The notes below the pieces were generated by a model. That model worked only from the letters and a program-made list of their open reading frames with translations. It searched no databases and was not told the DNA's origin. The translations under genes were made by a program, and so were the position numbers. From Actinomadura alba (lineage in GTDB: Bacteria > Actinomycetota > Actinomycetes > Streptosporangiales > Streptosporangiaceae), in NCBI RefSeq assembly GCF_014323705.1, contig NZ_JABVEC010000028.1, positions 1 to 64,000 on the forward strand: a stretch of DNA of 64,000 nt. The letters are read 5' to 3'. Numbering within the stretch: position 1 is the first letter of the stretch; each line of letters opens with the position of its first letter. Below are positions 1 to 64,000 of the stretch, one piece after another.

Positions 1-212
1 TCACCTCCGCGACGAACGCTTACTCCCGGCTGAGGGCCCGGCACCCGGCTGCAGGAGCCGCAGGCGGAGGTGGGCCGGGCCGCGGACGAGGATCTCGTGG
101 CGATGTTCCTCGCGTGTCGCAGTGCGCCGCGACCCTTTGCGGACACCGACCCACTCCGATGCGTTCCGCTCCTAGCCACACCCGATGACGCGCCCGATTT
201 CGCGCGACACGT
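1..212. other. Left-edge segment without a recognised gene
   Basis: Short open frames run through this stretch on both strands, but none gives a protein I can place in a family and none has a convincing ribosome binding site. It may hold the end of a gene that starts outside the window, for example a minus-strand frame whose stop would lie at bases 1-3, but this cannot be decided here. Confidence 0.3.
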
Positions 213-223
213 AACTACTTCAG

Positions 224-260
224 TTGACGTACTTCAAGCGAAGTGATGTACTCGAAGTAC
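224..260 (+). promoter_or_regulatory. Promoter with two palindromes, likely TetR operator
   Basis: A TTGACG -35 element lies at 224-229, with a weak -10 (TGTACT) 17 bases downstream at 247-252. Two inverted repeats overlap it: ACTTC-AAGC-GAAGT at 231-244 and GTACT-CGA-AGTAC at 248-260. They sit directly upstream of a tetR start codon at 285. TetR-family genes are usually autorepressed through such palindromes, so autoregulation is the likely meaning. Confidence 0.6.
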
Positions 261-284
261 TTCAGAGCGAGGAAGGAGTGCGAG

Positions 285-875
285 ATGCGTCAGAACCCGG
301 CCCGCCGGGCCGCGCTGCTCGACGGCGCCATCGAGGTTCTCGCCCGCGAGGGGGCCCGCGGCCTGACCCAGCGCGCCGTCGACAAGGAGGCGGCGGTGCC
401 CATCGGCACCGCGTCCAACTACTTCCGCAACCGCGACGATCTACTCGTCCAGGCCGGCGCCCGCGTCTACGAGCGGCTCAGGCCCGGAGAGGACACGCTC
501 ACCGAGATGTTCGACCAAGCGCGGGACGCCGCGTCGTACGGCGCGATGCTGCGGGAGAGCGTCGGCAGGGTCGCCGCCTTCCGATCCGGGCACCTGGCGC
601 TACTGGAGCTTCGGCTGGAGGCCACCAGAAGACCGGAGCTGCGTACGCTGCTCACCCAGCGGGTCCGCGCCGACATCGACGAGAATCTCACCCGCCACGA
701 GGCCGCGGGCCTTCCCGGCGGCGCAACCGCCGTCCTGCTGATGTACCTGGCCATGAACTGGCTGATCGTCGAGCAGCTCACACTGCCGGATGTCTTCACA
801 GACGCCGAGCGCGACGAGCTGATCACGCGGGCAGTGGAGCGCATCGTCGCTCCGTTCTCCACCGCCACGAAGTGA
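285..875 (+). CDS. TetR/AcrR family transcriptional regulator
   Basis: This 196-aa protein has an N-terminal helix-turn-helix of TetR type at about residues 8-55. The pattern is RRAALLDGAIEVL, then GLTQRAVDKEA, then GTASNYFRNRDDLL. An all-helical ligand domain follows. The ATG at 285 is preferred over GTG/ATG codons at 243 and 246 because AGGAAGGAG lies 7-8 bases before it, whereas the upstream codons fall inside the operator. It probably represses itself and the reductase-like gene 75 bases downstream. The ligand is unknown. Confidence 0.88.
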   Translation: MRQNPARRAALLDGAIEVLAREGARGLTQRAVDKEAAVPIGTASNYFRNRDDLLVQAGARVYERLRPGEDTLTEMFDQARDAASYGAMLRESVGRVAAFRSGHLALLELRLEATRRPELRTLLTQRVRADIDENLTRHEAAGLPGGATAVLLMYLAMNWLIVEQLTLPDVFTDAERDELITRAVERIVAPFSTATK

Positions 876-949
876 CACCCCGGTGGCGCCCGCCCCCGGG
901 CGGCGCACCCCGCCACCGTCCACTGCGACCGATCAACGAAGGACTCCTT

Positions 950-1567
950 GTGCGCAAGCTCGTGTACTTCATCGCCTCCACCCTCGACGGCTTCATCGCC
1001 GGTCCCGACGGCTCCGACCCCAGCGGCCCCGGCGGCTTCTGGTCCCCGTCCGAGGACTACATCCAGCACCTCATCGAGGAGTACCCCGAGACCCTGCCGG
1101 GGCCGGCCCGGGCCGCGCTCGGTGTCACCGCCGAAGGCATCCGCTTCGACACCGTCCTCGAAGGCCGCAAGAGCTATGAGATCGGCCTCGCGGTCGGCGT
1201 GACCGACGCCTATCCTCACCTCAAACACCTGGTCTTCTCCCGGACGCTGACCAAAAGCCCAGACCCCGGCATCGAACTCATCGCCGACGACCCGGTGGCG
1301 GCCGTACGAGAGCTGAAGCGCAACGGCGGCAAAGACATCTGGCTCGTCGGCGGCGCGGAACTGGCCGGCGCACTCTACGGCGAGATCGACCGCGTGATCA
1401 TCAAACTCAGCCCGCTCACCATCGGCTCCGGCATACCCCTCTTCGGACGGACCACAGTCTTCGCGCCCAACGCCTGGAAGCTCATCGACCACACCGTCCT
1501 CAAGAGCGGAGCGGCCTTCCTCACCTACGACCGGCGCCCCGGCACTCCGCAGTCCTCCAGCAGGTAG
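950..1567 (+). CDS. Dihydrofolate reductase family protein (RibD C-terminal domain)
   Basis: This 205-aa single-domain protein belongs to the RibD-C/DHFR-like reductases. These bind NADPH; most small members have no defined substrate. The N-terminus has the typical strand and loop KLVYFIASTLDGFIA, a mid-region GRKSYEIG segment, and the nucleotide-binding strand DIWLVGGAELAGAL. The C-terminus is SPLTIGSGIPLFG, as in the family. The GTG start at 950 follows GAAGGA by about 6 bases. It lies just behind the tetR gene and ends in a strong hairpin. A second member of the same family is encoded on the minus strand at 16950. Confidence 0.85.
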   Translation: MRKLVYFIASTLDGFIAGPDGSDPSGPGGFWSPSEDYIQHLIEEYPETLPGPARAALGVTAEGIRFDTVLEGRKSYEIGLAVGVTDAYPHLKHLVFSRTLTKSPDPGIELIADDPVAAVRELKRNGGKDIWLVGGAELAGALYGEIDRVIIKLSPLTIGSGIPLFGRTTVFAPNAWKLIDHTVLKSGAAFLTYDRRPGTPQSSSR

Positions 1568-1599
1568 ACGCAAGGGGAACACAACCCCACACGGTGCAT

Positions 1600-1634
1600 C
1601 GGTGCGGGATCGAGGCGAGCCTCGGCCCGCACCG
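1600..1634 (+). terminator. Hairpin terminator after the reductase gene
   Basis: CGGTGCGGG (1600-1608) pairs with CCCGCACCG (1626-1634), with a further GAGGC/GCCTC stem inside, followed by TTTGCT. It lies 33 bases past the stop codon. Confidence 0.6.
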
Positions 1635-1925
1635 TTTGCTGTGCGGGGTCGTATGTCAGGTGGAGGCCGAGCTTGGCGTAGAGGCTTGCCTGGACGCACT
1701 ACGGGAGACCAAGTACCCGTCCGCCACCACCACATCGCCGAAGGACAACCGACCTCGACGAAACCGACGGAAACCTCGCGCACGCCCTGTTCGGCCGACT
1801 CACCACGGGGTTGCTGTGAGGCGACAAGGCCCTCACCGCATGGTCGTGTGTCGTCTCCGGATGTGGATCACAGCTGGGATGACACTGGGTGCGCCCGGCC
1901 TCTGGGTCGAGATGAGGAGTGTGTG
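1635..1925. other. Intergenic stretch without a recognised gene
   Basis: Two overlapping plus-strand frames are open here, but their products are low-complexity Arg/Pro-rich sequences without family resemblance and look spurious. The segment probably carries the promoter of the NUDIX remnant and transporter operon that follow. Confidence 0.4.
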
Positions 1926-2096
1926 ATGATCCGTCATTTCACCGCGTCCGCCGTCATCGTGGCCGACGGTCATGTCCTGCTCATCTGCCACCGCAAAGGC
2001 GGCGGCCACGCCGCAGCACGCCCCTTACCCAGCGGCGCTCGCCGGCCCGCTGAGCACGACATCTTCCCTGATCCAACTCGCCGATGGTCCCCGTGA
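1926..2096 (+). pseudogene. Truncated NUDIX hydrolase remnant
   Basis: Behind a good GAGGAG site an ATG opens a frame reading MIRHFTASAVIVADGHVLL followed by ICHRK. This is the first beta-strand region of a NUDIX hydrolase, where an LGxWxxPGG-type continuation and the NUDIX box should follow. Instead the reading becomes Arg/Pro-rich and stops at 2094-2096, about 57 codons in. The NUDIX box is absent in all frames before the next gene starts at 2084, so the catalytic part has been deleted. Translation of the remnant may now only couple to the overlapping MFS start. Confidence 0.7.
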
Positions 2097-3475
2097 CCAT
2101 CGCAAGCGGCGCAAAGCCGCCGAGTCACCGGGAGCGCATCGCGGTAGATGCCGCGCGGGTGTCGGCGCCCCTGCGCGGCAACCCGCGGTACGTACGGTAT
2201 TTCTTCGCGAATCAGATCTCCAGCGCGGGTACGGCGATGGCTACGGGAGCGGTCGCCTACGCCGTCTTGACGACAGGAGGGGGCGCGGCCGGGATCGCGA
2301 TGGTGTTCATGGGACAGATGGTCGCCACGATCGTAATGTCGCCGATCGGCGGCACCCTGGCCGATCGTCTCCCGCGTGTCCGTGTCATCGTCATCGTGCA
2401 GATCATCGTCGGCGCGCTCGTCGCCTTCCAGGCCGGCCTAATCGCTGTTCGCCAGGCCGGGGTTGCCAATCTCGCGCTGATCGCGGCGGCGGTGAACGTG
2501 GCGGCTGCGTTCTCCAGCCCTGCCCGTGTCGGGCTCGTGAGCGCTCTCGTCCCCAAACAGCAGCTCCCCGAAGCCAACGCACTGGCCGAACTCGGTCACT
2601 ACGCGATCATCATGACCGGCCCCGCGGTGGGCGGCTTTGTGGTCGGCGTTGCGGGTCCTGCCTGGGGCGTCGGCTGCAACGCGGTCAGCTTCTGGCTGTC
2701 GGCGGCCTTGATGCACGGGATCAAGGCGCCACCGCTGGAGCGTAAGCCCCAGCGGTTCCTGGCAGACGTGGCCGAAGGATGGGGGGTGGTCAGCCGCACC
2801 CCGTGGATCGTCACCAACGTCCTCGGCAGCGCGGGCATGGTGTCGTGCTGGCACGTCGCCTACGGCATCGTCGGCCTCACCTACGTGCAGACCCATCTCG
2901 GCGGCCCCGCCTCTTGGGGGCTGGTCGCCTCCAGCCTCGGTACCGGCATGGTCGCCGGATCCCTCATCGCCTTAGCGTGGACCCCGCGCCGAGCCGGCTA
3001 CGTCAATTGCATCGCCACCACACCCATGGCGCTCCCCGGCCTGTGCATGGCCGCCGGCATGCCCCTGCCGGTCATCATGGGAGCGGTCGTACTGGCCGCT
3101 ATGGGCCTGTCCATCGCCGCGGTCACGTGGCGCAGCCTGATCCAGCAGACGATCCCCGATGCTCAGCAGGGCCGGGTGGCAGCCTGGTTCAACTTCGGTG
3201 AGATCGGCTTCACCCCGATCGCCTATCTGCTGGTCGGCCCCTCTGTCGCCGTCCTTGGGCTGCGAGGCACGCTGCTGGCCTGCGCCATCGGCATTGTCGC
3301 AGCCACTCTGGCGCCGCTCGCACATCCCGACGTCCGGCAACTGACACTGCTCCAGACACCCGAGCCCCCACTGTCAGCCGCAACGTCCACCGCTGCTGTG
3401 TCTTCCCCAGACAGGAGAGCCAAGAATGCCCGACCTCACCCAAGTTCACCCCTGCGATCTGGTGACCACGCCTGA
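2084..3475 (+). CDS. MFS transporter (EntS-like secretion-effector type)
   Basis: This 463-aa multi-spanning membrane protein is of the MFS_3 kind, which includes enterobactin and macrolide exporters. The N-terminal region runs NPRYVRYFFANQISSAGTAMA, and the loop between helices 2 and 3 has the MFS signature GGTLADRLPR. Helices continue to about residue 415, followed by a polar tail. The ATG at 2084 overlaps the end of the NUDIX remnant; the next in-frame codons lie well inside the conserved start. It overlaps the following gene by 50 bases, so the three genes to 5071 form an operon. The substrate is unknown; drug or peptide efflux is likely. Confidence 0.85.
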   Translation: MVPVTIASGAKPPSHRERIAVDAARVSAPLRGNPRYVRYFFANQISSAGTAMATGAVAYAVLTTGGGAAGIAMVFMGQMVATIVMSPIGGTLADRLPRVRVIVIVQIIVGALVAFQAGLIAVRQAGVANLALIAAAVNVAAAFSSPARVGLVSALVPKQQLPEANALAELGHYAIIMTGPAVGGFVVGVAGPAWGVGCNAVSFWLSAALMHGIKAPPLERKPQRFLADVAEGWGVVSRTPWIVTNVLGSAGMVSCWHVAYGIVGLTYVQTHLGGPASWGLVASSLGTGMVAGSLIALAWTPRRAGYVNCIATTPMALPGLCMAAGMPLPVIMGAVVLAAMGLSIAAVTWRSLIQQTIPDAQQGRVAAWFNFGEIGFTPIAYLLVGPSVAVLGLRGTLLACAIGIVAATLAPLAHPDVRQLTLLQTPEPPLSAATSTAAVSSPDRRAKNARPHPSSPLRSGDHA

Positions 3476-3860
3476 CGGAACGCAGGTCGCCATCGATGCG
3501 GGCATCCTGCCGCTGATCCGCATCCTCTGGGGCCGAGGCTGGTCAACGATGGGCTCATGTCAGGACATGGGAGAGGCACACGCACGTGGCGGTGCCCCGG
3601 GCGGTGAACGCGCCGGGGCGTTCTTCGCCGGGTACGCCTGGCTCAGGATGCCCAACAACGATGCCGGCGCCTTCTTAGCGGAACTGGCCACCGACGCGGC
3701 GTTCACTGGGCGGCTGGACCGCTGGACGCACCCGGACGGCTGGTACGCCTACTGCCTCCACGGAGCGGCCGGCCTCTACAAGAGCACGCAGATCTACTTT
3801 CCCGCACGGCAGCTCGACCAGGTGCTGGACGTCCTCGACCGGCCGCCGGCCGCCCAGTGA
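3426..3860 (+). CDS. Hypothetical 144-aa protein between two MFS genes
   Basis: I do not recognise this protein. It starts with ATG behind AGGAGAGCC (about 3414-3422) and lies within the 3-prime end of the preceding MFS gene. It is soluble, with no membrane segment or signal peptide. A segment GRGWSTMGSCQDMG holds one of its two cysteines, followed later by a Trp-rich stretch around DRWTHPDGWYAYC. Its stop overlaps the next MFS start by GTGA, which makes translational coupling very likely. Position suggests an accessory to export, such as substrate modification or immunity, but nothing in the sequence proves this. Confidence 0.75.
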   Translation: MPDLTQVHPCDLVTTPDGTQVAIDAGILPLIRILWGRGWSTMGSCQDMGEAHARGGAPGGERAGAFFAGYAWLRMPNNDAGAFLAELATDAAFTGRLDRWTHPDGWYAYCLHGAAGLYKSTQIYFPARQLDQVLDVLDRPPAAQ

Positions 3861-5071
3861 CCGTCACCGGGGCCCAGCTGCTGCGCGGCAACAACGCCTA
3901 CCGGCATTACTTCCTCGCCAGGATCACCTCGGTGGCGGGCGGTTCGGTCGCGCCGATCGCGCTGGCGTACGCGATTATCGAACTCGGCGGCGGGGCCACC
4001 GGTATCGCGGTGGTGCTCGGAGTCGAGTACGGCGTGTGGATGCTGATGATGCCGCTGATGGGCATCCTCGCCGACCGCACCCACGACCTGCGGAACCTGC
4101 TGATCGTCTCCCAGCTCCAAGCCGCTGGGTTCCAGTTCATCGAGGCCGCCCTGATCCTGTCCCAGGCCGCGCAGGTGTGGTCTTTATCGGTCGTGGCCGC
4201 GGGAGGAGCTGCGGCGGCGTCGATGTCGGGGCTGGCCGGTAACCGGCTGCTGGCCCAGATCGTGGCACCCGAACACCTGGTCACCGCCAACGCGACATTC
4301 CGCACCGTGCAGATGAGCGTGGCCACCGCCGGGCCCGCTGCGGGCGGCTTCCTGGTCACGTTGGTAGGCCCCGGCTCAGGGATCTTGTGGGATGCCGTGA
4401 CCTTCCTCGCGGCGGCGGCCTGGTTCGCCCGGCTCCCCCACGCCCCCGCCGCCCCAAGAGGCAAGCCTCAAGCCGGTCTCGCTGAGGGCTGGAGGGCGTT
4501 CACGACGCGGACATGGCTGCTGGCCTTGGTCGTCTCCGAAGGCATCGGGAACGCGGCGTTCATGTCCGCCTTCATCATCGGGCCCGTCTACGCCCAGCAG
4601 AACCTCGACGGAGCAGCGGACTGGGGATTGATCAACGGCTGCCTCGCCGCGGGCAGCGCCCTCGGCGCCTGGCTCGCCGGCCGCACCAACCTGCACCGCG
4701 CCGGCCTGATCGTCACCGCGAGCTCAGCCGCCTTCGCCCTCGGCCCCGCCGCCATGGGACTAGGACTCGGGCTACCGGTCCTGGCCGGCGCCGTACTCCT
4801 CGGCGGCGCGCTGGCCGGACCAGGCGACATCGCACGCCGAACACTCCCCCAAGTGAAGATCCCCAACCAGCAGCTCGGCCGGGTCGACGGCCACACCCTG
4901 CTGATCGAAAGCCTGCCCATACCCATTGCCTACGCCCTCGCCGGCCCAGCAGCCGACCACTTCGGCGCCCAGCCCGTCATCGGGGCCTGCGCCGTTGCCA
5001 TGGTCACGGCAGCACTCGCACCGCTGTCCCTACGCGAAGTACGACACCTGCGGCTGACCACCGCCACCTGA
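3857..5071 (+). CDS. MFS transporter, second member of the pair
   Basis: This 404-aa MFS protein is clearly related to the one at 2084. It has the same N-terminal motif NNAYRHYFLARITSVAGG, a GILADRTHDLRN loop after helix 2, and about twelve hydrophobic segments. It is shorter because it lacks the polar N-terminal and C-terminal extensions. The GTG start at 3857 overlaps the upstream stop by four bases. The pair may act as separate exporters or as an unusual two-gene exporter. A 14-bp perfect stem follows the gene. Confidence 0.85.
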   Translation: MTVTGAQLLRGNNAYRHYFLARITSVAGGSVAPIALAYAIIELGGGATGIAVVLGVEYGVWMLMMPLMGILADRTHDLRNLLIVSQLQAAGFQFIEAALILSQAAQVWSLSVVAAGGAAAASMSGLAGNRLLAQIVAPEHLVTANATFRTVQMSVATAGPAAGGFLVTLVGPGSGILWDAVTFLAAAAWFARLPHAPAAPRGKPQAGLAEGWRAFTTRTWLLALVVSEGIGNAAFMSAFIIGPVYAQQNLDGAADWGLINGCLAAGSALGAWLAGRTNLHRAGLIVTASSAAFALGPAAMGLGLGLPVLAGAVLLGGALAGPGDIARRTLPQVKIPNQQLGRVDGHTLLIESLPIPIAYALAGPAADHFGAQPVIGACAVAMVTAALAPLSLREVRHLRLTTAT

Positions 5072-5146
5072 TCAACCCGGCCGGCGCAATGCCGTGATGA
5101 GTCGAGAGATCACGCGGGAGCAACTCCAGGACAGCCCCTCGGATCA

Positions 5147-5190
5147 ACGGTCCGTGCGGGGCCGTGTTGCGCTCTTCCCGCACGGACCGT
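5147..5190. terminator. Bidirectional terminator between convergent genes
   Basis: ACGGTCCGTGCGGG (5147-5160) pairs perfectly with CCCGCACGGACCGT (5177-5190) across a 16-base loop. It lies between the plus-strand MFS operon and the minus-strand methyltransferase gene. Confidence 0.75.
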
Positions 5191-5197
5191 CTGGGTA

Positions 5198-6586
5198 CTA
5201 GACGCCGAATGCCGTCGGGTAGCGGATGGTGCCGGCGGGGACCGGACACGCGGGATCGAACGCGAGCGCCATCATGTACTCATCGGAGACGTCGAACGGT
5301 GGCCGGATGGCATAGCCCGAGGCCGGGGTGAAGCCGAAGCGGGGATAGTACTCGGCGTGGCCAAGGACGAGCACGAGGTTCTCGCCTTGTTCGCGGGCGG
5401 CTCGCAGGGCGGCGTGGATGGCGGCCGAGCCGGCGCCCTGCCTCTGGTAGTCGGGCCGGACGGCGCATGGGCCCAGGGCGAGGGCGGGGACATCGCCGAC
5501 ATGGCACCGGCTGAGTAGCGCGAATCCGGCGATGGTCCCGTCGGGGGCCTCGGCGACCCAGGACAGGCCGGGCAGCCATGCCGACGGGTCGGCGCGCAGA
5601 GCCTCGACCAGGTCGGCCTCTTCGGAGGTGGGAAAGGCGGCGAGGTTGACCTCGCGGATCGCTGTGAGGTCGGCGTCGGTCTCGGCGCGGGTGATCCAGG
5701 CGGTGGTCATGGCGGTGTGCGGGTCCGTTTCCGTACTGGTGGAGGAGTGGGTCTGCGGTCGCAGGATGTAGCCGGTGTATTGGTAGTCCGTGCCGTGCTC
5801 ACGGCGTATCGCGATCTCTTGCCGGGTGGCCGCGACGGCTTCGCGCATACCGGCCACGGCCGTGTCGGCCGAGTCGGCGCGTTCGGACAGCGGCGTGTAG
5901 TACTCGTCGAACCAGTCGCTGTCTGGGGGCGAGTGGATTGCGGCGACGGAGTACCCGGCGTCCCGCGCCGCAGTGACGTTGCGGTCCCCGGTGCGCAGCC
6001 GGTAGTGCTGGTCCCAGAATGCCCGCGCCTCGGCGGAGGGGGCGGCGGTGGTCCATTCGCACTCGGTGAGGACCAATGTGCCGGTGGGGGTCAGCAGCCG
6101 CTGCCAAGAGCGCAGCGCGGTGTCGAAGCCGATGTGGTAGGCGGATCCTTCGGCCCAGATCAGGTCGAAGCTTTCGTCGGCGAAGGGCAGGTCGGCCATC
6201 GACAGCCGGATGGTGCGGATGGCGTGGCCGAGGCCGCGGGCGGCGGCGGCCTGGGTCAGTTCGTCGAGGAACGGCTGGTGCAGGTCGATCGCAATGACCT
6301 CGGCGGCAGCCTCCTGAGCCAGCAGCAGTGCGGCTCGGCCGGGCCCGCAGCCGATGTCCAGTACGCGGGGACGCGCTGGCAGCGGGCCGGCCAGCGCCAG
6401 TAGGCGGCGAGTGGTCGCGTCTGAGCCGGGGCCTTGGCGGGGCAGGCCGTGGTGCAGGGCGAAGAACGCCTCGGTGATCGCGTTGTGCGGAATGTCGGTC
6501 ACGGTGGTGGCTGGTTCCTCGATGGAGTCGCGGGGGCGAGAGGCCGGTTCAATGTCGCCGGTGGTCGACGGGATGCGGTCGTTCAC
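5198..6586 (-). CDS. SAM-dependent methyltransferase fused to GNAT acetyltransferase
   Basis: This 462-aa protein has two domains. Residues about 35-275 form a class I methyltransferase, with motif I VLDIGCGPGRA (75-85), acidic residue IAIDLHQ (98-104) and the DLIWAEGSAYHIGF post-motif. Residues 292-462 begin at an internal Met and form a GNAT acetyltransferase. That half ends with the acetyl-CoA loop YQRQGAGSAAI and the EYYPRFGFTPA motif, as in predicted YhbS-type N-acetyltransferases. A Ser/Thr-rich linker joins them. The start overlaps the rsgA stop by four bases (ATGA), so the genes are co-translated. The substrates are unknown. Confidence 0.82.
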   Translation of the reverse strand: MNDRIPSTTGDIEPASRPRDSIEEPATTVTDIPHNAITEAFFALHHGLPRQGPGSDATTRRLLALAGPLPARPRVLDIGCGPGRAALLLAQEAAAEVIAIDLHQPFLDELTQAAAARGLGHAIRTIRLSMADLPFADESFDLIWAEGSAYHIGFDTALRSWQRLLTPTGTLVLTECEWTTAAPSAEARAFWDQHYRLRTGDRNVTAARDAGYSVAAIHSPPDSDWFDEYYTPLSERADSADTAVAGMREAVAATRQEIAIRREHGTDYQYTGYILRPQTHSSTSTETDPHTAMTTAWITRAETDADLTAIREVNLAAFPTSEEADLVEALRADPSAWLPGLSWVAEAPDGTIAGFALLSRCHVGDVPALALGPCAVRPDYQRQGAGSAAIHAALRAAREQGENLVLVLGHAEYYPRFGFTPASGYAIRPPFDVSDEYMMALAFDPACPVPAGTIRYPTAFGV

Positions 6587-7674
6587 GATTGCCGGTCCCG
6601 GAACTTGTAGGTCGCACGCAGATGACCGGTGATGGCTTTCTGCCGGTTGGTGCGCTCAGCGCGTAGTCGAGCATCGTTGCGCGAGGCCGCCCAGGTGTTC
6701 TCGCGTTGCAGTTTGCGGTGGCTGCGCAGGCGGCGCTCGGTCAGCTCGCCGGCCTGGATGGCGTCCTGAACCGCGCAACCGGGCTCGGTGTCGTGGCCAC
6801 AGTCGCCGAAGCGGCAGTCCTGGGCAAGACGTTCGATCTCGGAGAAGACCTGTTGCAGGCCGTCGGCGGCGTCGTAGAGGCCGATCCCGCGCAGGCCAGG
6901 GGTATCGATGAGCACACCACCGCCGGGAAGAAGGACCAGCTCGCGATGGACGGTGGTGTGGCGGCCCTTGCCGTCTTGTGCCCGTACTGCGCCGGTGGCG
7001 AGAACGTCTTCGCCGAGCAGGACGTTGCCCAAGGTGGACTTGCCCGCCCCGGAGGGCCCGAGCAGGACCGTGGTCCCGCTCAGCAGAGCGGTCAGGACAT
7101 CCATGTCCTGACCGGTGGCCGCGCTGGTGGTCACGATGTCCACGCCCGGGGCCAGCGCGCGGACATCGGCGTGGACGGCGTCGGCGTCGGCTGCCAGGTC
7201 CGCCTTGGTCAGGGCGACCACCGGCCGAGCGCCGCTGTCCCACGCCAGGGCCAGCAGCCGTTCCACCCGGCCGGCGTCCAGCGGGGCGGCCAGGGAGACG
7301 GCGACGACGACGGTGTCGATATTGGCGGCGAGCACCTGCCCATGGGAGGAGCGAGAGGCGGAGGCCCGCACGATCGCGCTTCGCCGCGGCAGCAGGGCCA
7401 CCAGTTCCGGATCCGACGACGGGCGCAGGGCAGCCCAGTCGCCGGTGCAGGGCGCGAGTAGTGGGTCGGTGGAATACAGCGCCGATAGGGCGGCCCGCGC
7501 CGGGCCGTGCTCGGTGACCGCATCGCACAGACCGCGATCCACACGCACGATCCGAGCCGGCGTCAAGCCGGCCCTACGGTGTTCAGCGAAGGCGCTGTCG
7601 AGCGCTTCGGTCCATCCGTACTGGGACAGGTCGACGTCGGTTGAGAAGGAGGAATCCGTGAAGGGAGATTGCAA
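6583..7674 (-). CDS. rsgA: Ribosome small subunit-dependent GTPase RsgA
   Basis: RsgA (YjeQ) is a circularly permuted GTPase that checks late maturation of the 30S subunit. The 363-aa protein shows an N-terminal OB-fold. G4 TKAD (156-159) precedes G1 GPSGAGKST (206-214) and G3 DTPG (257-260), which is the diagnostic permuted order. The C-terminal zinc site is C287, C292, H294 and C300. It heads a two-gene operon with the methyltransferase-acetyltransferase fusion. Many actinobacteria carry a second, diverged RsgA; this could be that accessory copy, given the neighbours. Confidence 0.93.
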   Translation of the reverse strand: MQSPFTDSSFSTDVDLSQYGWTEALDSAFAEHRRAGLTPARIVRVDRGLCDAVTEHGPARAALSALYSTDPLLAPCTGDWAALRPSSDPELVALLPRRSAIVRASASRSSHGQVLAANIDTVVVAVSLAAPLDAGRVERLLALAWDSGARPVVALTKADLAADADAVHADVRALAPGVDIVTTSAATGQDMDVLTALLSGTTVLLGPSGAGKSTLGNVLLGEDVLATGAVRAQDGKGRHTTVHRELVLLPGGGVLIDTPGLRGIGLYDAADGLQQVFSEIERLAQDCRFGDCGHDTEPGCAVQDAIQAGELTERRLRSHRKLQRENTWAASRNDARLRAERTNRQKAITGHLRATYKFRDRQS

Positions 7675-8058
7675 CGTGAGACACCTTGCGGGAAGGGGCC
7701 CCGACGAGACGCAGATACCACCCCGCCGCGCGAGCCAGGCGGCTCACGGCGAGGGGAAGAAGTGGGTCAGACCGGGGCCCGGGACGTGAGGATTGTCCGG
7801 GCGCTGCACACGGCAGCGGTCTTCACCGCGGTCATTAACCTCACCTCCCTCTCATCCGGTAATCCAACGCCAACGTTCAGCAGAGTAGCACTCCCACAGG
7901 GCTACCGATCTCATCGCCGACCACTGTTCCGTTGTTTCCTCGCGGCGGCCCGACGGGCGCGGGCAGGATGCGGTGCCGGAGAGCGCACCACGTGCCATCG
8001 TCCGGTCGGCAAGGTGCTCGTGCTCGTCGCTGCCGGGCTCCGCGACTGCGTGCGACAC
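7675..8058. other. 384-bp stretch with no confident gene
   Basis: This lies between the rsgA start and the zinc permease stop. A minus-strand frame at 7852-8058 opens with GTG directly after the permease stop and encodes 68 residues with a HEH motif (SDEHEHLAD). It has no family resemblance, and base composition changes toward its 3-prime end. It could be a degraded last gene of the zinc operon. The rest probably holds the rsgA promoter. Confidence 0.3.
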
Positions 8059-8979
8059 TCATGCCACGGTGATGGGGTCGCTCGTCCCTTCGCTGGGAAC
8101 TCCGGTGGCCGCGCCTGCGGCCCGTCGTAGGGCTGCGGTACGGAAGCGAGCGATCAAGCCGTGCCGGGGGGCGACACACCAGCAGATCAGGAAGAACGCG
8201 GTCACGACCAGCACGATCATGCCGCCGGCGGCGACGTTGAGGGAGAAGGACAGGTACAAGCCGGTGATGGACGCTCCTCCCCCGATGATCGGACCGAGGA
8301 TCATCATCACACCGAGCCGGTCGGTGAGCAGACGCGCACATGCGGCCGGGGTGATCAACAGCGCTAGGACCAGGATGTTGCCGACAGCCTGAATCGATAT
8401 GACGATGGCGATCGTCACCATCGCGTACAGCGCGATGTCGAGGGCAAACGTCGGCAGCCCGGCGGCCCGCGCCGTCTCGCGATCGAGGCCGACCGCGACC
8501 AGTTCCTTGTTCAGCACCAGGGTCACCAGCAGGAGCAGGGCTCCGGCAACGGCCACCGTCGCCACGTCCCCGTCGCTGATCCCGAGGATCTGGCCGAACA
8601 GGAACGATTCCAGTGATCCGCTGTAGCCGGGGGCGGTGCTCAGGATGACGATGCCGAGGCCGAAGGCGGCGGCGAAGAACACGCCTATGACGCTGTCCTC
8701 CTTCAGCCGGCGGTTCTGTGAGAAGACCGCGACCAGCAGCGCGGTGATCAGGCCGGCGACCGCACCTCCGAGGGTGAGGTTCCACTGGAACACGAAAGCG
8801 ACGGCGACGCCGGGAAATGCCGAGTGCGCCACCGCATCGCCGATGAACGCCATCCCCCGCAGCACCACGTGGCTGCCGATGACACCGCAGATGATTCCCG
8901 ACATCGCGGCGACCAGGAAGGCCCGCTGCATGAACACGTGCTCCCACGGTGCGGTGAGGAAGTCGCTGACCGCGCTCAT
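8059..8979 (-). CDS. Zinc/manganese ABC transporter permease (anchored-repeat type)
   Basis: This 306-aa ABC-3 (ZnuB/TroC) family permease has about eight or nine hydrophobic segments. The family signature is clear near the N-terminus: GIICGVIGSHVVLRGMAFIGDAVAHSAFPG, with the conserved GD-hSHxxxPG-like stretch. It would form the membrane channel of the zinc importer, with the ATPase upstream and the lipoprotein at 10688. The start overlaps the ATPase stop by four bases. Order and partners match the actinobacterial anchored-repeat transporter families. Confidence 0.92.
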   Translation of the reverse strand: MSAVSDFLTAPWEHVFMQRAFLVAAMSGIICGVIGSHVVLRGMAFIGDAVAHSAFPGVAVAFVFQWNLTLGGAVAGLITALLVAVFSQNRRLKEDSVIGVFFAAAFGLGIVILSTAPGYSGSLESFLFGQILGISDGDVATVAVAGALLLLVTLVLNKELVAVGLDRETARAAGLPTFALDIALYAMVTIAIVISIQAVGNILVLALLITPAACARLLTDRLGVMMILGPIIGGGASITGLYLSFSLNVAAGGMIVLVVTAFFLICWCVAPRHGLIARFRTAALRRAAGAATGVPSEGTSDPITVA

Positions 8980-9725
8980 GACGTCGCTCCGAGGGAGTCC
9001 AGGAACCGTTCGGACTGGGTGATGCCGAACGCTCGCAGCCAGACCGCCGGGTCGCGGAGCTCACTCGGCGGTCCGTCGGCGATCACGGTCTGGTTGAGCA
9101 GGCACAGCCGTCCGCACATCGCGGCCGCCGCCGCCAGGTCATGCGTCGTCATGAGCAGTGCCTTGTCCTTTCGCAGGTGCTGGAACAGCTCGGTGAGCAG
9201 CTCCTGTGTCGGGACATCGAGCCCGGTGAACGGCTCGTCGAGGAGCAGCAGCCTCGGCCGGAGGGCCAGTGCCCGCGCGACCAGGACGCGCTGGCGCTGT
9301 CCACCGGACAGCTCGCCGAGGGGACGCCGGCGCAACGCGGTCAGGTTGACGCGTTCCAGCGCTTCGTCCACGGCTTCGCGGTCCGCTCGTCCGGGGCGGC
9401 GCAACCGGCCGATGCGGTGGATCCGGCCGCTCATCACGGCCTTCTCCACCGAGATGGGGAAGTCCCAAGCGAACTCATGGCGCTGCGGGACGTAGCCGAC
9501 CGTGCCACGGGCGGCGGCCGGCGGCGCGCCCTCGATCCGTATCCGGCCGGAGGAGGCTGGGATGAGGCCCAGGACGGAGCGCAGCAGGGTGGTCTTGCCC
9601 GCGCCGTTCGGGCCGATCAGACCCACCAGCTCACCTCCGCCGACCCGCAGGCGCACGCCTGCCAGGGCCCGCCGCCCGCCCAACTCCACGGTGAGGTCAT
9701 CAACGGCAAGAACCGGCTCGGTCAT
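8976..9725 (-). CDS. Zinc/manganese ABC transporter ATP-binding protein (anchored-repeat type)
   Basis: This 249-aa ATPase powers the metal importer. Motifs are all intact: Walker [10 protein letters not shown] (about 38-46), Q-loop VPQRHEFAWDFPI, signature LSGGQRQRVLVARAL, Walker B LLLLDEPF, and switch His in MTTHDL. The VPQR-x-x-x-x-W-x-FP pattern is typical of ZnuC/TroB metal ATPases. The start codon follows the stop of the surface protein gene directly, and the stop overlaps the permease start. Confidence 0.93.
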   Translation of the reverse strand: MTEPVLAVDDLTVELGGRRALAGVRLRVGGGELVGLIGPNGAGKTTLLRSVLGLIPASSGRIRIEGAPPAAARGTVGYVPQRHEFAWDFPISVEKAVMSGRIHRIGRLRRPGRADREAVDEALERVNLTALRRRPLGELSGGQRQRVLVARALALRPRLLLLDEPFTGLDVPTQELLTELFQHLRKDKALLMTTHDLAAAAAMCGRLCLLNQTVIADGPPSELRDPAVWLRAFGITQSERFLDSLGATS

Positions 9726-10691
9726 TCACGCGTCCTTTCCCGGAGCGGCGGGTACGGCGTCGCCCGCCCGGCGCGCCGACCGCACAGCCGACATCGCCAC
9801 GACCGTGACGACCACGACGACCAACCCCGCTCCGCCGATGAGGGCCCACGCCCACATCGGCAAGGGAGTGCCGGTATCGCCGGAACCGTCCTCGTCCGAG
9901 GTACCGGCCACTGGAAAACCGGGTGGCGGCGCGGCGTCGAACGCCGCGGTGGCGTCGCCGCCGCCCACGAAGACGCGCAGGAGCCTGCGGTCGTTCACTT
10001 GCCGCCCGTCGAGCGTCCGCCCGCTCATGTCGATGTCGAGGAGGTAGGTTCCCTGCGCCGAGAACGCCCAGTTCCCATGAACGTGGGTGTTGACGTCGGT
10101 ACCCGTCTGCTGGGGGTACGGCCTGGCACTGTCGAACAGGATCTGCGGTGCGCCGAAGTCGCCATTGGCGAAGAGGACGAAGTGCCCGGGACCGGTCACA
10201 CCGCGCAGCGTCCAGGTCACCTCCCGATTGATCGTGGTCGCCACCTGGGGGTCCTGAGTGTTCCAGCCGGGCCACAGCACGCCCTGTTTCTGGACCTGTG
10301 GCAGCACCCACACCTGCGCGCCGGGACTACCGAGGAACGCGAACGTCCTGTCGCCCGGGACCTCCACCTTGGCGGCGTCGGCGACCTGCAGGACTACATC
10401 GTTCAGATTCCGCCACACCGGTGGACGGACGGTGTCGTCGCGTACCTGGATCGTCCACTTGCCGTCCAGGAAGCGCGGGCCCATGTCGACGTGGCCGTCG
10501 CCCACCACGGTACGTCCGGTGGCGGTCGACTCATCGGGCCGCACCGAGCCGCCGATCGTGGAATCCACGGAGGGGCTCGGCGTGGGCGCCCCCGACTCCC
10601 CCGACGCGCCCGTCGCGGGCAGGGCGGCCAGGATCGCGAGGGCCAGTGCCGCTGCCAGGCGCAACCGCCTCACCGCTGTGCTCGGCATCAT
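9726..10691 (-). CDS. Membrane-anchored protein with one anchored-repeat (choice-of-anchor M) domain
   Basis: The 321-aa product has a Sec signal peptide (about 1-30), one anchored-repeat domain and a C-terminal membrane helix (PMWAWALIGGAGLVVVVVTVV) with a basic tail. The domain carries GHVDMGP at its start, FAFLGSPGAQVWVLPQ, VLWPGWNT and THVHGNWAF near its end. The ATG at 10691 overlaps the binding-protein stop (ATGA) and has GGGAGG three bases upstream; ATG at 10688 is also possible. It lies inside the zinc ABC operon, so a role in binding or handing on metal outside the membrane is likely. Confidence 0.85.
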   Translation of the reverse strand: MMPSTAVRRLRLAAALALAILAALPATGASGESGAPTPSPSVDSTIGGSVRPDESTATGRTVVGDGHVDMGPRFLDGKWTIQVRDDTVRPPVWRNLNDVVLQVADAAKVEVPGDRTFAFLGSPGAQVWVLPQVQKQGVLWPGWNTQDPQVATTINREVTWTLRGVTGPGHFVLFANGDFGAPQILFDSARPYPQQTGTDVNTHVHGNWAFSAQGTYLLDIDMSGRTLDGRQVNDRRLLRVFVGGGDATAAFDAAPPPGFPVAGTSDEDGSGDTGTPLPMWAWALIGGAGLVVVVVTVVAMSAVRSARRAGDAVPAAPGKDA

Positions 10692-12262
10692 TTTCCTCCC
10701 AGGCACTTACGCAACTCGGTGGCGTTGTGCCGCATCATGGCGACGTAGTCGCGGGCGTCGTCGTCGAACGCGTCGCCGTAGAGCTTGCAGACTCTGACGT
10801 TCTGGTCCTTGGCCACCTGGCTGAGCACCTTCGCCCGCGCGGCGAGGTTCGGCTCCATGAACACCGCGGGTACTCGTAGATTGCGGATCGTCTGGGTGAG
10901 CTTGGCGACCTGCTCTGCGCTGGGCTCCTGGGCCGGGTTGGGCACCACGAACCCGGCGACCGTCATGGAGTAGGCCTTGGCCAGGTAGCCGAAGGCGTCG
11001 TGCGTGGTGATGAGCTGCCGACGGTCGGCTGGGATCTGAGCCGTCTGCTCTCGTACGAACGTGTCCAGCTTGTCGAGCTCGGCGAGATAGGCACGGGTGT
11101 TCTGGTCATAGCCAGATGCGCCGCCGGGGTCCTGCTTTTTCAGCGTGTCGCGGATCAACTGCACATATGCCTTGACGTTCTTGACGTCCTCCCACAGGTG
11201 GGGATCGATCTCACCGTGTACGTGCTTGCCGATCACCGCCTGCGGGAGCTGGTGGAGTCGGCTGCCGGGTTCGCCTAGAAACGAGAACGCCGCGTTGCCG
11301 GGAACCTTGTCCAGAGCGCGGTTCGGCACATCGATGATCACGTCTCCGGCCGGTACCTCCTTCTGGGGTCCCTTGGCGGCCTGGGTCCCCGTGACGGCGA
11401 TGTCGGTATAGGCGTAGAGGCGACCGCTGTCGAGATCCGCCGCGATGTCGGTGTGCCCGTCGTCGAGGATCGTGGCCTTGTCCGCCCCATCGACCGTGTG
11501 CGGATCGACGCCCACAGCGAAGGTGAAGGTGCCCTTCCCGATCGGCGCCGGCTCGGCGCTCCCGTTGCGCAGCGCGGCCTCCAGGGTCAGCCGGTAGACC
11601 CCGGGTTTGGAGAAGGCCCAATTCACATGAGTGTGCGCCGCCGGCGGAAGGGTGGCGACATCCTTGCCGTCCAGCCCGTCGGCGGAGTTGAAGTAGACGT
11701 TGGGCTGACCGAGTGTCTCGGTGAGATAGACGGCCAGCTCGCCGGGCCCCTCGAGCTTGGTCGCGGTGAGCTGGACGTCGGAGGTTCGCGTCGCCCCACG
11801 CTGTGCGCCCTCGCCGCGGACGGCGAGTCCCAGCCAGAGCACGTCCAGGCCGATGTTCTCCACCAGCGGGATGACTGTGGCGCCGTAGGTCTCCGCGGCC
11901 TCCGCCAGTGACACGTTGGGGGCGCCCTTGCGTACGTTGGAGTCAATGGTCTTGATCAGCGCGTGTTCTTCGAGCAGCAGATGATTGGTGAAGGTCGCGT
12001 CGGCCTTGGCGACCTTGGCCGCGTCGGTCGGCGTCGGATCGTACGAGTGCGGGTCGCCACCCGAGGGGACGAGCGAATCCACCTGAACGCGCTCTCGCCC
12101 CACGTTCTTCACCAGGTCGGCCAGGATCTCGGTCGTGGTGACCACCTTCAGCGCCGCGCTGGAGCCGTCCTGGCCACGGGCGCCGCTGCACCCGGCGAGA
12201 GCGACCATGGCGAGGGCCAGGATTCCCGCACCCGCTCTCGCGGTCCGGAGCGGAACATGCAT
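10688..12262 (-). CDS. Zinc ABC transporter substrate-binding lipoprotein with inserted anchored-repeat domain
   Basis: This 524-aa cluster A-I (ZnuA/TroA) binding protein has lipobox LAGC with C25. Expected metal ligands are H72 (DPHSYDP), H355 (DPHLWED), H421 (THDAF) and D497 (GDAF). Residues about 138-342 are an insertion related to the repeats in the neighbouring surface proteins, placed just before DPHLW, where ZnuA proteins carry their His-rich loop. Inside the insertion the order is VLWLGL (141), HTHVNWAF (210), GHTD (269), FSFLGEPGS (326) and LHQLPQ (336). This is circularly permuted relative to the stand-alone domains. HVHGEIDPH follows. The family is known as anchored-repeat ABC transporter binding proteins. 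Confidence 0.92.
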   Translation of the reverse strand: MHVPLRTARAGAGILALAMVALAGCSGARGQDGSSAALKVVTTTEILADLVKNVGRERVQVDSLVPSGGDPHSYDPTPTDAAKVAKADATFTNHLLLEEHALIKTIDSNVRKGAPNVSLAEAAETYGATVIPLVENIGLDVLWLGLAVRGEGAQRGATRTSDVQLTATKLEGPGELAVYLTETLGQPNVYFNSADGLDGKDVATLPPAAHTHVNWAFSKPGVYRLTLEAALRNGSAEPAPIGKGTFTFAVGVDPHTVDGADKATILDDGHTDIAADLDSGRLYAYTDIAVTGTQAAKGPQKEVPAGDVIIDVPNRALDKVPGNAAFSFLGEPGSRLHQLPQAVIGKHVHGEIDPHLWEDVKNVKAYVQLIRDTLKKQDPGGASGYDQNTRAYLAELDKLDTFVREQTAQIPADRRQLITTHDAFGYLAKAYSMTVAGFVVPNPAQEPSAEQVAKLTQTIRNLRVPAVFMEPNLAARAKVLSQVAKDQNVRVCKLYGDAFDDDARDYVAMMRHNATELRKCLGGK

Positions 12263-12303
12263 CGAGGTTTCCTCCGAACGAAGAAGGATCGCGTACGTGC
12301 GTG

Positions 12304-12329
12304 GGCCGGCCGGCCTCGGTCGGCCGGCC
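12304..12329 (-). terminator. GC-rich hairpin between surface-protein gene and transporter genes
   Basis: GGCCGGCCG (12304-12312) pairs with CGGCCGGCC (12321-12329) across an 8-base loop, in the 75-base gap between the big surface protein and the binding-protein gene. It could be an attenuator that makes the surface protein more abundant than the transporter. There is no U-tract. Confidence 0.4.
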
Positions 12330-12337
12330 GGATCAGA

Positions 12338-14395
12338 TCACGGTGCGGCGGATTCGGGCACCCGACGGCGACGGCGGTAGGTGGCCCCGACGGCCACTGC
12401 ACCGACGATGAGCAGTCCGGTGCCCACCGCGGCAGGTATGAGCACAGCGGCACCGGTGAACGGCAGCCGGCAGCCGGCGGCGTTGATCGTCAGGGTGGCG
12501 GACCGGCCCGGAAGCGCCGCGGTGTACGCCACCGGCGTCATGCGCAGTGACTGCGTCGTCGCACCCGAGGACCGTGGGTCGACGTCACCGACCGCGAAGG
12601 TGACCACCTCCGTGTCGGTGGACGTGGCGCCTGAGGCCAGCCTGGTGGACTGGGTGAAGGTCAGCTTGTAGATGCCCGGTGCGGTGAAGGCCCAGTTGCC
12701 GTGCGCGTGCGTGCCCGGCGCGACGCTGAAGGTGTCGGGAACGCCGTCCCCACTGTTGAAGATGATCTTCGGTTGGCCGAACGTGCTGTACTCGTAGATC
12801 GCGAACTTCCCGGGGCCGGTCACCTTGTCCAGTTTCCAGGTGACACCACCGTTGACCTGCGCGGTCGACAGCTCCTCGGTGTTCCACCCGGCCCACAGGA
12901 CACCCTGCTTCTGGGTCTGCGGGCTCTGCCAGATCGTCGAGCCCGCGCTGCCGAGGAAGCCGAACCCCGACGGCAGTTGAGTCGCCGACGACGGTTTGAG
13001 GTGAAAGACCACCGACGACGGCTCACGCCAGGTGGTCTTGCCGGCCACGGTGCCGTCCTTGACGAGCGATTTCAGCTTGCCGCCATCGATCCGGGCGGCG
13101 TAGTCGGCATGACCGTTGTCCAACACGACCGAGTCGGTCGCGGTGCCTCCGCCGCCGGACGAGCCACCCGACGAACTCGGTGAACTCGTGGCCGGGCCGC
13201 ACTTCGTCTCTGCGGAAGAATCGTCGCCCCCGCTGGACGGACCACCGCCTCCGCCACCCGAGGAGCCTCCGCCTGGAGACGAGGTCGTCGGCGTCGGCGC
13301 CGACGTTTGCGTCCGTGTGGGCGTGGGCGTCGGCGTCGGCGTGGGCGTCCGTGTGGGCGTGGGCGTCCGTGTGGGCGTGGGCGTCGTTCCCGGCCCGGAC
13401 ACCGTGTACGCAACAGCCGGCGACGTCGATGTCAGGTAGTCATTGGTGTACTCCGAGGTGTACTTCGCCGTCAGGGAGTGCGAACCCGCGGCCAGCGCGG
13501 ACGTCTTCAGCGACGCCCTGCCGTGCCTCGTCTCCTGCCTGCCCAGCGATGTGCTCCCATCGAAGAACTCGACCCACCCTGGCGCCCGGTGGGTGACCGT
13601 GGCCGACACGGTGACCTCGTCTCCGACCTGCGCCGTGTCCGGTGACGCCGTCAACGTGGTGCCCGTGCTCACCGGCACCACGTCGGCGGCCGTGGATCCG
13701 CCGACGTACCAGGTGAAGCTGACCGGTCCCGTGCTCAGTTCGTTGCCTGCCTTGTCGGTCCCCGTCACCTCGAACGTGAGCGTGTACGGACCGAGTTCGG
13801 TGAACGCCCAGTTCGCGTGCGCGTGGATCTGCACCTGTTGGCGAAATGTCTTGTAGCGCGAGTCAGTGGAACTGAAGTCCCGGATGGGCTCTCCCACCGG
13901 CCCGGTCCGGAAGATTTCGACCTTGCCCGGTCCGGAGGCGTCGACCAGGGAGATGTCCACCGAGTCGCCCTCGAACAGGCCCAGCCCCATGCTGGCGTCC
14001 TCAGTGGCGAAACCTGGCCACACCAGGTCGGTGATCTGGGTCTCCGGTGCGACCCAGACGGGAGCGCCCGGCTCTCCGAGGAAGGCGTAGTCCGGGAGGT
14101 CGGGTATCTGCAGCTTGGCGTCGGCGCTGTCCTTGAGCTGGAAGATCACCTCGCTGGGGTCGTGATACGTGTAAGCGCCCGCGCTGCCGACCCGTGTTCT
14201 CAAGTCCAGCCTGCCGCCCTCGTAGACCATGTACAGGGCATCGGTGTGAACGTCATTGACGACCAGCCTGGTCCGGGCCGCCGCGGGATCATCGGGAGCG
14301 GCGATCGCGGGAACGACCGACACCACTCCAACGATCATGAGTGCCACCAGCCCGATGCCCGTCAGCCAGCGGCGTCTGGGCCTGCCGCCTCGCAT
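12338..14395 (-). CDS. LPXTG-anchored surface protein with two anchored-repeat domains and an Ig-like domain
   Basis: This 685-aa protein has a signal peptide, then repeat domain 1 (NDVHTDALYM ... FLGEPGAPVWVAPE ... LVWPGFAT ... HAHANWAF). An Ig-like bacterial domain follows (SADT-type, LTASPDTAQVGDEVTVSATV), then a Pro-Thr linker and Gly/Ser-rich segment, then repeat domain 2 (NGHADYAARI ... HAHGNWAF). It ends in a sortase signal LPFTG (644-648), a hydrophobic helix and RRRRR. It is thus predicted to be linked to the peptidoglycan, with the linker spanning the wall. It heads the minus-strand zinc operon directly behind a Zur-like box. No sortase gene lies in the window. Confidence 0.9.
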   Translation of the reverse strand: MRGGRPRRRWLTGIGLVALMIVGVVSVVPAIAAPDDPAAARTRLVVNDVHTDALYMVYEGGRLDLRTRVGSAGAYTYHDPSEVIFQLKDSADAKLQIPDLPDYAFLGEPGAPVWVAPETQITDLVWPGFATEDASMGLGLFEGDSVDISLVDASGPGKVEIFRTGPVGEPIRDFSSTDSRYKTFRQQVQIHAHANWAFTELGPYTLTFEVTGTDKAGNELSTGPVSFTWYVGGSTAADVVPVSTGTTLTASPDTAQVGDEVTVSATVTHRAPGWVEFFDGSTSLGRQETRHGRASLKTSALAAGSHSLTAKYTSEYTNDYLTSTSPAVAYTVSGPGTTPTPTRTPTPTRTPTPTPTPTPTRTQTSAPTPTTSSPGGGSSGGGGGGPSSGGDDSSAETKCGPATSSPSSSGGSSGGGGTATDSVVLDNGHADYAARIDGGKLKSLVKDGTVAGKTTWREPSSVVFHLKPSSATQLPSGFGFLGSAGSTIWQSPQTQKQGVLWAGWNTEELSTAQVNGGVTWKLDKVTGPGKFAIYEYSTFGQPKIIFNSGDGVPDTFSVAPGTHAHGNWAFTAPGIYKLTFTQSTRLASGATSTDTEVVTFAVGDVDPRSSGATTQSLRMTPVAYTAALPGRSATLTINAAGCRLPFTGAAVLIPAAVGTGLLIVGAVAVGATYRRRRRVPESAAP
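13313..13387. repeat. Low-complexity repeat encoding a Pro-Thr-Arg linker
   Basis: Short units of GTGGGC, GTCGGC and GTCCGT alternate in tandem. On the minus strand they encode PT and RT dipeptides in the wall-spanning linker of the surface protein. Such repeats vary in length by slippage. Confidence 0.8.
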
Positions 14396-14512
14396 CAGAT
14401 GCCCTCCTCATGTCTACGCCACCGCCGGCAGCCGCATTCGGTAACGGCTCATGCCGGGCGGGGGCAGCCCCTGTGCGGCACGGTTCGCAAGATGGATCCG
14501 CAAACCCTGGAA

Positions 14513-14527
14513 TGAATATCATTTTCG
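14513..14527 (-). promoter_or_regulatory. Zur-like box upstream of the surface protein/zinc ABC operon
   Basis: TGAATATCATTTTCG resembles the actinobacterial Zur operator TGAAAATGATTTTCA; read on the other strand it is CGAAAATGATATTCA, with two mismatches. It lies about 118 bases before the minus-strand gene starting at 14395. A-T-rich sequence of this kind is otherwise absent nearby. Confidence 0.62.
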
Positions 14528-14574
14528 TCACCACGTGTCCACTTCGCCCGCTCCGCCCATGACGTCCGGAGAGT

Positions 14575-14594
14575 TGAAAAAGATTATCGTTTCA
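14575..14594 (+). promoter_or_regulatory. Zur-like box upstream of the secreted repeat-protein pair
   Basis: TGAAAAAGATTATCG (14575-14589) matches the Zur consensus at 12 of 15 positions, and the wider TGAAA-N10-TTTCA is itself an inverted repeat. It lies 38 bases before the GTG at 14633, a position that would block transcription initiation when zinc-loaded Zur binds. Confidence 0.65.
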
Positions 14595-14632
14595 GTATCG
14601 TGAGGCTCCCCATCCCCGACTCAGGAGTCCCT

Positions 14633-15280
14633 GTGCAGCTACGCCCTGTAGTCATGCTCGCCTCCACCGCACTGGCGACGGCACTCGTCGCCATGGCGCC
14701 CGCACACGCGTCGACCCGCGTCGTCCTCGACAAGGGGCATGTCGACGTCATGGAAGTCGAATACGTGGCCGGCGAGTTCGAAGTCCACGTCCACGACGAG
14801 ACCGCCGAACCCGCGGTGGAAAGAAGCCCGGACGAGGTTCTGTTCCGGGCGCTGCCCGAGTCCCTGACGACCGTGCCCGCGGACCCCGCGTTCGCCTTCC
14901 TCGGCAAGCCCGGCGATCCCCTGTGGCTCCTACCGCAGGCCGGGAACCCTGACCTGTTGTGGCCAGGAATCAGCACCGAGGACCTGTCCTCGGGCACCTT
15001 CGCCGCCGACTCGGTGACCCTCAAGCTGCGCACCGTCCGGGGCCCCGGCAAGTTCAGCATCTTCACCGAGGGCGCCGCCGGTCAGCCGCAGGTCCTGTTC
15101 AACTCCCGCGATGGGCTCCCCGACACCTCGGCCCTCCCCGTCAGCGGTCACCAGCACGCCAACTGGGCCTTCACCGCACCGGGCACCTACCAGCTCACCT
15201 TCCAGGTCAGCGCCACACTCGCCGGCAGCGGCCAAGCGGTCACCTCCGGCTCGGTGACATACCTGTTCAAGGTGGGCTGA
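14633..15280 (+). CDS. Secreted single-domain anchored-repeat protein
   Basis: The protein is 215 aa: a signal peptide (cleavage probably after AHA, residue 26-27) followed by one repeat domain. The domain shows KGHVDVMEVEY, FAFLGKPGDPLWLLPQ, LLWPGIST, GPGKFSIF and HQHANWAF. There is no membrane helix or sortase signal at the C-terminus, so it should be released or held by partners. GTG at 14633 is chosen because AGGAG lies 6 bases upstream and the product then begins with a normal signal peptide. A GTG at 14600 would overlap the operator region. It is followed after 4 bases by a paralogue. Confidence 0.85.
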   Translation: MQLRPVVMLASTALATALVAMAPAHASTRVVLDKGHVDVMEVEYVAGEFEVHVHDETAEPAVERSPDEVLFRALPESLTTVPADPAFAFLGKPGDPLWLLPQAGNPDLLWPGISTEDLSSGTFAADSVTLKLRTVRGPGKFSIFTEGAAGQPQVLFNSRDGLPDTSALPVSGHQHANWAFTAPGTYQLTFQVSATLAGSGQAVTSGSVTYLFKVG

Positions 15281-15284
15281 CCTG

Positions 15285-15956
15285 ATGACTCATCGAAACA
15301 AGAAGGCCGTGCGTATCCGGACCCGTCTGGCCGTCACCCTCGCATCCATGCTCACGGCATCGCTCGTGACCGCCACACCGGCGCTGGCCGAACCTGTCAC
15401 CCTCACAAGCGGCCATGTCGACATCCTCGATGTGAACTATGTCTCAGACAACCTCAATGTGAAGGTCCGCGACGAGACGTCGGGAGCCGCGGTCGAAAGG
15501 AACCCGGCCGACGTCACGTTCCAGGTTCCGGCGGCGGCGAAGACCACAGTGCCCAGCGGCTCCGCATGGAGCTTCCTGGGCACCGCCGGCTCCACCGTCT
15601 GGGTGCTGCCGCAGTCTCAGGTCTCGAACCTGATCTGGCCGGGCTGGAACACTGCGGACGTGGCCGGCGGTGTCTTCGACGGCAATCGGCTGACGTTCGA
15701 ACTCGTCAGCGTCACGGGCGGCCAGTTCAGCATCTACCGGACAAGCCTCGGTAGTCCCACCGTGCTGTTCCACAGCCGCGACAGCGGGCCGAAGACCCAG
15801 TATGTCTCCGCTGGTTCACACGCCCACGCGAACTGGGCGTTCAACACCGCCGGCACCTACACCGTGACCTTCAAGGTGACCGGCACCCTGGCCGGCACAA
15901 CGACGACGAAGACCTCGGGCAACGTGTCCTTCACCTTCCAGGTCCTCAACTCCTGA
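15285..15956 (+). CDS. Secreted single-domain anchored-repeat protein, paralogue
   Basis: This 223-aa paralogue of the preceding protein has a Sec signal (RTRLAVTLASMLTASLVTAT, cleavage after ALA) and one repeat domain. Motifs are SGHVDILDVNY, WSFLGTAGSTVWVLPQ, LIWPGWNT, GGQFSIY and HAHANWAF. It ends right after the final beta-strand VSFTFQVLNS, again without any anchor. The two genes are transcribed divergently from the zinc ABC operon behind their own Zur-like box. They probably serve as extracellular metal-binding proteins, in the manner of secreted zincophores, but that is inference. Confidence 0.85.
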   Translation: MTHRNKKAVRIRTRLAVTLASMLTASLVTATPALAEPVTLTSGHVDILDVNYVSDNLNVKVRDETSGAAVERNPADVTFQVPAAAKTTVPSGSAWSFLGTAGSTVWVLPQSQVSNLIWPGWNTADVAGGVFDGNRLTFELVSVTGGQFSIYRTSLGSPTVLFHSRDSGPKTQYVSAGSHAHANWAFNTAGTYTVTFKVTGTLAGTTTTKTSGNVSFTFQVLNS

Positions 15957-15970
15957 CAATCCGCTCCTCC

Positions 15971-16000
15971 GTTGGCGACCGACGCGCGTCGGTCGCCAAC
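15971..16000 (+). terminator. Perfect 30-bp palindromic terminator
   Basis: GTTGGCGACCGACGC and GCGTCGGTCGCCAAC are exact complements with no spacer, 14 bases after the stop of the second repeat protein. The palindrome is strong enough to terminate transcription in either direction. Confidence 0.75.
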
Positions 16001-16102
16001 AGCGGCTTTCAGGCCCGCCGGCGCCACTATGAGGCGGGTCTTTGGAACGATCCATATGCGAGTCTCGCCGAAGGGTGCGAACATCGCCGGGCGACCTGGA
16101 AG

Positions 16103-16840
16103 GTGAATGACTTGAGTGAGCCCGCGGTTCGGCCGAACGAGACGACGGTGCCGTTGATGCCATGCGCGTCAGTGGAGGAGACCTTGGCGTTCTATGAGGC
16201 GCTGGGGTTCGAGGCGACCTACAAACAGAGCAAGCCCTATGTCTATCTGGCGCTGAAGTGGAGCGGATTCCAGCTGCACTTCGGCCCGGCGCCCAAGGGC
16301 CTGGATCCGGTCCGGGAGGAGTCCGGAGCCTGCCTGGTCATGGTCGACGCCGTGGCGCCGTACCATGCGGCGTTCGTCGCGGCGATGCGCCGGGTCTACG
16401 GGAAGGTGCTGAGTTCCGGCCCTCCGCGGATCACCCGCTACCGGCCCGGCGCGTCCCGGTTCACACTGATCGATCCGTCCGGGAACTCGATCATATTCAT
16501 CCAGCGCGACGAGCCCGCCGAGCTGGAGTATGGCGGCTCGAAGAAGTTGACGGGCCTGGCCAAGGCGCTCGACAACACCCGGATACTGCGCGAGTTCAAA
16601 AACGATGACCTGCAGACCTTCCGTGCGCTCAAGTCCGCGGTGCGCAGGCACGGCGCGGACGCCTCGCTGGTCGAGCGGGCCATCGCCCTGTGTCACCTCA
16701 TCGACTTGGCCATGGTCCTCGGTGAGCCCACCGATCCCTGGCTCGCCGATCTGCGTGGTCTGGAGCTCACCACTGACGACAGGCAGCGCATCGAGTCGGA
16801 ACTCGGGTATCTCGCCGGACTTCAGGAGTGGCTCCCCTGA
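16103..16840 (+). CDS. VOC (glyoxalase/bleomycin-resistance) family protein with C-terminal extension
   Basis: The N-terminal 130 residues form a vicinal-oxygen-chelate fold: VPLMPCASVEETLAFYEALGFE, then LHFGPAP, then FTLIDPSGNSIIFIQ. This layout is typical of bleomycin-binding resistance proteins. A further 110-residue helical extension with no recognised family follows. The annotated GTG at 16103 has no good ribosome site; a TTG at 16112 has GGAAGG 8 bases upstream and may be the true start. Ligand and activity are unknown. Confidence 0.8.
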   Translation: MNDLSEPAVRPNETTVPLMPCASVEETLAFYEALGFEATYKQSKPYVYLALKWSGFQLHFGPAPKGLDPVREESGACLVMVDAVAPYHAAFVAAMRRVYGKVLSSGPPRITRYRPGASRFTLIDPSGNSIIFIQRDEPAELEYGGSKKLTGLAKALDNTRILREFKNDDLQTFRALKSAVRRHGADASLVERAIALCHLIDLAMVLGEPTDPWLADLRGLELTTDDRQRIESELGYLAGLQEWLP

Positions 16841-16900
16841 ATGTGAAGCGGCTCCTTCTGGGAGAGAAAAGTTGATCAGGCGCTTCACGTTCTGATGTTC

Positions 16901-16943
16901 GGAACGGCGGGTCGTTGCGCAGTAGCCGCAATCCCGCCGTTCC
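16901..16943. terminator. Bidirectional hairpin between convergent genes
   Basis: GGAACGGCGGG (16901-16911) pairs with CCCGCCGTTCC (16933-16943), with TTGCG/CGCAA continuing the stem inside. It separates the VOC gene from the convergent reductase gene. Confidence 0.72.
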
Positions 16944-16949
16944 GGAAAC

Positions 16950-17504
16950 TCATCGCACCGGTCGGTAGGTCGCGATGACCACGCCACTGCTGGTCGGCTG
17001 GGCGCTCACCAGTTCGAGCTTCTTCAACGGGGTGTCGTCGGCGAACAGCTTCTTGCGGCCCTCACCGGCGATCACCGGGTGGATCAGCAGCACCAGCTCG
17101 TCGAGCAGGTCCTGATCCAGCAGGGATCCGACCACACCGGGGCTGCCTGCGATCGCGATCCCCTTGCCCTCGCCGGCCTTGAGCTCCTTGACCGCAGCGA
17201 CCAGGTCGCCCTTGATCAGCGTGCTGTTCGCCCAGTCGTCGACGTTGTTCAGCGTGGTCGAGGCGACGTACTTGGGCGAGTTGTTGATCCAGTTCGCGAA
17301 CCCCACGTCCTCGCCGCTGGTCACGGTCGGCCAGTACCCGGCCCACTCGGTATAGGTCACCCGGCCGAGGAGCACCGTGTCGGTGGTCTCCAGCGTCGTG
17401 GTCAACGAGGCGCCCATCTCCTCGTCGAACTCGAACTGCCACTGGTCCGGCGACTCGACGACGCCGTCGAGCGAGATGAACAGACCCGAAACGACCTTGC
17501 GCAA
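16950..17504 (-). CDS. Dihydrofolate reductase family protein (RibD C-terminal domain), second copy
   Basis: This 184-aa protein has the fold start RKVVSGLFISLDGVVESP, the central TVLLGRVTYTEW, and the C-terminal LLDELVLLIHPVIAGEGRKKLF. These are standard landmarks of small RibD-C/DHFR-like reductases. It is only distantly similar to the one at 950. The length is normal for the family. It stands alone on the minus strand, 132 bases after a lysR gene, with no partner that hints at a substrate. Confidence 0.86.
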   Translation of the reverse strand: MRKVVSGLFISLDGVVESPDQWQFEFDEEMGASLTTTLETTDTVLLGRVTYTEWAGYWPTVTSGEDVGFANWINNSPKYVASTTLNNVDDWANSTLIKGDLVAAVKELKAGEGKGIAIAGSPGVVGSLLDQDLLDELVLLIHPVIAGEGRKKLFADDTPLKKLELVSAQPTSSGVVIATYRPVR

Positions 17505-17636
17505 GATGACGACTCCCTGTTCCCTGGCCGGCGCGTTCCTGCCGGCGCCGCCTGAACGGACAGTGTGGCACGAGACCCGCTACCGCAGCTCAGATGAGCC
17601 TCGAAGCCGCCCGATGCCTTCGGCCGAGTCGGTGTG

Positions 17637-18527
17637 TCACCGCTTGGCCGCCTCCTGGAGCGCGTCGAGCAATGTGCGCAATGCGGACTGCGCCAGCGTG
17701 GTCTCCTGCACCGCCGCGCAGATCGTCCTGACCGGCTCCGGGCGGCGCACTCTGCGCACGGCGACGCCGGAACGGCGGCCGCCCAGGCCGAGCCGGGGGA
17801 TGAGGCCGACTCCGAGACCGGCCGCGACGAATCCCTGCGCGGTGGCGTAGTCCTCGCTCGTCGCCACGAAATTCGGACTGAAGCCCGCCGCGGCGCAGGC
17901 ATCGAGCATGACGTCAAGGCAGGGGCCTGGCGGTTCACTGCCGATCCACGGCTCGCCGGCGAGGTCGGCCAGATCGAGCACCCGTTGAGCGGCGAGCGGA
18001 TGCCCGGTGGGCAGCACAGCGTGGTACGCGTCGTCGAGCAGGTGCACCAGGCGGATGCCCTGCCGGCTCGCGAGGCCCGGCCGGACCACGATGGCCAGGT
18101 CCGCGTTGCCTTCTTCCACCTCCGGGAGCGGATCTTCGGAATCGATCAGCTTGAGGTCGATCCGTACGCCCGGATGCTCATGACGGAGCCGGGTCAGGGC
18201 GGGCGCCACCAGGGTGGGGCCGACTGAAGTGAAATAGCGGATCGCCAGGCTGCCCGTACGTCCGGCTCGCAGGTCGGCCAGCGCGGTCTCGGCCTCGGCG
18301 ACGTTCCGGCTGATGATGGCCGCGTATCCGATGAGGAGCCGGCCCGCCGCCGTCGGCCGCACGCCCCGGCCGACCCGTTCGAGCAGCGCGATCCCGGCTT
18401 CCTTCTCCAGCACCGCCACCTGCTGGCTGACGGCGGAGGGCGTGTATCCCAGGTTCGCCGCCGCCGCGGTCATCGATCCGCTGGCGACCACCGCCCGGAG
18501 AATCTCCATCCGGCGCACGTCGAGCAT
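17637..18527 (-). CDS. LysR family transcriptional regulator
   Basis: This 296-aa regulator has an N-terminal winged helix: MEILRAVVASGSMTAAAANLGYTPSAVSQQVAVLEKEAG. The LysR effector domain (LAIRYFTSVGPTLVAPALTRL, then the LVHLLDDAYHAVLPTGHPLA segment) fills the rest. The ATG at 18527 is chosen because the helix-turn-helix begins within five residues; longer frames lack support. It is divergent from an EamA exporter gene beginning at 18622. LysR proteins usually control such divergent neighbours from the shared 94-base interval. Confidence 0.9.
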   Translation of the reverse strand: MLDVRRMEILRAVVASGSMTAAAANLGYTPSAVSQQVAVLEKEAGIALLERVGRGVRPTAAGRLLIGYAAIISRNVAEAETALADLRAGRTGSLAIRYFTSVGPTLVAPALTRLRHEHPGVRIDLKLIDSEDPLPEVEEGNADLAIVVRPGLASRQGIRLVHLLDDAYHAVLPTGHPLAAQRVLDLADLAGEPWIGSEPPGPCLDVMLDACAAAGFSPNFVATSEDYATAQGFVAAGLGVGLIPRLGLGGRRSGVAVRRVRRPEPVRTICAAVQETTLAQSALRTLLDALQEAAKR

Positions 18528-18621
18528 GTAGCTGAGCTTAACGTACGTGCAGTTTCTTTTGCTTGTGCTTTCAAGTCGCTCGAGGCATCGTTCAGCCCAA
18601 CGAGCCAGGAGGAGGGCAAGG

Positions 18622-19605
18622 GTGAACGGCGCGGCAGGCGGACTCTGGGCATGGGCACGGATCGGGGTGCTCGCCCTGCTCTGGGGATCGACCTTCCTGT
18701 GGATCGAACTGGCTCTGGCCGCCCTGTCTCCTGTCCAGGTCACCCTCGCTCGCTGCGCACTCGGAACCGGCGCCTTGACGGTCCTGTGCCTGAGGGCTCG
18801 TCAACGTCTCCCCCGTGGCCGCGCGATGTGGGGCCGCGTCTTCGTGGCGGCCTTCTTCTGCAACGCACTGCCGTTCGCCATGTTCAGCATCGGCCAGCAG
18901 ACCGTCGACTCGGGCCTGGCCGGCGTGCTGAACGCGACGACTCCGCTGTGGTCCCTGCTGATCGGCATCGCCATCGGCACGGAACGCGGAGTCCGCCCGG
19001 TGCGCCTGGGCGGACTGCTTCTCGGGTTCGGCGGAGTGGTTCTGATCCTCGCTCCTTGGCAGCAGACCGGGCACGTCGGCTGGGGTGCCGTCGCCATCGT
19101 CGCCGCGGCGGCGAGCTACGCCATCGGCTTCGCGTACATGGGACGCAATCTCGTCGGCAAGGGCTTCGCCACCATCTCACTCTCCACCGCTCAGCTCATC
19201 GCCGCGACCGTCCTGACCGCGCTGACCGTGCCGGCCGGTGGCCTCACGCCCGTTCATCTCCACCCGACCGGCTTGACGGCCGTGGTGATCCTGGGGATCT
19301 TCGCCACCGGAATCACCTTTCACCTCACCTACCGGATCATCGCGGACGAGGGCGCGACCAATGCCGCGACCGTCGGCTACCTGCTGCCGGTGGTCTCGGT
19401 GGCGCTGGGGGCCATCGTGCTCGACGAGCCCTTCAGCCTCCGCATCGCCGCGGGGATGGTGATCGTGCTCGCCGGTGTCGGTATGACCCGCCGGAAGAAG
19501 CGGACGCCGTCATCCTCGGCCCTGAAGACCCGCACCGATACCCGCCGCAGAGCCGGACTCAGTGGACGACGTCCGCCACACCGCGAAAGAAGCACACTGA
19601 AGTGA
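18622..19605 (+). CDS. EamA/DMT family transporter
   Basis: This 327-aa drug/metabolite-type permease has two five-helix EamA repeats: ARIGVLALLWGSTFLWIELAL in the first, and WGAVAIVAAAASYAIGFAYMG beginning the second. It ends in a basic tail. GTG at 18622 is chosen because AGGAGGAGGG lies just upstream and the first helix starts at residue about 10; the frame is open further back without sense. Export of an amino acid or metabolite is the usual role. The stop overlaps the pepA start by GTGA, so the two are co-translated, and the divergent LysR probably regulates both. Confidence 0.86.
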   Translation: MNGAAGGLWAWARIGVLALLWGSTFLWIELALAALSPVQVTLARCALGTGALTVLCLRARQRLPRGRAMWGRVFVAAFFCNALPFAMFSIGQQTVDSGLAGVLNATTPLWSLLIGIAIGTERGVRPVRLGGLLLGFGGVVLILAPWQQTGHVGWGAVAIVAAAASYAIGFAYMGRNLVGKGFATISLSTAQLIAATVLTALTVPAGGLTPVHLHPTGLTAVVILGIFATGITFHLTYRIIADEGATNAATVGYLLPVVSVALGAIVLDEPFSLRIAAGMVIVLAGVGMTRRKKRTPSSSALKTRTDTRRRAGLSGRRPPHRERSTLK

Positions 19606-21113
19606 CCGCCTTGACCGTGAGCACCTCCCCCGCGGCGTCGCTGCGTGCGGATTCCATCGTGATCGGTGTCGCCGAGGGTCCCCAAGACCTGGTGGTGGCG
19701 CCCGGCGCGGAGGCGGTGACCGAGGCGTTCGACGGCGCGCTGGCCGAAATCCTCGGCGACCTCGGCGTGACCGGCGCCGAAGGTGAGGTGGTCAAGCTCC
19801 CCGCCCCCACGGGTCTCGAGGCACGGGTGGTCGTCGCGGTCGGACTCGGTACCGCCGCCGAGGACGGCGCGTACGACGCCGAGGCGCTGCGCCGGGCCGC
19901 CGGTGCGGCCGCCCGGGCCCTTTCCGGCACCGGCGTGGCCGCGCTGGCGCTTCCGGTCGGGACCGCCGAGGCCGCGGAGGCGGTGACGCTGGGCGGTCTG
20001 CTCGGCGCGTACGCCTTCACCGCCTACCGCACCGCCGTAGACGGCATGGCCTCCGTCGGCACGCTGGTGATCCTGACCAACCCCGCGGAGCGGAAGGACG
20101 TAGAGGCCGGTGCGCAGCGCGGCATCGTGATCGGCCAGGAGCTGAACCGTTCGCGCGACCTCATCAACATGCCGGCGAACGACCTGAACCCGGAGAGCTT
20201 CGCCGACGCCATCCGGGCGGCGGGCAAGGAGTACGGGCTCGACGTCGAGGTGCTCGACGAAGAGGCACTCGCCCGGGAGGCCTTCGGCGGCATCCTGGGC
20301 GTCGGCCGGGGTTCGGTCAACCCGCCACGGCTGGTGCGGATCGCCCACACCCACCCCGACGCGAGAACGAGCCTCGCCTTCGTCGGCAAGGGCATCACCT
20401 ACGACTCCGGCGGCATCTCGCTGAAGCCCGTCGGTTCCAACGAGATCATGAAACGCGACATGTCCGGCGCCGCCGCCGTCACCGCAGCCGTGGTGGCCGC
20501 CGCCCGGCTCGACCTCAGGGTCGATGTCACCGGCTGGCTGGCCCTGGCCGAGAACATGCCGTCGGGTTCGGCCACCCGTCCCGGCGACGTGCTGCGGATG
20601 TACGGCGGCAAGACCGTCGAGGTGCTCAACACCGATGCCGAAGGACGCCTGGTGCTCGCCGACGCCATCGTTCGCGCGGGTGAGGAGAGACCCGACGCCA
20701 TCGTGGACGTGGCCACCCTGACCGCCGCCATGAAGATGGCCCTGGGCCACCGCATCTTCGGCGTGATGTCCGACGACGACGCCTTCCGAGACCAGGTCGT
20801 GGACGCCGCCAGGCGAGGCGGCGAGCAGGCCTGGCCGATGCCGCTGCCGGCCGACCTGCGCAGAAGCCTGGACTCTCCGGTGGCCGACATCGCCAACACC
20901 GGCGAGCGGATGGGCGGCGGGCTGGTCGCGGGCCTGTTCCTCAAGGAGTTCGTGCCGGACGGCACCACCTGGGCCCACCTGGACATCGCCGGACCCGCCT
21001 TCCACGAGGGCGACCCGTACGGCTACACCGCCAAGGGCGGCACCGGGGCCGCGGTTCGGTCCCTCGTGCGCCTGGCGGAGGACGCCGCAGCCGGCCGGCT
21101 GCGGGTGACCTGA
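19602..21113 (+). CDS. pepA: Leucyl aminopeptidase (M17 family)
   Basis: This 503-aa M17 zinc/manganese aminopeptidase removes N-terminal residues from peptides in the cytoplasm. The C-terminal catalytic domain has the metal and active-site motifs VGKGITYDSGGISLK, MKRDMSGAAAV and the family signature NTDAEGRLVLADA. Later GGGLVAGLFLKEF and WAHLDIAGPAF complete the site. The N-terminal macro-like domain is less conserved. Length is usual for the family. GTG at 19602 overlaps the stop of the EamA gene, linking peptide breakdown with an exporter that could carry its products. Confidence 0.94.
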   Translation: MTALTVSTSPAASLRADSIVIGVAEGPQDLVVAPGAEAVTEAFDGALAEILGDLGVTGAEGEVVKLPAPTGLEARVVVAVGLGTAAEDGAYDAEALRRAAGAAARALSGTGVAALALPVGTAEAAEAVTLGGLLGAYAFTAYRTAVDGMASVGTLVILTNPAERKDVEAGAQRGIVIGQELNRSRDLINMPANDLNPESFADAIRAAGKEYGLDVEVLDEEALAREAFGGILGVGRGSVNPPRLVRIAHTHPDARTSLAFVGKGITYDSGGISLKPVGSNEIMKRDMSGAAAVTAAVVAAARLDLRVDVTGWLALAENMPSGSATRPGDVLRMYGGKTVEVLNTDAEGRLVLADAIVRAGEERPDAIVDVATLTAAMKMALGHRIFGVMSDDDAFRDQVVDAARRGGEQAWPMPLPADLRRSLDSPVADIANTGERMGGGLVAGLFLKEFVPDGTTWAHLDIAGPAFHEGDPYGYTAKGGTGAAVRSLVRLAEDAAAGRLRVT

Positions 21114-21168
21114 CGTGCCTTTTGATCACCTCCGTACGGCACGGCCGGTCTCATCGGTTTCACCGGTG

Positions 21169-24100
21169 TCATCGGTTTCGAGGAAGCTCGTAGGCGCGGA
21201 TGATCTCCTGTGCGACCCGGCTGCCCGCCAAGTCCTCGGCATTGATCCGCAGCGACACGAAGCCCGCCTTGGCCGGCGGCCGGTCCAGCGACACCGAGTA
21301 CGCGCCGTCGCCGAGCGTCCGGAGCCGCTTCACATCGCTCCACGTGGCACCGTCGTCGTAGGAGACCTCGACCGACACGCTCTTGACCGGAGTCTTCGGC
21401 GCGCCCGGCTGGTGTCGTACGGTCAGCGTCAGGCCGTCCGACCCAGGACGTGCGCGGTTCAGCAGGTCCAGCTTGACGTCATGGCCGACCACCAGCAGCG
21501 GGAGCACGTCGGTCCGCCCCTCTCGCGGCCGCCGCGAGGGGAACGTCCAGCTCGTCCGGGTGCGAGTGGACAGCCGGGCCCAGGAGGCGTTGTTGTTCAC
21601 GGCATAGTCGATCCGGTACGTCGCGGGGTCGGGCGACAGGTCGACCACACCGACCGGCACGTAGTCCGTCTGCGCGATCAGCTCTTCGCCCTGGTACATC
21701 CGGAAGTCGGTCGCCAGGCCGCCCTCGAAGAAGCTGGTGTAGGCCATGCCGGTGTTGCCGCCCGCGTCGACGAACCCCTGCATCGACACCTCCGCCTGGT
21801 CGCCGGCGCGGGCCAGCGGCCGCTCCGGGGTCAGCCCGGGGGTGAGGGGCTGCTTGAACCAGGTCACCCGCTTGCGGTCGCCCGGCTCGTACGTCACGTA
21901 GCCGGGCTCGGTCACCGAGATCTCGTGGGTCTCGGGATGCGGCCACATGGTGTTGTACGGCCTTGCAGGGGTCGTCGCCGTGCCCGTCCACGGCGTGTCG
22001 GTGGTGATGTAGTCGGTCCGCGAGAGCGGCCCCGTCACCGGGGAGGTGTAGGCGGTGGCGAACTCTTCCCACGGCTGCACGTGGTACCGCGCCGAGTCCA
22101 TCGTGGCGCTTTCGCCGAGCTGGCTGTGAAAGTCGTTGGTGATCTGGGCGAGATCCCGGGTACGGGCGACGTACCGCAGGGTGTCCGGGATGCGCTGGCG
22201 CTCGGTGAACACGAGGTCGTAACGGTACGGGGTGCTCGGGATGCCCTTGGCATCGATCGTCACCGATCCGCGGGCGAGCCGTTGGAGCAGCCCGCGGCCC
22301 TCCTCATGAGAGAGACGGACCGTGGGGATCTTCAGCTTCACCCCGACGCCGCCCGGGTCGGTGTTGAGTCCGGGTCCGTCGTTGTAGATGGCCACCAGCC
22401 GCGCGCCCACGGCGGCCGCGTTGTTCGACTGCTCGGCCACGGACAGGTCGTCGGACCGGCGGATCAGCGCCAGCCTGCCGCGCAGATCGCGTCCGGCGAA
22501 GTCCCCGGGGCGGCCGAGCCCGGCGTCGGCGAGCGGGAGCCGCGCTTTCCCGTCCAGGCGCGGGAACTCCTCGGCGAAATCGCTGAACGGAAACGGGTCG
22601 TAGTAGTCGGTTTCGAGTGCCCGTCCGGCGACGCGCAGCGTGATGGCGGGGGCGTCCAGCCTCCACCGCGTGTACGCGGCGAACTTCCCGGTGCGGACCC
22701 GTGGCATGGGCTGAAGGAAGAGGCGTTCCTCCATCTGTTCGCCGGACGCTATCAGGATGCCCTGAGACATGGCCGGGCCCTGCTCGGGTGCGCGGTGCCA
22801 CATGAGGTGGCTCACCGCCCCGACGTTGGCCTTGGTCTCGTGACCCGGTGTCTCGATCTTCACCTCCGTCGCCCTGCGAGCGTCCAGCACGAGATCGGTG
22901 TCCTTGGTGATCTTCAACTCCGGATCGCCCACCAGGCTCCGGTGGAGCAGTCTGCCGGTTCCGGTGCTCTCCTGCGAGGGCGGCAGGGTCTCGATGACGC
23001 CCAGCACGGAGTAGGTGCCGGCCGGCACCCTGATGCAGGAGCTGTCCTCGTATCGGGCGTCCGTACACGGCTTGGCCGGATCACCGGGGAGCAGCCTGCG
23101 GGAGTTGCCCTGACCGCCGTCCTCGACGTCGAGCACATTGAACTCGCCGCGCGCCGGACGGCCGTCCCGCGCGATGCCCGTCACCCGCAGGTTGTAGCGC
23201 TCGGTCTCGACGTCGGTGCTCACGAGCGTGCGCAGCGCGGTGCCGCCGGTCGTACGAGCGGTGAGCACACCGCTGTAGCGGCCCGGCGGGGCCGCCGTCG
23301 TGTCGAGGGTGAGTTCGGTGGAAGCCGTGCCGTTCGCCGGCACCGTGATGGTGGAGTGCGCCGATTTCAGGGCCTTGGCCGGGATCTGCTTCCCCGCGGT
23401 GTCGCGCAGTGCCACCTCGAGCGCGAGTGTGACTGGTGCCGTGGTGAGGTTGCGGTAGGTCACCGTGCGCCCGACCGGCGCGCGTCCCGTGTGCGGCCAC
23501 GCGAAGTGCCCGAAGCTCACCGAGCCGGTCGAGGCCACCACGGGGCCGGCCAGCGCACGGGCCACGTTCAGCCGGCCGGCGCCCTGCTCGTCGAGGGTGT
23601 TGTCGTCGTTCGGCTCGGCGGTGCCCGCCAGCGCGGACTTGAGCTCGCCCGGCCTCATCCCGGGACGCGCCTGCAGCAGCAGCGCGGCGGCCCCCGCCAC
23701 GTGCGGCGCCGCCATGGACGTTCCCGGCACCCGCGTGTAGTGACCGTCGATCACGTCCCCGAGGAACGTCCCCTCCGCACGCGCCGCGGCGATGTCGACG
23801 CCGGGAGCGGTGATCTCGGGTTTGACGGCGAAGTCGCCCGAGTTCGGCCCCCGGCTGGAGAACTCCGCGAGCCGGTCCTCGTGGTCGACGGCACCGACGG
23901 TCAGGGCGCTCGCGGCGTCCCCGGGGCTCTTGACGCACCCGGCACAACCGCTGTTGCCCGCGGCGATCACGAAGAGGGCGCCGTCACGCTCGGTCAGCCG
24001 GTCGACGGCCTGGGACAGCGGCCCGCCGGGCGCCTCGCCGCCGAGGCTCATGTTGACGACGTCAGCGTCCTTGTCACCGGCCGCCCATTCCATGCCCTGA

Positions 24101-25062
24101 ATGATCCAGGACGTCTGGCCGAACCCGCCGTTCTCGAGTACCTTCCCGCTGATCAGGGTGGCGCCCGGTGCGACGCCCTTGCGCTTCCCGGCCGAGGCGG
24201 AGCCGCTGCCGGCGAGGATCGAGGCGACATGGGTCCCGTGGCCCAGCCCGTCGCGAGCGTCCGCGTCGGTCGTGAAGTTCCGCTCGGCGGCGATCTTTCC
24301 GGCGAGGTCGGGGTGCGTGGTGTCCACCCCGGTGTCGAGAACCGCGACGGTGGTGCCGGATCCGTCGTAGCCCGCCTGCCACGCCTCCGGGGCATGGACC
24401 TGTGGAACGCTCTGTTCGAGATTCGCCTTGACCAGGCGGTCCAGCCAGATCTTCTCGACCCCGGCGAGCGGATCCGTGGCCGACATGCGGCTCCGGCCGG
24501 TGGAGCGGGCCAGCCGGGACAGGGCGGTGCCCAGTTTCCCGGCCTGCTTCTTGTCGGCCTGGACTCCCGCGCCGTTGACGCTCTCCAGCCGCCGCGGCGA
24601 GGACGTCGCGGGCATCGGCACGGGCGCCCCTCGCACCGTGTTCGCGTAGGTGACGATCAACGGCAGCGTCCGGCTCGAGGCGTCGTCGTAGTGCTGCTCA
24701 CGCAGCCCGGTGACGTTGAAGAGCTCGGGATCGAGCCGCTCCGGGACGAGGGAGGCCACGTCTCTCGGCAGGACGACGAGATCTTCGCCGTTCTGGGTCA
24801 CCTGGAAGCTCGGCGTCGACCCGTCCTCCCTGGGGGCGGGCGTCACCGTGGTCGCCTTCGGACCCTCGGCCGTGCCGGCCACGTGCACTCGGTCGCCGGT
24901 GATCAGCGTGACGTCGTACCCGGGCGGCGCGGCGGGTGAGAGGCCCTTCCCGCGCGGCTCAGGGGCGGCGTGCCCAGGTGCGGTGGACGCGTTCACGCAC
25001 AGCGCCAGTGCCACGGCGCCCACCGCCACCCGTGCGGAGACGCGCGAGGTCCATCGAAGCAT
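21169..25062 (-). CDS. Large secreted S8 family serine peptidase (subtilase)
   Basis: The 1297-aa preproprotein has a signal peptide ending near AHA (residue 32), a prodomain, and the catalytic domain with D243 (VAVLDTGVD), H275 (GHGTHVAS), oxyanion N370 (AAGNSGC) and S449 (GTSMAAPHVAG). The remaining 800 residues are beta-rich, with a region resembling a PA-type segment (LALIRRSDDLSVAEQSNNAA, ARLVAIYND) and fibronectin-like strands. ATG at 25062 is chosen because GGAG lies about 8 bases upstream and the signal peptide starts cleanly. It is expected to be an extracellular protease. A regulator gene is divergent from it. Confidence 0.92.
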   Translation of the reverse strand: MLRWTSRVSARVAVGAVALALCVNASTAPGHAAPEPRGKGLSPAAPPGYDVTLITGDRVHVAGTAEGPKATTVTPAPREDGSTPSFQVTQNGEDLVVLPRDVASLVPERLDPELFNVTGLREQHYDDASSRTLPLIVTYANTVRGAPVPMPATSSPRRLESVNGAGVQADKKQAGKLGTALSRLARSTGRSRMSATDPLAGVEKIWLDRLVKANLEQSVPQVHAPEAWQAGYDGSGTTVAVLDTGVDTTHPDLAGKIAAERNFTTDADARDGLGHGTHVASILAGSGSASAGKRKGVAPGATLISGKVLENGGFGQTSWIIQGMEWAAGDKDADVVNMSLGGEAPGGPLSQAVDRLTERDGALFVIAAGNSGCAGCVKSPGDAASALTVGAVDHEDRLAEFSSRGPNSGDFAVKPEITAPGVDIAAARAEGTFLGDVIDGHYTRVPGTSMAAPHVAGAAALLLQARPGMRPGELKSALAGTAEPNDDNTLDEQGAGRLNVARALAGPVVASTGSVSFGHFAWPHTGRAPVGRTVTYRNLTTAPVTLALEVALRDTAGKQIPAKALKSAHSTITVPANGTASTELTLDTTAAPPGRYSGVLTARTTGGTALRTLVSTDVETERYNLRVTGIARDGRPARGEFNVLDVEDGGQGNSRRLLPGDPAKPCTDARYEDSSCIRVPAGTYSVLGVIETLPPSQESTGTGRLLHRSLVGDPELKITKDTDLVLDARRATEVKIETPGHETKANVGAVSHLMWHRAPEQGPAMSQGILIASGEQMEERLFLQPMPRVRTGKFAAYTRWRLDAPAITLRVAGRALETDYYDPFPFSDFAEEFPRLDGKARLPLADAGLGRPGDFAGRDLRGRLALIRRSDDLSVAEQSNNAAAVGARLVAIYNDGPGLNTDPGGVGVKLKIPTVRLSHEEGRGLLQRLARGSVTIDAKGIPSTPYRYDLVFTERQRIPDTLRYVARTRDLAQITNDFHSQLGESATMDSARYHVQPWEEFATAYTSPVTGPLSRTDYITTDTPWTGTATTPARPYNTMWPHPETHEISVTEPGYVTYEPGDRKRVTWFKQPLTPGLTPERPLARAGDQAEVSMQGFVDAGGNTGMAYTSFFEGGLATDFRMYQGEELIAQTDYVPVGVVDLSPDPATYRIDYAVNNNASWARLSTRTRTSWTFPSRRPREGRTDVLPLLVVGHDVKLDLLNRARPGSDGLTLTVRHQPGAPKTPVKSVSVEVSYDDGATWSDVKRLRTLGDGAYSVSLDRPPAKAGFVSLRINAEDLAGSRVAQEIIRAYELPRNR

Positions 25063-25227
25063 GAGGTCACTCCAGGGGGTAAGACGATCCTGCACCGTTT
25101 CTAGTGGGCTCGGGGATCAAGGACCAGCGTTCCCGCTGGCGCGATCTCGCCATGGCAGGAGGCCGCCGATCAGCAGGCGAGCGAGTACGCACTCCGGATT
25201 CAGTGCTGAACAAACTAGGTTGACCAC

Positions 25228-26265
25228 ATGTCCGATTCGCGAGATGTGGCCGAATCAGGAGCACTGCTGGACGGTCTTGGCGTCAGCGCCGCCGAGGAGG
25301 CCGCCTACCGGGCTCTGCTGAGGCATGGCCCCACACCGCTCACGGGGCTGGCCCCCGTGGCCCGTACCTCGGTGACGGCACTGCGGCGGATGCTTCCCCG
25401 GCTGGAGGAGTTCGGTCTGGTGACCCGCCTGCCGGGCCGCCCGCTGCGGCTCCTGGCCACCCCGCCGCACGTCGCCGTGGAAGGCCTGGTGGCGCGGCGC
25501 CAAGAGGCGATCGCCCATAGCCGGGCCGCGATCGGGCTGCTCGCCGCCGAGATGTCCACTCTCGACGGGCCACACCCCGAGGAACTGCTGGAGATCGTCA
25601 ACGGCAAGGCCGCGATCGCGTCACGATACCTCCAGCTCCAAAAAGGGGTACGGGAGGAGTTCCTCGTCCTGGTCCGCCCGCCGTACGCGAACGACTTCTC
25701 GCGACCGGACGAGCAGCAGGAGGCGGTCATGCGGCGCGGAGCCCGCGTGCGCGGCATCTACGGCCCACATGCCTTCGACGAGCCGTACGCCTTCGAACAC
25801 ACCCGACGGGCGATCACCGCGGGGGAAGAGGCACGCGTGGGGAACGTTCCCGTCAAGCTCGCCATCGCCGACCGGCACACCGCGCTGCTGCCGCTGACCT
25901 CCGAGAGCGCCACCGCGGTGGACAGCGCCCTCGTCGTCCGCCCGTCCGCTCTGCTCGACTCCCTCATCTCGCTGTTCGAGGTGCTCTGGACGGCCGCCAC
26001 CCCTCTCACGCTCACGAAGGTCGACTCGCCTTCGGGAACAAGGCCGAGCGACGCCGACATCCTCACGCTCATGGCGGCGGGCATGAAGGACGACGCGATC
26101 GCCCGTCAGCTCGGGGTCAGCCCGCGGACCCTGCAGCGCCGCCTGCACGACCTGCTGGATCGGCTCGGTGCCCGCACCCGCTTCCAGGCCGGGCTGATCG
26201 CCGCCCGGAAGGGATGGCTGGACGACCCCGATCATCTCCCGCACGCGGACGGCCGGACGAACTGA
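25228..26265 (+). CDS. TrmB-like/LuxR-type helix-turn-helix regulator
   Basis: This 345-aa regulator has an N-terminal winged helix of TrmB type (LGVSAAEEAAYRALLRHGP, then VTALRRMLPRLEEFGLV). A central phospholipase-D-like sensor region follows, and a C-terminal LuxR-type helix-turn-helix (ILTLMAAGMKDDAIARQLGVSPRTLQRRLHDLL). This arrangement is common in actinobacteria. It is transcribed away from the subtilase gene with 165 bases between starts. Control of that protease is a reasonable guess. The inducer is unknown. Confidence 0.85.
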   Translation: MSDSRDVAESGALLDGLGVSAAEEAAYRALLRHGPTPLTGLAPVARTSVTALRRMLPRLEEFGLVTRLPGRPLRLLATPPHVAVEGLVARRQEAIAHSRAAIGLLAAEMSTLDGPHPEELLEIVNGKAAIASRYLQLQKGVREEFLVLVRPPYANDFSRPDEQQEAVMRRGARVRGIYGPHAFDEPYAFEHTRRAITAGEEARVGNVPVKLAIADRHTALLPLTSESATAVDSALVVRPSALLDSLISLFEVLWTAATPLTLTKVDSPSGTRPSDADILTLMAAGMKDDAIARQLGVSPRTLQRRLHDLLDRLGARTRFQAGLIAARKGWLDDPDHLPHADGRTN

Positions 26266-26302
26266 CACGCGCCTTTGGCGCCCGGCCGGAGAGGGCCCGG
26301 CT

Positions 26303-26959
26303 TCAGGGTTCGACCAGGCCGGCGCGAATGGCGTAGCGGGTCAGTTCGAGCCGATCGCGCATGCCGAGCTTCTGCAGGATGTTCGCGCGGTGCCGGTCGA
26401 CGGTCTTCACGCTGATGACGAGCATCTCGGCGATCTCCTTCGCGGAATTGCCCTCGGCGATCAGCTTGACGACCTCCTCTTCGCGAGGGGTCAGGATGCT
26501 CTCCGGCAGGCGGTCGCCCTGCCGGTCGCGCTGGAGGTAGTCGCGGATGAGGGCGGTGATCGCACCGGGGTAGAGGAAGGGTTCGCCGCGCATCGCCGCC
26601 CGGCACGCCTCCAGGAGGTCGCGGTCGGCGACCGACTTGAGCACGTAGCCCGAGGCGCCCGCCTTGAGCGATTCGAAGAAGTACTGCTCGTTGTCGTACA
26701 TGGACAGAATCAGGATGCGGATGCCGGGCTCGCGCCTGGAGATCTCGCGGGCCGCCTGGATGCCGGTCATGCGGGGCATCGCGATGTCGAGGATGGCCAG
26801 GTCGATCTCAGCGGCCGAGGCCGCCTCGACCGCCTCGGCGCCGTCGGCCGCCTCCGCGACCACTCTGAGGTCGGGTTCGGCGTCGAGGATCAGCCGTAGC
26901 CCACGGCGCACCAGCGTGTGATCGTCGGCCAGCAGGATCCGGGTCTCAGATGTGTGCAC
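26303..26959 (-). CDS. NarL/FixJ-type response regulator
   Basis: This 218-aa protein has a receiver domain with the acidic pocket DDH (about 12-14), phospho-acceptor D in DLAILDIAMP and K in LKSVADRD. A GerE/LuxR helix-turn-helix (LTPREEEVVKLIAEGNSAKEIAEMLVISVKTVDRHRANIL) completes it. The GTG start is 5 bases after the stop of its histidine kinase, so they form one operon. The target genes are not evident from the sequence. Confidence 0.93.
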   Translation of the reverse strand: MHTSETRILLADDHTLVRRGLRLILDAEPDLRVVAEAADGAEAVEAASAAEIDLAILDIAMPRMTGIQAAREISRREPGIRILILSMYDNEQYFFESLKAGASGYVLKSVADRDLLEACRAAMRGEPFLYPGAITALIRDYLQRDRQGDRLPESILTPREEEVVKLIAEGNSAKEIAEMLVISVKTVDRHRANILQKLGMRDRLELTRYAIRAGLVEP

Positions 26960-26964
26960 CGGGT

Positions 26965-27978
26965 TCAGCTCCGCTTCGCCGTGTGGGGTATGACCAGGCG
27001 CACCTCGGTGCCGCCGCCGGGCGGGGCGTCGATGGTGAGGCGGGCCCCGATGAGAAGGGCGCGCTCGCGCATGCCGCGGATCCCGGCCCCCTCATGCAGC
27101 ACCCCTCCGCGCCCGTCGTCGGTGATGCTCAGGGTCAGATCGCCGGCTCCCGCGGTGAGCGACAGCGTCACCCGGGTGGCGCGAGCGTGCCTGGTGACAT
27201 TGGTAAGGCTCTCCTGCGCGATCCGGTAGAGGACGAGTTCGGCCTCCGCGCTCAGGTGGGGCAGGTCGGGGTCGGCCCTGCGGGTGACCGGTACCCCGCT
27301 GAGCCGCGAGAAGTCGCTGCTGAGAGCACTCAGCGCGCTCTGCAGGCCGAGATCCTCCAGCACGCCGGGGCGCAGCCTGCGGGCCACCTGGCCGACCTCG
27401 TCAAGACTGCCGCGGACCGTCTCCTGTACTGCCTGCAGTTCCTCGCGAAGATCATCTGGGGCGCGGTCCACCGCGCTCTTCAGGCCCAAGAGCACCACCG
27501 TGAGGCTCTGGCCGATCTCGTCGTGCAGTTCGCGTGCGATGCGCTGCCGTTCGCCCTCCTGCGCCGCCAGGGCGTGCGCGCTGCTCGCGCTGCGTTCCGC
27601 CTCAAGCCGGTCCAGCATCGCGTTGAACGTGTCGATCAGGTGGGTGAGATCGCCGTTGCCGCTGTCGGTGAGCCGGTCTCCGGTGCGTAGCAGGTCGACT
27701 CGCTGCATCAGGGTGGCCAGCGCTCCGAGCGGCGCGAGGCTCGTGCGCAGCAACAGCGCGTTGGCGGTGAGGATGATCGCCAGTCCGACTATCAGGATCG
27801 GCACCTCGGTGAGCAGGACCGGCGACGACACCGTGGCGGGAGAGACCGCGAGCGCCAGCGTCCCGACCGTGAACACCAGCCCGTTGATGAGGAACAGCCG
27901 GCGGAACAGCGCTTGCGCGGGGGTGTGCACGCGTGGCCCGGATCTCGGCTTACCCCTTCTGCGGGCGCGGTCTCTCAT
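26965..27978 (-). CDS. NarL-type sensor histidine kinase (HisKA_3)
   Basis: The 337-aa kinase begins with a basic segment and two hydrophobic helices (LFLINGLVFTVGTLALAV and VPILIVGLAIILTANALLL) with almost no extracytoplasmic loop. A HAMP-like helix and the HisKA_3 dimerisation box ERQRIARELHDEIGQSL with the phospho-His follow. The ATPase domain has N box QESLTNVTRHA and G1 DDGRGG. The ATG at 27978 gives a compact start; longer frames run into the next promoter. The near absence of an external loop suggests membrane or intracellular sensing. Confidence 0.88.
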   Translation of the reverse strand: MRDRARRRGKPRSGPRVHTPAQALFRRLFLINGLVFTVGTLALAVSPATVSSPVLLTEVPILIVGLAIILTANALLLRTSLAPLGALATLMQRVDLLRTGDRLTDSGNGDLTHLIDTFNAMLDRLEAERSASSAHALAAQEGERQRIARELHDEIGQSLTVVLLGLKSAVDRAPDDLREELQAVQETVRGSLDEVGQVARRLRPGVLEDLGLQSALSALSSDFSRLSGVPVTRRADPDLPHLSAEAELVLYRIAQESLTNVTRHARATRVTLSLTAGAGDLTLSITDDGRGGVLHEGAGIRGMRERALLIGARLTIDAPPGGGTEVRLVIPHTAKRS

Positions 27979-28150
27979 CACACCAGCCTCATCCCCGGCA
28001 GGCACCTTTGTCCATTCGGCGTGACCCCCACTACGCACCCGCTCCTGCACCTTCCACCCCATGTCAGATGGGTGCTGGACCCAATGGTGGCGGTGGCCGG
28101 CGCTGCCGAGACTGGATGAAGGCACCGCAGGGCACGAGGGAGGTGATCAC

Positions 28151-28756
28151 GTGGTCGCGACAGGTCCGCACGCGCCGCTCGCCGGGAGCACGGCTCTCAC
28201 CCTGGCCGTCACGACGGGTCTGCTCCTTGCCGTGTTCGTGGTCTGCGCCTTCCGGGTCGTCGCCGAAGGCGAGCGGCTGGTGGTGTTCCGCTTCGGCCGG
28301 CTCGCCGCCGTCCAGGGCCCCGGCCTGGTCGTCGTGTTGCCGGGCGTCGATCGTGGGGTGCGCGTTTCCCTGGGCACGGACTACGTCGACCTCCTCTGGC
28401 TCGAAGCCGTCACGCGTGACGACGTGAAGGTGACCGTCAACGGCGCCGCACTGGCGACCGTGAGTGATCCGGTCTCGTACGTCCGCCACCCGGAGCCGCC
28501 GGTCTCGGCCACGGTCGCGGCGGCCGAGGCGGAGATCCGCGGATACGTCGCGGAACGCGACCTGGCGGAGCTGGTGGAACCGTCGGAGGCCGACCGGCGC
28601 GAGCTGTCGGCCAGAATCAGCCGCCGCACCCGCGTGTGGGGCGTCGAGGTCACGCTCGTCGAGTTCTCCCGGGTGCAGCTCCGGCTCCAGGCGGACCTGA
28701 TCCGCTGGGCCGAGGGCTTCGCCGACCGCGCCAGGCGCGTCGGGCGGACATCGTGA
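28151..28756 (+). CDS. Slipin/SPFH (band 7) domain protein
   Basis: This 201-aa protein has one N-terminal membrane helix (TALTLAVTTGLLLAVFVVCAF) and a band 7 domain starting VVAEGERLVVFRFGRLAAVQGPGL, the slipin signature. It is shorter than typical slipins (about 250 aa), lacking the C-terminal oligomerisation tail. GTG at 28151 follows GGGAGG by 7 bases. Slipins scaffold membrane microdomains and often regulate channels. Its stop overlaps the next small gene by GTGA, and the CBS protein and transporter follow. A function in organising that transporter is plausible but unproven. Confidence 0.85.
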   Translation: MVATGPHAPLAGSTALTLAVTTGLLLAVFVVCAFRVVAEGERLVVFRFGRLAAVQGPGLVVVLPGVDRGVRVSLGTDYVDLLWLEAVTRDDVKVTVNGAALATVSDPVSYVRHPEPPVSATVAAAEAEIRGYVAERDLAELVEPSEADRRELSARISRRTRVWGVEVTLVEFSRVQLRLQADLIRWAEGFADRARRVGRTS

Positions 28757-28881
28757 ACCCGGAAGGCGTGGTGCGCCGCTCGGATGAGGAAGGCACCCGC
28801 GACCTGACCCGCCGAACCCTTCCCGGCCGGCTCACCGCGCTCGAGCACGGTCCCGCCGAGATCACCGGAGATATGCCATGA
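28753..28881 (+). CDS. Small 42-aa protein between slipin and CBS genes
   Basis: A GTG start overlaps the slipin stop (GTGA) and the stop overlaps the CBS start (ATGA), so this frame fills the gap exactly. The product begins [18 protein letters not shown] and has no hydrophobic segment; it is rich in Arg, Glu and Thr. Third codon positions are mostly G or C, as in neighbours. No family is recognised. The double overlap is the main evidence that it is translated; it might serve mainly to couple ribosomes from slipin to the CBS gene. Confidence 0.6.
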
Positions 28882-29384
28882 CCCGGCCGAGGACGGCCCG
28901 TCGCCCCGCCAACCGGAATGGTGCAATGCAAGCACGCGATATCGCCGTCAACGTACCGACCGTGACCGTGACCGACCCCGTGACCAAGGCAGTGCGGGTG
29001 ATGGTGGTGGGCCGCCTACCCGGGTTGATCGTCGTGGACGGCGGGATGCGCCCCCGGATGGTGCTCTCGGGCACCCAGGTGCTGCGCCTGGCGGTCCCGG
29101 GGTCCTACCAGGAGGATCCGGCGCTCGCCCGGACGATCGACGAGACCTACGCCGACCGGTTCTGGCAGGAACTCGGTGACCTCACTGTGGGCGACTGCCT
29201 ACCGCACCGGCCGGCCAAGCCGGTGACCGTACCGCTCGAGGCGACCTTGCTCGAAGTGGCCGCGCTCATGACCCGGCTGGGCAGCCCCCTCGTCGCGGTC
29301 GTCGACGGCAGCGGAGTCCTCGCCGGAGCGATCACCTTGGAGCGCCTGCTCACCAGCCTGGCCATCGCCGCGCCCGGCGACTGA
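28878..29384 (+). CDS. CBS domain-containing protein
   Basis: The 168-aa protein contains a pair of CBS motifs. The first covers about residues 18-65 ([36 protein letters not shown]). The second covers about 110-160 ([31 protein letters not shown], then [23 protein letters not shown]). CBS pairs bind adenine nucleotides and regulate enzymes and transporters. ATG at 28878 overlaps the 42-aa gene's stop and has CCGGAGA 7 bases upstream. With an ion transporter 240 bases downstream, it probably gates or senses for it. Confidence 0.87.
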
Positions 29385-29489
29385 ACCGGCCCCAGCGACC
29401 CACCGCCGGCACGACCGGACGCGTGCCGCTGAACCACGCCCCCCTGGGCCCCCACCGCCGCAGTGCACACATCGTCCGGAGGTCATCTC

Positions 29490-29627
29490 ATGTACCGCTG
29501 TCCCGTCCCTACGCCATCACGGCGTGTCCCGCCACCACCGACCGGCCGGACGACCGGCGGCTCATGCCTCACCCGGGCGAACCCGGCCGCCACCATGTGC
29601 GCCGGACCACCGGGGCGTGAGCAGTGA
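29490..29627 (+). CDS. 45-aa leader peptide translationally coupled to the transporter gene
   Basis: A strong GGAGG lies 7 bases before ATG 29490. The frame runs 45 codons and ends at TGA 29625-29627, overlapping the transporter GTG by GTGA. The transporter itself has no good ribosome site and an in-frame stop two codons upstream, so its translation should depend on ribosomes finishing this peptide. The product (MYRCPVPTPSRRVPPPPTGR at its start) is rich in Pro, Arg and Thr with three Cys. It resembles a regulatory leader rather than a folded protein; proline runs could stall ribosomes. Confidence 0.6.
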   Translation: MYRCPVPTPSRRVPPPPTGRTTGGSCLTRANPAATMCAGPPGREQ

Positions 29628-30910
29628 GCGCTGCCATTGCTTTCACGATCTTCATCGTGGCGTTCTTCTTCATCGCCACGGAGAAGGCGAACAAGGTCAA
29701 AGTGGTGCTCATCGCCGCCGGTGCGATGGCGGTCCTCGGGCTCATCCCCGGCAAGGAGGTGTTCTTCTCCGAGCACGAGGGCATCGACTGGAACGTCATC
29801 TTCCTGCTACTGGGCATGATGATCATCGTCGGGGTCATCAAGCAGACAGGGCTCTTCGACTATCTCGCCATCTGGGCGGCCAAGAAATCGCGGGGGCAGC
29901 CGTACCGGCTCATGGTCATGCTGATGATCATCACCGCGATCGCCTCACCGTTCCTCGACAACGTCACCACCATCATGCTGGTCGCGCCGGTCACGGTGAT
30001 GGTCTGCGACCGGCTGCGCATCCCCGCCCAGCCGTACCTCATCGCCGAGGTCCTCGCCTCGAACATCGGTGGCGCGGCGACGCTCATCGGCGACCCACCC
30101 AACATCATCATCGGCAGCCGCGCCGGGCTCACCTTCAACGACTTCCTCGCCCACATGGCACCGGTCGTGATCGTCATCTTCGTGGTGTTCGTGCTGTTCA
30201 CCAGGGTGCTCTTCCGCAAAGCCTTCCGCTACAACCCCGACCACGTCGCCGCGGTCATGGCGCTGCAAGAGCGGCGGGCCATCACCGACCCGTGGTTGCT
30301 CGCCAGGTGCATGGGCGTACTCGCCGGCGTCGTCGCCGGGTTCGGCCTGCACTCCGTGGTGCACGTGGAACCCTCCATCGTCGCCCTCGTGGGCGCCGGC
30401 GTGATGCTGCTGGTCTCCCGTGCGGACGTGACAGGCGTCATGCGCGAGGTGGAGTGGACGACTCTGGTCTTCTTCATGGGCCTGTTCGCGATGGTCGCCG
30501 GGCTCTCCCATACGGGTGTCATCTCGGCCATAGGCACCCGGGTCGTGGACGCCCTCGGCGACGACCACTTCTTCGCGGCGACCGCGCTGCTGTTCGGCTC
30601 GAGCGTGCTGGGCGCCTTCTTCGACAACATCCCCTACGTCACCACGATGGCCCCCATCGTCGAGGGAATGGCCGCGCAGGTGCCCGACCCGCAGACGGAA
30701 CAGGCCCTGTGGTGGGCCTTCGCCCTGGGCGCCGATCTCGGCGGCAACGGCACCGCCGTGGCGGCCAGCGCCAATGTGGTCGCCATCGGCATCGCGGCCC
30801 GCACCGGGCACCCCATCAGCTTCTGGCAGTTCACCAAGTACGGCATCGTGGTCACCGCGTTCAGCACGCTGATCGCGTGGGCCTACGTCTGGCTGCGCTA
30901 TTTCAGCTGA
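29624..30910 (+). CDS. ArsB/NhaD family ion transporter
   Basis: This 428-aa IT-superfamily permease has about eleven helices. The two re-entrant family motifs are NIGGAATLIGDPPNIIIGS in the first half and GADLGGNGTAVAASANVVA in the second. These match the NhaD/P-protein/ArsB group, which exchange sodium for protons or extrude arsenite; the motif set does not decide which. The GTG start is forced by an in-frame stop at 29618-29620. The gene follows the slipin-CBS genes and the 45-aa leader, and two strong hairpins follow it. Confidence 0.9.
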   Translation: MSAAIAFTIFIVAFFFIATEKANKVKVVLIAAGAMAVLGLIPGKEVFFSEHEGIDWNVIFLLLGMMIIVGVIKQTGLFDYLAIWAAKKSRGQPYRLMVMLMIITAIASPFLDNVTTIMLVAPVTVMVCDRLRIPAQPYLIAEVLASNIGGAATLIGDPPNIIIGSRAGLTFNDFLAHMAPVVIVIFVVFVLFTRVLFRKAFRYNPDHVAAVMALQERRAITDPWLLARCMGVLAGVVAGFGLHSVVHVEPSIVALVGAGVMLLVSRADVTGVMREVEWTTLVFFMGLFAMVAGLSHTGVISAIGTRVVDALGDDHFFAATALLFGSSVLGAFFDNIPYVTTMAPIVEGMAAQVPDPQTEQALWWAFALGADLGGNGTAVAASANVVAIGIAARTGHPISFWQFTKYGIVVTAFSTLIAWAYVWLRYFS

Positions 30911-30922
30911 TGCCATGTCGAA

Positions 30923-30966
30923 GGCTCCGGCGCCGTCTTTCACGTGTGAAGGACGGCGTCGGAGCC
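30923..30966 (+). terminator. 21-bp stem terminator of the transporter operon
   Basis: The arms 30923-30943 and 30946-30966 are complementary except for two G-T pairs, with a 2-base tip. It begins 13 bases after the transporter stop. Confidence 0.78.
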
Positions 30967-30969
30967 GGG

Positions 30970-30993
30970 ACACTTCGGTGAGCGCCGAAGTGT
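30970..30993 (+). terminator. Second hairpin in tandem
   Basis: ACACTTCGG (30970-30978) pairs with CCGAAGTGT (30985-30993) across six bases, only four bases beyond the first hairpin. Together they form a double terminator before the TauE gene. Confidence 0.55.
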
Positions 30994-31100
30994 TCGCCGC
31001 CTAGCGTCGGCCGCATGACGCTCTCGTGGGACACCGGCCGGCGGACGGCCTGGCGCACCCCCGCCCCGGTCCGGGCGGCGGGAGCCCTCGAGGACACGGT

Positions 31101-31868
31101 GTGACGCCCGGGGAGATGCTCGCCGTGTTCGCGGCGGGCGTCAGTGCCGGCGCCATCAACGCCGTCGTCGGCTCCGGGACCCTGATCACCTTTCCCGTTC
31201 TGCTCGCCGTCGGCCTGTCACCCGTCACCGCCACGGTGTCCAACGCACTCGGGGTGATCCCCGGCTCCATCAGCGGAGCCGTCGGCTACCGAAGGGAACT
31301 CGGCGGCCAGGGCGGGCGGATCCTGAAGTTGAGCGCCGGCGCCCTGCTGGGTGGCCTCGCGGGCGCCACGCTCCTGCTGGCCCTGCCCGCCACGGCGTTC
31401 GAGGTGATCGTGCCGGCCCTGGTCGGCCTCGCCCTCGTCCTGGTCGTGCTCCAGCCCCTGATCGGCAGAAGCGTGCGGCATCGCCGCGAACCGACCGGCG
31501 ACTCCCCGCGCCGCGACGGTGGCCCGCTGCTGTTCACCGGCCTGACGCTCGCCAGCGTCTACGGCGGCTACTTCGCCGCCGCGCAGGGAATCATCTACAT
31601 GTCCCTGATGGGCATGCTCCTTGATGAGCCTCTGCAACGGCTGAATGCCGTCAAGAACGTGCTCGTCGCCGTCGTCAACGCCGTCGCCGCGCTCTTCTTC
31701 CTCTTCGTCGCGGACTTCGACTGGACGGCCGTCGTACTCATCGCGGCCGGTTCCGCCCTCGGCGGCCAGATCGGGGCCAAGGTAGGCCGCCGCTTCAGCC
31801 CCGCGGTCCTACGAACCCTCATCGTGACGATCGGTACCGCCGCCATCGTCCATCTGCTGCTCCACTGA
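31101..31868 (+). CDS. Sulfite exporter TauE/SafE family permease
   Basis: This 255-aa protein has about eight hydrophobic segments. The family repeat appears near both ends: MLAVFAAGVSAGAINAVVGSGTLITFPVLL and TLASVYGGYFAAAQGIIYMSLMGM. Members export sulfite, sulfoacetate or other organic anions. GTG at 31101 is chosen because the first helix follows within six residues; the ribosome site (CGAGG at about 31089) is weak. It is separated from the NhaD-type gene by terminators, so it is probably expressed on its own. Confidence 0.86.
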   Translation: MTPGEMLAVFAAGVSAGAINAVVGSGTLITFPVLLAVGLSPVTATVSNALGVIPGSISGAVGYRRELGGQGGRILKLSAGALLGGLAGATLLLALPATAFEVIVPALVGLALVLVVLQPLIGRSVRHRREPTGDSPRRDGGPLLFTGLTLASVYGGYFAAAQGIIYMSLMGMLLDEPLQRLNAVKNVLVAVVNAVAALFFLFVADFDWTAVVLIAAGSALGGQIGAKVGRRFSPAVLRTLIVTIGTAAIVHLLLH

Positions 31869-31900
31869 GGCGAAGCGACTGCTCCACTGAGGCGAGCGGC
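31857..31900 (+). repeat. 22-bp tandem duplication over a stop codon
   Basis: CTGCTCCACTGAGGCGA occurs at 31857-31873 and again at 31879-31895, so a 22-bp unit has been duplicated. The first copy contains the TauE gene stop (TGA 31866-31868). The coding frame is unaffected. Confidence 0.75.
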
Positions 31901-32098
31901 CGGCATGAGTCCGCCCCGAGGTGCGCATCGCTCACGCTCCCGTCGTGGAGCCGGGCCGGACGATCACCAGGATGATCGACTTCGGGCGGATACGCCGTAA
32001 ACTGCCGAGAAGACAGGGATCCTGAACACAGGTGGGATGAGGGCCATGGCCGGTCTGAAGCCGGGCGGAACGCAAGCGACACAGCCGGACATGGCGCC

Positions 32099-33028
32099 GT
32101 GCGAGCGCTGACCGCGGGCACCCTCACCGGAACATGGGCGACGGTGCTGCTGCCCATCGGCGAGGACGACCGCATCGACTGGGAGCGGCTGAGCGAACAG
32201 GTCCGCGAACTCGTCGCCGCCGGGGTCGACGGCATCTACACCAACGGCTCGAGTGGTGAATTCTGGGCGCAGACCGAGGAGGAGTTCGACCGGCTGTCCA
32301 CCGTGGTCGCGGACGCCTGCGAGCGCGCGGGGATGAGGTTCCAGATCGGCGCCGCACACTCGAGCCCGCAGACGGCCCTCAGCCGGGTGCGCCGGGCCAG
32401 GGACCTGTCGCCGGGCGCGATCCAGGTGATCCTGCCGGACTGGTTCGCACCCAGTGACCAGGAGTCCTTGGCCTTCCTGCGCCGCATGGCCGACGAGGCC
32501 GCGCCGGTGCCGCTGGTGCTCTACAACCCACCCCACGCCAAGCGAGTCCTGACCGCCTTGGACCATGCGCGGCTGCTCGACACGGTGCCCGAGATCGTCG
32601 GCATCAAGGTCGCCGACGGCGACGGGCCGTGGTACGACGCCATGGCGCCGGTCAGCGAACGTGTCGCGATGTTCGTACCCGGTCACCATCTCGCCACGGG
32701 GTACGGCCGCGGCGCGGCGGGCGCGTACTCCAACGTGGCCTGTCTGCACCCGCGGGCGGCCGTGCGGTGGTGGGAACAGATCACGACGGACCATGTGACC
32801 GCCGAGGCGCTCGAGGCGCGGTTGCGGACGTTCCTCGATAACGAGGTGCTGCCGCTCCAACGTCAGTACGGCTACTGCAACGCGGCGCTGGACAAGCTCC
32901 TGGCGGCGATCGGCGACTGGGCCGCGGTGGGCACCCGGATGCGATGGCCGTACCAGGGTGTGCCGGACACCGACGTACGCAGGCTGCGAGCCGTGGCACA
33001 GGACCGGCTGCCCGAGTTCGTCACCTGA
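32099..33028 (+). CDS. Dihydrodipicolinate synthase/N-acetylneuraminate lyase family aldolase
   Basis: This 309-aa class I aldolase has a TIM-barrel. The active site shows GIYTNGSSGEFW (the GT/ST-like pyruvate-carboxylate loop), the YNPPH tyrosine motif and the Schiff-base lysine in IVGIKVADG. This group includes DapA, NanA and several sugar-acid aldolases. It is not near lysine biosynthesis genes, so a catabolic aldolase or lyase is more likely than DapA. GTG at 32099 has a poor ribosome site but there is no better in-frame start. A DapA-like call beyond the family level is not supported. Confidence 0.87.
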   Translation: MRALTAGTLTGTWATVLLPIGEDDRIDWERLSEQVRELVAAGVDGIYTNGSSGEFWAQTEEEFDRLSTVVADACERAGMRFQIGAAHSSPQTALSRVRRARDLSPGAIQVILPDWFAPSDQESLAFLRRMADEAAPVPLVLYNPPHAKRVLTALDHARLLDTVPEIVGIKVADGDGPWYDAMAPVSERVAMFVPGHHLATGYGRGAAGAYSNVACLHPRAAVRWWEQITTDHVTAEALEARLRTFLDNEVLPLQRQYGYCNAALDKLLAAIGDWAAVGTRMRWPYQGVPDTDVRRLRAVAQDRLPEFVT

Positions 33029-33097
33029 CCAACGCCTCGCCCGACGTGATGGTCGACTGGACGAGGCGGACGGGTCGCGCCCGTCGATCGGCCATCG

Positions 33098-33127
33098 GGG
33101 TGATGCCGGCGTCGTCCGGCATCACCC
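33098..33127. terminator. Bidirectional terminator, aldolase and yceI
   Basis: GGGTGATGCCGG (33098-33109) and CCGGCATCACCC (33116-33127) form a perfect 12-bp stem with a 6-base loop between two convergent genes. Confidence 0.75.
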
Positions 33128-33177
33128 ACATCCGCACGACTCGCACCCGCGGCGGACAGGTCGGATCGAACCGGTGA

Positions 33178-33738
33178 TCAGCCCTGCTTGATCGCGGAGA
33201 TCTCGAACTCCAGGACGACCTTGTCGCTGACCAGTACGCCGCCGGTCTCCAGGGCCGCGTTCCAGGTGATGTCGAAGTCCTTGCGGCTGATCGTGACCGA
33301 TCCCTCGAAGCCGACCCGGGCGTTGCCGAAGGGGTCCTTGGCCTGCCCCTCGAACGTGAACGGCACGGTGACCTGCCGGGTCACGCCCTTGATCGTGAGA
33401 TCCCCGGTGACGTCGAAGGTGTCCTCGCCCGACTGGCCGACCTTGGTCGAGCGGAAGGTGATCTGCGGGTAGTCGTCCATCTGCAGGAAGTCGTTGCTGC
33501 GCAGGTGCGCGTCCCGGTCGGCGTTGCGGGTGTCGATGCTGGCCGCCTGGATCGTCACCTCCACCGAGGACCGGTCCGGGTTCGCGCCGTCGATTTGCGC
33601 CGTACCGGTGAAGTCGTTGAACGCGCCCCGCACCTTGGTGACCATCGCGTGCCGGGCGACGAACCCGATCCGGGTGTGCGCGGCGTCGATCGTGTATTCG
33701 CCGGTGAGGTGGGCGTAGCCGGTGGTGGTGGCAGTCAT
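33178..33738 (-). CDS. YceI family lipid/isoprenoid-binding protein
   Basis: This 186-aa YceI-type lipocalin-like beta barrel has the family start GEYTIDAAHTRIGFVARHAM and YPQITFRSTKV in the middle. The C-terminal part ends VVLEFEISAIKQG. It has no signal peptide, so it is cytoplasmic, unlike the periplasmic E. coli YceI. The second of two adjacent ATG codons (33738) is chosen because GGAGG is 5 bases from it and only 2 from the first. It is divergent from a MarR gene, a common actinobacterial pairing. Confidence 0.9.
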   Translation of the reverse strand: MTATTTGYAHLTGEYTIDAAHTRIGFVARHAMVTKVRGAFNDFTGTAQIDGANPDRSSVEVTIQAASIDTRNADRDAHLRSNDFLQMDDYPQITFRSTKVGQSGEDTFDVTGDLTIKGVTRQVTVPFTFEGQAKDPFGNARVGFEGSVTISRKDFDITWNAALETGGVLVSDKVVLEFEISAIKQG

Positions 33739-33756
33739 CATGACCTCCAGGTAGTT

Positions 33757-33767
33757 GATGATTCATC
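33757..33767. promoter_or_regulatory. Short palindrome in the yceI/marR intergenic region
   Basis: GATGA-T-TCATC lies 19 bases upstream of the yceI start and 54 bases upstream of marR. It is a candidate MarR binding site. For the marR gene a TAAACT element lies 6 bases before its ATG, with no ribosome site, so that message may be leaderless. Confidence 0.4.
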
Positions 33768-33820
33768 TAGACGCTAGCGAGAACGTCGATGACGTGCCAA
33801 CTATTTCCTAAACTGCATGC

Positions 33821-34300
33821 ATGACCGACCCTCGCTGGCTCGACGAGCGCCAGCAGTGTGCCTGGCGCAGCTACCTGGCCATGCACACCCAGCTCACCGC
33901 CAGACTCCACCGGCGGCTACAGGAGGACTCGGGGCTCTCGCTCGCCGACTTCGACGTGCTGGTCCAGCTCACCGATCACCCCGATGGGCGCGTTCGCATA
34001 CTGCAACTCGCCCGCGCGTTGCAGTGGGAGAAGAGTCGGCTGTCGCACCATCTCACGCGCATGCAGCGGCGCGGGCTCATCACTCGCCAGGAATGCCCCG
34101 AGGACGCCCGCGGCGCCTTCGTGGTACTCACCCCGGCCGGCCGTCAGGCCATCGAACAGGCCGCCCCCCAGCATGTCGAGACCGTTCGCGACCTGCTCTT
34201 CGACCAGCTCACCGCCGAACAGGTCGACACCCTGCACACCATCGCCGAACGGGTGCTGACCCGCCTGCAAGAGAACACTCCGCCGACCCGTACGACATGA
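33821..34300 (+). CDS. MarR family transcriptional regulator
   Basis: This 159-aa winged-helix dimer protein of MarR type has helices LSLADFDVLVQLTDHPDGRVRILQLARALQWEKSRLSHHLTRM and the wing RRGLITRQECPEDARGAFVVLTPAG, both canonical. It is divergent from yceI and probably represses that gene and itself. A 21-bp stem terminator follows right after the stop. The inducer is unknown. Confidence 0.92.
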   Translation: MTDPRWLDERQQCAWRSYLAMHTQLTARLHRRLQEDSGLSLADFDVLVQLTDHPDGRVRILQLARALQWEKSRLSHHLTRMQRRGLITRQECPEDARGAFVVLTPAGRQAIEQAAPQHVETVRDLLFDQLTAEQVDTLHTIAERVLTRLQENTPPTRTT

Positions 34301-34311
34301 CCGCCTTCATC

Positions 34312-34367
34312 GAGTCGTGGCGTGTCGGGGTCAAGGATCACCCGGGGACCCCGACACGCCACGACTC
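34312..34367. terminator. 21-bp perfect-stem bidirectional terminator
   Basis: Arms 34312-34332 and 34347-34367 are exact complements with a 14-base loop. It lies between marR and the convergent cupin gene and overlaps the last bases of the cupin stop codon. Confidence 0.8.
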
Positions 34368-34743
34368 AACGATGCCGCGGATCCGGTACGGCGTAGCCGG
34401 GAATGGACGGCCAGCGGACGGTCATGACCACGGATTCCGCTTCGGCGTACCAGGTGTGATCGACACCGGGGCCCCAGATCACGTAGTCGCCCTGCTCGGT
34501 CAGAAGCACGCTCCGGCCGGGCAGCTCCACCCGGAACCGGCCGCTGATCAGCACCAGCAGGGCGGTGCGTTTCTCCCCTGTGGCCCACTCGGCACGCCGG
34601 TCGCCGGGCGGATGCACGCCCCATTTGATCTCCAGCTCATCGCTGTGCCGGATATCGCCGACCTGCTTGAAGTGCCCGAGCAGCCAACCGCGATCGCCGG
34701 CGGCGTCCACGGCGGCCTTGCCCACGTAAACGTTCTCGACCAT
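34366..34743 (-). CDS. Cupin-domain protein (125 aa)
   Basis: This is a small single-domain cupin. The first motif is degenerate (EIKWGVHPPGDRRAEWATGEKRTALLVLISGRFRVEL) and the second reads GDYVIWGPGVDHTWYAEAESVVMTVRW. The first motif lacks the usual pair of His, so metal binding may be incomplete. ATG at 34743 is the first plausible start. It is monocistronic and convergent with marR, and divergent from the flavin reductase at 34855. The ligand is unknown. Confidence 0.75.
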   Translation of the reverse strand: MVENVYVGKAAVDAAGDRGWLLGHFKQVGDIRHSDELEIKWGVHPPGDRRAEWATGEKRTALLVLISGRFRVELPGRSVLLTEQGDYVIWGPGVDHTWYAEAESVVMTVRWPSIPGYAVPDPRHR

Positions 34744-34854
34744 CGGCCCGACGCTAGCAGCAGCCGCGGAGGGGGTCGCTAGATCTGATCTGGCGGGCGC
34801 CGGGCTCGCTCTCGCGCCTTCGGGGTGACCGCTGAGAGCCACAGGAGGCGCCCG

Positions 34855-35439
34855 ATGATCCAGACAGGAGCCGCGGCGGCCTTGCACGTCGCGGTCATCA
34901 TCGGCAGCACTCGTGAAGGACGGGTCGGTGATTCCGTAGGCCGCTGGCTGATGGCCCGGATCCGGCGGCGCGCCGAGATCGAGCCGACCACAATCGACCT
35001 CGCCGACTTCGAGTTCCCGTTCCACTACCCGTGCGAGCCGACGGAGCAGATGCTGGATCTCACCGCCCGGATCGGCGTGGCGGAGGCCTTCGTCATCGTC
35101 ACGCCGGTGTACAACCGCAGCTTCCCCGCGTCGCTGAAGCAGGCGATCGATTACGCCTACGACGAATGGCGGGCCAAGCCGGTCGGCATCGTCGCCTACG
35201 GCTACCGGTCCGAGGGGTTGTACGCCATGGAGCACCTGCGTACGGTCTTCGGCGAGCTCCACACGGCGATGATGCGCAGCAACGTGAGCATCGACCTCCT
35301 GGACGGCGGTTTCGAGGAGACCCACCGGTCACGAGACGCGGAAGGCCTCGGGCTGCAGGTCGAATCGCTGCTCGACCAGCTCACCTGGTGGGGTCTCGCG
35401 CTGCGCGACGGTCGCGCCGCGCGTCCGTACGTGTCCTAG
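34855..35439 (+). CDS. NADPH-dependent FMN reductase family protein
   Basis: This 194-aa flavodoxin-like reductase has the FMN phosphate loop VIIGSTREGRVGDSVGRW at the N-terminus. The family pattern VTPVYNRSFPASLKQAIDY follows, with YGYRSEGLYAMEHLR after it. These quinone/azo-type reductases reduce flavins, quinones or metals using NAD(P)H. ATG at 34855 has AGGAGG 6 bases upstream. The gene lies 25 bases before the DrrAB-type transporter genes and may be co-transcribed with them. Confidence 0.9.
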   Translation: MIQTGAAAALHVAVIIGSTREGRVGDSVGRWLMARIRRRAEIEPTTIDLADFEFPFHYPCEPTEQMLDLTARIGVAEAFVIVTPVYNRSFPASLKQAIDYAYDEWRAKPVGIVAYGYRSEGLYAMEHLRTVFGELHTAMMRSNVSIDLLDGGFEETHRSRDAEGLGLQVESLLDQLTWWGLALRDGRAARPYVS

Positions 35440-35464
35440 ACCTTTGACGTGATGGAGACAGATG

Positions 35465-36508
35465 ATGAGCAGAGAGACCTCCGGCCTGGCGATAGAGACG
35501 TCGGGGCTGGTGAAGACATTCGGGAAGACGCAGGCCGTCGCCGGTGTCGACCTGACCGTACGCGCGGGGACGGTGTACGGGTTGCTCGGCCCGAACGGCG
35601 CGGGGAAGACCACCGTCGTCCGGATGCTGGCGACGCTGCTGCGGCCGGACGCGGGCGAGGCACGGGTCTTCGGTCGTGACGTCGTCCGCGATGCCGACGC
35701 GGTCCGCGGCCGGGTCAGCCTGACCGGGCAGTACGCGTCGGTGGACGAGGACCTGACCGGCACCGAGAACCTCGTGCTGCTGGCGCGGCTGCTGGGCCAC
35801 ACCAAACCAGCGGCGCGAGAGCGGGCGGCGGCTCTGCTGGAGGCGTTCGGGCTGACCGATGCGGCCGATCGCCAGATCAAGAAGTACTCCGGCGGGATGC
35901 GCCGCCGGATCGACATCGCCGCCAGCATCCTGAACACCCCCGACCTGCTGTTCCTCGACGAGCCCACCACCGGCCTGGACCCGCGCAGCCGCAACCAGGT
36001 GTGGGAGATCATCCGGCTGGTCGTCGCGCACGGCACCACCGTGCTGCTGACCACCCAGTACCTCGACGAGGCCGACCGACTCGCCGGCCGGATCGCCGTC
36101 ATCGACCACGGCAAGGTCATCGCCGAGGGCACCCCCGGCGAGCTGAAGTCCTCGGTCGGCGCCGGTTCGGTGCACGTACGGCTCCGCGACGCGGAGCGGC
36201 GGGCCGAGGCCGAACAGGTCCTCACCCGGACACTCGGACGGGCGCTCGCGGCACCCGTGCAGCTCGAGGCCGACCCGGTCGCCCTCACCGCCCGCGTGTC
36301 AGGCGACGAGACCGACCGCGCTGCGGCCGAGCAGGCCTCACACGCGCTCGCCGAACTCGCCCGCCACGGCATCACCGTCGACGATTTCTCCCTCGGCCAG
36401 CCCAGCCTCGACGAGGTCTTCCTCGCCCTCACCGACCGGACCACTGACCCGCACACCGCCGCCGAGACCCTCGAGCCGGCCGCCACCGACAAGGAGACCG
36501 TGGCATGA
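35465..36508 (+). CDS. DrrA-type ABC transporter ATP-binding protein
   Basis: This 347-aa ATPase is of the daunorubicin-resistance (DrrA) group, which drives efflux of drugs or lipids. Motifs are Walker [11 protein letters not shown]-loop [19 protein letters not shown], signature [12 protein letters not shown], Walker [13 protein letters not shown] and H-loop TTQYLDEAD. The H-loop carries Gln in place of His, as is usual in this group. A C-terminal extension of about 110 residues with [16 protein letters not shown] is typical of DrrA. ATG at 35465 has a better-spaced GGAG than ATG 35462. The stop overlaps the permease gene by four bases. Confidence 0.93.
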
Positions 36509-37362
36509 GCACCGCCACCACGACCACAGAGGCCCCGGCCGCCGCCGCCTACACACCGTCGGCGGAGAGCCTCGGCGCCGTCCTGGCGCTCGGGGAGCGG
36601 CCACCGCGCCCCTCCGCGTTCTCGGCGTCGCTGACCTTCGGCTGGCGGGCCATGCTCAAGATCAAGCATGTCCCCGAGCAGCTGTTCGACGTCACCGCCT
36701 TCCCCATCATCATGACGTTGATGTTCACGTTCCTGTTCGGTGGCGCGCTCGCCGGGTCGGTCAGTGAGTACGTGCAGTTCCTGCTGCCGGGAATCATGGT
36801 CATGAGCGTGGTCATGACGACCATGTACACCGGCCTCGCCGTCAACACCGACATCGAGAAGGGCGTCTTCGACCGCTTCCGCACCCTGCCGATCTGGCGG
36901 CCCGCCCCCATGGTCGGCTACCTGCTCGGCGACGCCTTCCGCTACACCATGGCCGCGACGACCATCCTGATCGTCGGACTGATCCTCGGCTTCCGTCCGG
37001 ACGGCGGGCCCATCGGAGTCCTCACCGGCATGGCGCTGCTCGTGGCCTTCTCGTTCGCCTTCTCGTGGGTGTGGACGATGTTCGGCCTGCTGCTCCGCAG
37101 TGACAAGTCGGTGATGGGCGTCAGCATGATGGTGCTGTTCCCCCTCACCTTCCTGAGCAACATCCTCGTCCAGCCCGACACCATGCCCGGCTGGCTCCAG
37201 GCGTTCGTCGACGTCAACCCCATCACCCACCTCGTCGCCGCCGTACGCGGTCAGATGGCCGGGGACCCCGACACGACGGCGCTCGTCTGGGTGGTGGCGT
37301 CGGGTGCGGCGCTCATCGCGATCTTCGGGACGCTCACGATGCGCCTGTACAACCGCAAGTGA
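36505..37362 (+). CDS. DrrB-type ABC transporter permease
   Basis: This 285-aa ABC-2 permease has about six helices. The conserved first cytoplasmic part is [33 protein letters not shown], and [38 protein letters not shown] is the family hallmark. The last helix ends in LYNRK. It pairs with the upstream ATPase to export a hydrophobic compound. No biosynthetic cluster is adjacent, so the substrate may be environmental. A perfect 17-bp stem follows. Confidence 0.93.
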
Positions 37363-37427
37363 ACCCGCGCCACCGCGAGTGAGCCGGTACGGCAGCGATG
37401 AGCGGAGCGGGACCGTCCCTCCGCAAC

Positions 37428-37464
37428 GAGACCACCTGGCGGCTCAGAGCCGCCAGGTGGTCTC
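37428..37464. terminator. 17-bp perfect-stem terminator overlapping a convergent gene end
   Basis: GAGACCACCTGGCGGCT (37428-37444) pairs with AGCCGCCAGGTGGTCTC (37448-37464) across three bases. The right arm also encodes the last residues (ETTWRL) and part of the stop of the convergent ATPase gene, so one structure serves both directions. Confidence 0.78.
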
Positions 37465-40400
37465 GCCGTCCGGCCGGTAACCGCACGTCGCCCCGGTCGA
37501 GACCGTGGCGCGCAGGTGCGCGGCGAGTTCGGGGTGATGCCGGTCGAGCTTGCGCAGCGTGTCGCGAATCCGCGCGGTGACCGTCTTGCGGGCGCGCTCG
37601 GCCTCGTCACCGAGCCGGCGGGTGCGCCCGGCCAGCCCCGCGGCGGCGCGCAGTTCCTGCAGCAGCGCCTCGCGCTCCCGGTCGTACTCCGCCGCCCGCC
37701 GGTCATCGCCGAGCTCGACGGCCCGGTCGATCTCCTCGTCCAGCCGGGTGAGGCGGCGGCGGTACTGCGCCTTGGCTTCGTCGTCGAGCATGGCGTCGCC
37801 CCCCATGCGCCGGGCCGCGACCACGATCGCACCGCCTTCGGGGCTGAGCAGCTGGACGGCCGGAACGTCCATGCCCGGCCGCCCGAGCAGGAAATGCAGA
37901 TCGCGCAGACCCTTGGCGTCGGGCATATGGACCGTGCGGCCACCGAACCCGAGCGACCAGACCTGCCCGTCGAACCGGAACTCATCGAATACGGACTCGC
38001 CTGCCCCGGACTCGCCGCCCCCGAACCCACCGGGGCGATCGCCGTCCGCGGTGACGGGGTCGATACCGGCACGCGCCCCCCGTACCCGTTCGGCGATGTG
38101 CCGCATGCCGATCTCGGCCGCCTCGCGCTCGACCTCGTCCAGCAGCCCGGCGGCCGCGGCCACGTCGGCGGCGGAGCCACGGCCGATCAGTGCCTCGGCA
38201 AGGCGGCTTCGGGCCTCGATCGACCAGGGCCGGGCCTGGAGCCGGTCGGCCGACCGGTAGGCGGCGGTGAATCCGTCGATCGCGTCGTCCCAGCGCTCCT
38301 GGGCGGCGTCGACGAGCGCCGTCCACAGGTCCATCGGACCGCTGATGTCGCATCCGAACACCGACAGGGCCCATTGCCCCGCGTACGGGGCGAGGTCCGC
38401 GCGGGCGCGTTCGCAGAGTTCGGGTCTGCGTGACGCGGCCGCGACCTGTGCCTGGAACCTCAGCCACAGCGGCATGCTGTAGGAGGGGTAGGGCTCGTCG
38501 GCGTCCGCCCGCTCCTCGTAGTGCCGAAGCGCGACGTCGAGGTTCCCCGTGTGAACGGCCGTGATGCCCTTCAGCAGGTGCGGGTAGGGCAGCCCGTTAT
38601 CGCCGAGTGACCGGTGCAGCGCCTCCAGCTCGTCGAAGCGGCCCTGCTGGAGCCAGAGCGCCCAGCGCAGATGGTTCGTCATCTCCGAGAACATGTCGTG
38701 TTCGACCCGGCACAGCACCACCGCCTCGTCGAGCAGGGCCTCCGCGTCGGCGAAGCGGCCCAGCAGGGAGGTGATGATGCTCTGGTCGATGGCCGCGGCC
38801 AGCTTGAAGCGCGGGAGGACGTCGCGTTCGGCCAGGGCCACGAACGCGTGGAACTGGTCGAGGTAACGGGGGTCGCCCTGCTCCAGCAGCGCCACCCACC
38901 GCAGTGACATGGCGTGGTGCTCCATGTCGTGGTCGGAACTCCGGCGGGCGAGCTCGGCCATCTCATCGGTGAGCTGCTCCCGCTCCGCGGCGGTGCCGGG
39001 CCCCCAGATGATGTCATGGCGGCTCCACAGGCTGAACGCCAGCGCCTCGTCGTCGCCCGCGCTCCGCGCGAGGCCCGCCGCGTGGACGGCGAGCTCCTGC
39101 GCGACACGGTCGATCGGCAGCCGGTGGTCGGGTGTCGCGCCCCCGAGTACGAGTTCGCTGTGCGCCCTGCGCAGGAGGCCGGTTCGCACGAGGTCCCGGT
39201 CGGCCCCGAGGTGCTGGTACCCATACAGGACCAGCGCCACCCGCGTCAGCGCGTCGGGGTCGCCGGACTCGCCGGCCAGGGAGACGGCATCCTCGAAGGC
39301 CGCCCAGGCTCCCTCGCGATCGCCGCTGTGATGCAGCTCATGGCCGAGGTTGAGTGTGATCACGACCCGTTTACGAGGTTCCACGGCGTCGGCGCGATCG
39401 AGTGCCCGCCGGTAGTGCCCGATGGCCTCCTCGAAGGCGAGCCGGCGGCCGGCGTCGTGCGCCGCGGCCTCCAGGTGGACCACCGCACGGGCGGGGTCGA
39501 GGTCGGCACCGGCGAGATGGGCATGGCGGGCGATCTCGGCCGGCAGGACGTTCTCGGCGAGGGCCGACGAGCGGTCGAGGGCGCGGACGACGGCGGCGTG
39601 ATATCGGCGCGCCTCGGCCTCGTCGAGTGAGTCGTAGAGCGTTTCGCGAACCAGATCATGCGCGAAGCCGAACCGCCCGGCTCCGAGCGTCACCACGAGC
39701 CGGGCGGCCACGGCCTGATCGAGCAGCCGGTCCACCTGCGGTACGGGTGCCGAGGCGCCGGCCGCGAGCACCTGGCGATGGAACTCGCGGCCGAGCACGG
39801 CCGCGACGGTCAACAGCCGGGCCACCGGTACCGGCAGTAGTGACAGCCGCCGCTGTACGGCGTCGCGCACACCCGGCGCGATCGCGGTGACCGAACCTCC
39901 GCTGCGCCAGAGCCGGGCCGTCTGCTCGACGAAGAACGGGTTGCCACCGGTGCGGCGGTGCACCTCGGTGACGAGGTCCGCATCGGGTTCGTCCCCGGCC
40001 GTACGGAGCATCAGCGCGCCGACCTCGTCGCGGTCGAGGCCGGTCAGCGTCACCGTCGTCGCCTTCGCCACCAGTGACAGCATCAGCGGCCGCAGTGGAT
40101 GCTCGGCCAACTCGACCTCGACATCGCGGTAGGTGCCCACCAGGAGCAGCCGCTCGAACCAGGTGTGCCGGGCCGCGAACTCCAGCAGCCGCACCGACGC
40201 GGCGTCCGCCCAGTGCAGGTCGTCGAGCACGACCACGACCGGCCGGCTCTGCGAGACCGACACCAGCGCGCTCGTCACCGCGTCGTACAGCTGGAACGCC
40301 TCGACCGCCTCGGCGTTCGACGACTCTCCGAGCATCACGGCCAGGCCGCCGCCCGCGGCCGACTCGGCCGCCGCCCACTCTTCGGGGGTGGCGCCGCGGC

Positions 40401-40647
40401 GCAGGCCTCTGATCACCTGCACCCACGGCCAGTAGCCGGGCGCGCTCTCGGAGTCCCAGCACGAACCGCTGACGACCAGGGCGCCGAGCCGCCGGGCCTC
40501 GTCCACCGCACCGGTCACGAGCGTGGTCTTGCCGATCCCCGCCTCACCCGTGACGAGAACCAGGCCACCGTGGCTGTCGGCCACCCGGGCGATCTCGGCG
40601 CGCAGCACGCCGGCGGGATGGTCACGCCCGATGAGCGCGGGTGTCAT
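37444..40647 (-). CDS. Large AAA/STAND-type signalling ATPase
   Basis: The protein is about 1067 aa. An N-terminal AAA_16 ATPase starts LIGRDHPAGVL, with Walker A GEAGIGKTT and Walker B VVVLDDLHWAD, followed by a winged region. About 500 residues of TPR-like helices come next. The C-terminal 200 residues form a conserved actinobacterial module with KGLRDLHFLLGRPGMDV and RRLGDEAERARKTVTARIRDTLRKL. That module replaces the LuxR helix-turn-helix of MalT/LAL regulators and resembles a winged helix. The start is uncertain: ATG 40647 gives the usual N-terminus, but the frame is open to 40851. Whether it binds DNA is unknown. Confidence 0.82.
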   Translation of the reverse strand: MTPALIGRDHPAGVLRAEIARVADSHGGLVLVTGEAGIGKTTLVTGAVDEARRLGALVVSGSCWDSESAPGYWPWVQVIRGLRRGATPEEWAAAESAAGGGLAVMLGESSNAEAVEAFQLYDAVTSALVSVSQSRPVVVVLDDLHWADAASVRLLEFAARHTWFERLLLVGTYRDVEVELAEHPLRPLMLSLVAKATTVTLTGLDRDEVGALMLRTAGDEPDADLVTEVHRRTGGNPFFVEQTARLWRSGGSVTAIAPGVRDAVQRRLSLLPVPVARLLTVAAVLGREFHRQVLAAGASAPVPQVDRLLDQAVAARLVVTLGAGRFGFAHDLVRETLYDSLDEAEARRYHAAVVRALDRSSALAENVLPAEIARHAHLAGADLDPARAVVHLEAAAHDAGRRLAFEEAIGHYRRALDRADAVEPRKRVVITLNLGHELHHSGDREGAWAAFEDAVSLAGESGDPDALTRVALVLYGYQHLGADRDLVRTGLLRRAHSELVLGGATPDHRLPIDRVAQELAVHAAGLARSAGDDEALAFSLWSRHDIIWGPGTAAEREQLTDEMAELARRSSDHDMEHHAMSLRWVALLEQGDPRYLDQFHAFVALAERDVLPRFKLAAAIDQSIITSLLGRFADAEALLDEAVVLCRVEHDMFSEMTNHLRWALWLQQGRFDELEALHRSLGDNGLPYPHLLKGITAVHTGNLDVALRHYEERADADEPYPSYSMPLWLRFQAQVAAASRRPELCERARADLAPYAGQWALSVFGCDISGPMDLWTALVDAAQERWDDAIDGFTAAYRSADRLQARPWSIEARSRLAEALIGRGSAADVAAAAGLLDEVEREAAEIGMRHIAERVRGARAGIDPVTADGDRPGGFGGGESGAGESVFDEFRFDGQVWSLGFGGRTVHMPDAKGLRDLHFLLGRPGMDVPAVQLLSPEGGAIVVAARRMGGDAMLDDEAKAQYRRRLTRLDEEIDRAVELGDDRRAAEYDREREALLQELRAAAGLAGRTRRLGDEAERARKTVTARIRDTLRKLDRHHPELAAHLRATVSTGATCGYRPDGETTWRL

Positions 40648-40948
40648 TTCCGGCCTGCCGCCTCTCCGTGGGTGGACGTGGCAGTGCGAAGTCGACGCGC
40701 TCCCCTGGCTGAAGCCCGGGGACTCTCGCCCGTGCCGCTCGGGTTCATGCGGCATCTCGATGGCTTCTTCGTCCGCGCACACCCGAACGCCCGCGACCGT
40801 GCAATGCGCTGACCAGGCGTCGGATCCAACCGGAAGGAGTAACGAAGCCACACCATCCCACCTTAAGGATGGACTACGACAGAACGGCGATACCAGAACC
40901 GGCAGGCACCGTGCCGACTCGGGCGCTATCAGGTCTTTCGGTCCGGTC

Positions 40949-40963
40949 GGATACCGTATACCG
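40949..40963 (+). promoter_or_regulatory. Possible operator upstream of the OFA transporter
   Basis: GGATACCGTATACCG contains the small inverted repeats ATAC-C-GTAT and GTATAC, which are unusually A/T-rich here. It lies 40 bases before the TTG start of the OFA-family gene. A GntR-type regulator could bind it. The rest of 40648-40948 holds no gene I recognise. Confidence 0.35.
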
Positions 40964-41001
40964 TCTCAGGTCGGTCGTTGGTTCCTGTGGAGGTGACCGG
41001 C

Positions 41002-42405
41002 TTGAGCACAGCGGGCCTGCATTTTCTGGATAAATCCCGAATCGTGGCTCCGCCCACGTGGAGCCGCTGGTTGATCCCCCCGGCCGCGTTGTCAGTCCAC
41101 CTGGCGATCGGTCAGGCCTACGCGTGGAGCGTGTTCAAACCCCCGCTCGAATCCTCGCTGGACCTGTCGGGAACCGCGAGCGCGTTGCCGTTCCAGATCG
41201 CCATCGTGATGCTCGGGCTGTCCGCCGCCTTCGGCGGCACCACGGTCGAACGCAAGGGCCCGCGCTGGGCCATGTTCGTCTCTATGACGTGCTTCTCCTC
41301 GGGATTCCTGCTCGCCTCGCTCGGCATGTTCCTCGAGCAGTACTGGCTCGTCGTGTTCGGGTACGGCTTCGTCGGCGGAATCGGGCTCGGCATCGGTTAC
41401 ATCTCCCCGGTGTCGACCCTGATCAAATGGTTCCCCGACCGGCCCGGCATGGCGACCGGCATCGCCATCATGGGATTCGGCGGAGGCGCGCTCATCGCCT
41501 CGCCGTGGTCGGCACAGATGCTCGAGTCCTTCGGAACCGACACCGGCGGTGTCGCGCAGACCTTCCTCGTGCACGGTGTGGTCTACGCCGTCTTCATGTC
41601 GTTCGGCGTCCTGCTCGTACGTGTTCCCGCGCCCGACTGGCGCCCCGCCGGGTGGACCCCGGCGGACGTCGCCGCCCGGCCGCTGGTCACCACGGCCAAC
41701 GTCTCGGCGAACAGCGCGATCCGCACGCCCCAGTTCTGGTGCCTGTGGGTGGTGCTGTGCATGAACGTGACCGCGGGCATCGGGATCCTGGAGAAGGCCG
41801 CCCCGATGATCACGAGCTTCTTCGCCGACACCTCGACCCCGGTCGCCGCGAGCGCGGCCGCGGGGTTCGTCGCGCTGCTGTCGCTGTGCAACATGCTGGG
41901 ACGGATCACCTGGTCGTCCACGTCGGACATCATCGGCCGCAAGAACATCTACCGCGTCTACCTCGGCTTCGGCGCTCTGCTGTACCTCACCATCGCGCTG
42001 AGCAAGGACGCCTCGAAGCCGCTGTTCATCGTCTGCGCGATGCTGATCCTGTCGTTCTACGGCGGCGGGTTCGCCACGATCCCCGCCTACCTGAAGGACC
42101 TGTTCGGAACCTTCCAGGTCGGTGCCATCCACGGTCGGCTGCTGACCGCGTGGTCGTTGGCGGGCGTGCTTGGACCGCTGATCATCAACGGGGTGGCCGA
42201 CGCGCAGGAGGAGGCCGGGAAGACCGGTCCCGCCCTGTACACCCTGTCGATGTACATCATGATCTGTTTGCTGGCGATCGGATTCATCGCGAACGAACTC
42301 GTACGCCCGGTGAACTCGAAGTACCACGAGCCTCCGGAGTCGGTGCGAGAGCAAGAGACGGTGCAGCCGACGACGTCGGCCGCCGGGAAGGGAGACGGAC
42401 AGTGA
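41002..42405 (+). CDS. OFA family MFS transporter (oxalate/formate antiporter-like)
   Basis: The 467-aa permease has twelve helices. The OFA landmarks are clear: LSVHLAIGQAYAWSVFKPPLE in helix 1, GGIGLGIGYISPVSTLIKWFPDRPGMATGI in helices 4-5, and LLSLCNMLGRITWSSTSDIIGRKN after helix 8. The group carries oxalate, formate or other organic acids. TTG at 41002 is chosen because GGAGG ends 8 bases upstream. GTG or TTG codons at 40978-40993 overlap that site. The stop overlaps a 42-aa membrane protein that is the usual partner. Confidence 0.88.
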   Translation: MSTAGLHFLDKSRIVAPPTWSRWLIPPAALSVHLAIGQAYAWSVFKPPLESSLDLSGTASALPFQIAIVMLGLSAAFGGTTVERKGPRWAMFVSMTCFSSGFLLASLGMFLEQYWLVVFGYGFVGGIGLGIGYISPVSTLIKWFPDRPGMATGIAIMGFGGGALIASPWSAQMLESFGTDTGGVAQTFLVHGVVYAVFMSFGVLLVRVPAPDWRPAGWTPADVAARPLVTTANVSANSAIRTPQFWCLWVVLCMNVTAGIGILEKAAPMITSFFADTSTPVAASAAAGFVALLSLCNMLGRITWSSTSDIIGRKNIYRVYLGFGALLYLTIALSKDASKPLFIVCAMLILSFYGGGFATIPAYLKDLFGTFQVGAIHGRLLTAWSLAGVLGPLIINGVADAQEEAGKTGPALYTLSMYIMICLLAIGFIANELVRPVNSKYHEPPESVREQETVQPTTSAAGKGDGQ

Positions 42406-42530
42406 CCAAAGAGCAGGAGCGGGCCGACCACATTCCACTGAAGGTGGTCGCCTGGCTGTGGGTCGGCCTCCCCTTCGCCTACGGCGGGTACGAACTCATC
42501 CGCAAGGTGACGCAGCTGTTCACCGGCTGA
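42402..42530 (+). CDS. MFS transporter small subunit (42 aa)
   Basis: A GTG start overlaps the OFA transporter stop by GTGA, with GGAGACGG upstream. The product has a charged N-terminus (MTKEQERADHIP), one membrane helix (LKVVAWLWVGLPFAYGGYEL) and a short basic tail. This is the small-subunit family found after actinobacterial OFA transporters. It is presumed to help assembly or stability of its large partner. A 13-bp-stem terminator follows. Confidence 0.85.
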   Translation: MTKEQERADHIPLKVVAWLWVGLPFAYGGYELIRKVTQLFTG

Positions 42531-42602
42531 GCACAGCTCGTCACGAATCGGGGTTCCCGGGCAGGCGACCGGCCCGGGTCTGGAGCGAGCAGCGGATCAA
42601 TG

Positions 42603-42642
42603 GGTGTGCCCGGTGACCTCGGGCGGGGCCACCGGGCACACC
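42603..42642. terminator. 13-bp stem bidirectional terminator
   Basis: GGTGTGCCCGGTG (42603-42615) pairs with CACCGGGCACACC (42630-42642). It lies between the OFA operon and the convergent sugar ABC permease gene, followed by a pyrimidine-rich stretch ending in TTTT. Confidence 0.75.
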
Positions 42643-42656
42643 TGTCTCGCGGTCTT

Positions 42657-43700
42657 TTATGAACTGGGAGCGCGGCCTCGTGCCCGCAGCTTCTGCAGGT
42701 GCTCGGAGGCGACCGCCACGAGGATCAGCACACCCGTGAGGATCTGGAGCCAGAACGGGTCGATGCCGAGTAGCGTGCCGCCGTTGTCGAGCGTGCCGAC
42801 GATGAGGGCTCCGACGAGCGCGCCGAGGGCGGTGCCGCGGGCACCGAAGAGACTGGCGCCGCCGATCACGCAGGCCGCGATGGCCTGAAGCTCGTATCCG
42901 GTGCCGGCGGTCGGCACGCCGTTGCCGAGCCGGGACGCGAGCAACAGCCCGGCGAGGGCCGCGAGCAGCCCGCTCAGCGTGTAGGCGCTGATCTGCACGG
43001 CGCGGACCGGAACGCCGGTCAGCCGCGCCGACTCGGCGTTGGAGCCGACCGCGTACAGATAACGACCCCACACCGTACGGCGTAGGAAGAACGCGACGGC
43101 GACCGTGACGATCAGCATCACCCAGGTCAGGTTGGCGATCCCGAACACCGATCCGCCGGCGAGCCGGGAGAAGCCCTCAGGCAGCGGCTGTACGGTGCGG
43201 CCGTCGGTGATCAGGAGGGTCGCGCCGCGCGCGATCCCCATCATCCCGAGGGTCACGATGAACGGCGGCAACCGTACGACGGCGACGAGCACGCCGTTGA
43301 TCAGCCCGGCGAGTGCGCCGACGGCCAGCGCGAGCAGCACCGCCCACACGATCGGCAGCCCACCGGTGGTCTCGAACACCGCCTTGGCCGCGACGACTCC
43401 GGCGATGCCCACCACCGATCCGACCGACAGGTCGATGCCCGCGGTGATGATCACCAGGAGCTGTGCCGCGCCGAGGATGGCGTAGATGGAGACCTGGCGG
43501 CCGAGGTTGTCGAGGTTGGTACCGGTGAGGAAGGTGTCGGTGGTCAGGCTCAGCGTGAACGCGAGCACCAGCAGGACGGGGATCCCGCCGAGTCCCCTGC
43601 TGAAGATCTGTCCGAGCCCGAGGATCTCGTCGGCACCGGGCTCGGGACGCGGATCGCGGCCGCGGCGCTTGCTCGGCGGTGCGGTGGTGACTTCGGTCAT
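42657..43700 (-). CDS. Sugar ABC transporter permease (CUT2/RbsC type)
   Basis: This 347-aa permease of the ribose/xylose/galactose (BPD_transp_2) family has about ten helices. Diagnostic stretches are IITAGIDLSVGSVVGIAGVVAA near the N-terminus and YLYAVGSNAESARLTGVPV in the coupling-loop region. ATG at 43700 overlaps the ATPase stop by four bases. It completes a three-gene importer operon whose promoter lies at about 46361. The sugar cannot be named from sequence alone. Confidence 0.92.
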   Translation of the reverse strand: MTEVTTAPPSKRRGRDPRPEPGADEILGLGQIFSRGLGGIPVLLVLAFTLSLTTDTFLTGTNLDNLGRQVSIYAILGAAQLLVIITAGIDLSVGSVVGIAGVVAAKAVFETTGGLPIVWAVLLALAVGALAGLINGVLVAVVRLPPFIVTLGMMGIARGATLLITDGRTVQPLPEGFSRLAGGSVFGIANLTWVMLIVTVAVAFFLRRTVWGRYLYAVGSNAESARLTGVPVRAVQISAYTLSGLLAALAGLLLASRLGNGVPTAGTGYELQAIAACVIGGASLFGARGTALGALVGALIVGTLDNGGTLLGIDPFWLQILTGVLILVAVASEHLQKLRARGRAPSS

Positions 43701-45277
43701 CGGTGCTCCACGGGGTTCACTTCTTCCGGCACGGACGCGGCGCCGCCGCTGGGGCTGGCCAGGCGGAGCACCTCCTCTTCGGTCGCCTCGGCGGCGGTGA
43801 GCTCGGCGACGAGGCGTCTTTCCTTGACCACGACCACGCGGTCGCACAGGCCCAGCAGCTCGGGCAGGTAGGACGAGACCACGACGATCGCGAGACCGGC
43901 CGCTGCCAGGTCGGCGACGATGCGGTAGATGTCGGCCTTCGCGCCGACGTCCACGCCCTTGGTGGGCTCGTCGAGCAGCAGGACCTTGGCGTCGAGCGCC
44001 CGCCAGCGGGCGATCAGCACCTTCTGCTGGTTGCCGCCGGACAGCGACGACACCGGGTCGGACCACTCCCCGAAGCGCAGCCGCAACCCGTCCGCCGCGG
44101 CCTCCACGTGCCGCCGCAACCGGGTGCGGTTCACGAGGCCACGGGAGCCCGCCGTCCGCCAGCCGGCGATCGCGATGTTCTCCTCGATGCTCAGCTCGGG
44201 CAGCAGCCCCGACTCCTTGCGGTCCTCGGTCAGCAGCCCGATGCCGCGGCGTGCGGCCGCCCGGGTCGACCCGGGCGGAACGGGCCGCCCGTCCACGAGC
44301 ACCTCTCCGCCGCCGACCGGATCGGCGCCGAACACCGCCCGCAGCAGTTCACTGCGGCCCGAGCCCAGCAACCCGGCGAGACCGACGATCTCACCGGCCC
44401 GTACGGACAGGTCGGCGGGTTCCGGGAAGCCCGGCGGGCGCAGGCCGCGGACCTCCAGGCGCGGCTCCCCCGGGTCGCTGCGCTGCCCCGGATAGAGATT
44501 GGAGATCTCCCGGCCGACCATCGCCGCGATGAGGGAGTCCTCGTCGAACTCGGCCACCGGGCTGGTGAGCACGTGGGCGCCGTCGCGCAGCACCGTGACC
44601 GTGTCTCCGATGGCGAAGATCTCCTCCAGCCGGTGGGTCACGTACAGGACGGCGACGCCGTCCGACCGCAGGGTGGAGATCCGGGCGAGCAGCGCCTCGG
44701 CCTCCTCCGCGGACAGGGCCGTGGTGGGCTCGTCGAAGACGACGACCTTGGCGTCGTTGGCGAGGACCCGGGCGATCTCGACGAGTTGCCGGGTCGCGGT
44801 GGGCAGCGCGGCCACGGGCAGGTCCAGATCCAGGCCGGCGAGGCCCACCCGGTCCAGCATCGCCGCCGCCGCCTTTCGCTGGCGACGCCGGTCCACGACC
44901 CCGGCACGCGACGGGAACGCACCCATGCACAGGTTGTCGGCCACCGTGAGCTGCGGCAGCAGGCTGAGCTCCTGGTAGACGACGCCGACCCCGAAGCCAC
45001 GGGATTCGGCGGGGGTGACGTTGCGGCGTACCTGATCGCCGTCGATCTCGTAGTCACCGCTGTCACGCGACACGGCGCCGGTGAGGACCTTGATCAGCGT
45101 CGACTTGCCCGCGCCGTTCTCACCGGCGAGGCAGTGCACGGACCCCGGATGGAGATCCAGGTCGACGCCGTCGAGCGCGCGCACCGCGCCGTACCTCTTG
45201 CTGATCTTGCGGAGGGTCAGTACCGGCGGGACCTCCGGCGCGTCGGTGCCCGGAGCCGCCGTCTGGGACGTCGGCAC
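43697..45277 (-). CDS. Sugar ABC transporter ATP-binding protein (CUT2/RbsA type)
   Basis: This 526-aa ATPase has the duplicated nucleotide-binding domains expected of CUT2 systems. The first half has Walker A GENGAGKST and Walker B VVVFDEPT, and its signature region is degenerate (PTATRQLVEIARVL). The second half has a degenerate P-loop GLLGSGRSELL and a good signature LSGGNQQKVLIARW with LLLDEPTKGVDVG. That asymmetry is normal for RbsA. It begins 4 bases after the binding-protein stop. Confidence 0.93.
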   Translation of the reverse strand: MPTSQTAAPGTDAPEVPPVLTLRKISKRYGAVRALDGVDLDLHPGSVHCLAGENGAGKSTLIKVLTGAVSRDSGDYEIDGDQVRRNVTPAESRGFGVGVVYQELSLLPQLTVADNLCMGAFPSRAGVVDRRRQRKAAAAMLDRVGLAGLDLDLPVAALPTATRQLVEIARVLANDAKVVVFDEPTTALSAEEAEALLARISTLRSDGVAVLYVTHRLEEIFAIGDTVTVLRDGAHVLTSPVAEFDEDSLIAAMVGREISNLYPGQRSDPGEPRLEVRGLRPPGFPEPADLSVRAGEIVGLAGLLGSGRSELLRAVFGADPVGGGEVLVDGRPVPPGSTRAAARRGIGLLTEDRKESGLLPELSIEENIAIAGWRTAGSRGLVNRTRLRRHVEAAADGLRLRFGEWSDPVSSLSGGNQQKVLIARWRALDAKVLLLDEPTKGVDVGAKADIYRIVADLAAAGLAIVVVSSYLPELLGLCDRVVVVKERRLVAELTAAEATEEEVLRLASPSGGAASVPEEVNPVEHR

Positions 45278-45281
45278 GGGC

Positions 45282-46310
45282 TCAGCCCTTCGTCTTCGGC
45301 GGGTCGAGGAGCTGGGCGAACTCGGGCCTGTCGACCATCGACTTGTCGATGACCACTGCGCCCGGGTCCAGGTTCACCGGCGGAGCGCTGCCACGGACCG
45401 CCATCACCGCCTCGGCCACCCCCTGGTAGCCGAAGAAGAACGGGTTCTGCACGATGATCGCGCTGAGCGTGCCGGTGCGGACGCCCTCGACCTCGGCGGG
45501 GTCGGAGTCGAAGGCGACGGCGACGACCCGCGACGCCGCGTTCTTCTCCTGGATCGCGCGCGCCGCCCCGGTGCCGGAGGTGTTGTTGTCGGCGAAGATC
45601 CCCACGACGTCGGGCCGGCTGCTCAGCACGTCGCCGACCTGGCCGACGGCCTTGTTGAGGTCGTTGTCGTTGACGAGCGTCTGGACGACCTCGGCATCCG
45701 GGCAGTCCTTGGCGAGCCCCTCCTTGAAGCCGGTGAAGCGGTCGACCAGAACCTGCTGACCCGAGACCGAGCTCTCGTGGACGATCTTTCCGTCCCCCTG
45801 GTCCTTGTCCTTGATCAGCTTGCACATGCGCTCGCCGGCCTGCTGGCCCGCCTTGATGTTGTCGGTGCCGATGAATCCCTCGGTCTGCGTGGTGATCGCG
45901 TTGTCCACGGTGACGACTTTGATGCCCGCCGTCCTGGCACGCTGTACGACCCCGTTGAGCGCGCTGGAGGAGTTGGCGGCCAGGACGATGGCGTCCGCAC
46001 CTCGTGAGATGGAGTTCTCGACGAGCTTCACCTGCCCGTCGATGTCGGTCTCGGACGTCGGGCCGAACAGGCCCAGCTGGACGCCGAAGTCACCGCCCGC
46101 CTTCTTGGACCCGGCGAGCATCGACTGCCAGAACTCCGAGTCGGTCGCCTTCGTGATCACGTCGACCTTGACCCCGGCGGAGCGTGTGGCACCGGAGCCG
46201 GAATCACTGTCGCCGCCGAACGCGGCCTTGCCGGTGGTGAGCCCCGCGGCCACCGCCACGACGGCGATGACGGCGGCGACCCCGGGTGAGACATAACGGA
46301 TTCGGGCCAT
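45282..46310 (-). CDS. Sugar ABC transporter substrate-binding protein (type 1 periplasmic fold)
   Basis: This 342-aa binding protein of the RbsB/LacI-type fold has KVDVITKATDSEFWQSMLAGSKKAGGDFG at the start of the mature part. ISRGADAIVLAANSSSALN and VVTVDNAITTQTEGFIGTDN follow, then ADNNTSGTGAARAI. The N-terminus is one long hydrophobic segment (VAAVIAVVAVAAGLTTGKAAFGG) without a lipobox cysteine, which is unusual for Gram-positive binding proteins. It may be membrane-tethered or secreted. It heads the operon behind a promoter with a palindromic operator. Confidence 0.9.
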   Translation of the reverse strand: MARIRYVSPGVAAVIAVVAVAAGLTTGKAAFGGDSDSGSGATRSAGVKVDVITKATDSEFWQSMLAGSKKAGGDFGVQLGLFGPTSETDIDGQVKLVENSISRGADAIVLAANSSSALNGVVQRARTAGIKVVTVDNAITTQTEGFIGTDNIKAGQQAGERMCKLIKDKDQGDGKIVHESSVSGQQVLVDRFTGFKEGLAKDCPDAEVVQTLVNDNDLNKAVGQVGDVLSSRPDVVGIFADNNTSGTGAARAIQEKNAASRVVAVAFDSDPAEVEGVRTGTLSAIIVQNPFFFGYQGVAEAVMAVRGSAPPVNLDPGAVVIDKSMVDRPEFAQLLDPPKTKG

Positions 46311-46360
46311 GGGGGTTCCTCGGAAGCGGTGAGTGCGGCTCGGTCAAAAGCGTGAACGCA

Positions 46361-46389
46361 ACTGTTGTCCTGTAATTACAGGATGTCAA
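46361..46389 (-). promoter_or_regulatory. Promoter of the sugar ABC operon with operator in the spacer
   Basis: On the minus strand a perfect -35 TTGACA (46389-46384) is followed after 17 bases by AACAGT (46366-46361). The spacer holds the 16-bp perfect palindrome TCCTGTAATTACAGGA (46368-46383). A repressor bound there would block polymerase directly. No regulator gene is adjacent. The palindrome resembles sites of GntR- or ROK-type sugar regulators. Confidence 0.7.
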
Positions 46390-46450
46390 GAGGTTGATCC
46401 ACGATCCGGGCCGCTTCCGGGCAGACGCGTACAGGGAAAGGCGCCCGAGA

Positions 46451-46525
46451 CGATTCCGGGGAGACGCGATCCGGGGAGACGCGATCCGGGGAGACGCGAT
46501 CCGGGGAGAAGAATGCGGGGAGACG
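46451..46525. repeat. 15-bp tandem repeat, five units
   Basis: The unit CGATCCGGGGAGACG occurs at 46467-46481 and 46482-46496 exactly. A 16-base version lies at 46451-46466, and diverged versions at 46497-46511 and 46512-46525. It lies between the sugar operon promoter and the 3-prime end of a traR/dksA-like gene. No coding function is evident; it may vary in copy number. Confidence 0.8.
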
Positions 46526-46542
46526 CGGCCGGCCTCAGCCCG

Positions 46543-46905
46543 TCACCGGGCCGCGGCGCACCGGATGCAGGTCCTCGCGGCGGGGCGGGCGGTCAGGCGT
46601 TCGGGGGCGATCGGGTCGCCACAGCGTTCGCAGGTGCCGTACGTACCGGCGCGAAGCGCCTCGAGAGCCGAGTCGAGGTCGGTGAGGTGCTCATGGGCCC
46701 GGCTGAGCAGGCCATCGATCTGGGACCGTTCGAAGGCGAGCGTCGCACCCTCAGGATCGTGCTCGTCGTCGACGCCGATGTCGGCAGACGACTCGACGAG
46801 CCCGTCCCAGTCGCGGGTCAGCGCGGCGATCTGCCGGAGGGTGCTCACGCGCTCGGCGGTGAGCAGCTCTTCCAGCGCGGAGGCGTCCGGAACTCGCTTG
46901 GCCAT
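46543..46905 (-). CDS. TraR/DksA family zinc-finger protein
   Basis: This 120-aa protein has a coiled-coil N-terminal half with acidic stretches (DIGVDDEHDPEGATLAFERSQI). A C4 zinc finger of the DksA/TraR type, CERCGDPIAPERLTARPAARTCIRC, ends it. In other bacteria such proteins enter the RNA polymerase secondary channel and modulate initiation. The two acidic tip residues needed for DksA action cannot be assigned with certainty here. ATG at 46905 gives the compact family length; a longer frame to 46992 would overlap the promoter region of the MFS remnant. Confidence 0.85.
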   Translation of the reverse strand: MAKRVPDASALEELLTAERVSTLRQIAALTRDWDGLVESSADIGVDDEHDPEGATLAFERSQIDGLLSRAHEHLTDLDSALEALRAGTYGTCERCGDPIAPERLTARPAARTCIRCAAAR

Positions 46906-46980
46906 CACCGTTGCAAACCTCTGAGCGCTCCCCCGAATTCCGGGCTGCGCACCCCGGCGCCCCTGATGTAGGTTCCGACC

Positions 46981-47531
46981 ATGAGACGACATTGATCCTC
47001 ACCTGAGTCAAGGCTCGCGCGCAGGCTCTACGCCTACGCGTTCTCGGCGGATCTCGTTCTGCTGTATTCGGACTCGGCGCTCTGGACGAGTATCTTCCCC
47101 TGCTCGCGGAATCGACCGGCGTCGCCCCGTCGGTGAATCCTCTGCTCGTACTGTTGGTGATCGTTGGCATGACGGTGGGCGGCTGGCTCGCGGGGCGCGG
47201 CACGCGGTGGGCCGCCCCCGTGCTCGCCCTCGGCGCCGGCTGCCTGGCCGCCGGGGCGGCCGTCGGACACCCCGCGGGGATGGCGGGTGTCGCCGTGGCC
47301 TTCGGGATCTTCGAGTGGGCGGGCATCTCGGCGGACGCCCGGCTGCAGGAACGCATCACCGATGGCGCCCGGGCCACGATCACCTCGATCTCGGGCCTCG
47401 GCGTCGAGGTGGTAGCGGTGCTGGTCTTCGCGGCCTACGCGCTGGGATCGAACTGGGCCGGGCCCGGCCTTCTCTTCACCCTGGCCGCCGTGCCCTATCT
47501 GGTCGTCGCCCTAGGCCTGTGGAGGGCGTAA
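46981..47531 (+). pseudogene. Degenerate MFS transporter with large deletion and frameshifts
   Basis: Pieces of one MFS protein appear in order but in different frames. ATG 46981 begins MRRH then hits TGA. From 47011 another stretch reads RLARRLYAYAFSADLVLLY, the usual N-terminal helix of an actinobacterial MFS subgroup. After 47065 the frame changes to LDEYLPLLAESTGVAPSVNPLLVLLVIVG, a sequence normally found near the middle, and continues to the C-terminus (RLQERITDGARATITSISGLG). About 150 residues between are missing. The 132-residue 3-prime frame from GTG 47133 is still open, but a functional product is unlikely. Confidence 0.75.
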
Positions 47532-47561
47532 TGAGACCGCCGCGCCCCGGCGCGGAGCCGG

Positions 47562-47891
47562 TCAGTTCGCCCGCTTGCGGGCCAGGCGGCGGCGGCGCGC
47601 GGTCGACGCCGCGCGGGCCCCGAAGGTCCCACCGACGCCGCTGAGCATGGCGAGGAGCAGTGCGATCGCCAACGGCAGCGTGACCTCGGCCCAGAGGAAG
47701 GACACCTTCACGCTCACCGTGTTCTGCACCATGAACGCGATCAGCGCGCCGAGCAGGATCGCCGCGCAGACGCCGAGCCGGACCACGGCCATCCGGGCGT
47801 GCGATATCCGCCGTGCGGCGGCGAAGGTCTGCACGTCGCGCTCCGTCGGCGCCTGGTCCGGGTTGTTCCGGGTTCGTTGGAACAGGAACAT
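47562..47891 (-). CDS. LapA domain-containing membrane protein
   Basis: The 109-aa protein has two membrane helices (VVRLGVCAAILLGALIAFMVQNT and VTLPLAIALLLAMLSGVGGTFG) separated by VSVKVSFLWAE, the characteristic LapA pattern. A basic C-terminus ARRRRLARKRAN follows. The family takes part in lipopolysaccharide assembly in Gram-negatives; in actinobacteria its role is unknown. It is monocistronic and convergent with the MFS remnant. Confidence 0.8.
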   Translation of the reverse strand: MFLFQRTRNNPDQAPTERDVQTFAAARRISHARMAVVRLGVCAAILLGALIAFMVQNTVSVKVSFLWAEVTLPLAIALLLAMLSGVGGTFGARAASTARRRRLARKRAN

Positions 47892-48013
47892 GCATCGCCC
47901 TTCGACGGGCCGGCCTGGCAGGCATCTCGGGGGAAGGATGTCGCTACCGGCTTCACCTGACCTTACGCCCGCGCGCCGTCGCTCACCAGGCTTCGAGGGA
48001 CTACGGCGACGGA

Positions 48014-48310
48014 CTACAGCGGTTCGGTGATCCAGTGCCAGCCACGGTCATCGCGGTCGGCGCGTACGAGTTGCGCTCCGCTGGAGTCCGCCAGTTCGGC
48101 CACCGCCCGGAGCAGCTGACGGTGGAAATCGGCCGGCGGGTGCACGCCGGCGGAACCGTCGACCAGCGTCACGCTGACCTTCGCCTCATCGTGCAGCTGC
48201 GCCGTCACCCGGCCGCCTCCGTCAAGGCATACGATCACGATCGCATCGGCTCGGATCATGTCCCGGCCGTTGGACGCCGCGATCCAGACCTGGGGCACGC
48301 TTCCGCTCAT
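48014..48310 (-). CDS. Hypothetical 98-aa protein
   Basis: I do not recognise this small protein. It starts MSGSVPQVWIAASNGRDMIRADAI with GGAGAGG 7-8 bases upstream, and ends in a Trp-containing segment DRGWHWITEPL. Predicted strands and one helix alternate (IVIVCLDGGGRVTAQLHDEAKVSVTLVDG), suggesting a small alpha-beta domain. There is no signal peptide or membrane helix. It is followed by a LapA gene and preceded by a GC-rich repeat. Codon bias and the strong ribosome site support that it is real. Confidence 0.65.
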   Translation of the reverse strand: MSGSVPQVWIAASNGRDMIRADAIVIVCLDGGGRVTAQLHDEAKVSVTLVDGSAGVHPPADFHRQLLRAVAELADSSGAQLVRADRDDRGWHWITEPL

Positions 48311-48390
48311 GGGTGTCCTCTCCGGGGCCGGACGAGAATCGCCCGCGCTCTCTTCAAGCGTCCCATGGCGGCCGACCGCCCCGGCCACCG

Positions 48391-48450
48391 CGCGAACCGC
48401 CGCGCGAACCGCCGTGTGAACCACGATGCGAACCGCCGCGCGAACCACTG
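48391..48450. repeat. 12-bp tandem repeat, five units
   Basis: The unit CGCGAACCGCCG occurs twice exactly (48391-48402, 48403-48414) and three more times with changes, up to 48450. It lies in the 186-base gap between the 98-aa gene and the conservon P450 gene. Nothing else is recognised in that gap. Confidence 0.78.
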
Positions 48451-48496
48451 GGCGCCGCCCGGCGACGAGGAGTTCGCGTCCTGAACCGGTGCCCGG

Positions 48497-49918
48497 CTAC
48501 TCGCCGTGCCACCACTTCACCAGTGAGTTCCAGGGCCCTCGCGGCGCGTCGCTCGCCGCCACGTGCGTCGCGCGCGCGGTCGCCCGCACCAGCGGGGCCA
48601 CCGGTACGGCGGGGCCGGTGGACTCCCGGCCGTCCACGGCGCCGGCCGTACCGGCGGACGGAACAAGCGCGCCCTCGGGCACCGAGACCGCGGGAAAGCT
48701 GACGGGCAGCCCGGTGAGGGCCCGGTGGAAGGGCCCCGGCCGCCACACCAGCCGGTCCGCGGGAACGGCCAGCTCCATGTCGGGCAGCGCGTCGAGCAGC
48801 TGCTCGATGGCCACGGTGGCGATGAGACGCGCCTGGCCCTGCGCGGGACAGATGTGCGGGCCCGCGCTCCAGGCAAGGTGCGCCCGGTTGCCCACCCGCT
48901 GGTCCGAGGCGAGCGACGGATCGGTGTTGGCACCGGCCAGGCTGATGACCACGGGCTGGTTCCTGGGCAGCAGCACGCCCGCGAAGTCAACGTCCCGCAC
49001 GGGATAGGTGATGGCGAAGTTGGCCAGCGGCGGATCCGTCCACAGGACCTCGTCGAGCGCGTCCTCGACCGGCAGGCTGCCGCCGGACAGGTCACCGGCG
49101 AACCGATCGTCGGAGAGCAACAGGCGCAGCCCGTTCGCGATCAGGTTCTGCTCGGGCTCGGTACCGGCGCCCTGCAGGGTCACCACCTGGTGCATGACCT
49201 CCTCATCGGTCAACCGCACCGGATGCGCCATCAGCCACGAGGTCATGTCCGCCCCGGGCTCCCTGCGCTTGAGGGCGACCAGATCGCGCACGGCCTGCCG
49301 GAGCACCTGGTTGGCCTTCTTGGCGTCGACGGTGTCGAAGATGCCGCTCATGCCCTCGACCAGCCGGTCGCCGATGTCCGGCGGGCAGCCGAAGAGCTCG
49401 TTGAACACCATCAGCGGCAGCGCCCTGGCGTACTCGGTGACCAGGTCGGCCGCCCCGCGCCCGCGAAAGCCGCTGATCAGCGTGTCGGCAGTGCGCTCGA
49501 CATGGCCGCGCAGCGCGTTCAGGTCGATCCGCGCCAGGCTGTCGGTGACCGCCGCCCGCAGCCGGGCGTGCACTTCGCCATCGGTGTTACGGCAGTTCGG
49601 CCGGTACATCATCATCGGCAGCACCGGGCAGTCGGCGGGCACTCCCTTCTGCCACTCGCGGGCGTCCTTGACGAACGTGGCGGGGTCACGCAGCACCTGC
49701 AGCGCGGCGTCGTACCCGACGACGAGCGTCGCGGGGACGCCGGGGGCCAGCTCGACCGGCGCGAGCGGTCCCCACCGGCGCAGGTACGAGTAGACCCGGC
49801 CGGGGTCGGCGGCGAACTCCGGGCCGTACAGCGGGACGCGGCCGGGGTGGGCCGCCCGCTCGGCGTGCGCCGGGCAGCCCGGCGGCGGTACGGGGCTGGG
49901 ATCCGCGGAAGGGGTCAC
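48497..49918 (-). CDS. cvnE: Conservon-associated cytochrome P450, CYP157-like
   Basis: The 473-aa P450 has the heme-thiolate loop WSAGPHICPAQGQA with C357. The I-helix reads AGTEPEQN (251-258) in place of the usual AGxE/DT. The K-helix ExxR motif is replaced by EVLW (E290 to W293), so the normally invariant arginine is missing. Loss of ExxR is known for the CYP157 family found in Streptomyces conservons. A 70-residue tail with Ala/Pro/Arg follows the P450 fold. Its start overlaps the GTPase gene stop by four bases. Its catalytic role, if any, is unknown. Confidence 0.9.
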   Translation of the reverse strand: MTPSADPSPVPPPGCPAHAERAAHPGRVPLYGPEFAADPGRVYSYLRRWGPLAPVELAPGVPATLVVGYDAALQVLRDPATFVKDAREWQKGVPADCPVLPMMMYRPNCRNTDGEVHARLRAAVTDSLARIDLNALRGHVERTADTLISGFRGRGAADLVTEYARALPLMVFNELFGCPPDIGDRLVEGMSGIFDTVDAKKANQVLRQAVRDLVALKRREPGADMTSWLMAHPVRLTDEEVMHQVVTLQGAGTEPEQNLIANGLRLLLSDDRFAGDLSGGSLPVEDALDEVLWTDPPLANFAITYPVRDVDFAGVLLPRNQPVVISLAGANTDPSLASDQRVGNRAHLAWSAGPHICPAQGQARLIATVAIEQLLDALPDMELAVPADRLVWRPGPFHRALTGLPVSFPAVSVPEGALVPSAGTAGAVDGRESTGPAVPVAPLVRATARATHVAASDAPRGPWNSLVKWWHGE

Positions 49919-50514
49919 GCGCGCTCCTGATCGTCGCCGGCGAGGAGATGTCGGACGAGCGCGATCAGCGCCCGGGTCGAGGACGCCGGCTCGCGGGCGT
50001 CACAGTGGACGAGGGGCGTCTCCGGAAGCAGGTCGAGCGCTTCACGCAGCTCGGCGTCGGGGAAGGTCGGCGCCCCGTCGAACCGGTTGATCGCGACGGC
50101 GTAGCGGAGGTCTTTCTCCTCGAGCATGGTCATCACGTCGAAGGACTGCTCGAGGCGGCGGGTGTCGGCGAGCACCAGCGCGCCGAGGGCGCCGAGGGCG
50201 AGGTCGTGCCACAGCTGGGTGAAACGCCGCTGGCCGGGGGCGCCGAACAGGTACAGCACCAGATCCTCGCTGAGGGTCATGCGGCCGAAGTCCATCGCGA
50301 CGGTCGTGGTCACCTTGTCCGGGACCCCCGCCAGATCGTCGACGAGGGCACCGGCCTGCGTCATCCGCTCCTCGGTGTGCAGCGGGCGGATCTCCGACAG
50401 CGTGCCGACGAAGGTGGTCTTGCCGACGGCGAAGTGACCCACGACCAGGATCTTCACCGCGGTACGGACCGTGTCGCGGACGTAGATGTCGTCAGAGACG
50501 AGCACGGAGTCCAT
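49915..50514 (-). CDS. cvnD: Conservon GTPase CvnD
   Basis: This 199-aa Ras-like GTPase of the conservon system has G1 GHFAVGKTT (about 26-34), G3 FGAPGQ and G4 NRFD, followed by HCDAREP as G5. In Streptomyces, Cvn proteins form a membrane-associated complex likened to eukaryotic G-protein systems that affects development and secondary metabolism. The start lies within the 3-prime end of the cvnC gene (23-base overlap). Confidence 0.92.
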   Translation of the reverse strand: MDSVLVSDDIYVRDTVRTAVKILVVGHFAVGKTTFVGTLSEIRPLHTEERMTQAGALVDDLAGVPDKVTTTVAMDFGRMTLSEDLVLYLFGAPGQRRFTQLWHDLALGALGALVLADTRRLEQSFDVMTMLEEKDLRYAVAINRFDGAPTFPDAELREALDLLPETPLVHCDAREPASSTRALIALVRHLLAGDDQERA

Positions 50515-50848
50515 TGAGTACCTCCTGCAGGACCCGGTGGTCGGGGGCGTCGACTCCGGGCACGCCCGCGCGAGTCGTGATGTGCCCGCTGTCCACGAGG
50601 TCGGAGAGCAGGACCTTGGTGACGCTGACGGGCAGCTTCAGATGGCCGGCGATCTCGGCGACCGACAGCGCGCCTCCACCGCACAGTTCCATGACCCGGT
50701 GCTTCTCCGGGCTCAGGTCGCTCAGGTCGTCGTCGTAGGCGACGATCATCAGCGTCACGAGGTCGAAGATGTTGCGGGTGGGATGAGCGCGTCCGCCGGT
50801 GACCACATGAGGCCGTACCAATGCCCTCTCGTGCCGGCGGCGGGTCAT
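50492..50848 (-). CDS. cvnC: Conservon DUF742 protein CvnC
   Basis: This 118-aa DUF742 protein has VRPHVVTGGRAHPTRNIFDLVTLM near the start. A winged-helix-like part (HRVMELCGGGALSVAEIAGHLKLPVSVTKVLLSDLVDSGHI) follows, and the canonical C-terminus ends VLQEVLNGLRARL. ATG at 50848 overlaps the cvnB stop by four bases. It bridges CvnA/B and the GTPase in the proposed complex. Confidence 0.92.
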   Translation of the reverse strand: MTRRRHERALVRPHVVTGGRAHPTRNIFDLVTLMIVAYDDDLSDLSPEKHRVMELCGGGALSVAEIAGHLKLPVSVTKVLLSDLVDSGHITTRAGVPGVDAPDHRVLQEVLNGLRARL

Positions 50849-51258
50849 ATCCGCCGGTCCAGACCTCGTCGTGGCGGGCTGGCCAGTTCCTTGCCCAGAC
50901 GCTGGACCAGTTCCTGCAACCGGAAGGACACCGCCTCCATGTTCACCTTCTCGGTGGCCGAGACCGCCAGGTAGGCGCCCGGCCCGGCGGCGACGAGGAA
51001 GACGTAGCCGCCGTCGAACTCGGTGACGGTCTGCCGCCATCGGGTGTTCGGGTCGCCGCAGAAGCCGGCGGTGCCGCGGGCGAGCGACTGCAGCCCGGAC
51101 ATCCCGGCGGCGTGGCGTTCGGCCTCGTCTCGGCTGATCCGTTCGGAGTGGGCGATGAGCAGCCCGTCGGCGGACAGCAGGACCGCGTGTCGCGTCTCCG
51201 GCATCCTCAGCGCGTCGTCGAGCATCCACCCGAGCTTGTTGGTCATGGCCTCGGTCAT
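50845..51258 (-). CDS. cvnB: Conservon roadblock/LC7 protein CvnB
   Basis: This 137-aa roadblock/LC7-domain protein has LGWMLDDALRMPETRHAVLLSADGLLIAHSERI at the start and GGYVFLVAAGPGAYLAVSA in the middle. Such proteins act as regulators or GTPase-activating partners of small GTPases like CvnD. ATG at 51258 overlaps the cvnA stop (ATGA); an ATG five codons later is possible. Confidence 0.92.
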   Translation of the reverse strand: MTEAMTNKLGWMLDDALRMPETRHAVLLSADGLLIAHSERISRDEAERHAAGMSGLQSLARGTAGFCGDPNTRWRQTVTEFDGGYVFLVAAGPGAYLAVSATEKVNMEAVSFRLQELVQRLGKELASPPRRGLDRRI

Positions 51259-52820
51259 GCCTGGGGGTTCCCTTCGGAGTCGGGTGCGGCGGTGGCCCGG
51301 CCGGATCGGGTGCCCCGCTGCCAGGCGCCCATGCTCGCAGCGATGTCCCGTGCCGACCGGCCCTCGGAGTCGGCGGGCGGTGCGGAGCCCTCCGTGCGCC
51401 CGGTGCGTTGCGTGTGCTCCGGGCCTTCGACGTGGCCTTCGCGTTCCGTGTGCTCAGCAGGCGCACTGTGCCGCTCAGCGCGCTCGGTGCGCTCCTGGCG
51501 CCGGGTGCTCAGGGTGCGCTGCGTCTGCTCGGTGCGATCGGGGTGGTCGGTGCGATCGGGGTGGTCGGTGCGATCCGAGGGCTCCGCCGCGGAGCGACCT
51601 GCCGTCTCCGGCGGCTCCGGGCGGGCGGACCGGCTCCGGCCGCCGGGCTTCGCCCGCTGTCGCTTCGGCAGACCGCTCGCCGTCACCGGCCGCGCTTCGC
51701 CCGGCTGTGCCGTCGCGGTCGGCTCGGCGGCCCGCGCCGCCTCGGGCGGCTCGGGCGTCCCGGACACCTCGCGGCTCGCCGCCATGGCCGGGGCGGTCCG
51801 CACGGGTACGGTCAACGCCAGGTCCTCGACGGCCGTGAGCAGCGCCATGGGCAGGAACACCACGGCGCGCACTCCCCCGTACGGGGAATGGGTGTCGACG
51901 GACACGCTGAACCCGTACCGGGCGGCGAGCACGCCCACGACACCGAACCCGACCTGGGGAGGGTCGCCGAGCCGGTTGATGTCCGCGGCCTCCCGGCCGG
52001 ACAGGAGCCGGGAGGCCCTCTCCAGTTCCTCGGGGGTCATGCCGACCCCCGCATCGTCGATCAGAATGGCGATGCCGTTGTGGGTCCGCTGGAAGTCGAC
52101 CTGGACCAGGCTGTTGGGCTGAGAGTGCCGCGCGGCGTTGTCCAGCAACTCGGCGACGGTGAGGACGACGGGTTCGACCACCCGGCTGACGACGGCGACG
52201 TTCGCCTGCGACCGCACCGAGTTGACCTGGACGCGCAGATAGTCGCGGATGCGGGAGGTCGCGCCGCGCACCACGTCCGGGAGCGCCGAGGCCGACCGCT
52301 GCTGCCCCGGCCACGACCCGCACAGGACCGCCGTGGCCTGCGCCCGCCGGCCGAGCTGTGCGTTCATGTGGTCGATCTTCAGCAGGTCCTCGAGCACGTA
52401 CGGATCGTCATGCCTTTCCTGCATGTTCGAGATCGCCAGTTGCTGCTCGTTGGCCAGGCTCTGGACCGAGCGCATCGCCGCCTTGAGCGTCGCCTTGGCC
52501 GAATGGTCCGCACGGGTCTTCGCCTGTTCGACGGATTCGGCGAAGAGGTTGAGGGTCGTCTGCACACTCTGGTCGTACGGAGTTCCGGCGAGCCGGACGT
52601 GCAGGAGGCCGGGAACCTCGACCGGACGGTCATAGATGAACTCGACGAGCGCGGGCAGCCGGGTGACGGCGAGATGCCGCAGTTCCTCGTCCCGGACCCG
52701 CTCACCGCCTTCGAGCGCGGCCACCCGCCGGCGCATGCGGGTGGCGATGCGCCACTGGCGTACCAGCAGAACTCCCATGACGATCGAGCAGACCGCCAGG
52801 CACCAGAACGCCACCGCCAT
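51255..52820 (-). CDS. cvnA: Conservon sensor-kinase-like protein CvnA
   Basis: The 521-aa protein has one N-terminal membrane helix (AVAFWCLAVCSIVMGVLLV), a long helical region, and a GHKL ATPase domain with N box ELLDNAARHSQPNSLV, G1 DDAGVGM and G2 GFGVVGVLAARYG. It lacks an obvious phospho-accepting His box, as is usual for CvnA. The C-terminal 170 residues are charged and disordered, with DRTDHP repeats encoded by 18-bp DNA repeats near 51534-51573. It is the first gene of the conservon. Confidence 0.9.
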   Translation of the reverse strand: MAVAFWCLAVCSIVMGVLLVRQWRIATRMRRRVAALEGGERVRDEELRHLAVTRLPALVEFIYDRPVEVPGLLHVRLAGTPYDQSVQTTLNLFAESVEQAKTRADHSAKATLKAAMRSVQSLANEQQLAISNMQERHDDPYVLEDLLKIDHMNAQLGRRAQATAVLCGSWPGQQRSASALPDVVRGATSRIRDYLRVQVNSVRSQANVAVVSRVVEPVVLTVAELLDNAARHSQPNSLVQVDFQRTHNGIAILIDDAGVGMTPEELERASRLLSGREAADINRLGDPPQVGFGVVGVLAARYGFSVSVDTHSPYGGVRAVVFLPMALLTAVEDLALTVPVRTAPAMAASREVSGTPEPPEAARAAEPTATAQPGEARPVTASGLPKRQRAKPGGRSRSARPEPPETAGRSAAEPSDRTDHPDRTDHPDRTEQTQRTLSTRRQERTERAERHSAPAEHTEREGHVEGPEHTQRTGRTEGSAPPADSEGRSARDIAASMGAWQRGTRSGRATAAPDSEGNPQA

Positions 52821-53081
52821 GTATGTGCTCCATATCCTCGCGGGCAGGGGACAGGGGGAAGGGATGATCGCTGTCGGGCAGCGTGCGGCGCCAGGCGGCG
52901 GACCGGTCGAGATCTCGGTGTCGGTGCGGCGTTCCCCACCGACGGGACCGGCTCAGGAGTGCGTCCCGGTGGTCATGTCGGCAACGCTCGTACGACATCG
53001 CCGACCGCCGCCATGAGCGACGAGCCGATCACGGCCGAAGGTGTTCGGTGAGGGCCAAACATCGAAACTCCGGGTGCGGCA

Positions 53082-53110
53082 TTAGTACAGAGTGCGGGTA
53101 AAGGAGTAAA
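53082..53110 (-). promoter_or_regulatory. Putative promoter of the conservon operon
   Basis: On the minus strand TTTACT (53110-53105) is followed after 17 bases by TACTAA (53087-53082), in a locally A/T-rich stretch. The start of cvnA lies about 260 bases further on, so a long leader would result. No larger gene is recognised in 52821-53081. Confidence 0.35.
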
Positions 53111-53167
53111 GGATAACAGCCACGTAACTTCCGGACGCCAGGCTCGGGGTACACCGGCGAGCCCGCC

Positions 53168-53222
53168 GTCGCGCGGCCGAGGCCGGCTGCTCGGGGTCGC
53201 GCGGCCGAGGCCGGCGGCTCGG
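53168..53222. repeat. 28-bp tandem duplication
   Basis: GTCGCGCGGCCGAGGCCGGC begins at 53168 and again at 53196, so a 28-bp unit is present twice. It lies just past the end of the AmaP-like gene at 53224. Confidence 0.75.
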
Positions 53223-53223
53223 G

Positions 53224-53808
53224 TCAGTGGACCCGGGAGCCGGTGTCGCCGCCCGGCCGAACGGTGACCTCGACGGGATCGGGTCGCAGCCCGCTGGTGG
53301 CCGTCAACTGCTCGACGGTGCGGCCGAGGTGCTCGCCCACGACCCGCAGATCGGTATCGCCGGCCATGTCGATGCGGGCACGCAACTCGGGGTGCCGGGC
53401 GTCGCCGAGCAGCCGGACGAACGCGTGTTCGACGGCCGCGTGGCGTTCGAGGGCGCTGGCGGTGGCGTCGGCGAGGGCGGGGCTGTTCAGCGACACCTTC
53501 CCCGCCGTCTCCCGGTCGTCGCCCGCTTCGAGGACCAGATCCGCGGGCAGCGAGCGGCGCCCGCCCGGCCGGAGTTCGGCGCGCAGCAGGCGCCAGCCCG
53601 ACCAGGCCAGGATGAGGCCCGCGACTGCGAGGGCGGCCCATGCCCACCAGCCCCACGAGTGCCACCGGGTGAGCAGCCACCTGGGCAGCAGTGCCCCCCG
53701 CGGGTCGACGCCCGGCAGATGACCGCGCCCGGCGGCCACGCCGACGGCGCCCACGACCGCCAGCACGAGACCGATCATCGCCCAGAGCACACGGTTGAAG
53801 CGATCCAT
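53224..53808 (-). CDS. AmaP-like alkaline-shock membrane anchor protein
   Basis: The 194-aa protein has two membrane helices at the N-terminus (VLWAMIGLVLAVVGAVGVAAG and WAWAALAVAGLILAWSGWRLL). A cytoplasmic Asp23-like part follows, with LNSPALADATASALERHAAVEHAFVRLLGD. AmaP anchors Asp23 at the membrane in Gram-positives; this is an actinobacterial relative. It is the last gene of the Asp23 operon and its start overlaps the previous gene's stop by one base. Confidence 0.78.
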   Translation of the reverse strand: MDRFNRVLWAMIGLVLAVVGAVGVAAGRGHLPGVDPRGALLPRWLLTRWHSWGWWAWAALAVAGLILAWSGWRLLRAELRPGGRRSLPADLVLEAGDDRETAGKVSLNSPALADATASALERHAAVEHAFVRLLGDARHPELRARIDMAGDTDLRVVGEHLGRTVEQLTATSGLRPDPVEVTVRPGGDTGSRVH

Positions 53809-54347
53809 CAGGCGACCCTCCTCGGGCTGCGGAGCCGCAGGCGGACCCGGACGGGCGCCGGGGCGGCGAGCCTGTCCAGTTCGCCATCGATGGCCTCGGC
53901 TATCTCGGTTCGGTCCTCGTCACGGGCCTCGGCCAGCACGTCGACCTTCCACCGGTGCCGTCCGCGCAAGCGGACGCGGGCACTGTTCACGCCGGGGATC
54001 CGGGCGGCGGCGTCGGCCAGAAGGCGCTCGGCCGGGCGGCGCAGCACCCACCACTCGCTCCCCGCGTCGGCGGTGGCCGGATGCACGGGCAGCCGGGACG
54101 GCCGCCACGGGCGCAGCTCGGCGATGAGCAGCGCCAGTCCCAGCAGCCCCACGGCGCCCATCAGGATGACAGCGAGCCGGTCGCCCAGCGGCGTGCTCGT
54201 GAGGGCGGCGTGCCAGCGCCTCAGTGGCAGCAGCCACGGCGCGTGCCGCAGCGCCGCCAGCACCGCCTGGACGGCGATGAACAACCCGCCGGCGATCAGG
54301 ACCAGGCTGAGCACCAGCGTCGCGATCCGGTTGAAAGCGCGCATCAA
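53808..54347 (-). CDS. DUF6286/AmaP-related membrane protein
   Basis: This 179-aa protein has two hydrophobic helices (IATLVLSLVLIAGGLFIAVQAVL and LAVILMGAVGLLGLALLIAELRPW) and a cytoplasmic Asp23-like domain (LLADAAARIPGVNSARVRLRGRHRWKVDVLAEA). It is related in layout to the next gene in the operon and to DUF6286 proteins that occur with Asp23 in actinobacteria. ATGs at 54347 and 54344 are adjacent. It is coupled to the upstream gene by a four-base overlap. Confidence 0.75.
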   Translation of the reverse strand: MMRAFNRIATLVLSLVLIAGGLFIAVQAVLAALRHAPWLLPLRRWHAALTSTPLGDRLAVILMGAVGLLGLALLIAELRPWRPSRLPVHPATADAGSEWWVLRRPAERLLADAAARIPGVNSARVRLRGRHRWKVDVLAEARDEDRTEIAEAIDGELDRLAAPAPVRVRLRLRSPRRVA

Positions 54348-54826
54348 CGTCCCGATCGTGGAGTGCGGCCGGCGGCCGGGCCGTGGCGGCCGGTCTCCGG
54401 GAAGGCGCTGACGCCCTCGAGCTCGTCGACGACGACCGCTACGTCGCGATCATCACCGGCCCGGCTCAGCACCTGGCGTACGGTCTCGCCGACCGCCCTG
54501 GTCACGCCCTGCAGTGGAAGTACGCCTACGGCGATGTGGACGATCACCGTCCGATCGGTGTGGCGGACTCCGACGACCTTGCCGTGCCGGTACAGCGTGG
54601 CCACTTCGAGCGGCCCGCGACCGCCGACGAGGCGGACGACCCCGGGCACGGCCTCGACCGCGCTCGCGACCGCCAGGGCGAGGCCCGCGCGGCCACCGGC
54701 GTCGCGGCCGGCATCGAGGCGGTCGGTCTCGGCGCGGTCGGTCTCGGCGCGGTCGGTTTCCGCGTGACCGGAACCGGCGCGACCTGTGGCGGCGCTGTCG
54801 AGGTGATCGCTGACCTTGACGTTCAC
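54344..54826 (-). CDS. Asp23/Gls24-like protein with short charged repeats
   Basis: The 160-aa product of GTG 54826 overlaps the asp23 stop by GTGA. It has an Asp23-like core (LALAVASAVEAVPGVVRLVGG, then VIVHIAVGVLPLQGVTRAVGETVRQVL) preceded by AETDR repeated three times (encoded near 54721-54768). The C-terminus is basic and Gly-rich. It lacks membrane segments and probably works with the Asp23 protein next to it. Confidence 0.75.
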   Translation of the reverse strand: MNVKVSDHLDSAATGRAGSGHAETDRAETDRAETDRLDAGRDAGGRAGLALAVASAVEAVPGVVRLVGGRGPLEVATLYRHGKVVGVRHTDRTVIVHIAVGVLPLQGVTRAVGETVRQVLSRAGDDRDVAVVVDELEGVSAFPETGRHGPAAGRTPRSGR

Positions 54827-55392
54827 TGGACTCGCGGTTTCTCTGGCGGCTTCTCTTCCTGGCCCTCGATGAAGACGTCGTCGACGTTGATGTTCACCTC
54901 GACGACCCTCAGTCCCGTCATGCTCTCGACTCGTTCGATCACATTGGCGCGGACGGCCTCGCTGATCTCGACGATGCTCTGGCCGTACCACGTGACGATG
55001 TCCAGGTCGATGGCCGCCTCCTTCTCACCGACCTCGGTCTCGACGCCCTGCGTGACCATGGACGCGTCCGTCTGGCCGGGCACCATGGCGCGCATGCGGC
55101 CGAGCCTGCGGGCGATCCCGCGACCCATCGAGTGCACACCGGGGATCTCCCGGGTGGCCATCCCGGCGATCTTGGCCACGACGGCCTCCGAGATGTGGGT
55201 GGTGCCCATGTCGGTCGACAATGACGCGTACGCGGGGCCGGCACCCGCGGGGCGCCGGGCGGGCTGTGCCGGTTGCGTCGGCGGCTTGACCACCTGGCCG
55301 GCCGTGCTGCCGGCCCTGCTCTCGGAGGCGGTCCTTTCGGATACCGCCTTGTTCGCGGATACTGCCTTGTTCTCGGATGTGGTGTCGGGCAT
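54823..55392 (-). CDS. Asp23/Gls24 family envelope stress response protein
   Basis: The 189-aa protein starts with a disordered, repetitive stretch (KAVSANKAVSERTASESRAG, Pro-rich part). A clean Asp23 domain follows: ISEAVVAKIAGMATREIPGVHSMG, then AAIDLDIVTWYGQSIVEISEAVRANVIERVESMTGLRVVEVNINVDDV. Asp23 proteins form a layer under the membrane and respond to alkaline and cell-wall stress. It lies in a five-gene operon with DUF2273 and AmaP-like genes. Confidence 0.9.
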   Translation of the reverse strand: MPDTTSENKAVSANKAVSERTASESRAGSTAGQVVKPPTQPAQPARRPAGAGPAYASLSTDMGTTHISEAVVAKIAGMATREIPGVHSMGRGIARRLGRMRAMVPGQTDASMVTQGVETEVGEKEAAIDLDIVTWYGQSIVEISEAVRANVIERVESMTGLRVVEVNINVDDVFIEGQEEKPPEKPRVQ

Positions 55393-55462
55393 GTCCGGTG
55401 CTCCTTACCGTCGTTCACACCGCACCGTCGTTCACACCTCACCCGGGTGTGCGGTCCGGTGG

Positions 55463-55648
55463 TCAGTGGTGGGATGCCGAGAACCTGTCGGTCCACTCAC
55501 GGATGTCCACGTCGCCTTCCACGACGCGGGCCACCCAGTAGCCGACGACGCCGGCGACGACGGCGCCCACGGCGGCCAGAAAGCCCACCGACACCCAAAG
55601 CCAGGCGATCAGGAACCCGACGAGGAAGCCGAACTGGCGGCGTGACAT
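55463..55648 (-). CDS. DUF2273-like small membrane protein (61 aa)
   Basis: Almost all of this 61-residue protein consists of two membrane helices (FGFLVGFLIAWLWVSVGFLAA and AVVAGVVGYWVARVV) joined by two residues. A short acidic C-terminus, EGDVDIREWTDRFSASHH, ends it. It starts the Asp23 operon; small DUF2273 proteins hold the same place in Firmicutes and actinobacteria and probably anchor the Asp23 layer. GGAGGG lies upstream of ATG 55648. Confidence 0.78.
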   Translation of the reverse strand: MSRRQFGFLVGFLIAWLWVSVGFLAAVGAVVAGVVGYWVARVVEGDVDIREWTDRFSASHH

Positions 55649-55776
55649 GGACCCCTCCCTTCCAGCCGGTCTCGCGCTCGGCTATCTGGTTAGATCCGGC
55701 CACGGCGCGAACGTTCCGCGCGAACGCAAGGAGAAGGCGGCTAGAACAAGAATCTACGAACCGGCATGAAACGCCT

Positions 55777-55801
55777 GGTTTCGTGGCATATGCCCAGGGT
55801 A
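55777..55801 (+). promoter_or_regulatory. SigB-like stress promoter upstream of the gas-vesicle operon
   Basis: GGTTTC (55777-55782) is separated by 14 bases from GGGTA (55797-55801), matching the actinobacterial SigB-type pattern GTTT-N12-15-GGGTA. An inverted repeat GAAAC-GCCTG-GTTTC overlaps the -35. It lies about 254 bases before the first gene of the gas-vesicle operon. The rest of the 406-base divergent interval (55649-56054) shows nothing else I recognise. Confidence 0.55.
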
Positions 55802-56054
55802 GAAGGCCTTTCGTTGATTTGAATACCGCGATACGCGGCTGATGCCAGGTTTGCTCACTGCATTGCGACGGCGTACACGGTGAGCTTCTGGACGACTCGG
55901 CGCCCCGCCCATTCCGACGGCCGGTGGCCTCGCGCCGGCAGCCCGCGATGTGCCGCGATGTGCCGCGGCGGCGGCGAACCAGCGTCTTGTACTCGCCGAT
56001 CCGCACGCCGCCGCCGAAGTCGTACGGCTCTGTGTCGCGCAGGGGGGAGAGGGC

Positions 56055-56630
56055 ATGAAGTGCGGAAGTCAGATAGCGGTCGGCGTCATCGGCGGATACC
56101 TGCTGGGGCGCAGTCACAAGACCAGGTTGGCCGTGCTCATGGCGCTCATGGCGGCGGGGGGAAAACTCCCCGTGGATCCCGCTGATCTGCTGCGCCGCAC
56201 ACCCTTGGGCGCTGAGGGCGGCCCCTTGGACAAGCTGACCGGCGACCTGCGCAGCCAGTTGCTCGACGCGGGCAAGTCGGTCGCGATGGCCGCCGCGAGC
56301 GGCCGCATCGATTCGCTCAGTGACAAGCTTCAGCAGCGCGCGGAGACGCTGCGCGAACCTGCCGCCGGGAAGCGCAGAGCGCGCCCGGCCGAGGAGCCGC
56401 GGGAAGAGCGCGGGCGCAGAGCGGACGAGGACGAGGACGCGTACGACTACGAGGACGAGTACGAGGACTACTACGAGGACGAGGAAGAGTACGGGCCCGA
56501 GGAGCCCGAAGAGCGTGAGGAGCGCCGGCCGCCGGCTCGCCTACCACGCCGTGAGCCTCGCCGGGCAACGCGCAGGAGTGGCCAGGACGCCTCCAGAGCC
56601 CCCAGGAGGACGCCGCGCGCCACGCGATGA
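56055..56630 (+). CDS. Gas-vesicle-operon accessory protein with acidic tail
   Basis: The 191-aa protein has a conserved N-terminal part (CGSQIAVGVIGGYLLGRSHKTRLAVLMALMAAGGKLPVDP) with a hydrophobic helix and GYLLGR motif. A helical region (LDKLTGDLRSQLLDAGKSVAMAAASGRIDSL) follows. The last 90 residues are disordered: an Asp/Glu/Tyr-rich run (YEDEYEDYYEDEEEYG) and then an Arg/Pro-rich end. ATG 56055 follows GGGGGAGAGGG. Related proteins occur in Streptomyces gvp clusters among the unassigned accessory genes (a GvpY-type assignment is a guess). It may link vesicles to membrane or cytoplasmic partners. Confidence 0.72.
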   Translation: MKCGSQIAVGVIGGYLLGRSHKTRLAVLMALMAAGGKLPVDPADLLRRTPLGAEGGPLDKLTGDLRSQLLDAGKSVAMAAASGRIDSLSDKLQQRAETLREPAAGKRRARPAEEPREERGRRADEDEDAYDYEDEYEDYYEDEEEYGPEEPEEREERRPPARLPRREPRRATRRSGQDASRAPRRTPRATR

Positions 56631-56651
56631 CCGATAGCGAGGGCGATAGCG

Positions 56652-57953
56652 ATGACTGATCAGCAATCCGGTGGGACGGGCACGGATGTGGCGGAAGGCC
56701 TGCACACGGGCCGGCTGTCGCACGAGGCACAGAACTTCATGGGCGCCCTCGCGGACAGGGCGGTGGACACGGTCAGCGCGAAGCTCAGCGAGGCCACCGA
56801 CAAGCTGATCGACAAAATGGACCAGGGGGGTCCGGGCGTCAAGTCGGCGGTGAGCGGCCTGAAGGCGCTCGCGGAGGGCAAGTCCCCCTTCCGCGCCGCG
56901 GTCAGCGCCGGGGCCACCGGCCTGAAGGAGAAGGTGAAGCAGATCTTCCGGGGCGGCAAGGGCAAGAAGGGGCTCAAACTCACCAACATCGCCGAGACCT
57001 TGGACGTCGGCGTCCCGATGCGCCTCGCCTACGACCAGTGGACGCAGTTCGAGGACTTCCCGAGCTTCACGAAGAAGGTCGAGCACGCGGAGCACCCGGA
57101 GGACGAGAAGGTCAACTGGAAGGCGCAGATCTGGTGGTCGCACCGTAGCTGGGAATCGACGATCATCGAGCAGGTACCCGACGACCACATCGTCTGGCGG
57201 TCGAAGGGGCCTAAGGGCTACGCCGACGGCGCGGTGACCTTCTCCGAACTCGCTCCGAACCTGACCCGGATCATGCTGGTCATGGAGTACCACCCGCAGG
57301 GGCTCTTCGAGCACACGGGCAACCTCTGGCGGGCCCAGGGACGACGAGCCCGGCTCGAGTTCAAGCACTTCCGCCGGCACGTCATGGCCCACGCCATCCT
57401 CAACCCCGACGAGATCGAGGGCTGGCGCGGTGAGATCCGTGACGGCGAGGTGGTGAAGACCCACGAGGAGGCCCTCGAAGAGGAGAAGCGCGCCCGCGGC
57501 GAGGCGGCCGAGGGCGGCGAGCGGGTGGGCGCTCCGGAGGCGGAAGAGGGCCCCGAGGAAGAGGGCCCCGAGGAGCGGGCCCGCGCCGAGCGCCGCGAAG
57601 AGGAGGAGTACGAGGAGCACGAAGGCGAGGAGTACCGCGCCGAGCGTGAGGAGGAGGAGCCCGAGGAAGAGGGCGAAGAGGAGTACCGCGCCGACGTCTC
57701 GGCGGAAGAGGCCGCCGAAGAGGAGGAGCCGCGCCGCGCACGGCCGCCGGCTCGCCGTCGCGCACCCGTACGACGCCGCGCCGCGGCCGAGCCCGAGGAG
57801 GAAGAGCCGGAGCCGGCCCCGCCGAGGGTGCGGAGCGGACCTGCGAGGCGGCGGCCGGCGGACGGACGCGCGGCCGAGGAGCCACGCAGAGCACCCGCCC
57901 GGCGACGGGCGCCGGCCCGCCGGCGCGCCGAGGGACCGGACGAAGAGGAATAG
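56652..57953 (+). CDS. SRPBCC-domain gas-vesicle accessory protein with long charged tail
   Basis: This 433-aa protein has an N-terminal helical part ([35 protein letters not shown]). Residues about 110-250 form an SRPBCC/polyketide-cyclase-like fold with the typical [23 protein letters not shown] and [31 protein letters not shown]. The remaining 170 residues alternate Glu-rich and Arg/Ala/Pro-rich disordered blocks. A SRPBCC gene sits in the same place in Streptomyces gvp clusters (often called GvpZ, a label I cannot confirm). It lies 21 bases after the preceding gene. Confidence 0.78.
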
Positions 57954-58017
57954 GGACGCCCGGGCGCGACCGCGGCGATGGAGCCGAGCGGATGCCCGCG
58001 GCGGGGGAGGCAATCCG

Positions 58018-58431
58018 ATGACCGTTTCTTCGACCCGAGGATCGCCGGTCGACCGCCCGTCCGGTGGCGGACTCGCGGACGTCGTGGGCTTGATCCTGGA
58101 CAAGGGCCTGGTGATCGACGCGTTCGTGCGCGTCTCGCTGGTCGGCATCGAGCTGATCACCATCGACGCGCGCATCGTCGTGGCGAGTGTGGACACCTAT
58201 CTGCGCTTCGCCGAGGCCACCAACCGGCTCGATCTCTACGAGAAGGGCGGGAAGAGCCTGCCCGAAGTCGTCCAGGGGATCACCGAGGCCGGGACCCAGA
58301 GCGTGGCCAAGGGGAAGACGAAGGGGGTCCTCGACGCGGCCAAGGAGACGTTCGAGGAGACCATGGCGGACCGCCGGGAACAGGCCCGCGAGCGGCGCAC
58401 CCGGCCGGCCCGGGGGGAGCGTGAGCCGTGA
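58018..58431 (+). CDS. gvpA: Gas vesicle structural protein GvpA
   Basis: This 137-aa protein has the GvpA core [49 protein letters not shown]. That core forms the ribs of the gas vesicle wall. It is preceded by a 17-residue polar leader. About 65 residues follow the core, longer than classical GvpA (70-80 aa) but usual in actinobacteria. ATG 58018 has GGGGGAGG 7 bases upstream, the best ribosome site of the operon, which suits the major structural protein. Confidence 0.93.
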
Positions 58432-59222
58432 CGACGCGGTCGCGGTCCCAGAGCGCGGAGGGTCTCATGAACGAACCGGGCACTGCCTGTTACGTCTACG
58501 GGGTGGTCCCGGCCGACGCCGTTGTGCCCGAGGGCCTGACCGGTACCGACGGGAACGAGGTCTCCCTGGTACGGCACGGCGAGCTCGCCGGGGTGGTGAG
58601 CGAGATCATGCCCGAGGGACCGCTGGGCACCAGAGAGGACCTGCTCGCACACGAGCACGTGGTGGAGACGCTCGCCAAGGAGACCACGATGCTGCCGCTG
58701 AGATTCGGCGCGGTGGTCACCAGCGCCGACGCGGTGGTCGACGAGATGCTCGCACCGCACCACGACTGGTTCGCCGACGCCATCGCCGACCTGGCAGGTC
58801 GCATGGAGTACACGATCCTCGGCACCTATGTGGAGGAGACCGTACTGCGCGAGGTGCTGGAGGAGCGGCCGGAGGCCAGGAGGCTGCGCGAGAACCTGCG
58901 CGACCTGCCCGAGGACGCCGGCTACTACGAGCGCGTCCGGTTGGGCGAACTCGTCGTACAGGCGCTCGAGGAGAAGCGTGAGGTCGACACCGAGGAGCTG
59001 GCGCAGGCGCTCGCGCCGTACGCCGTGGCGGTGGCGCCACGGGAGGCGGCCGGCGAGGACACGGCCGCGGACGTGGCGTTCCTCGTCGACGACAAGGATC
59101 AGCGGCGGTTCGAGCGCGCCGTGGACGAGCTCGGCCACGAGTGGTCCGGCCGGATCCGGCTGCGCATGATCGGGCCTCTGGCGCCCTACGACTTCGTCCC
59201 CTCGCCGCCGGAGGTGGATTGA
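58428..59222 (+). CDS. gvpF: Gas vesicle protein GvpF
   Basis: This 264-aa GvpF/GvpL family protein has [20 protein letters not shown] and [24 protein letters not shown] in the first domain, and [20 protein letters not shown] at the C-terminus. It is needed for vesicle assembly and contacts GvpA. GTG 58428 overlaps the gvpA stop (GTGA), but ATG 58467 has GGAGGG upstream and is an equally good start. Its partner GvpL lies four genes downstream. Confidence 0.92.
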
Positions 59223-59225
59223 CCG

Positions 59226-59471
59226 ATGGGGCTGTTGACGGGGTTGCTGACGCTGCCGATCGCGCCCGTACGTGGAGTCGTTTGGCTGGCGGAGCGTATC
59301 CGCGATCAGGCGGAGCAGGAGATGTACGATCCCGCGGCGGTGCGCGCCCAGCTGGCCGAGGTCGACCGCGCGCGTGCCTCCGGCGAGCTCCCCGAAGACG
59401 TCGCGGCGGAACTCGAGGACGAGCTGCTGAGCCGGCTGACGGCCGGGCGCTCCCGCGCGCCGGAGACGTGA
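59226..59471 (+). CDS. gvpG: Gas vesicle protein GvpG
   Basis: This 81-aa GvpG reads MGLLTGLLTLPIAPVRGVVWLAERIRDQAEQEMYDP, followed by a helical, acidic stretch (LAEVDRARASGELPEDVAAELEDELLSRL). This is the family hallmark. It assists assembly with GvpF and GvpL. It starts 3 bases after gvpF. Confidence 0.92.
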   Translation: MGLLTGLLTLPIAPVRGVVWLAERIRDQAEQEMYDPAAVRAQLAEVDRARASGELPEDVAAELEDELLSRLTAGRSRAPET

Positions 59472-59472
59472 C

Positions 59473-59922
59473 ATGCGGGCGGGCCGGCCGGGTGAGCGAG
59501 ACGACCCCCGGGAGGGGCCTGTCCGCGACCGCGAAAGGCGGCCGCTTCGGGACCGTGAAAGGCGGGTCCGCGAGGAGCCGGAGCTCGATCGCGAAAGGCC
59601 GGTCCGGGACCGTGAGGAGCCGGTCCGCGACCGCGAGGGGCGGCCGCCGCGCCGGGGCCGCCGGGTCACCGCGCCGCTTGCGGCCAAGCTGGCGGCCCGC
59701 TACGTCGAGGAGATGACCGGCAAGGAGCCCGAAGGGATCACCTCGCTCGAACGCGATGACGACGGGCTGTGGCACATCGGCGTCGAGGTGCTCGAGCTCC
59801 ATCGGGTCCCCGACACGACGGACATTCTTGCGCTGTACGAGGCCGAACTCGACGAGGACGGCGAGCTCATCGCCTACCGGCGCACCCACCGCTACTCACG
59901 CGCACAGGTACTGGAGGAGTGA
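59473..59922 (+). CDS. gvpO: Gas vesicle protein GvpO with Arg/Glu-rich repetitive N-terminus
   Basis: The C-terminal 85 residues form the GvpO domain (APLAAKLAARYVEEMTGKEPEGITSLERDDDGLWHIGVEVLELHRVPDTTDILALYEAELDEDGEL). The N-terminal 60 residues consist of charged repeats such as RDRERRPLRDRERRVRE and DRERPVRDREEPVRDRE, with Pro between. GvpO is needed for vesicle formation, possibly as a regulator of gvp expression. The repeat tract is unusual and should be disordered. It begins one base after gvpG. Confidence 0.9.
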   Translation: MRAGRPGERDDPREGPVRDRERRPLRDRERRVREEPELDRERPVRDREEPVRDREGRPPRRGRRVTAPLAAKLAARYVEEMTGKEPEGITSLERDDDGLWHIGVEVLELHRVPDTTDILALYEAELDEDGELIAYRRTHRYSRAQVLEE

Positions 59923-59923
59923 C

Positions 59924-60334
59924 GTGACGGACCCGATGCGGGTCGGCCGGACCAGCGGTTACGGACGCCCGCCCGTCCCTCGGCGGCCCGAGTCCGCCAA
60001 CCTCGCCGACATCCTCGAGCGGGTGCTGGACAAGGGCATCGTCATCGCCGGGGATATCCAGGTGAACCTGCTGGACATCGAACTATTGACGATCAAGCTC
60101 CGGCTGATCGTGGCCTCGGTCGAGCGGGCCAAGGAGATGGGCATCGACTGGTGGGAGCACGACCCCACGCTCTCCTCCCGCGGCGGCGGCGAGATCGCCA
60201 GGGAGAATCGCGAGCTGCGTGACCGGATCGCCGCGCTGGAGGCCGCCGCCGACCGCGAGGTGCCACCGGCCGCCCGGCGGGAGGGGCTGGACACGCGTTC
60301 GCGCGCACCGGCCGAGGAGGAGCCGGGTGACTGA
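59924..60334 (+). CDS. gvpJ: Gas vesicle protein GvpJ (GvpA family)
   Basis: This 136-aa GvpA-like protein has LADILERVLDKGIVIAGDIQVNLLDIELLTIKLRLIVASVERAKEMGIDWWEHDP. The WW-containing tail after the core distinguishes GvpJ/M-type nucleation proteins from GvpA. A further charged 50 residues follow. GTG 59924 has GGAGGAG close upstream; ATG 59936 is an alternative. It overlaps gvpL by 8 bases. Confidence 0.9.
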   Translation: MTDPMRVGRTSGYGRPPVPRRPESANLADILERVLDKGIVIAGDIQVNLLDIELLTIKLRLIVASVERAKEMGIDWWEHDPTLSSRGGGEIARENRELRDRIAALEAAADREVPPAARREGLDTRSRAPAEEEPGD

Positions 60335-61235
60335 GACGGGCACCTATGTCTACGCCATCAGCCGTGGCCGTCCCGACCGGATGTCCGAGGCGATGGAGGG
60401 GGTCGGCGGCGTCGCCGGTGCTCAGGTGCGCGCGGTCGCGCACGCCGGGCTGACCGCACTGGTGAGCACCGTCGGCCTGGCCGAGTTCGGTGAGGACGCC
60501 CTCAAGCGCAATCTGGAGAATCTCGACTGGCTCGAGTCGACGGCCCGCGCGCACCACGCGGTCGTCGACGGCACGGCCGCCGTCGCCGTGACCCTGCCCC
60601 TGCGGCTCGTCACCGTCTACCGCAACGATGAGCGGGTACGTGAGGTGCTCAGCGAGCGTGGCGAGGAGTTCACCGAGGCGCTGGACCGCATCACCGGGCG
60701 CACGGAGTGGGGCGTCAAGGGCTACGCGGACCCGGCGGCGTTCACGTCGGCCGGCGCCGGGCCAGGCGACGCGGGACGCGGCGACACAGCGCGAGGCGAC
60801 ACGGGACGCGGCGACACGAGGCACGGCGACACGGGGGCGAGCAGCCCCGGTACCGCCTACCTCCAGCGCCGGCGGGCGCAGCAGCGCACCGACAAGGACG
60901 CGCGTGAGGAGGCCGCCGCCTGCGCGGACCGGATCGACTACGAGCTCTGCGAGATCGCGGCCACGAGCCGGGTCCATCCACCGCAGGACCCACAGCTGTC
61001 CGGGCACGAGGGCTGGATGATCCTGAACGCCGCCTACCTCGTCGACGACGAACGGGCGGAGGACTTCCGCGCGGCCGTCACCCGCCTGTCCGGCCTGCGT
61101 GCCGGGCTCCGGCTGGAGCTGACCGGCCCGTGGGCGCCGTACTCCTTCGCCGAGGAGCCCACCGGCGAAGCCGCCGAAACCGAAGCCGCCGAGGAGGGCA
61201 CCGAGGAAGAGGAGGGGCCATGGACCGGGTCCTGA
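60327..61235 (+). CDS. gvpL: Gas vesicle protein GvpL with repeat insertion
   Basis: This 302-aa GvpF/L-family protein has TYVYAISRGRPDR at the start, AVAVTLPLRLVTVYRNDERV in the first domain, and LRLELTGPWAPYSF at the end. An insertion of five 5-residue units of the form GDTxR (about residues 147-171), encoded by a 15-bp tandem repeat, breaks the central region. The C-terminus is Glu-rich. It overlaps gvpS by 16 bases. The gene is a diverged partner of gvpF. Confidence 0.9.
   Translation: MTETGTYVYAISRGRPDRMSEAMEGVGGVAGAQVRAVAHAGLTALVSTVGLAEFGEDALKRNLENLDWLESTARAHHAVVDGTAAVAVTLPLRLVTVYRNDERVREVLSERGEEFTEALDRITGRTEWGVKGYADPAAFTSAGAGPGDAGRGDTARGDTGRGDTRHGDTGASSPGTAYLQRRRAQQRTDKDAREEAAACADRIDYELCEIAATSRVHPPQDPQLSGHEGWMILNAAYLVDDERAEDFRAAVTRLSGLRAGLRLELTGPWAPYSFAEEPTGEAAETEAAEEGTEEEEGPWTGS
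60765..60839 (+). repeat. 15-bp tandem repeat inside gvpL
   Basis: Five units of the kind GGCGACACGGGACGC lie end to end at 60765-60839, each giving Gly-Asp-Thr/Ala-x-Arg/His/Ala. The unit size keeps the frame, so copy number can change without loss of the gene. Confidence 0.85.
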
Positions 61236-61513
61236 CCGGGGTTCCGGTGCCGCCGCCCGGGCGATCGGCCGTGTCCCGGGGCGAGAACATCGCGCTGGTC
61301 GACCTGCTGGACCGGTTGCTGGCCGGCGGTGTCGTCATCACCGGCGACATCACGATCTCGATCGCGGACGTCGATCTCGTGAAGATCTCGCTTCGCGCGA
61401 TCATCGCGTCGATCCGCCCGGAGATGGACCGCATCCGGGGCGAGGAGGCGACCGTGACCCGGCTCGACGAGCACCGGCGATCCGTACCGTCTCGAAGAGA
61501 GCGGCCATCGTGA
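61220..61513 (+). CDS. gvpS: Gas vesicle protein GvpS (GvpA family)
   Basis: This 97-aa protein has the GvpA-like core IALVDLLDRLLAGGVVITGDITISIADVDLVKISLRAIIASIRPEMDRI. The short length and position before gvpK match GvpS of actinobacterial clusters. ATG 61220 follows GGAGGGGCC and lies within the gvpL end. It is probably a minor vesicle or nucleation protein. Confidence 0.88.
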   Translation: MDRVLTGVPVPPPGRSAVSRGENIALVDLLDRLLAGGVVITGDITISIADVDLVKISLRAIIASIRPEMDRIRGEEATVTRLDEHRRSVPSRRERPS

Positions 61514-61875
61514 GCTCGCCCCGGCCACGCCGCGGCGCCGCCGGGCCACGGCGGGCGCCGGAAGGGGATCCGCGGGCTCCCGGCGGTGAGGCCCGCCGGT
61601 TGTCCCGCCGCCTGGAGACCGATCCCGAGGCGGTGGAGCGCGATCTCGTACGGCTCGTCCTCACCATCGTCGAGTTGGTGCGCCAGCTGATGGAGCGCCA
61701 GGCGCTGCGCAGGGTCGACGCCGGGAATCTGTCCGACGAGCAGGTGGAGCGGGTGGGGCTCGCGCTCATGCGGCTGGAGGAGGCGATGAACGGCCTCCAA
61801 GAGCGCTTCGACATCGACCGGCGAGAACTGAACATCGACCTCGGGCCGCTCGGGCCGCTGCTGCCGCCCGAATGA
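61510..61875 (+). CDS. gvpK: Gas vesicle protein GvpK
   Basis: This 121-aa GvpK has a charged N-terminus and then the conserved DPEAVERDLVRLVLTIVELVRQLMERQALRRVDAGNLSDEQVERVGLALMRLEEAM. GvpK is essential in most vesicle producers, but its exact role is unclear. GTG 61510 overlaps the gvpS stop by four bases. It is the last gene of the operon. Confidence 0.92.
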   Translation: MSSPRPRRGAAGPRRAPEGDPRAPGGEARRLSRRLETDPEAVERDLVRLVLTIVELVRQLMERQALRRVDAGNLSDEQVERVGLALMRLEEAMNGLQERFDIDRRELNIDLGPLGPLLPPE

Positions 61876-61941
61876 GCGAACCGGGACACCGGCGGCCCAT
61901 GGCCGATCAGAGGGGGTGCGCCTCGGCGTGCGGGGCGAGGG

Positions 61942-62538
61942 TCACGCCCATGGGCGCATTTCCTCCATCAACTCGACGCGCGCGCGATGCAGCCGGCCCC
62001 GGACGGCCGCCATGCTGATGCCGAGGATCTGCGCGATCTCCTGGTAGGAGCAGCCGGCGTACTCCCGCAGAACGAGTGGGGAGCGCTGCTCCGGGGGCAG
62101 GGCCGCTATGGCGCGGCGCAGGGCGCGGGCCCGATCGGCCCGTTCGACGATCTCTTGCGGTTCGCACTGCGGGGTGTCGGGGGCGTCCCGCGCCTCGTCC
62201 AGCGACAGCAGGATGTGGCGATGCCGTTGCCTGTTCTTGAGGCAGACGTTGGTCAGGATGCGGTAGATCCAGGTACGGAAGGCCGCCCTGCCCTCGAAGC
62301 CGGGCAGCGCGAGCCAGGCCCGCTCGAAGGCCTCCTGGGTGGCGTCCTCGGCGTCGCGTACATCACCGAGCATGCGCAGTGCGACGCGGTAGAGAGCGCG
62401 GTAGTGGCGCCGGGACAGCTCCTCGAAGGCGTCGAGCCGTCCCTGCCGCGCCCGTGCCGCCAAGGCCGTGTCCTCGATACCGCCGCCCACGGGGGCGATC
62501 CCCGTCGGGCCGGCTTCTGCCCTCACCTGCGGAAACAT
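61942..62538 (-). CDS. ECF-type RNA polymerase sigma factor
   Basis: This 198-aa sigma-70 family protein has region 2 LSRRHYRALYRVALRMLGDVRDAEDATQEAFERAW and region 4 IAALPPEQRSPLVLREYAGCSYQEIAQILGISMAAVRGRLHRARVELM. No anti-sigma gene is adjacent. ATG 62538 is chosen at the beginning of a plausible N-terminal tail; the ribosome site is weak and TATATC lies a few bases upstream, so the mRNA could be nearly leaderless. It is convergent with gvpK. Confidence 0.88.
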   Translation of the reverse strand: MFPQVRAEAGPTGIAPVGGGIEDTALAARARQGRLDAFEELSRRHYRALYRVALRMLGDVRDAEDATQEAFERAWLALPGFEGRAAFRTWIYRILTNVCLKNRQRHRHILLSLDEARDAPDTPQCEPQEIVERADRARALRRAIAALPPEQRSPLVLREYAGCSYQEIAQILGISMAAVRGRLHRARVELMEEMRPWA

Positions 62539-62629
62539 GCCCGATATAGGACAAATAACGCGTTTTTCCCGACATGCCACCGCGAGCTCGCTCGCACCGC
62601 CGCGATCAGGCCCGCGGCGGCGGACCCGC

Positions 62630-63544
62630 CTAGATCTCCTCGCGGATCCCGCGCAGGAGCGCCGTGGTCTCACCCGGCACCGCGGCCTCGATGCCGAGCT
62701 GGTTCATCACATGCCAGTAGTGCTCGGTGTCGGCCGGCTTGTCGAGGTAGACGGCGGTGGTCAGCTGTTCCAGATAGACCACGTCGGGCAGGTCGCCCTC
62801 GGGCAGGCGCAGGATCGTGATCGGTCCGCCCGCCGCGGCGTGGCCGCCGGCACTGAACGGAATCACCTGCAGCGTGACCTGCGGGAGCCGGGCCATCTCG
62901 ATGAGGTGATCCAACTGCGCGCGCAAGATCGCGGCGCTGCCGAACGGCCGCCGCAGCGCCGCCTCGTCGAGCACCGCCCACAGCTTGGGGCCACCGGGTT
63001 CGCGCAGGAGCCCGCGACGGTGCGCCCTGACCTGGACACGGCGCTCTATCTCCAGTTCGGAGGCGTTCTCGTGGCCCAGCCGGATCACCGCCCGGGCATA
63101 GTCGTCGGTCTGCAGCAGCCCGGGAACGAACTGCACCTCGTACGTGCGGATCAAAGACGCGGCCTGCTCCAGCCCCAGATACGGCTCGAACCAGCCCGGC
63201 AGCACATCCTTGAAGGGCTGCCACCAGCCCGGCGCGTTGGCCTGCTCGACGACGGCCAGCAGGACCGCGCGTTCGGCGGTGTCGCCCACGCCGTACAGCG
63301 TGAGCAGATCGGCCACGTCGCGCGGCTTGAAGCTGATCCGGCCGAGCTCCAGCCGGCTCATCTTGGACTCGGACGCCCGGATCGCGTATCCGGCGTCCTC
63401 CCGGGTGACCCCGGCGGCTTCCCGCAACCGGCGCAACTGCGCGCCCAGCAACATCCGCGACACCGTCGGCCCCGAGTGCCCCGAGTGCTGCGGGTCGGAG
63501 AACTGCACGTCCGGCGGCGTGCCCGCAGCCCGAACAGCGCTCAT
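62630..63544 (-). CDS. XRE family regulator with DUF5753 (Scr1-type) domain
   Basis: This 304-aa protein has a helix-turn-helix (LGAQLRRLREAAGVTREDAGYAIRASESKMSRLELGRISF) and DUF5753 (FEPYLGLEQAASLIRTYEVQFVPGLLQTDDYARAVIRL, then LWAVLDEAALRRPFG). This architecture is a large actinomycete family often next to DUF397 genes, some of which affect development. No DUF397 partner is adjacent here. ATG 63544 has GGGGAG upstream. Confidence 0.9.
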   Translation of the reverse strand: MSAVRAAGTPPDVQFSDPQHSGHSGPTVSRMLLGAQLRRLREAAGVTREDAGYAIRASESKMSRLELGRISFKPRDVADLLTLYGVGDTAERAVLLAVVEQANAPGWWQPFKDVLPGWFEPYLGLEQAASLIRTYEVQFVPGLLQTDDYARAVIRLGHENASELEIERRVQVRAHRRGLLREPGGPKLWAVLDEAALRRPFGSAAILRAQLDHLIEMARLPQVTLQVIPFSAGGHAAAGGPITILRLPEGDLPDVVYLEQLTTAVYLDKPADTEHYWHVMNQLGIEAAVPGETTALLRGIREEI

Positions 63545-63752
63545 GTCCGCTCCCCACGTACCGATGCGACCAACCGAGAGTCTCACACTAGCGGCGGTGG
63601 AAAACAGTGCGATGAACATACTGTCACCCGCATGAGTCGTACGGCCCCGGCGACCGCTCTCGGCCCCCGCGCGAAGCAACCGCCCGGACGCGATCGCGTC
63701 TCTTCGGCGATCACAGAAGTAGTGAGCTCCGGATCTGGAAACCTGTCAGCCC

Positions 63753-64000
63753 ATGAGTGGATTCAGGAAGTTCCTCCTGCGTGGCAATCTGGTCGATCTC
63801 GCGGTGGCCGTCGTCATCGGCACCCAGTTCGCCGGCCTGGTGAAGGCGTTCGTCGAGTCCTTCATCAACCCCCTGCTGTCCCTTGCCGGCGGCAAGCCCA
63901 ACCTCGACCATCTGGCCTTCGCCGTCGGGAAGTCACGCTTCACCTACGGCACCTTCCTCTCCGAGATGCTGTCCTTCCTCATCTCCGCCGCCGTGATCTA
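63753..64000 (+). CDS. mscL: Large-conductance mechanosensitive channel MscL, partial
   Basis: Only the first 82 codons lie in the window; the rest is beyond the right edge. The sequence SGFRKFLLRGNLVDLAVAVVIGTQFAGLVKAFVESFINPLL is the first helix (pore-lining TM1) and its N-terminal amphipathic helix. The start of TM2 (FLSEMLSFLISAAVI) follows. MscL opens under strong membrane tension to release solutes after osmotic downshock. ATG 63753 is the obvious start. Confidence 0.94.
   Translation, partial: MSGFRKFLLRGNLVDLAVAVVIGTQFAGLVKAFVESFINPLLSLAGGKPNLDHLAFAVGKSRFTYGTFLSEMLSFLISAAVI

Follow-up and report, generated by a model that had tools for sequence, protein, structure and literature searches.

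A choice-of-anchor-M domain in circularly permuted order within the TroA/ZnuA-type lipoprotein of an Actinomadura alba gene cluster

The window analysed here, a stretch of 64,000 nucleotides from Actinomadura alba (contig NZ_JABVEC010000028.1, positions 1 to 64,000), contains at 10688..12262 on the minus strand a gene for a substrate-binding lipoprotein of 524 amino acids with lipobox Cys25. A profile search matched its open reading frame to TIGR03772 with 649.9 bits over profile positions 1-486, which is the whole model (curated cut-off 350.45 bits). Pfam ZnuA (PF01297) was also matched with 236.8 bits (gathering cut-off 29 bits), in two stretches that are split by an insert of about 202 residues (140-341). 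What is this insert, and how does it relate to the repeat domains of the neighbouring surface proteins? The first-pass annotation, made from the letters of the sequence, had proposed that a whole surface-repeat domain was looped into the binding protein at a new break point and in rotated order.

Its sequence places the gene product in family TIGR03772, among the lipoproteins of TroA/ZnuA type. Both lobes of this fold are present and align to PsaA. The N-terminal lobe (11846..12151, minus strand; residues 38-139, PsaA-alignment residues 14-99) carries the predicted zinc ligand H72, and the C-terminal lobe (10691..11212, minus strand; residues 351-524) the predicted ligands H355, H421 and D497. 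These residues are assigned to a four-residue metal site; the predicted set of three His and one Asp matches the zinc members of PF01297, and all four positions are invariant in 71 of 71 inserted binding proteins. Cys492 and Cys520 of the C-terminal lobe are likewise invariant in all 71 and possibly form a disulfide. The equivalents of the metal site in ZnuA of C. diphtheriae are H63, H317 and H383 (PMC12445094).

The insert is followed by an invariant GKHVHG linker (11213..11230, minus strand; residues 345-350), which lies between insert and metal site, and then by DPHLW (353-357). Every landmark of the repeat was found where the first-pass annotation had put it within residues 141-341, namely VLWLGL (141-146), HTHVNWAF (210-217), GHTD (269-272), FSFLGEPGS (326-334) and LHQLPQ (336-341). 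The first part of the insert (11510..11845, minus strand; residues 140-251, LWxG ... HxHxNWAF) corresponds to the C-terminal half of the choice-of-anchor-M domain, the second part (11240..11473, minus strand; residues 264-341, GHxD ... FLGxPG ... LPQ) to the N-terminal half. A new linker (11474..11509, minus strand; residues 252-263, best rotation point 256-262) bridges the original C and N termini. According to alignment and conservation, HTH (H210, H212; 11627..11635, minus strand) is the HxH of the stand-alone domain and HTD (H270, D272; 11447..11455, minus strand) its HxD.

The NCBI choice-of-anchor-M profile NF038134 (184 positions, cut-off 55 bits) matched the insert twice and in reversed order, with profile positions 69-184 at 11875..11513 (70.4 bits) followed by positions 2-75 at 11467..11231 (25.3 bits). 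Jointly the two halves cover the whole profile, which bears out the idea of a complete domain opened at a new break point. Profile search of the lipoprotein gave no single whole-profile NF038134 match in the unrotated insert, and each of five neighbouring domain copies gave one in-order match. As the insert matches NF038134 in two reversed stretches, it was therefore identified as a permuted member of the choice-of-anchor-M domain. A profile of our own, built from 117 stand-alone domains, matched the insert with 80.1 bits (81-188) and 44.1 bits (2-77). A chance match was ruled out, because the best of 200 shuffled inserts reached 2.9 bits. A scan with this profile covered every rotation of the insert at three-residue intervals. 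The score rose from 80.1 to 126.9 bits, as one match over positions 2-187, and peaked with a cut at residues 256-262. Rotation raised the score in 80 of 80 inserts (medians 73.7 and 132.5 bits), 78 of which then gave a single whole-profile match, and lowered it in all 160 stand-alone domains used as a control. An order-keeping profile-profile alignment (hhalign) recovered only the second half of the domain (99.8%, E 9e-28), which rules out a sequence-ordered fit. We regard it as virtually certain that the insert is a circularly permuted choice-of-anchor-M domain with its second half placed before its first.

The same rotation was seen in predicted structures. The stand-alone domain of the secreted protein encoded from position 14600 was predicted by AF2 with a pLDDT of 97.8 and a pTM of 0.92, and the insert alone, modelled by AlphaFold from an alignment of inserts only, reached 90.0 and 0.88. 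The comparison of the two models rests on their alignment and their secondary-structure elements. In the insert model a first group of elements (E10-16, E29-38, E43-48, E54-59, E69-72, E77-79, E81-84, E88-99, E106-117) precedes a second group (E131-133, E137-143, E148-153, E168-171, E175-179, E184-186, H191-196, E202-206). The stand-alone model begins with this second group (E4-6 to H59-64 and E70-74) and continues with the first (E83-88 to E182-188), whose last strand in the insert spans two short strands there. The rotated alignment paired 187 of 189 residues with 34% identity and 88% secondary-structure agreement, and the unrotated alignment only 114; H10, D12, H147 and H149 of the stand-alone domain fall on H270, D272, H210 and H212 of the insert. 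The two confident models thus predict a shared fold with its elements in rotated order, and the alignment that keeps sequence order fits clearly worse. A sequence search found no solved structure related to the choice-of-anchor-M domain. At the level of fold, a sequential search showed only faint similarity (Z below 7) to copper nitrite reductase and to Ig-like domains of peptidylarginine deiminases; domains of the PAD family align to residues 5-189 of the stand-alone model compared to residues 4-119 of the insert, with low Z in both cases, which is no more than compatible with a permutation.

A genome scan yielded 372 relatives, and a first set of 83 binding proteins was compiled from the 80 top-ranking loci, the window and two further genomes. 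The set comprises mostly Actinomycetes and one Acidimicrobiia MAG, and its binding proteins have the permuted order in 83 of 83 cases. The patterns used for fetching these loci were based on motifs, and because one of them (PQAV-GKH) spans a junction, a second set was picked by the family profile only. Of 297 genomes sampled from the class, 22 contain a member. Nineteen of these members were new, and all 19 show the permuted order, so that a bias of the fetching patterns as its source was ruled out. The break point is kept as well and lies at profile position ~73-81 in all 83 + 19 permuted binding proteins, and at ~73-77 within the first set. All 385 full stand-alone copies in the first set follow the usual order. 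No permuted copy outside binding proteins was found among the open reading frames of the first set, and no unpermuted insert was seen as a second architecture among the relatives checked.

In an unrooted tree of 162 domains the inserts make up one side of a branch (SH-aLRT 99), and they do so again in unrooted trees of the two half-domains (support 97 and 100). The cores of the inserted binding proteins split from those of plain ones, also in an unrooted tree (support 99). Because the trees are unrooted, one origin is the simplest reading and no proof. A single ancient insertion in the ancestor of the TIGR03772 family is probable. The whole-domain and half-domain trees resolved no donor lineage, and no pre-insertion intermediate, i.e. 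a plain binding protein beside a choice-of-anchor-M gene, turned up when the short flanking stretches at 27 loci were checked.

The agreement between the two halves bears on the reading that no permutation took place and that either two unrelated half-domains were gained or short His motifs converged. Peng et al. (PMC12445094) report only short reversed motifs with shorter spacing and no rearranged domain, which would be in line with such an origin. Nevertheless, the insert matches the whole domain beyond its motifs, it is predicted on its own as one compact fold, and the same single clade is obtained from both halves, which makes this reading highly improbable.

Which function the permuted domain may have is suggested by its position and its conserved residues. 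In many plain substrate-binding proteins the loop at the insertion site is rich in His and Glu and stands before the same DPHxW or NPHxW, in agreement with the earlier placement of the insert at the site of the His-rich loop of ZnuA, just before DPHLW; in PsaA this loop is short. H210, H212, H270 and D272 are invariant in 71 of 71 inserts, and their equivalents in the stand-alone domain, H147/H149 of HxH and H10/D12 of HxD, in 117 of 117 domains. The motifs are separated by 52-60 residues from HxH to HxD in the insert and by 131-138 residues from HxD to HxH in the stand-alone domain. All 71 binding proteins also share H347 and H349 of the GKHVHG linker. An insert that sits at the His-rich-loop position of plain ZnuA-type proteins, just before ligand H355, and has its own conserved set of His and Asp could act as a lid or zinc sensor that takes over the regulatory role of this loop, holds excess zinc and controls access to the cleft without any partner. 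Such a function leaves unexplained the constant presence of stand-alone copies nearby and the natural fusions of binding protein and ZnuE-like domain described below, and it appears unlikely to us.

Downstream of the lipoprotein gene lie three genes on the minus strand. They encode a ZnuE-like membrane-anchored protein with one unpermuted domain (9726..10706; NF038134 184.3 bits over 2-176, TIGR03773 193.0 bits), the membrane anchor being read from the sequence as a hydrophobic C terminus, an ABC ATPase (8976..9725; TIGR03771 337.4 bits, cut-off 268.8) and an ABC permease (8059..8979; TIGR03770 372.9 bits, cut-off 296.8). Upstream, a wall protein (12338..14395, minus strand) carries two unpermuted copies (13703-14263 and 12590-13126) and a C-terminal LPFTG; between the copies lie a Big_3_5 Ig-like domain and a long Thr/Pro-Ser/Gly linker. 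A divergent pair of plus-strand genes encodes two secreted single-domain proteins with the unpermuted order, at 14600..15280 (NF038134 188.6 bits over 1-184; the copy modelled by AF2) and at 15285..15956 (168.3 bits). Two Fur/Zur-like boxes, each with 2 mismatches to TGANAATGATTNTCA, are located between the divergent genes, in their promoter region, at 14513..14527 and 14575..14589. Across 81 related loci 103 such boxes were counted, compared to 1.0 expected from local shuffles; they could belong to another regulator of the Fur family. Altogether we are confident that the lipoprotein cluster is a zinc system. Support for zinc regulation and for effects of zinc on the stand-alone proteins comes from publications on the counterpart in C. 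diphtheriae. There, zinc acting through Zur represses the cluster (PMC6711530), a znuE deletion leads to poorer growth in low zinc, conserved His residues matter for growth, ZnuE and ZnuF respond to zinc in thermal shift assays, and the znuA mutant has a weak phenotype (PMC12445094).

Some other genes of the window were noted by eye. Near the zinc cluster, 6583-7674 (minus strand) reads as an RsgA-like GTPase; Zrg, a GTP-binding protein, belongs to the zinc/Zur regulon of C. diphtheriae (PMC6711530). The frame at 5198-6586 (minus strand) looks like a fusion of a methyltransferase with a GNAT acetyltransferase and may be one odd gene or two. Gas-vesicle-like genes occupy 56000-61300, with GvpF/L-like open reading frames at 58428 and 60219 that have very Glu-rich tails, and these tails may account for the strong AT skew of 0.228 at 56-60 kb.

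At least one stand-alone copy of the domain is present in 83 of 83 loci of the first set. Furthermore, in Catelliglobosispora (L055:6369-8687) and in Allorhizocola (L064:6531-8897) one fused open reading frame combines a binding protein with permuted insert, an unpermuted ZnuE-like domain and a membrane anchor. A single chain in two genera suggests that binding protein and ZnuE-like domain work together, and in combination with the stand-alone copies in all 83 loci this points to joint action of both domain forms. The fusions and the ever-present copies would also be expected if the permutation were real and the insert served as a docking or dimerisation module for the wall and membrane copies, with neither zinc binding nor transfer, and the finding that His-to-Ala mutants of ZnuE are still zinc-responsive (PMC12445094) fits this as well. 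For docking alone, however, the invariance of four candidate ligands in 71 of 71 inserts and 117 of 117 stand-alone domains exceeds what is needed, and the domain occupies the His-rich-loop site of plain relatives. We therefore consider pure docking somewhat unlikely.

The reading we prefer, with a probability of roughly 0.7, is that of a permuted domain in the binding protein of a zinc ABC transporter, in which the insert provides a second zinc site and relays zinc to the cleft. To the computed domain identity, rotated order, shared predicted fold, conservation and single clade it adds the following course of events. The lipoprotein would be the substrate-binding component of an actinobacterial zinc ABC transporter, and a complete choice-of-anchor-M domain would have been placed in circularly permuted form at the position of its His-rich loop. 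The old termini of the domain would have been joined by a linker of ~12 residues and the chain opened anew in the short loop that connects LPQ to LWPG, so that the new ends there are fused to the host; this presumably happened once, in the ancestor of the family. The insert would bind zinc as a second site beside the cleft, take zinc from or dock with the stand-alone copies on wall and membrane, and hand it on to the transport site (H72, H355, H421, D497) by way of the invariant GKHVHG linker. Zinc binding by the insert is suggested by its conserved residues. That it receives zinc or has a part in a hand-off stands at slightly under an even chance in our judgement. Still more tentative is the broader idea that a domain was permuted and inserted in place of the His-rich loop and that its occurrence on wall, membrane and lipoprotein forms a zinc hand-off chain to the transport site. 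If true, this chain would cross the thick cell wall, and its last step would be a transfer within the lipoprotein onto the transport site. Since the insert is now recognised as fully homologous to the zinc proteins of wall and membrane, the idea that zinc is relayed across the cell wall of actinobacteria can be tested directly. In addition, the lipoprotein is a clear example from nature of a permuted domain inserted into a binding protein of periplasmic type, an arrangement that is used in engineering to make sensors.

The first-pass annotation knew of no description of the permutation, and this holds in part. The insertion is already implied by the name of TIGR03772 ("anchored repeat ABC transporter, substrate-binding protein"), of which the lipoprotein is a member and which already states the anchored repeat; the name makes clear that the NCBI curators were aware of the repeat in this protein, and their note on the family reportedly calls it an insert. 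The order of the repeat is absent from the model's name and its matches, and rotation and break point are added here to what these give. In the openly searchable literature we found no account of circular permutation in the TIGR03772 family, nor any of permutation combined with insertion into the binding protein. The reversal of the short motifs, in turn, was published in 2025. Peng et al. (PMC12445094) describe HxD/HxH in ZnuA of C. diphtheriae as standing "in reverse order" and with shorter spacing; the words insert and permutation are absent from the text of that paper, and models are shown of ZnuE, ZnuF and ZnuG and none of the insert of ZnuA. Zinc binding in vitro by HxD/HxH is unproven there because the His-to-Ala mutants still responded. 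The circular permutation of the insert explains the reversed motif noted earlier, which can now be seen as a definite event in evolution, with a constant break point and apparently a single origin.

ZnuA of C. diphtheriae (TroA, DIP0438; znuAECB) is the counterpart of the lipoprotein by gene content and in that DIP0438 is annotated under the same family name. Common to both clusters are the binding protein, the ZnuE-like protein, ATPase, permease and wall proteins, as well as the reversed HxD/HxH in the binding protein. Plain members of PF01297 (TroA/ZnuA/PsaA type) have the same two lobes and, in the zinc members, the same three His and one Asp, but a short or His-rich loop where the TIGR03772 lipoproteins carry a domain of ~202 residues. 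The surface proteins matched by NF038134 and TIGR03769/TIGR03773 possess the same domain as the insert with the same invariant HxD and HxH, yet their stand-alone copies run HxD-FLG-LPQ-LWPG-HxH, whereas the insert of the lipoprotein runs LWLG-HxH-HxD-FLG-LPQ.

Follow-up and report, generated by a model that had tools for sequence, protein, structure and literature searches.

We propose that in Actinomadura alba a translated leader gates the synthesis of an ion transporter, through a slow Pro-Pro-Gly step that would take place directly over the ribosome site and the start codon of the transporter gene. We hold this reading with moderate confidence, and it draws on the comparison of the locus with its orthologs.

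The window, by which we mean the whole stretch of DNA that was analysed, comprises 64,000 nucleotides. The leader open reading frame (29490..29627, forward strand; 45 codons and TGA) opens with an ATG at 29490, preceded at a 7-nt spacing by a GGAGG Shine-Dalgarno sequence (29478..29482, forward strand). Both the Shine-Dalgarno sequence and starts in the leader frame are also found in orthologs. The leader translates as MYRCPVPTPSRRVPPPPTGRTTGGSCLTRANPAATMCAGPPGREQ, followed by the stop. This stop codon (TGA, 29625-29627) lies across the transporter start codon (GTG, 29624-29626), forming a GTGA overlap on the forward strand (29624..29627), and the transporter frame contains an in-frame stop two codons 5' of the GTG. 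All of these features had been named in a first-pass annotation and were confirmed. The annotation had also claimed that the transporter has no ribosome site of its own. This is not quite right: a weak GGGG (29612..29615, forward strand) stands 8 nt from the GTG. This site, which recurs in orthologs, overlaps the last glycine codon of the leader tail A-G-P-P-G (leader codons 38-42; 29601..29615, forward strand), the candidate pause site that emerged from the ortholog comparison.

The transporter gene (29624..30910, forward strand) encodes a CitMHS/ArsB-like protein of 428 aa of the ion transporter superfamily, as judged by family scan and structure relatives. In the family scan, the protein lies above the broader Pfam cut-offs for CitMHS and ArsB, below the NCBIfam cut-offs for ArsB (112.6 bits vs 457, 100.1 vs 415 and 90.9 vs 760) and also under those for NhaD and MamN. 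Its structure-bearing sequence relatives are an arsenical pump and VcINDY. On the 5' side of the leader lies a CBS-domain gene (28878..29384, forward strand), which in many leaderless orthologs shows direct or close coupling with the transporter. It is preceded by a Band 7/SPFH gene (28061..28756, forward strand; 15 of the 84 related loci) and by a divergent pair on the reverse strand, which we take, from sequence and established knowledge, to be a histidine kinase (26965..28125, start codon uncertain; 70/84 loci) and a LuxR-type response regulator (26303..26959; 65/84 loci). The pair adjoins CBS-transporter genes both with and without a leader, and is a candidate for transcriptional control of the operon. 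A TauE/SafE-type permease gene (31026-31868) directly 3' of the transporter was matched in only 1 of the 84 loci and hence falls outside the conserved neighbourhood.

Transporter orthologs were drawn from whole genomes and 80 genome contigs. Once three duplicates had been dropped, the final set held 85 loci with at least 73% identity. In the short-gap class (n = 30), fewer than 90 nt separate the end of the CBS gene from the transporter start, or the two overlap; in the long-gap class (n = 55), the distance is greater or was unmeasured, as no CBS gene was located or it falls outside the contig. Counted back from the overlapping stop, codons -6 to -4 spell Pro-Pro-Gly in 39/55 long-gap loci but in only 1/30 short-gap loci, against a background of 0.13% (0.0013) per upstream position. 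Because the 85 loci are related by shared ancestry, nominal p-values overstate their independence and are too optimistic. Among the 39 loci with Pro-Pro-Gly, 31 have a GGAGG-preceded start in the leader frame and none has one in either of the other two frames (0/39 and 0/39), a test that is independent of the tail motif. The other 8 leaders are without a GGAGG-preceded start by this strict test; in most of these, a start behind a weaker site was assigned by hand. Long open frames are usual in GC-rich DNA and many orthologs are leaderless, as would be expected of a chance ORF without function, but this explanation is ruled out by the frame test together with the Pro-Pro-Gly enrichment, and we give it practically no weight. 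The leader ORF is real, beyond chance, and the comparison between loci indicates that it is translated.

The leader is patchily distributed across the transporter tree, where at least 15 changes between presence and absence of a Pro-Pro-Gly leader are needed. The first-pass annotation had looked to conservation upstream of homologous transporters, which the 39 long-gap loci bear out, although many orthologs are leaderless. In these leaderless orthologs, the CBS stop is mostly at most 85 nt from, or over, the transporter start, so that the loci appear to have in common an upstream cistron from which ribosomes are delivered. We infer that the leader may take over ribosome delivery where the CBS gene is more distant. 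The weak GGGG occurs within the ribosome-site window in 35/55 long-gap and 12/30 short-gap loci, and nearly all of these 12 are leaderless.

Several loci depart from the common arrangement. In three Microbispora loci (L056, L065 and L107), AUU stands in the place of the start codon at normal GGAGG spacing, and a fourth (L091) has AUC there and a leader of 42 codons. In all four, the nearest in-frame ATG lies 15 nt downstream. These four leaders possibly use a non-standard start. Six Herbidospora loci (L005, L045, L049, L059, L062 and L073) have a 10-codon leader, mostly MPTVPLVRPG or MPTVPLARPG, which overlaps the transporter start yet ends in RPG, without Pro-Pro. In Kribbella sandramycini (L104), the end of the CBS gene, which encodes DPPGAV, overlaps the transporter start and may thus place Pro-Pro-Gly at the junction without any leader. 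A broken transporter copy from the same genus as the window (L111, G001:C11:15500-19500) is 90% identical in DNA, with pieces missing and the start region absent, and so has no leader for comparison. It is preceded by reverse-strand sequence resembling response regulator and kinase genes, and its state reflects either decay or an assembly error.

The tail consensus of the 39 leaders is [A/T/S]-G-P-P-G-x-x-x-stop, with three variable residues before the stop. Pro-Pro-Gly at -6 to -4 was the choice criterion for these loci, whereas glycine at codon -7 (36/39), A/T/S at codon -8 (36/39) and the frame results were unselected. At Gly -7 and Pro -6, the third bases vary (A20 G10 C7 T2 for Gly -7) and the first and second are fixed. 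In the tail proline codons, CCC and CCT are avoided and CCA is enriched (10/78 vs 1.4% expected), although the tail codon statistics rest on loci picked for CCNCCNGGN. The same signature, with CCC/CCT avoided and CCA enriched, has been reported for translated diprolines (PMC8129111). We infer from this pattern that the tail is probably conserved at the peptide level. The Gly -7 codon is GGA in 20 of 36 leaders vs 4% in transporter genes; no explanation was found for this excess. Elsewhere in this genome, the tail motif has three further matches, none at a leader-gene junction, and a family-wide search with R-[AST]-G-P-P-G gave matches that, for the most part, seemed to have nothing to do with the leader.

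The last tail glycine codon is GGG in 38 of the 39 leaders, and can be read as the weak ribosome site of the transporter itself. This poses the question whether the leader does no more than bring in ribosomes and open a hairpin, CCGG-NCCN-CCGG, with Pro-Pro as a by-product of nucleotide constraint and nothing being regulated. The four-base overlap of stop and start, the near-invariant GGG and the biased GGA codon would suit such plain coupling, as would the proposal, from a survey of Actinobacteria, that leader genes near starts raise initiation (PMC4833913). The hairpin over the transporter ribosome site is predicted for the window, and 25/39 loci can form all four of its pairs. However, RNAalifold revealed no conserved structure around the tail and no covariation, and CCA as the second proline codon breaks a pair in 5/5 loci without compensation, on which grounds a conserved hairpin was rejected. 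That Gly -7 and Pro -6 vary at the third base but not at the first and second also speaks against a nucleotide by-product, as does the fact that leaderless loci do not retain the motif. We therefore consider plain coupling unlikely, though of all the rival explanations it deserves the most attention.

Unlike the tail, the leader body appears to be near neutral. Leaders with an assigned start are 13-50 codons long, most bodies are too diverged for alignment across genera, and in alignable pairs the differences by codon position are 112/100/128. The entry is kept, with CGGAGG and its spacing in most leader loci; in a search for a conserved element 5' of the leader, only GGAGG was strongly conserved, and it was GGAGG that anchored this alignment. 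Nearly all selection thus seems to act on entry and exit, which suggests that the leader is probably a slow-down gate for transporter synthesis and not a sensor made up of the remaining peptide. The earlier idea that the peptide senses ions or arsenicals fares poorly: a body that drifts almost neutrally makes a ligand-sensing peptide unlikely, the cysteines are not kept, and the transporter scores below the NCBIfam ArsB cut-offs. A conserved cysteine sensor was rejected, as the three cysteines of the window are not conserved across the 39 leaders, although 25/39 have some cysteine before the tail. The proposed stall at VPPPPTG (29526..29546, forward strand) was likewise rejected, with kin only in L036 and L052 (RVPPPST). 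What survives of it is a proline motif as the likely pause, found in 39 orthologous loci, with GPPG at codons 39-42 as the conserved site.

Could the tail be a genuine RAGP/RAPP-type arrest peptide, in which R-[ATS]-G-P-P-G stalls the ribosome and a signal acting on the nascent chain within the tunnel would lift the stall? Arginine occupies codon -9 in 20/39 leaders, many of which read RAGP, RTGP or RSGP as in SecM-type motifs, and RAGP arrests in SecM and YwcI (PMC10987492). The arginine is not conserved, however, and the window has cysteine in its place (C-A-G-P-P-G). Neither a signal peptide nor a conserved N-terminus was seen, the bodies evolve neutrally and may comprise no more than 13 codons, and AGPP served as a non-arresting comparison motif (PMC12992588). 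An arrest peptide is thus improbable.

In the gate that we favour, ribosomes would load at the strong GGAGG, cross a body of little sequence importance and arrive at Pro-Pro-Gly on top of the weak GGGG. A ribosome footprint reaches about 15 nt downstream. With Pro 41 in the P site, the footprint would therefore lie over the GGGG and touch the GTG, so that a slow Pro-Pro-Gly step should block fresh initiation on the transporter. After Pro-Pro-Gly, the ribosome would terminate at the overlapping TGA and reinitiate at the GTG. Transporter output would then follow the ease with which Pro-Pro-Gly is crossed, and hence EF-P, prolyl and glycyl tRNA supply and the general translation state. The frame, the overlap and the peptide-level tail rest on sequence comparison; reinitiation, pausing, occlusion and the signal are the interpretive steps of this model. 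The claim that transporter synthesis is tied to leader translation gains support in that the coupling of leader end and transporter start is conserved in 39 loci.

Strong EF-P-dependent pauses have been reported for Pro-Pro-Gly, strongly modified by upstream residues, and many such motifs give no pause in vivo (PMC4140641). EF-P is encoded in this genome, and in actinomycetes its levels reportedly build up in early stationary phase (PMC11611912). Counting against the gate are these motifs that give no pause, the non-arresting AGPP motif mentioned above, the double explanation of the GGG codon, which also serves as ribosome site, and the GGA excess at -7, which peptide-only constraint does not predict.

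The ribosome at Pro-Pro-Gly may alternatively act on transcription, by shielding the transcript from Rho or by shaping an attenuator, so that a pause raises transporter mRNA. Precedents exist in CruR (PMC9426467) and MgtL/MgtP (PMC6460261), and some loci have strong hairpins between CBS gene and leader. Against this, there is no conserved structure around the pause, Rfam gave nothing credible for the window region and seven relatives, the intergenic hairpin of the window is not significant (P about 0.17), and the exact distance between Pro-Pro-Gly and the transporter start suggests that initiation is the step affected. Transcriptional control accordingly finds little credence with us. The strong hairpins are terminator-like and occur in L035, L057, L061, L085, L091, L093 and L094; a terminator or attenuator between CBS gene and leader was rejected, as none is significant in the window.

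Taken together, a broader picture may be put forward tentatively, as one that we find plausible but short of probable: the leaders would form a patchy actinomycete family whose sole conserved peptide part is a GPPG pause exactly on the downstream ribosome site, a gauge of EF-P/diprolyl capacity that sets transporter synthesis by occlusion and then reinitiation. If this is true, it shows that selection can fix a minimal Pro-Pro-Gly step, with neither arrest peptide nor RNA switch, at a single precise position as a control on the gene that follows. Since leader, variant-tail and leaderless loci all occur naturally, the part that EF-P pausing plays in gene control would be open to direct tests in actinomycetes.

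The leader shares features with several known systems, of which MgtL/MgtP, CruR and the RAPP/RAGP arrest peptides come nearest. Like the RAPP/RAGP peptides (SecM, ApdA, ApdP, ApcA, the RQH family and YwcI; PMC10987492, PMC12992588), it is an upstream ORF with a proline-containing C-terminal motif and a variable N-terminal part, and half of the leaders have arginine three residues before the first proline. In contrast to those peptides, the arginine is not conserved, the motif is AGPP/TGPP/SGPP, no protein-localisation gene follows, and no localisation signal or transmembrane segment was seen on reading the leader sequences, which are polar and rich in Arg, Pro and Ser. The leader is not placed in this arrest-peptide family. 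In the copper uORF CruR of Bordetella pertussis (PMC9426467), a proline motif also stands few residues before the stop, upstream of a transporter gene. However, CruR is 145 aa long and has a conserved CXXC metal site, whereas the leader has no conserved cysteine. MgtL/MgtP of the Salmonella Mg2+ transporter genes is likewise a short proline-containing leader before a transporter gene, with EF-P-sensitive pausing that acts on transcription through an attenuator (PMC6460261). Conserved leader proline codons are found here as well (Pro-Pro at -6 and -5 in 39/55 long-gap loci), but the leader runs with its stop codon into the transporter start, conservation is confined to the C-terminal GPPG, and neither RNAalifold around the tail nor Rfam pointed to conserved or alternative structures or an attenuator. 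The leader also resembles the reinitiation leader genes of Actinobacteria, short ORFs that lie near the start of a structural gene and are proposed to raise initiation. The survey of these genes left out overlaps and peaked at 10-11 bp, and its accessible part did not describe a conserved peptide tail (PMC4833913). Here, a translatable short ORF ends over the downstream start. The leader thus fits the reinitiation leader-gene class and adds to it a conserved diprolyl tail, of which we found no description in the open-access literature searched, and which sets this leader apart within the class.
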